A stretch of 9,790 nucleotides of DNA from Pseudomonadota bacterium. Its GTDB lineage: Bacteria; Pseudomonadota; Alphaproteobacteria; Acetobacterales; Acetobacteraceae. Position numbers and translations under genes: made by a program. The notes beneath the pieces were generated by a model, which made no database searches, was not told where the DNA came from, and saw only the letters and a list, made by a program, of their open reading frames with translations. This document shows, one piece after another, positions 1-9,790 of the stretch. The stretch is from NCBI GenBank assembly GCA_021845835.1, contig JAJZVE010000124.1, forward strand, positions 1 to 9,790, in the 5' to 3' direction. The stretch's first letter is position 1. The number at the start of each line of letters is the position of its first letter.

Positions 1-2
1 GC

Positions 3-785
3 CTCGACCTACAGGGCCGCCGACACGTCATCAAGAAGACCGGCGGGCGGCCGAACGGGCTCGCTCTTGACGGCGACGGGTGCATCTGGATTGCCGAAGC
101 GATCCTCCGTGCCGTGATCTGCATCGCTCCGGACGGGACCGAGATCGCGCGCATCGAGGGCGACGGCGAGGAGCGCTTCCTGTTCCCCAACGACCTGGCG
201 TTCGGACCCGACGGCCATCTCTACATGACCGATTCCGGGATGGCCGCCAGCGACTTCATCAGCGGCCAGAACTTCGTCGAGAACTTCATGGACCTGCCCT
301 GGGACGGGCGGGTCTACGAGATCGACCCAAAGGCCGGGAGGGCGGTGCGCAAGATCGATAGCGGCATCCGCTTCACCAACGGGATCGCGTTCGACGCCGC
401 CAACCATCTCTATGCCAATGCATCCTTCACGGGCGAGGTCTATCGCTACGACGTGTTCGGCGCCGCCACGCCGCAGCGGGAGCTGTTCGGCAACGTGCTG
501 CAGGCGGATGACCGGCCCATCTTCAAGGGACCGGACGGCATGAAATTCGGGACGGACGGACAACTCTATTGTACCGTCTACAACCAGCGCAATGTCACCG
601 TGCTCGACCGAAACGGCAAGGTGGCGGATCGGCTGATGCTGGACGGCGAGCAGCCGACCAATCTCGCCTTCTCGGTCGACGGGACGAAGCTGCTGGTGAC
701 CGAGGTGTCCAAGGGCCAGGTCGAAGCCTTGCCGGCGCCCTGCGCGGGGCTGGCACTGCATTATCCGAAGGTGGGGCTTCGGTGA
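3..785 (+). CDS. SMP-30/gluconolactonase/LRE-family protein (5' end outside window)
   Basis: The reading frame is open from the left edge and ends at TGA 783-785, giving 260 visible residues; the start lies outside the window. The protein looks like a six-bladed beta-propeller of the SMP-30/gluconolactonase/LRE family (COG3386). Family-type motifs recur along it: RPNGLALD near the start, PNDLAFGPDGHLYMTDS, FTNGIAFD, and GPDGMKFGTDGQLYCTVY. The Asn and Asp in PNDL and in the DG-LY repeats sit where this family binds its divalent metal. Members hydrolyse sugar lactones or related esters, and the substrate here cannot be told. No signal peptide can be judged because the N-terminus is missing. 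It is convergent with the nad genes, which end 267 bases downstream, and shows no functional link to them. The family call is firm and the substrate is unknown. Confidence 0.85.
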   Translation, partial: LDLQGRRHVIKKTGGRPNGLALDGDGCIWIAEAILRAVICIAPDGTEIARIEGDGEERFLFPNDLAFGPDGHLYMTDSGMAASDFISGQNFVENFMDLPWDGRVYEIDPKAGRAVRKIDSGIRFTNGIAFDAANHLYANASFTGEVYRYDVFGAATPQRELFGNVLQADDRPIFKGPDGMKFGTDGQLYCTVYNQRNVTVLDRNGKVADRLMLDGEQPTNLAFSVDGTKLLVTEVSKGQVEALPAPCAGLALHYPKVGLR

Positions 786-826
786 CGGATTGACCGGGCG
801 TATCGCCTCCGTCCCACCGCGCCCGC

Positions 827-922
827 TGCAACGGTGTTCTTGCTCAGGTCCAGCTCGCGCCCGATCAGCCGATAACTCCAACCCTGATCGGCGAGGGCCA
901 GCACCTTCGGTGCCAGACAATC
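827..922 (-). pseudogene. Helix-turn-helix remnant, recombinase or transposase type
   Basis: In the minus frame where AAG occupies 907-905, about 27 residues read KVLALADQGWSYRLIGREL and then DLSKNTV. This is a textbook DNA-binding helix-turn-helix: a first helix, a turn around QGWS, and a recognition helix ending SKNTV. Such segments close serine recombinases and some transposases. No start codon, catalytic domain or downstream stop structure of a full gene is present, and the similarity fades after about 827. The frame differs from the neighbouring queC scrap (833-1004 region), so the two were joined by rearrangement. I infer a relic of a mobile element that deleted the rest of queC. The helix-turn-helix is clear; the parent family is a guess. 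Confidence 0.5.
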
Positions 923-932
923 GGAGGGCCGA

Positions 933-1004
933 CCACGCTAGGCAGGTCGCACTGTCCTGCCCGCCGCTGAAAAGCACCGGCGCGCTGTCGGATCCTTCGT
1001 TCAT
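933..1004 (-). pseudogene. queC: queC 5' remnant (first 24 codons of 7-cyano-7-deazaguanine synthase)
   Basis: Reading from ATG 1004-1002 on the minus strand gives MNEGSDSAPVLFSGGQDS followed by ATCLAW. SGGQDS plus the following TCLAW is the pyrophosphate-binding P-loop at the N-terminus of QueC, which makes preQ0 for queuosine from carboxydeazaguanine. Intact QueC is about 220-240 residues; here similarity stops after the Trp at 933. A purine-rich GAAGGGAAG stretch sits about 7 bases upstream of the ATG, so the original ribosome site survives. The gene would have lain 48 bases after the nadC stop in the same direction. The frame stays open by chance through antisense DNA to position 9, but that extension has no QueC character. 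The Zn-binding C-terminus is absent, so no QueC activity can come from here. Confidence 0.7.
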
Positions 1005-1052
1005 CAGGCGCTTCCCTTCGGGTGGCACGCTCCGCGGGGGCCCCGGACCGAA

Positions 1053-1907
1053 TCAATGGCTGCGGTGGTCGAGCCCGATATCGAGCACCGGCGCGCTGTG
1101 CGTCAGCCAGCCGATGGAGATCAGGTCGACGCCCGCCGCCGCGATAGCCGGCGCGGTCGCCGGGGTGATCCGACCGGAGGCCTCCGTAATGGCTCTACCG
1201 GCGACCCTTGCGACGCCGCGGGTCAGCACTTCAGGCGTCATGTTGTCAAGCAGGATGGCATCCACGCCGATCGCCAACGCCTCATCGAGCTGATCCAGGC
1301 TGTCCACCTCGACCTCGATCTTGACAAGATGGCCGACCGCGTTGCGCGCTCGCTTCACGGCCGGGGCGATGCCCCCCGCGATTGCGACGTGGTTGTCCTT
1401 GATCAGCACGGCGTCGTCCAGGCCGAAGCGGTGATTGCTGCCACCGCCGGCGCGCACGGCGTGTTTCTCCACCGCGCGCAGGCCCGGCGTTGTCTTGCGC
1501 GTGCAGACGATCCGGGACTTGTGGCCGCGCACCGCGTTGACGACCGAAGCCGTCGCGGTCGCGATCCCGCTGAGATGGCAGAGGAAGTTCAGTGCCGTCC
1601 GCTCCGCCGTCAGCATCCCGCGCGCGGCGCCGCGCACCGTGGCGATGACGTCGCCGGGCGATACCTCACTGCCGTCTGGCCGACCCATTGCGATCTCGAT
1701 GGCAGGTTCGATCAGCTGGAACGCCAGCACCGCCAGGTCGAGGCCGGCGACGACACCCGCCTGGCGCGCCACCAGCGCGGTTTCCGCGCGCGCGGCGGCC
1801 GGGACGATGGCATCTGTGGTCAGGTCTCCGGCACGGCCCAGGTCTTCCAGCAAGGCAGCCCGGACCAGGGGCTCCAGCATCACGCGCGGGAGCGGGGAGA
1901 GCGTCAT
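1053..1907 (-). CDS. nadC: Nicotinate-nucleotide pyrophosphorylase (carboxylating), quinolinate phosphoribosyltransferase
   Basis: This enzyme converts quinolinate and PRPP to nicotinate mononucleotide, CO2 and pyrophosphate, the third step of de novo NAD synthesis. The 284-residue length is normal. Family motifs are intact: EDLGRAGDLTTDA (residues 21-33), ARQAGVVAGLD, ERTALNFLCHLSG (102-114), the phosphoribosyl-site segment CTRKTTPGLR (135-144) with EKHAVRAGGGSNHR (147-160), KDNH (170-173), the EVEVD strand (198-202), DAILLDNM (216-223), EASGRI (242-247) and the terminal ISIGWLTHSAP. I chose ATG 1907 rather than upstream in-frame starts because the homology begins there and AAAGG lies 9 bases before it, overlapping the nadB stop. 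It starts 13 bases after nadB ends, so the two are surely co-transcribed. No convincing hairpin-plus-T terminator follows it. The call is secure. Confidence 0.97.
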   Translation of the reverse strand: MTLSPLPRVMLEPLVRAALLEDLGRAGDLTTDAIVPAAARAETALVARQAGVVAGLDLAVLAFQLIEPAIEIAMGRPDGSEVSPGDVIATVRGAARGMLTAERTALNFLCHLSGIATATASVVNAVRGHKSRIVCTRKTTPGLRAVEKHAVRAGGGSNHRFGLDDAVLIKDNHVAIAGGIAPAVKRARNAVGHLVKIEVEVDSLDQLDEALAIGVDAILLDNMTPEVLTRGVARVAGRAITEASGRITPATAPAIAAAGVDLISIGWLTHSAPVLDIGLDHRSH

Positions 1908-1920
1908 GTCGTCGAGCCTT

Positions 1921-3483
1921 TCAGGATATGGAGGCGGCAGCGGGTGCGATCTCACGGGCCGCCCGCAATGCGTCGTCGAGGCACAGGGTTCGGCTCTGCG
2001 CCTGGGCGTCGTCGTGATCGGGGAAGTCCGTGCGGCAATGCGCGCCGCGGCTCTCGCGCCGGCGCAGCGCCGCAAGCACGATCATCAACCCGACCGAAGC
2101 GGGATCGGCGGCCGCGCCGCCGGAGAGCGCCAGAGGGAGCAGCGCGGCCACCGCTTCCGCCAGCGTCTCACGGCTGCGTAGCACGCCTGCGGCGCGCGAA
2201 AGGATTGGGCGCACGGGCGCAGGATCGGCGGCCGGCGGTAGCATCATCGCCGGTGGGCGCCGGACGCGCGTGGGCGCAATGCCGGCCACATCCTCGGCGA
2301 CCCAGCCCGCGCACACCGCCGCCTCCAGCAGGGAGTTGCTGGCCAGACGGTTTGCGCCGTGCATCCTGGTGCACGCCGCCTCGCCGCACGCCCACAGGCC
2401 GGCCACGGTGCTACGTCCTGCCGCGTCCACGGCGATGCCGCCCATGTGGTAGTGCGCCGCAGGTCGAACCGGGATGGGTTGTTCCGCGGGATCAAGGCCG
2501 GCGGCGCGGCAAAGGGCGGCGATCTTGGGGAAGTGCCTAGCGAACCGGCTTCCCAGCGCCTTTCGCGCGTCCAGGAAGACCCAATGCCCGTCGGCGAGAT
2601 ACCGCCAGACGGCTCGCGCGACGACATCGCGCGGCGCCAGTTCCGCCCCCGGCATGTCTTCCATGAAGCGCCGACCCGTCTCGTCAATCAGCACCGCGCC
2701 TTCGCCCCGCACGGCTTCGCTGACCAATCCCAGCGGGTAGGTGTTGCCGTCGAGCGCGGTTGGGTGGAACTGGACGAATTCCATGTCACGCAGCGCGGCG
2801 CCGGCCCGCGCGGCGAGCGCCAGGCCCTGGCCGAAGGAACCGGTCGGGTTCGTGGTGTGCAGGAACAAGCCGCCGGCGCCGCCGGTCGCGATCACCACGC
2901 GGTCGGTCGACAGCAGCCTCGTCCCGCTCTGGCCGTTGGCGAGCACGCCGGCGACGGCGTTGTCCTGCACCAGCAGCCGCCGTGCCTCGACCCCCGCAAG
3001 GACCGTGATCGATGGCGTCGCGCGCACCACTTCCGTCACCGCGCGCAGGATTTCCCACCCGGTGCCATCGCCCGCGGCGTGGACGATGCGCCGCCTTCCA
3101 TGCGCCGCCTCGCGGCCGAGGCGCAGCGCGCCATCCGCCCCGCGGTCGAAGCGTGCGCCCAGCCGTATCAGACGCTCGACCGTTTCGGCGCCCGCATGCA
3201 CGATCCGGCTCACAACCTCAGCGTCGCAAAGTCCGTCGCCGGCCGTCAGCGTGTCGGCCAGATGCAGCGCCGGGTCGTCATCCGGTCCGACCGCCGCCGC
3301 GATCCCGCCCTGCGCCCAGGCACTCGATGCCTCCATTCCGACGGGAGCCTTGGACAGGACCACCACCGGCTCGGGTGACAGGCGCAGAGCCGTCATCAGG
3401 CCGGCCAGGCCGGCGCCGATGATGACCGGTCGCCCCCCAATGTCATGCAGTGCCGTCGTTCCGCCGGCAGTCCCCATCGTCAC
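1921..3483 (-). CDS. nadB: L-aspartate oxidase
   Basis: NadB is a flavoprotein that oxidises L-aspartate to iminoaspartate, which NadA condenses with dihydroxyacetone phosphate. The 520-residue product has the FAD dinucleotide fold [15 protein letters not shown] (residues 21-35), the [12 protein letters not shown] flavin-site segment, the ATGGAGGLF strand, [10 protein letters not shown], the APRDVVARA segment, HYHMGGI and [22 protein letters not shown] (broken here only in description), and a C-terminal helical domain with [15 protein letters not shown]. All key motifs of the succinate dehydrogenase/fumarate reductase flavoprotein group are intact. The first start is GTG 3483, overlapping the nadA stop by four bases (GTGA); the ATG two codons later at 3477 is equally possible. 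This tight overlap suggests translational coupling with nadA. The gene is complete and the call is secure. Confidence 0.97.
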
Positions 3484-4465
3484 CGCACCGCGAGCATCCG
3501 CTCGACCGCAAGGCGCGCGCGCGCGGCCACCGCGGGATCGATCGTCATTTCATGGCGCATGACCTCCAGGGCCCGGCGAATGTTCGCCAGCTTGATGCGC
3601 TTCATGTGCGGGCAGAGATTGCAGGGGCGAACGAACTGAACCTCTGGGTGCTGGACGGCGACGTTGTCGCTCATCGAGCATTCCGTCAGCAGCAATGCGC
3701 GTGCCGGCCGGTGGCGGGCAACGTAGTCCGACATCGCGGCCGTTGATCCGGCGAAATCCGCCTCGGCCACCACGTCCGGCGGGCATTCGGGATGGGCGAG
3801 CACGACGACGCCTGGGTGTCCCTCGCGCACCTGCCGAACATCCGCCGCCGTGAACCGCTCGTGCACTTCACAGTGGCCGTTCCAGGCGATGATCCGAACC
3901 GCGGGTTCGGCGGCAACGTTGCGGGCCAGATACTCGTCCGGCACCATGATCACCTGCTCGGCGTCGAGCGACTCGACCACAGCGCGGGCATTGCCCGAGG
4001 TGCAACAGATGTCGGATTCCGCCTTCACGGCGGCTGAGGTGTTTACGTAGGTCACGATCGGAATGCCGGGATGGCGCTGGCGCAGCAGCCGGACGTCCTC
4101 GGCCGTGATCGAGTCGGCGAGCGAGCAGCCGGCGCCCAGGTCCGGCATGAGCACGGTCTTGCCCGGATTCAGCAGCTTCGCCGTCTCGGCCATGAAATGC
4201 ACGCCGGCCAGCACGATCACGTCGGCGTCCACTTCCATGGCCGTGCGCGCGAGCGCCAGGCTGTCGCCGACGATGTCGGCGACGCAGTGGAAGATTTCCG
4301 GCGTCTGGTAGTTGTGCGCGAGGGTCACGGCGTTGCGCCGGCGCTTCAGGACCAGGATGGCGTCGATGTCCTCGGCGAAAGCGTTCCACTCGAACGGCGG
4401 GATGACGTGCTTGACCCGGTCGTAGAGGGGCGCCGTGCGGGCGAGGGGGGTGGCAGATGCGACAT
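3480..4465 (-). CDS. nadA: Quinolinate synthase NadA, with apparent frameshift near the start
   Basis: NadA is a [4Fe-4S] enzyme that condenses iminoaspartate with dihydroxyacetone phosphate to quinolinate. The body is complete: [78 protein letters not shown] and [13 protein letters not shown]. By family comparison the cluster ligands are the Cys in GCSLAD, GHCEVH and LCPHM. The frame of the body reaches back past the expected N-terminus ([17 protein letters not shown]) but meets TAA at 4467-4469 with no ATG, GTG or TTG before GTG 4328. An ATG at 4465 is in another frame. One added C in the run at 4445-4450 joins them into [18 protein letters not shown] and a normal 328-residue protein. Starting at GTG 4328 would lose 46 conserved residues. 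I therefore give the restored extent. It may be a sequence error or a real mutation. Weak GGTGAG lies 6 bases before ATG 4465. Confidence 0.9.
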
Positions 4466-4468
4466 ATT

Positions 4469-4485
4469 ATACTCACCACGAGCAT
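4469..4485. promoter_or_regulatory. Candidate NAD-regulator operator, proximal copy
   Basis: On the minus strand the 17 bases read ATGCTC-GTGGT-GAGTAT, an inverted repeat with one mismatch between arms (GAGTAT against an ideal GAGCAT). It lies 3 bases upstream of the nadA ATG at 4465 and overlaps the likely ribosome-binding GGTGAG. A second copy of the same pattern is centred 28 bases further upstream. The position between the Nudix-type regulator gene and nadA makes it a natural repressor site, by analogy with other NAD-biosynthesis regulators. Binding is inferred, not shown. Confidence 0.6.
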
Positions 4486-4496
4486 TGCTGCAACAT

Positions 4497-4513
4497 ATGC
4501 TGGCCATGAGCAT
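4497..4513. promoter_or_regulatory. Candidate NAD-regulator operator, distal copy
   Basis: On the minus strand this reads ATGCTC-ATGGC-CAGCAT, the same 6-5-6 architecture as the proximal copy, and its arms extend to TTATGCT/AGCATAT with one mismatch. It lies inside the 56-base gap between the nadQ-like stop (4522) and the nadA ATG (4465). It covers the spacer and -10 region of the candidate TTGACA promoter, which is where a repressor would block transcription. Binding is inferred. Confidence 0.6.
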
Positions 4514-4525
4514 AAGAGCTGTCAA
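4497..4525 (-). promoter_or_regulatory. Candidate nadABC promoter
   Basis: A perfect TTGACA -35 box occupies 4525-4520 on the minus strand, overlapping the stop codon of the upstream regulator gene. Seventeen bases later comes CAGCAT (4502-4497), a weak -10 that keeps the A and T most often conserved. Transcription would begin near 4490, leaving a leader of about 25 bases before ATG 4465. A rival pair exists: TTGCAG (4493-4488) and a perfect TATAAT (4471-4466) with a 16-base spacer. That pair would start transcription downstream of the ATG, so I rank it lower. Confidence 0.45.
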
Positions 4526-5472
4526 GCGCGGATCAGTGGCAGCTTCGTCCCCCTGACGGCACGCTCGGCCAGCACCTCGCGCCTGAAGCGGAAGAGCTTG
4601 GCTGGCCGCCCCCCGGTGTCGGCCGTCATCTCGCCGGTCTCCTCCACCAGTTCCTGCTGCTCGATCAGCCGCCGAAAATTCTGCTTGTGGACAGGGCGAC
4701 CGGCGATACCCTCGACGCTGCGTTGCAGCTGCAGCAGCGTGAAGGCCGCCGGCATCAGCTCGAAGACGACGGGGCGGTATTTGATTTTCGCCCGCAGCCG
4801 GGCGATCCCAGTGGCCAGGATGCGGCGATGGTCCAGGACCATGGGCCAGCCCCCTGGGGCGGCCTGGCCCAGCGAACGCTCTGGCGTCGCCGCAGGGCGG
4901 TCCCGCAGCGCTTCCGGCACGAGGACGGCCTCGTAGAGCAGCTCATAGCGCTGCAGGATAAGCTCCTCGTTCCAGGCATGGCGGTCCAGGCCGAAGGTGA
5001 TAGCGACGCGCTGACGGCGCTCGCTGCGGGAAGCCGGATTGGGCGCCGACCCGACCCAGTCCCGAAGTTGGGGCTCGATGATCTCGGCAATGGCGTCGGG
5101 CAGACCGGATCGGTGGTCTTCCCACGGAAAATAGCCATACCAGTCCCGCCACCGGGCTTCGTAGGCGCCTGACGCTTCCATCTCGCGGGTCAGGCCGAGA
5201 TAGCTGATCGAAATCGCTCGTTGCGCGCCGTCGTCCCTGGCCCGGTCTCGGTCCGCGAAGGTGTAAAGCTGTTCAACATAGCCCGGCGGGTGATGGGTCT
5301 GTTCCTCGACCCAGGCTCGCAGGCCCGATTGTAGGGATCGGTGGCCGAGTTCAAACGGGCCGGAGGGCAGGGCGTCTCCATCCTGGATCGTAAGGACACG
5401 CGGCTGGCCTGCGGTCACGGCCACAAGGACCGCGATCAACTCGGCCGAGACAGCATGCACGGCGGCACTCAT
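4522..5472 (-). CDS. nadQ: Nudix-like/winged-helix transcriptional regulator of NAD biosynthesis (NadQ/NrtR type)
   Basis: The 316-residue protein has an N-terminal Nudix-like region (about residues 10-185; LIAVLVAVT, LPSGPFELGHRSLQSGLRAW, YVEQLYTFADRDR, ISISYLGLTRE) and a C-terminal winged-helix domain (about 235-300; FELMPAAFTLLQLQR, GRPVHKQNFRRLIE, ETGE, GRPAKLFRFR). That C-terminal layout matches NrtR-type regulators. The Nudix box is degenerate: RAWVEEQTH stands where REUXEEXGU is expected, so ligand sensing without hydrolysis is likely. In alphaproteobacteria a regulator of this kind, called NadQ, accompanies nadABC; I assign the symbol on architecture and position, not on a search. It lies 56 bases upstream of nadA in the same direction, with paired palindromes between. 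I infer that it represses nadABC in response to an NAD-related metabolite. No copy of the palindrome is seen upstream of this gene itself. The start at ATG 5472 fits the homology; AAGGCGG lies about 8 bases upstream. Confidence 0.82.
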   Translation of the reverse strand: MSAAVHAVSAELIAVLVAVTAGQPRVLTIQDGDALPSGPFELGHRSLQSGLRAWVEEQTHHPPGYVEQLYTFADRDRARDDGAQRAISISYLGLTREMEASGAYEARWRDWYGYFPWEDHRSGLPDAIAEIIEPQLRDWVGSAPNPASRSERRQRVAITFGLDRHAWNEELILQRYELLYEAVLVPEALRDRPAATPERSLGQAAPGGWPMVLDHRRILATGIARLRAKIKYRPVVFELMPAAFTLLQLQRSVEGIAGRPVHKQNFRRLIEQQELVEETGEMTADTGGRPAKLFRFRREVLAERAVRGTKLPLIRA

Positions 5473-5547
5473 CTCGCGGCGGCCGCCTTGCCGGTGCTTC
5501 TGCCTGCCGTCCTGCCTCCCGGATACGGCAGCGACGTTAACATCCGA

Positions 5548-6006
5548 TCAAACCACCATCACTCGGCGCATAAAATCCGCAATCCGATCTGGTTTCGTGC
5601 TGAGCGGCCGACCGTCTAATGACACGAGCGAGCGTAGCCCCAGGCTGCTGCTCAGAAAGCTGGCGTCTGCGGCAAAAATGTCTCCAACGAACAGCGGTGC
5701 CTCCGTGGCACCGCATCGTTCGATCAGCATCTCGCGCATGATGCCGGGCAAGGCGCCGTGGGCAAGAGGCGGCGTGAGCAGAGCATTGCCCCGAAGCACA
5801 AAGACATTGGCGGCGCTCGCCTCCGCGAGCCGGCCATGGGTATTGAGCAGCAGCGCCTCGTCGGCATTCCGCGCCGCCGCTTCCTGCCGCGCCAGCACGC
5901 TGTCCAGAAAATTGAGCGACTTGATTCGGGACAACGGTGACATTTCGTTCCGTCGCGTCACGGTGCAGGTGATTGCGCTGGCTGGACCCGCCGGAGGGGG
6001 CAGTGG
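5548..6006 (-). pseudogene. pabC: pabC, C-terminal part (disrupted by IS)
   Basis: This is the downstream part of an aminodeoxychorismate lyase, a PLP enzyme of aminotransferase fold class IV. It runs from the insertion point to TGA 5550-5548. It contains the PLP-lysine segment SPLSRIKSLNFLD (Lys about residue 144 of the restored protein), then ADEALLLN, GRLAEASAANVFVL, TPPLAHGALPGIMREMLIE and SLDGRP near the end. It joins in frame to the N-terminal part at 7371-7726 once the IS and one target copy are removed. By chance an ATG at 6078 inside the IS left end is in frame with it, so a chimeric polypeptide with 24 or so IS-derived residues could be made. It would lack the N-terminal domain and is unlikely to be active. 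Confidence 0.93.
5996..6006. repeat. Target-site duplication, left copy
   Basis: GGGGGCAGTGG here is identical over 11 bases to 7371-7381 on the far side of the insertion sequence. Eleven bases is within the range usual for IS4-family elements. The exact match points to a simple, fairly recent transposition. Confidence 0.92.
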
Positions 6007-6022
6007 CATAGGCGCTAAAATA
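6007..6022. repeat. Left terminal inverted repeat of the IS
   Basis: CATAGGCGCTAAAATA, which differs from the inverted right end by one base (G/C at the fifth position). Terminal CA fits IS4-family ends. Confidence 0.9.
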
Positions 6023-6062
6023 GGGCTTGACCCGACGCGAATCGGTTTGATTCTGAGGGTAG

Positions 6063-7163
6063 ATGCATGACGCAGCATCTGTCCTGACCGACCAGTTCTC
6101 CGACCTGCTGGCGCGACTTCCGTCGGACCTCGACCTTGATCGTCTGGCGCTGGAGACGAAGGCGATCCAGCGCAAGCGTGAGGTTGTCGATGGTGCGAGC
6201 CTGTTGCGGATCGCGCTTGCGCGCGGTCCGGGTGGACTGTCGTTGCGCCAGACTTCGGCCTGGGCGTCGATGCTTGGGGTCGTCGAACTCGGCAACCCAG
6301 CCGTCAAATACCGGCTGGACCAGGCGACGGCGTTTCTCGCGGCCCTGGTGGAACGCCTGCTGGCGGCGAAAGCCCCTGGCGCGGAGTTGCGGTGGCCCGG
6401 TCGTATCTTGCGCCTCGCCGACGGCACCTGCGTGAGCAAACCCGGCAGCGCCGGCACCGACTGGCGCGTCCACGGCGTGTTCGATCTCGGACGCGGCGGG
6501 TTCGCGCATCTTGAACTGACCGACCAGCATGGCGCCGAAGCGCTGGAGCGTGGCGCCCCGTGCCCAGGTGAAATCCGCATCGGCGATCGCAATTACGCCC
6601 GCGCCTCGGTGCTGCGGCGCTTCCGCGCGCAGAGCGGCGGGCGTGCCGACTTCATCGTGCGGCTGGGCCGGAACGCGCTGCACCTGACCAACCCGGCGGG
6701 CAAGTCGTTTGATCTGATCGGCTATCTGCAATGTCTGCCGCCCGGTTCGAGCCCGCATGAGGTGAACCTGCGCGCACCGGTCGGCCGCGATGAGCCCGCG
6801 TTGGCGGTGCGGCTGATCGTGCAGCGCAAGACCCCCGAGGCGGCCGAAGCCACACGGTCGGCGCTGCGCCGCGCCGCCGCCAACAAGGGCAAGGCCCGCG
6901 ACCGGCGCAGCCTGATCGCGGCGGAATTCATGATCATGGCGACATCCCTGCCCAAGAGCGGATACAGTGCGAAGGCGGTCCTCGCGGTCTACCGGCTGCG
7001 CTGGCAAATCGAACTCGCGTTCAAGCGCCTGAAGTCGCTGCTGCATATCGACCGGATCCCAACATGGACCGAACGCGGATCGCGAAGTTGGCTGTATGCC
7101 CACCTCATTCTGGCCTTGCTGTGTAACGACCTCAGCCAGGATATCCTGGAATCTTCCCCCTGA
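6063..7163 (+). CDS. IS4-family transposase (DDE), frame ends early
   Basis: The 366-residue product carries the RNase H-like DDE catalytic triad: D120 in LRLADGT, D175 in RIGDRNYA, and E317 in the signature YRLRWQIELAFKRLK, where Y310, R313, E317 and K324 fit the IS4 Y-(2)-R-(3)-E-(6)-K pattern. The long stretch between D175 and E317 is the beta-strand insertion usual in this family. The start at ATG 6063 has GAGGG three bases upstream; TTGACC at 6027-6032 is a possible -35. The frame stops at CCC-TGA (7158-7163), yet typical homologous sequence continues in the +1 frame to 7362. All catalytic residues lie before the stop. The short product may therefore be a truncated enzyme, or the full 432-residue one may arise by +1 frameshifting. 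Confidence 0.93.
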   Translation: MHDAASVLTDQFSDLLARLPSDLDLDRLALETKAIQRKREVVDGASLLRIALARGPGGLSLRQTSAWASMLGVVELGNPAVKYRLDQATAFLAALVERLLAAKAPGAELRWPGRILRLADGTCVSKPGSAGTDWRVHGVFDLGRGGFAHLELTDQHGAEALERGAPCPGEIRIGDRNYARASVLRRFRAQSGGRADFIVRLGRNALHLTNPAGKSFDLIGYLQCLPPGSSPHEVNLRAPVGRDEPALAVRLIVQRKTPEAAEATRSALRRAAANKGKARDRRSLIAAEFMIMATSLPKSGYSAKAVLAVYRLRWQIELAFKRLKSLLHIDRIPTWTERGSRSWLYAHLILALLCNDLSQDILESSP

Positions 7164-7362
7164 GGAATTGCTCGACGCGGCCTACGTCCCGTCCCTCTGG
7201 GCCGTGCAGAAGACCGTGCTGATGGTGCTGCTTGCCATCATCTTCGGTCCAATCTCCCTCGCCAACATCCTGGCAGCACCAGCAATCGTTCATCGCCACC
7301 TGGCCAACGCACCGCGAAAACGAAAGCCCGCTATCCGATATCCGGTCCACGACTTATTTTAG
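7159..7362 (+). pseudogene. C-terminal continuation of the transposase in the +1 frame
   Basis: From CCT 7159 the +1 frame reads PEELLDAAYVPSLWAVQK, then a hydrophobic stretch (VLMVLLAIIFGPISLANIL) and a basic tail with APRKRKPAIRYP, ending at TAG 7360-7362 inside the right terminal repeat. It has no start of its own and completes the transposase as a natural tail of 67 residues. Skipping one base of the five-C run at 7156-7160 joins the two frames as ESSPEELLD. Either a one-base insertion or programmed frameshifting explains it. Confidence 0.8.
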
Positions 7363-7370
7363 CGCGTATG
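7355..7370. repeat. Right terminal inverted repeat of the IS
   Basis: TATTTTAGCGCGTATG, inverse of the left end with one mismatch. It contains the restored transposase stop codon (TAG 7360-7362). Confidence 0.9.
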
Positions 7371-7381
7371 GGGGGCAGTGG
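7371..7381. repeat. Target-site duplication, right copy
   Basis: GGGGGCAGTGG, identical to 5996-6006. On the coding strand of pabC it encodes the Pro-Leu-Pro-Pro part of ITSGPLPP, so the hit lies between the N- and C-terminal domains of the enzyme. Confidence 0.92.
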
Positions 7382-7726
7382 CCCCGACGTGATTAGTACG
7401 GTCGGAGTCTGCGCGGAGGGCGGCAGCACTCCGCGCGGTCCCGGGCCCCGCGAGACGGTAAGGCGGACTGCGGCGCTCTCGAGGGCGTTTGCCTGCACCG
7501 CGAGCGCGATGGCGCCGCCAAGATCGGCATCGTCCAGTGTCAGCGGCAAGGCCAGCGCGGCCAGACCAGCGCGCAGGCGCCGCAGGTGCCGATCCAGGTG
7601 CCGGGCCCGTCCGTCCGCCACACGGATTGTCTCGAACACGCCGTCTCCGAGCGTGAATCCCCGGTCGGTCGGCGCTATGCGCGCCACTTCAGCAGGCAGG
7701 ATTTCGCCGTTGAGCCAGACCTTCAT
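7371..7726 (-). pseudogene. pabC: pabC, N-terminal part (disrupted by IS)
   Basis: This is the first 119 residues of 4-amino-4-deoxychorismate lyase, which splits aminodeoxychorismate to 4-aminobenzoate and pyruvate. It starts at ATG 7726, overlapping the pabB stop as ATGA. Motifs are DRGFTLGDGVFETIR (residues 21-35), ARHLDRHLRRLRAGLAAL and VRLTVSRGPGPRG. The frame then enters the IS and stops at 7331, giving a 131-residue product without the PLP lysine, so it cannot be active. Removing the IS plus one 11-bp repeat restores a 267-residue protein with no other lesion. A class IV enzyme of another specificity is possible, but the ATGA overlap with pabB strongly favours PabC. Confidence 0.93.
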
Positions 7727-9135
7727 GACCAGAACTCTGACAAGGGCATGCCAAGGGCGTGGAGCAGAGGACAAACCTTGACCAACTGCTCCTCGTACTC
7801 GCCAGCCGGATCAGAATCCGCGACGATGCCGCCCCCGGCCTGTGCCACCAATAGCTCGGGCGTGATAACGACCGTGCGGATAACAATGCTGCTGTCCATC
7901 GTGCCGTCGAAGCCGATCCAGGCGATTGTGCCGCAATAGGGGCCGCGGCGCGCGACCCCCAGCTCATCAATGATCTCCATGGCGCGCACCTTTGGCGCCC
8001 CTGTGACCGATCCCCCGGGAAACGTCGCACCCAGCAAGTCCACCGGACCCAGGCCGGGACGCAGCCGGCCCTCAACGGCAGAGACCAGGTGATGCACGGA
8101 GGCGAAGCTCTCGATTTCGAAGAGCGACGGTACGGTGACGCTGCCGATCTCCGCTACCCGGCCGATGTCATTACGCATCAGGTCAACAATCATGAGGTTC
8201 TCGGCGCGGTCTTTTTCGCTCGCGGCGAGATCATGCCGGGCAGCTGCGTCGGCCTCAGGGTCGGGATGCCGCGGTCGGGTGCCCTTGATTGGGCGGGTCT
8301 CGACGCGGCCCGAAGTATCGAGCTGCAGGAAGCGCTCGGGCGAGGCGCTCGCGAGCGCAAGCCGGGGACCACATCCGAGAAAGGCGGCGAAGGGTGCGGG
8401 CTTCAGTGCGCGCAGCCGCATGTAGAGGTCTGCGGCACGCCGGGCGGGCGGCCGGGGCGTCAGATAGCGCATGGTGAAGTTGGCCTGGAAAATGTCGCCG
8501 GTGCGGATGTAGTCGAGCACGTGCGCGACCCGGCTTTCATATTCGGGTCGGGTCAGCTCCGGCCGCCACACCGTCTTGACTGGCTTGCCGCCGCCGATCA
8601 ACGAAACGGCGGTCACGGTTTTCAGACGGCGCAGCACGGCATCCGCCCGTGCCGTTGCCCGGCGGCGACGTGCCGTGGGGTCGGTCTCGGGAAAACCGGA
8701 CGAGATCAGCCAGCAGCGCCGCGCAATTCCGTCGAACGCAAGTACGACGTCATAAAAGGCCACTGCGATATCCGGGATGCCCAGATCGTCCGCGTGACGC
8801 TGAGGCAAGTGCTCCAAGTGCCGGCCCAGCTCGTAACCCAGGAAACCCACCGCACCTCCCGCGAAAGGGACCGGCGCCTGCCCGGGTTCCAACCGCCAGC
8901 GCGCCAGTTCGCGCTGCAGCGCGCGGAAAGGATCTCCTTCGACGGCGGCTTCGTTCACTGTGACGCGGTTCCCCTTTGCCTGCAGCACCTGAAACGGCCT
9001 GACGCACAAATAGCTGTAACGGCTGCGTGAGTCAGTTGCCGCTGCGCTGTCCAGCCAAGCCACGTAGGGGTCGTCCGACCAGACCGCGAACACCTCCGCC
9101 GGGTCGCCCCAGGCGATCTCTTGGATATGGATCAT
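7723..9135 (-). CDS. pabB: Aminodeoxychorismate synthase component I
   Basis: PabB aminates chorismate to 4-amino-4-deoxychorismate using ammonia from a PabA glutaminase, which is not in this window. The 470-residue protein has an N-terminal half with GGAVGFLGYELG (residues 93-104) and a chorismate-binding half with TGDIFQANFTMRY (212-224), SASPERFL, TRPIKGTRPR (280-289), ENLMIVDLMRNDIGRV (312-327), FPGGSVTGAPK (372-382) and GGGIVADSDP (434-443). The Lys in PIKGT (K284) is the residue that separates PabB from anthranilate synthase TrpE, which has Ala there, so the specificity is well supported. No C-terminal lyase fusion is present; the lyase is the separate overlapping pabC. The start at ATG 9135 has no strong ribosome site. 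It is divergent from the ATP-grasp gene across about 143 bases. All catalytic motifs are intact. Confidence 0.96.
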   Translation of the reverse strand: MIHIQEIAWGDPAEVFAVWSDDPYVAWLDSAAATDSRSRYSYLCVRPFQVLQAKGNRVTVNEAAVEGDPFRALQRELARWRLEPGQAPVPFAGGAVGFLGYELGRHLEHLPQRHADDLGIPDIAVAFYDVVLAFDGIARRCWLISSGFPETDPTARRRRATARADAVLRRLKTVTAVSLIGGGKPVKTVWRPELTRPEYESRVAHVLDYIRTGDIFQANFTMRYLTPRPPARRAADLYMRLRALKPAPFAAFLGCGPRLALASASPERFLQLDTSGRVETRPIKGTRPRHPDPEADAAARHDLAASEKDRAENLMIVDLMRNDIGRVAEIGSVTVPSLFEIESFASVHHLVSAVEGRLRPGLGPVDLLGATFPGGSVTGAPKVRAMEIIDELGVARRGPYCGTIAWIGFDGTMDSSIVIRTVVITPELLVAQAGGGIVADSDPAGEYEEQLVKVCPLLHALGMPLSEFWS

Positions 9136-9268
9136 TGCGCCGTCTTGAACGCGTGTCGCCGGGTCAGGAGGGCGAGCACGTCAGGGACTGGGATACTTGC
9201 GCCCGGCGATGCTCGCGCGCGGATCACGGCGGGTTGTAGAATTCATGCCGTGGCAAGACAACCATGCC

Positions 9269-9273
9269 AGGAG
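9269..9273 (+). promoter_or_regulatory. Ribosome-binding site favouring GTG 9279
   Basis: AGGAG lies 5 bases before GTG 9279. The alternative ATG 9264 has only a poor AAGAC upstream, and it would place this AGGAG within the coding region. Confidence 0.55.
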
Positions 9274-9278
9274 TTGGG

Positions 9279-9790
9279 GTGCGCATTTTCATCTGTGAAT
9301 ACGTGACCGGCGGCGGCTTCGCCGACGCGCCAGTGCCATGGGACCTGCAACGTGAGGGCGAAATCATGCTTCGCGCCCTGGTGCGCGACCTTGCCGCGAT
9401 CGGTGGTGTGACGCTTCTGGTTGCCCGCGACGCACGGCTGCTCTCGCCCGGGCTGCCAGGCACGCCGGTGCGGGTCGCAAAGGGCGACGATTGCTGGCAG
9501 GTATGGGCGGAAGCGATCAGCGCAGCAGACGCCGTCTGGCCGGTGGCACCTGAGACGGGCGGCCTGCTGCAGCGGCTCAGCCAACTCGCAATCGACTCCG
9601 GCAAGACCCTGCTGGGTTGCCGGCCGGAAGCGGTCCGCCTATGCGGCAACAAGCTGGAAACGGCGGCCCATCTGGCAGGGCACGGGATCGCTGTGGTACC
9701 CACGCAGCCACTGACAGCGAACGTGGTCAGAAATCTACCGGACGCGGTCGGCGGCTGGGTGGTCAAGCCGAATGACGGAGCCGGAGCCGC
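9279..9790 (+). CDS. ATP-grasp protein, COG1821/MfnD-like (3' end outside window)
   Basis: The frame is open to the right edge. It begins MRIFICEYVTGGGF if GTG 9279 is used, and contains LGCRPEAVRLCGNKLETAAHL and, near the edge, WVVKPNDGAGA, the ATP-grasp nucleotide-binding strand-loop. The opening (E-Y/F-x-T-G-G-G) and the CxNKLET segment recall the COG1821 group, which includes archaeal tyramine-glutamate ligase MfnD of methanofuran synthesis and proteins encoded in methylotroph formaldehyde-oxidation clusters. I prefer GTG 9279 because AGGAG (9269-9273) sits 5 bases before it; ATG 9264 is in frame and would add five residues. An in-frame TAG at 9237 rules out longer forms. Only about 171 residues are visible, so the substrate is unproven. 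Confidence 0.72.
   Translation, partial: MRIFICEYVTGGGFADAPVPWDLQREGEIMLRALVRDLAAIGGVTLLVARDARLLSPGLPGTPVRVAKGDDCWQVWAEAISAADAVWPVAPETGGLLQRLSQLAIDSGKTLLGCRPEAVRLCGNKLETAAHLAGHGIAVVPTQPLTANVVRNLPDAVGGWVVKPNDGAGA

Follow-up and report, generated by a model that had tools for sequence, protein, structure and literature searches.

The DNA analyzed here, a stretch of 9,790 nucleotides that we call the window, appears from its sequence to carry an IS186/IS421-type insertion in a probable pabC gene, together with a transposase of about 432 aa that would be completed by a likely ribosomal +1 shift at a run of Cs; taken jointly, these two elements form a reading in which we place good confidence. We favor only slightly the wider proposal that in IS186/IS421 and many relatives ribosomes shift +1 on a proline C-run to make the full-length transposase, ~424 aa long in IS421 and 432 aa long here. 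The annotated 370-aa protein would then be truncated, and might serve to limit transposition or to tune it. The features concerned are collected in the table.

Table. Features of the insertion, the split gene and the transposase in the window.
Feature	Position	Strand	Basis or remark
IS186/IS421-like IS4-family insertion sequence	6007..7370	+	1364 bp; ends, inverted and direct repeats, transposase families and homologues
Left terminal inverted repeat CATAGGCGCTAAAATAGG	6007..6024	+	agrees with the right end at 16 of 18 positions
Right terminal inverted repeat CATACGCGCTAAAATAAG	7353..7370	-	compared with the left end over 18 bases
Target-site duplication, copy 1, GGGGGCAGTGG	5996..6006	not applicable	direct repeat
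Target-site duplication, copy 2, GGGGGCAGTGG	7371..7381	not applicable	CCCC comes next; empty site is GGGG-N7-CCCC
Probable pabC, 5' part	7371..7726	-	118 codons; Pfam Aminotran_4 match
Probable pabC, 3' part	5548..6006	-	152 codons and stop; Pfam Aminotran_4 match
pabB	7723..9135	-	overlaps pabC start by 4 nt; TIGR00553 336.8 bits vs. cut-off 328.4
Transposase ORF A	6063..7163	+	366 aa; PF01609; proposed catalytic D120-D175-E317
Proposed +1 shift site TCC CCC T(GA)	7155..7161	+	common to +1 relatives; deduced for 78 of the 120 tail ORFs listed
Transposase C-terminal tail, +1 frame	7162..7362	+	66 aa and stop; homologues, coding test, fused relatives

A full-length element is flanked immediately on either side by direct repeats of 11 bp, for which chance is no explanation; the two copies agree at 11/11 positions, or over 12 if one shared C is counted. 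The sequence-only reading had proposed a 1364-bp IS between two PabC parts, flanked by a perfect 11-bp duplication, and both points proved exact to the base; its assignment to the IS4 family is likewise borne out by transposase families and homologues and by the Y(2)R(3)E(6)K motif, present as YRLRWQIELAFKRLK from residue 310 and including E317. An excerpt of the family survey (PMC2266710) defines IS4 by a DDE transposase with this motif, and the 11-bp duplication fits the family's value of about one helix turn, the survey's table (as excerpted) listing 10-12 bp for its IS231 row and 10 bp for ISH8. The two aspartates, both assigned by us, are separated by 54 residues vs. D(60-110)D in the family, and the transposase scored 107.2 bits against NF033592, just under the cut-off of 115. 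Homologous transposase and ends place the element in the IS186/IS421 type, the left end of the E. coli copies being CATAAGCGCTAACTTAAGGG. Two places in the 8,415-nt empty window read GGGG-N6/7-CCCC, and the element, in its single copy, occupies one of them, GGGG(N6/N7)CCCC being the preferred target of IS186 as given in part of PMC6925257. The sequence shows that an IS186/IS421-type element moved into a class IV aminotransferase gene linked to pabB, with duplication of 11 bp; that gene now lies split behind a pabB that is intact. Among plasmids, a DNA search for relatives returned one record (67% over 26% of the query) and a protein search 1,014 records, all below 60% identity, the best being from Methylocystis (54% over 97%); among viral contigs there were 26 related loci, the full-length ones 36-37% identical, and draws of 385, 397, 82 and 398 genomes (some recurring) gave a best full-length relative of 46%, in genome G735.

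When the IS and one repeat are removed, a scripted coordinate check yields 804 nt, that is 267 codons and a stop in a single open frame, with ITSGPLPP continuing into PAGPASAI, so the rejoining described earlier was reproduced. PF01063 (Aminotran_4) scored above its cut-off in both halves, with profile positions running continuously from 1-85 in the 5' part to 86-216 in the 3' part. The claim that the gene is otherwise intact agrees with this open frame and with the finding that the rejoined protein deviates at none of the 47 columns whose invariance among the other sequences is 97% or more, a test that is weak because 37 of 60 intact homologues also deviate at none; no decay is visible in the rejoined gene, and the insertion is, as had been suggested, probably recent. 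The name pabC stood only in part: it is favored by the overlap with pabB, and the same pair occurs at two further loci (L001 and L002), in L001 with the identical overlap; the joined protein, however, falls below the curated aminodeoxychorismate lyase cut-offs (TIGR03461, 126.1 vs. 176.85; NF004761, 130.2 vs. 260; NF005800, 137.7 vs. 308), and its top score, to a branched-chain aminotransferase subfamily, is likewise under its own cut-off. Given these sub-threshold lyase scores, we take the name from the adjacent pabB and regard the split gene as a probable pabC, and with it a probable folate gene. The SRIKSLN stretch in the 3' part presumably bears the PLP lysine, and the split gene would have lost its function. 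The earlier proposals were that the host has another class IV aminotransferase, imports 4-aminobenzoate or carries the insertion in a fraction of its cells; bearing on these only indirectly, each of the two genomes carrying the nearest named pabB-pabC loci has three class IV aminotransferases, those beyond the pabB-linked copy scoring above cut-off as branched-chain transaminase and D-amino-acid transaminase subfamily. Service of the pabB-pabC pair in methanopterin synthesis was also considered and found unsupported among ten Aquabacter ORFs scanned, the 9264 neighbour giving only a weak tyramine-glutamate ligase score, far below cut-off. The disruption alone is a routine event of little significance beyond the host.

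The GC-block target preference and a transposase tail in the +1 frame go beyond what the sequence-only reading had noticed. ORF A stops at TCT TCC CCC TGA, and the +1 frame goes on for 66 aa. Among the transposase homologues listed, 106 of 120 are exactly 366 aa long and 110 of 120 end in SSP. The tail has 179 homologues existing as separate small ORFs; among the 120 listed, 78 read LPP[ED] in +1 across the site, 32 start after it, five read LSPED, two FPPED and one LPLEE, and two continue from the transposase end without a break. LPP[ED] in the +1 frame together with SSP-stop in frame 0 implies the sequence TCT TCC CCC TGA, and it is from protein ORFs in this manner that the shift sites of the 78-92% identical relatives were deduced. 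Coding constraint is confined to the +1 frame: for the window and Methylocystis tails the BLOSUM score was 149 against a permuted mean of 79.6, reached by 0 of 20,000 permutations (17,218 in frame 0 and 12,325 in the third frame), and for the Roseibium and IS421 tails it was 134 against 33.4, again reached by 0 of 20,000 (18,550 and 17,829 in the other frames). The Methylocystis copy used (L050) has a broken ORF A, and no ends were found for it. A homologous tail is fused in frame 0 to the transposase in Rhizobium (L052), Komagataeibacter (L051) and genome G735. The +1 relation recurs in 26/26 viral-contig IS421 copies, which are near-identical to one another, and in a copy from K-12 MG1655, where the run is C7. 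This last copy carries the annotation IS421 family; K-12 copies go by the name IS186. Taken together, these comparisons show that the tail is protein-coding and part of the transposase.

In three relatives (L016, L018, L056) it is the -1 frame that holds the tail. In this frame tally over 67 loci, 19, mostly short or distant, gave no tail match by BLAST (18 with a transposase match, one with neither); L056 and L057 among them were read by eye, as were L085 and L086, which yielded nothing usable, and the G518 copies (L057, L065, L068, L070, L072), a mixture of uninterpretable frames, were left out. An E. coli plasmid copy with six Cs (L082) was considered as a natural fused allele and rejected as decayed and truncated, with two single-base losses. 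The tail alone matched no Pfam family above its cut-off, and a profile search of solved structures by sequence gave no match up to E 1. The predicted tail is mostly helical (378-394, 399-404, 407-414), with block pLDDT of 84-89 over 381-410 and low confidence at residues 361-380 (62-64) and 418-432 (<50).

Repeats often mislead metagenome assemblers, and the split might on that account be an artefact; since the 11-bp repeats are perfect and the 804-nt frame is restored exactly, we consider an assembly chimera extremely improbable. It is conceivable that the element is a plain insertion whose transposase ends at 366 aa, the +1 tail being a leftover or a chance open frame near the right end, in keeping with the proposed catalytic triad lying wholly inside the 366 aa and with the description of IS4 transposases as a single ORF, absence of a frameshift being a family hallmark (PMC2266710, in excerpt). 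The restriction of the coding signal to the +1 frame, the 179 tail homologues and the in-frame fusions speak against this, and we judge it very improbable; for the IS186/IS421 branch, the hallmark given in the survey apparently breaks down. Nor do we give much credence to translational coupling, in which ribosomes would re-initiate at the overlapping stop and make the tail as a small protein of its own. Gene callers do predict such CDSs of 64 aa in Methylocystis and 46 aa in Klebsiella, but start codons are unconserved over the 7 elements examined, the tail is fused to the transposase in relatives, and in L015 the +1 frame has no ATG, GTG or TTG from the upstream stop to +53, i.e. past the conserved tail residues.

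Sequence comparison leads us strongly to infer that the tail is reached by recoding, +1 at the proline C-run. Two marks of a programmed +1 frameshift are found, a shift site that is conserved and a coding constraint on the frame entered, with the direction differing in three relatives. Recoding might instead occur in transcription, RNA polymerase gaining or losing a base at the C-run and ribosomes reading the changed mRNA normally. Runs of C7 in IS421 and of C9, with the opposite direction, in L016 would suit such slippage; other IS are known to undergo +1 transcriptional realignment (PMC5009743 and, by its title, PMC6211511), and variable direction, as with the three -1 relatives, is taken as a sign of realignment in an excerpt of PMC3711429. 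The same paper, however, quotes as motifs A runs >7 and T runs >8, and in the window, Methylocystis and Roseibium the run is no longer than C5-C6, so we regard slippage as unlikely, though deserving to be taken seriously. Ribosomal shifting seems to us the likeliest mechanism by analogy with the published behavior of CCC_UGA, where shifting is reported at 15% in E. coli pheL and also from Listeria phages, the pheL site giving only 1.9% in Salmonella (PMC5009743). By this ribosomal mechanism, peptidyl-tRNA-Pro would slip off CCC and re-pair with CCU during slow reading of the following codon, which is UGA here and UGC, UGU or AGA in relatives. The 66-residue tail would thereby be joined on TCC_CCC_U(GA) to give a transposase of ~432 rather than 366 aa. 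Termination at the stop would leave the 366-aa form, with the catalytic residues and without the tail, and one may speculate that the shift rate sets the amount of full-length transposase. Downstream mRNA structure was not unusual in four elements (z -0.28, -1.67, -0.06 and -0.48), giving no stimulator.

IS186 is among the most active IS in E. coli, according to the excerpted PMC6925257. If the present reading is true, its protein would be annotated some 50-60 residues short, the conserved C-terminal tail lacking annotation or being entered among unrelated hypothetical proteins, and the CCC-proline shift would tie transposition to tRNA-Pro supply and modification and to release-factor activity. 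It would also mean that there is a group of IS in which +1 ribosomal frameshifting occurs naturally at a C-run, overturning the IS4 hallmark; a 2016 review states that +1 ribosomal frameshifting had been identified in no IS, and a +1 case at a C-run would escape a survey based on A-rich motifs. We found no report of frameshifting in IS186/IS421 in the open-licence literature; Sharma et al. 2011, which treats recoding of genes in bacteria, may mention this case.

Among known systems, the Tn5 transposase (1muh, 1mm8, 1mus, 3ecp, 4dm0) is distant, at 13-16% identity, rmsd 7-8 A and Foldseek TM-scores of 0.35-0.40, with the tail barely covered. The element resembles IS186/IS421 of E. coli, with a transposase ~37-38% identical over residues 10-366, the ends CATA-GCGCTAA, a GC-block target and a tail in +1 after a C-run. 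IS421/IS186 differs in having C7 followed by AGA, frame 0 running ~10 codons on to the annotated 370 aa, whereas the window element has C5 and an immediate UGA; the target duplication is 10 bp in the IS421/IS186 copy L083 (8 and 12 also fit) vs. 11 here. The Rhizobium, Komagataeibacter and G735 IS4 elements have the homologous tail after the same transposase point, but in frame 0 as one long ORF. As in the frameshifting IS1, IS3, IS5 and IS630 elements, the transposase would be made via a frame change; their shift, however, is often -1 and usually links a catalytic ORF with one for DNA binding (PMC5009743, in part), whereas here a +1 shift would add a C-terminal tail to an ORF already holding the catalytic residues. 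ISLpl4, for which a +1 frameshift is cited as functional (excerpt of PMC7335449), is of another family, IS982, and is likened by description. The proposed +1 shift has counterparts at the CCC_UGA sites of E. coli pheL and of the Listeria phage tsh genes, which are not transposases.

The split gene proposed in the sequence-only reading is real and ordinary. An IS4-family insertion with an 11-bp duplication was borne out, with GGGGGCAGTGG on either side and flanks that rejoin into 804 nt (267 codons plus stop); the element's terminal 18 bases match between the ends at 16 positions, and both gene halves match Aminotran_4, at complementary profile positions. The claim that the gene is otherwise intact also held, in that the restored frame is open and the joined protein (both parts translated after removal of the element and one repeat copy) keeps the consensus residue at all 47 near-invariant columns, a weak test. 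Since 37 of 60 homologues (the first 60 of the 117 of 255-285 aa) likewise deviate at none, a recent insertion would fit, but only weakly; missing stops alone tell little because just 44 of 2,403 possible single substitutions in the rejoined gene yield one. Apart from those 117, the 120 listed homologues comprise two longer proteins and a sole short entry, the window's own 153-residue piece. The window itself seems to span an entire contig of 9790 bases (P0022).

Coordinates of the features discussed
Feature	Position	Strand	Details
nadC	1053-2075	-	
nadB	1921-3483	-	
nadA	3480-4328	-	
NrtR-type regulator	4522-5472	-	winged-helix domain PF21906; between split gene and nad genes
Split aminotransferase gene	5548-7726	-	
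IS4-family element	6007-7370	+	1364 bp; identical GGGGGCAGTGG at both flanks
ORF A terminus	7152-7163		TCT TCC CCC TGA
+1-frame tail	stop at 7360-7362		66 further open codons; ends eight bases short of element's end
pabB	7723-9135		above TIGR00553 cut-off; 4-nt overlap with split gene's start

The name pabC, unlike the split itself, is only probable, resting on gene order: Aquabacter spiritensis (L001) and a Rhodospirillales MAG (L002) carry the same pair with pabB. The joined protein reaches 126-138 bits with the three best lyase models, each time below the curated cut-off; its highest score is to a branched-chain aminotransferase subfamily, again below the cut-off. Homologues that are named at source have broad labels (aminotransferase class IV, branched-chain aminotransferase). 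Many homologues also fall below the lyase cut-offs, so the usual curated models may overlook this PabC branch. A backup enzyme replacing the split gene in the host is conceivable; the two genomes carrying the nearest named loci have three class IV aminotransferases each, and their two not linked to pabB pass the cut-off as branched-chain transaminase or D-amino-acid transaminase subfamily. Because the regulator and nadA-nadB-nadC follow downstream in the split gene's direction, the insertion may have a polar effect on NAD synthesis. Divergent from pabB, 9264-9788 (+) encodes an incomplete protein that carries a pre-ATP-grasp domain (PF18301) and matches the tyramine-glutamate ligase MfnD weakly and far below cut-off; a tie to 4-aminobenzoate-using cofactor synthesis is possible.

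The part worth following is the tail of the transposase, not the gene disruption. ORF A, the transposase frame, ends where its homologues do: of 2,854 homologues 120 are listed, and among these 106 are exactly 366 aa and 110 end in SSP. The +1 frame beyond it has 179 homologues at E <= 0.001 from 180 candidates (64-117 aa among the 120 listed, a length limited by the search itself). LPP[ED] spans the shift site in 78 of the 120 listed tail ORFs and, together with SSP-stop in frame 0, dictates that the site be TCT TCC CCC TGA; 32 ORFs begin past it, and the remaining ten read LSPED (five), FPPED (two), LPLEE (one) or run unbroken from the transposase end (two, P0279 and P0329). The element bears a conserved, apparently recoded transposase tail. 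Such tails are annotated as separate hypothetical proteins in Methylocystis (L050:2569-2763, 64 aa) and Klebsiella (L084:1494-1634, 46 aa). A perfect palindrome, CCAGGATATCCTGG, lies closely upstream of the proposed site (7136-7149); this stretch folds no better than shuffled sequences.

Coding of the tail was examined by keeping one sequence, randomly reassigning the observed substitutions to same-base sites and scoring the translation over 20,000 permutations. In the +1 frame, the window scored 149 against Methylocystis L050 (itself broken within ORF A; permuted mean 79.6) and Roseibium L053 scored 134 against IS421 L054 (mean 33.4), neither reached in 20,000 permutations; frame 0 and the third frame were reached in 17,218 and 12,325 for the former pair, and the other two frames in 18,550 and 17,829 for the latter. 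Differences at codon positions 1, 2 and 3 were 24, 19, 36 and 29, 20, 40, respectively, and summed to 1014, 839 and 1121 over 28 pairs from eight tails, with the third-position excess absent in a few distant pairs (for example, window/Rhizobium 45, 40, 35).

Among 67 loci (L015-L081, several overlapping or copies of one element), 48 matched the tail. It is in +1 in the window, Methylocystis, Roseibium, L015, L074, two copies in genome G833, all 26 viral-contig copies of E. coli IS421/IS186 and the plasmid and K-12 copies, and, on weak matches, in L075 and L076; in frame 0 in Rhizobium, Komagataeibacter, genome G735 and L059 (with an internal stop); and in -1 in L016, L018 and L056. L074 excluded, the +1 sites share YCC CCC followed by TGA, TGC or TGT, and that of IS421 reads TTC CCC CCC AGA. 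L016 has a C9 run with its -1 tail (2575-2786), so run length and shift direction may co-evolve. Genome G518 gives an ambiguous frame, and three of its copies (L057, L065, L068) vary by one base at a time within the C and T runs near the tail, through decay, sequencing error or another arrangement. In E. coli, 2,681 of 2,713 records reach at least 99% identity at their best place, which leaves room for one changed base. Of 60 records taken at even intervals through the ranking, 57 show no difference across the 101 bases that surround the C7 run, the others being two records one base short and one partial match. One of the short records, L082, proved on reading to be a decayed copy.

In 'IS4 family goes genomic' (PMC2266710), a single ORF and absence of frameshift are hallmarks of the family, and its main text mentions neither IS186 nor IS421; the text examined of a recoding review (PMC5009743) mentions neither IS186 nor IS4. 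A frame-transition survey (PMC3711429) retained clusters with seven A-rich heptamers, a selection that would skip a C-run shift site, and includes three DDE_Tnp_1 clusters with +1 shifts; with ISLpl4 cited as a +1 case in an IS982 paper (PMC7335449), +1 shifting in an IS is not new. The empty target site, GGGGGCAGTGG-CCCC, is one of two places in the 8,415-nt empty window matching GGGG(N6/N7)CCCC, the preference reported for IS186 in PMC6925257, and the E. coli copies among our loci sit inside GGG...CCC blocks and have duplications some 10 bp long. The K-12 copy has ends CATAAGCGCTAACTTAAGGG, clearly related to the CATAGGCGCTAAAATAGG of the window's element, and the E. coli IS421/IS186 transposase is about 37-38% identical to the window's. 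The conserved and apparently recoded tail reaches as far as E. coli IS186.
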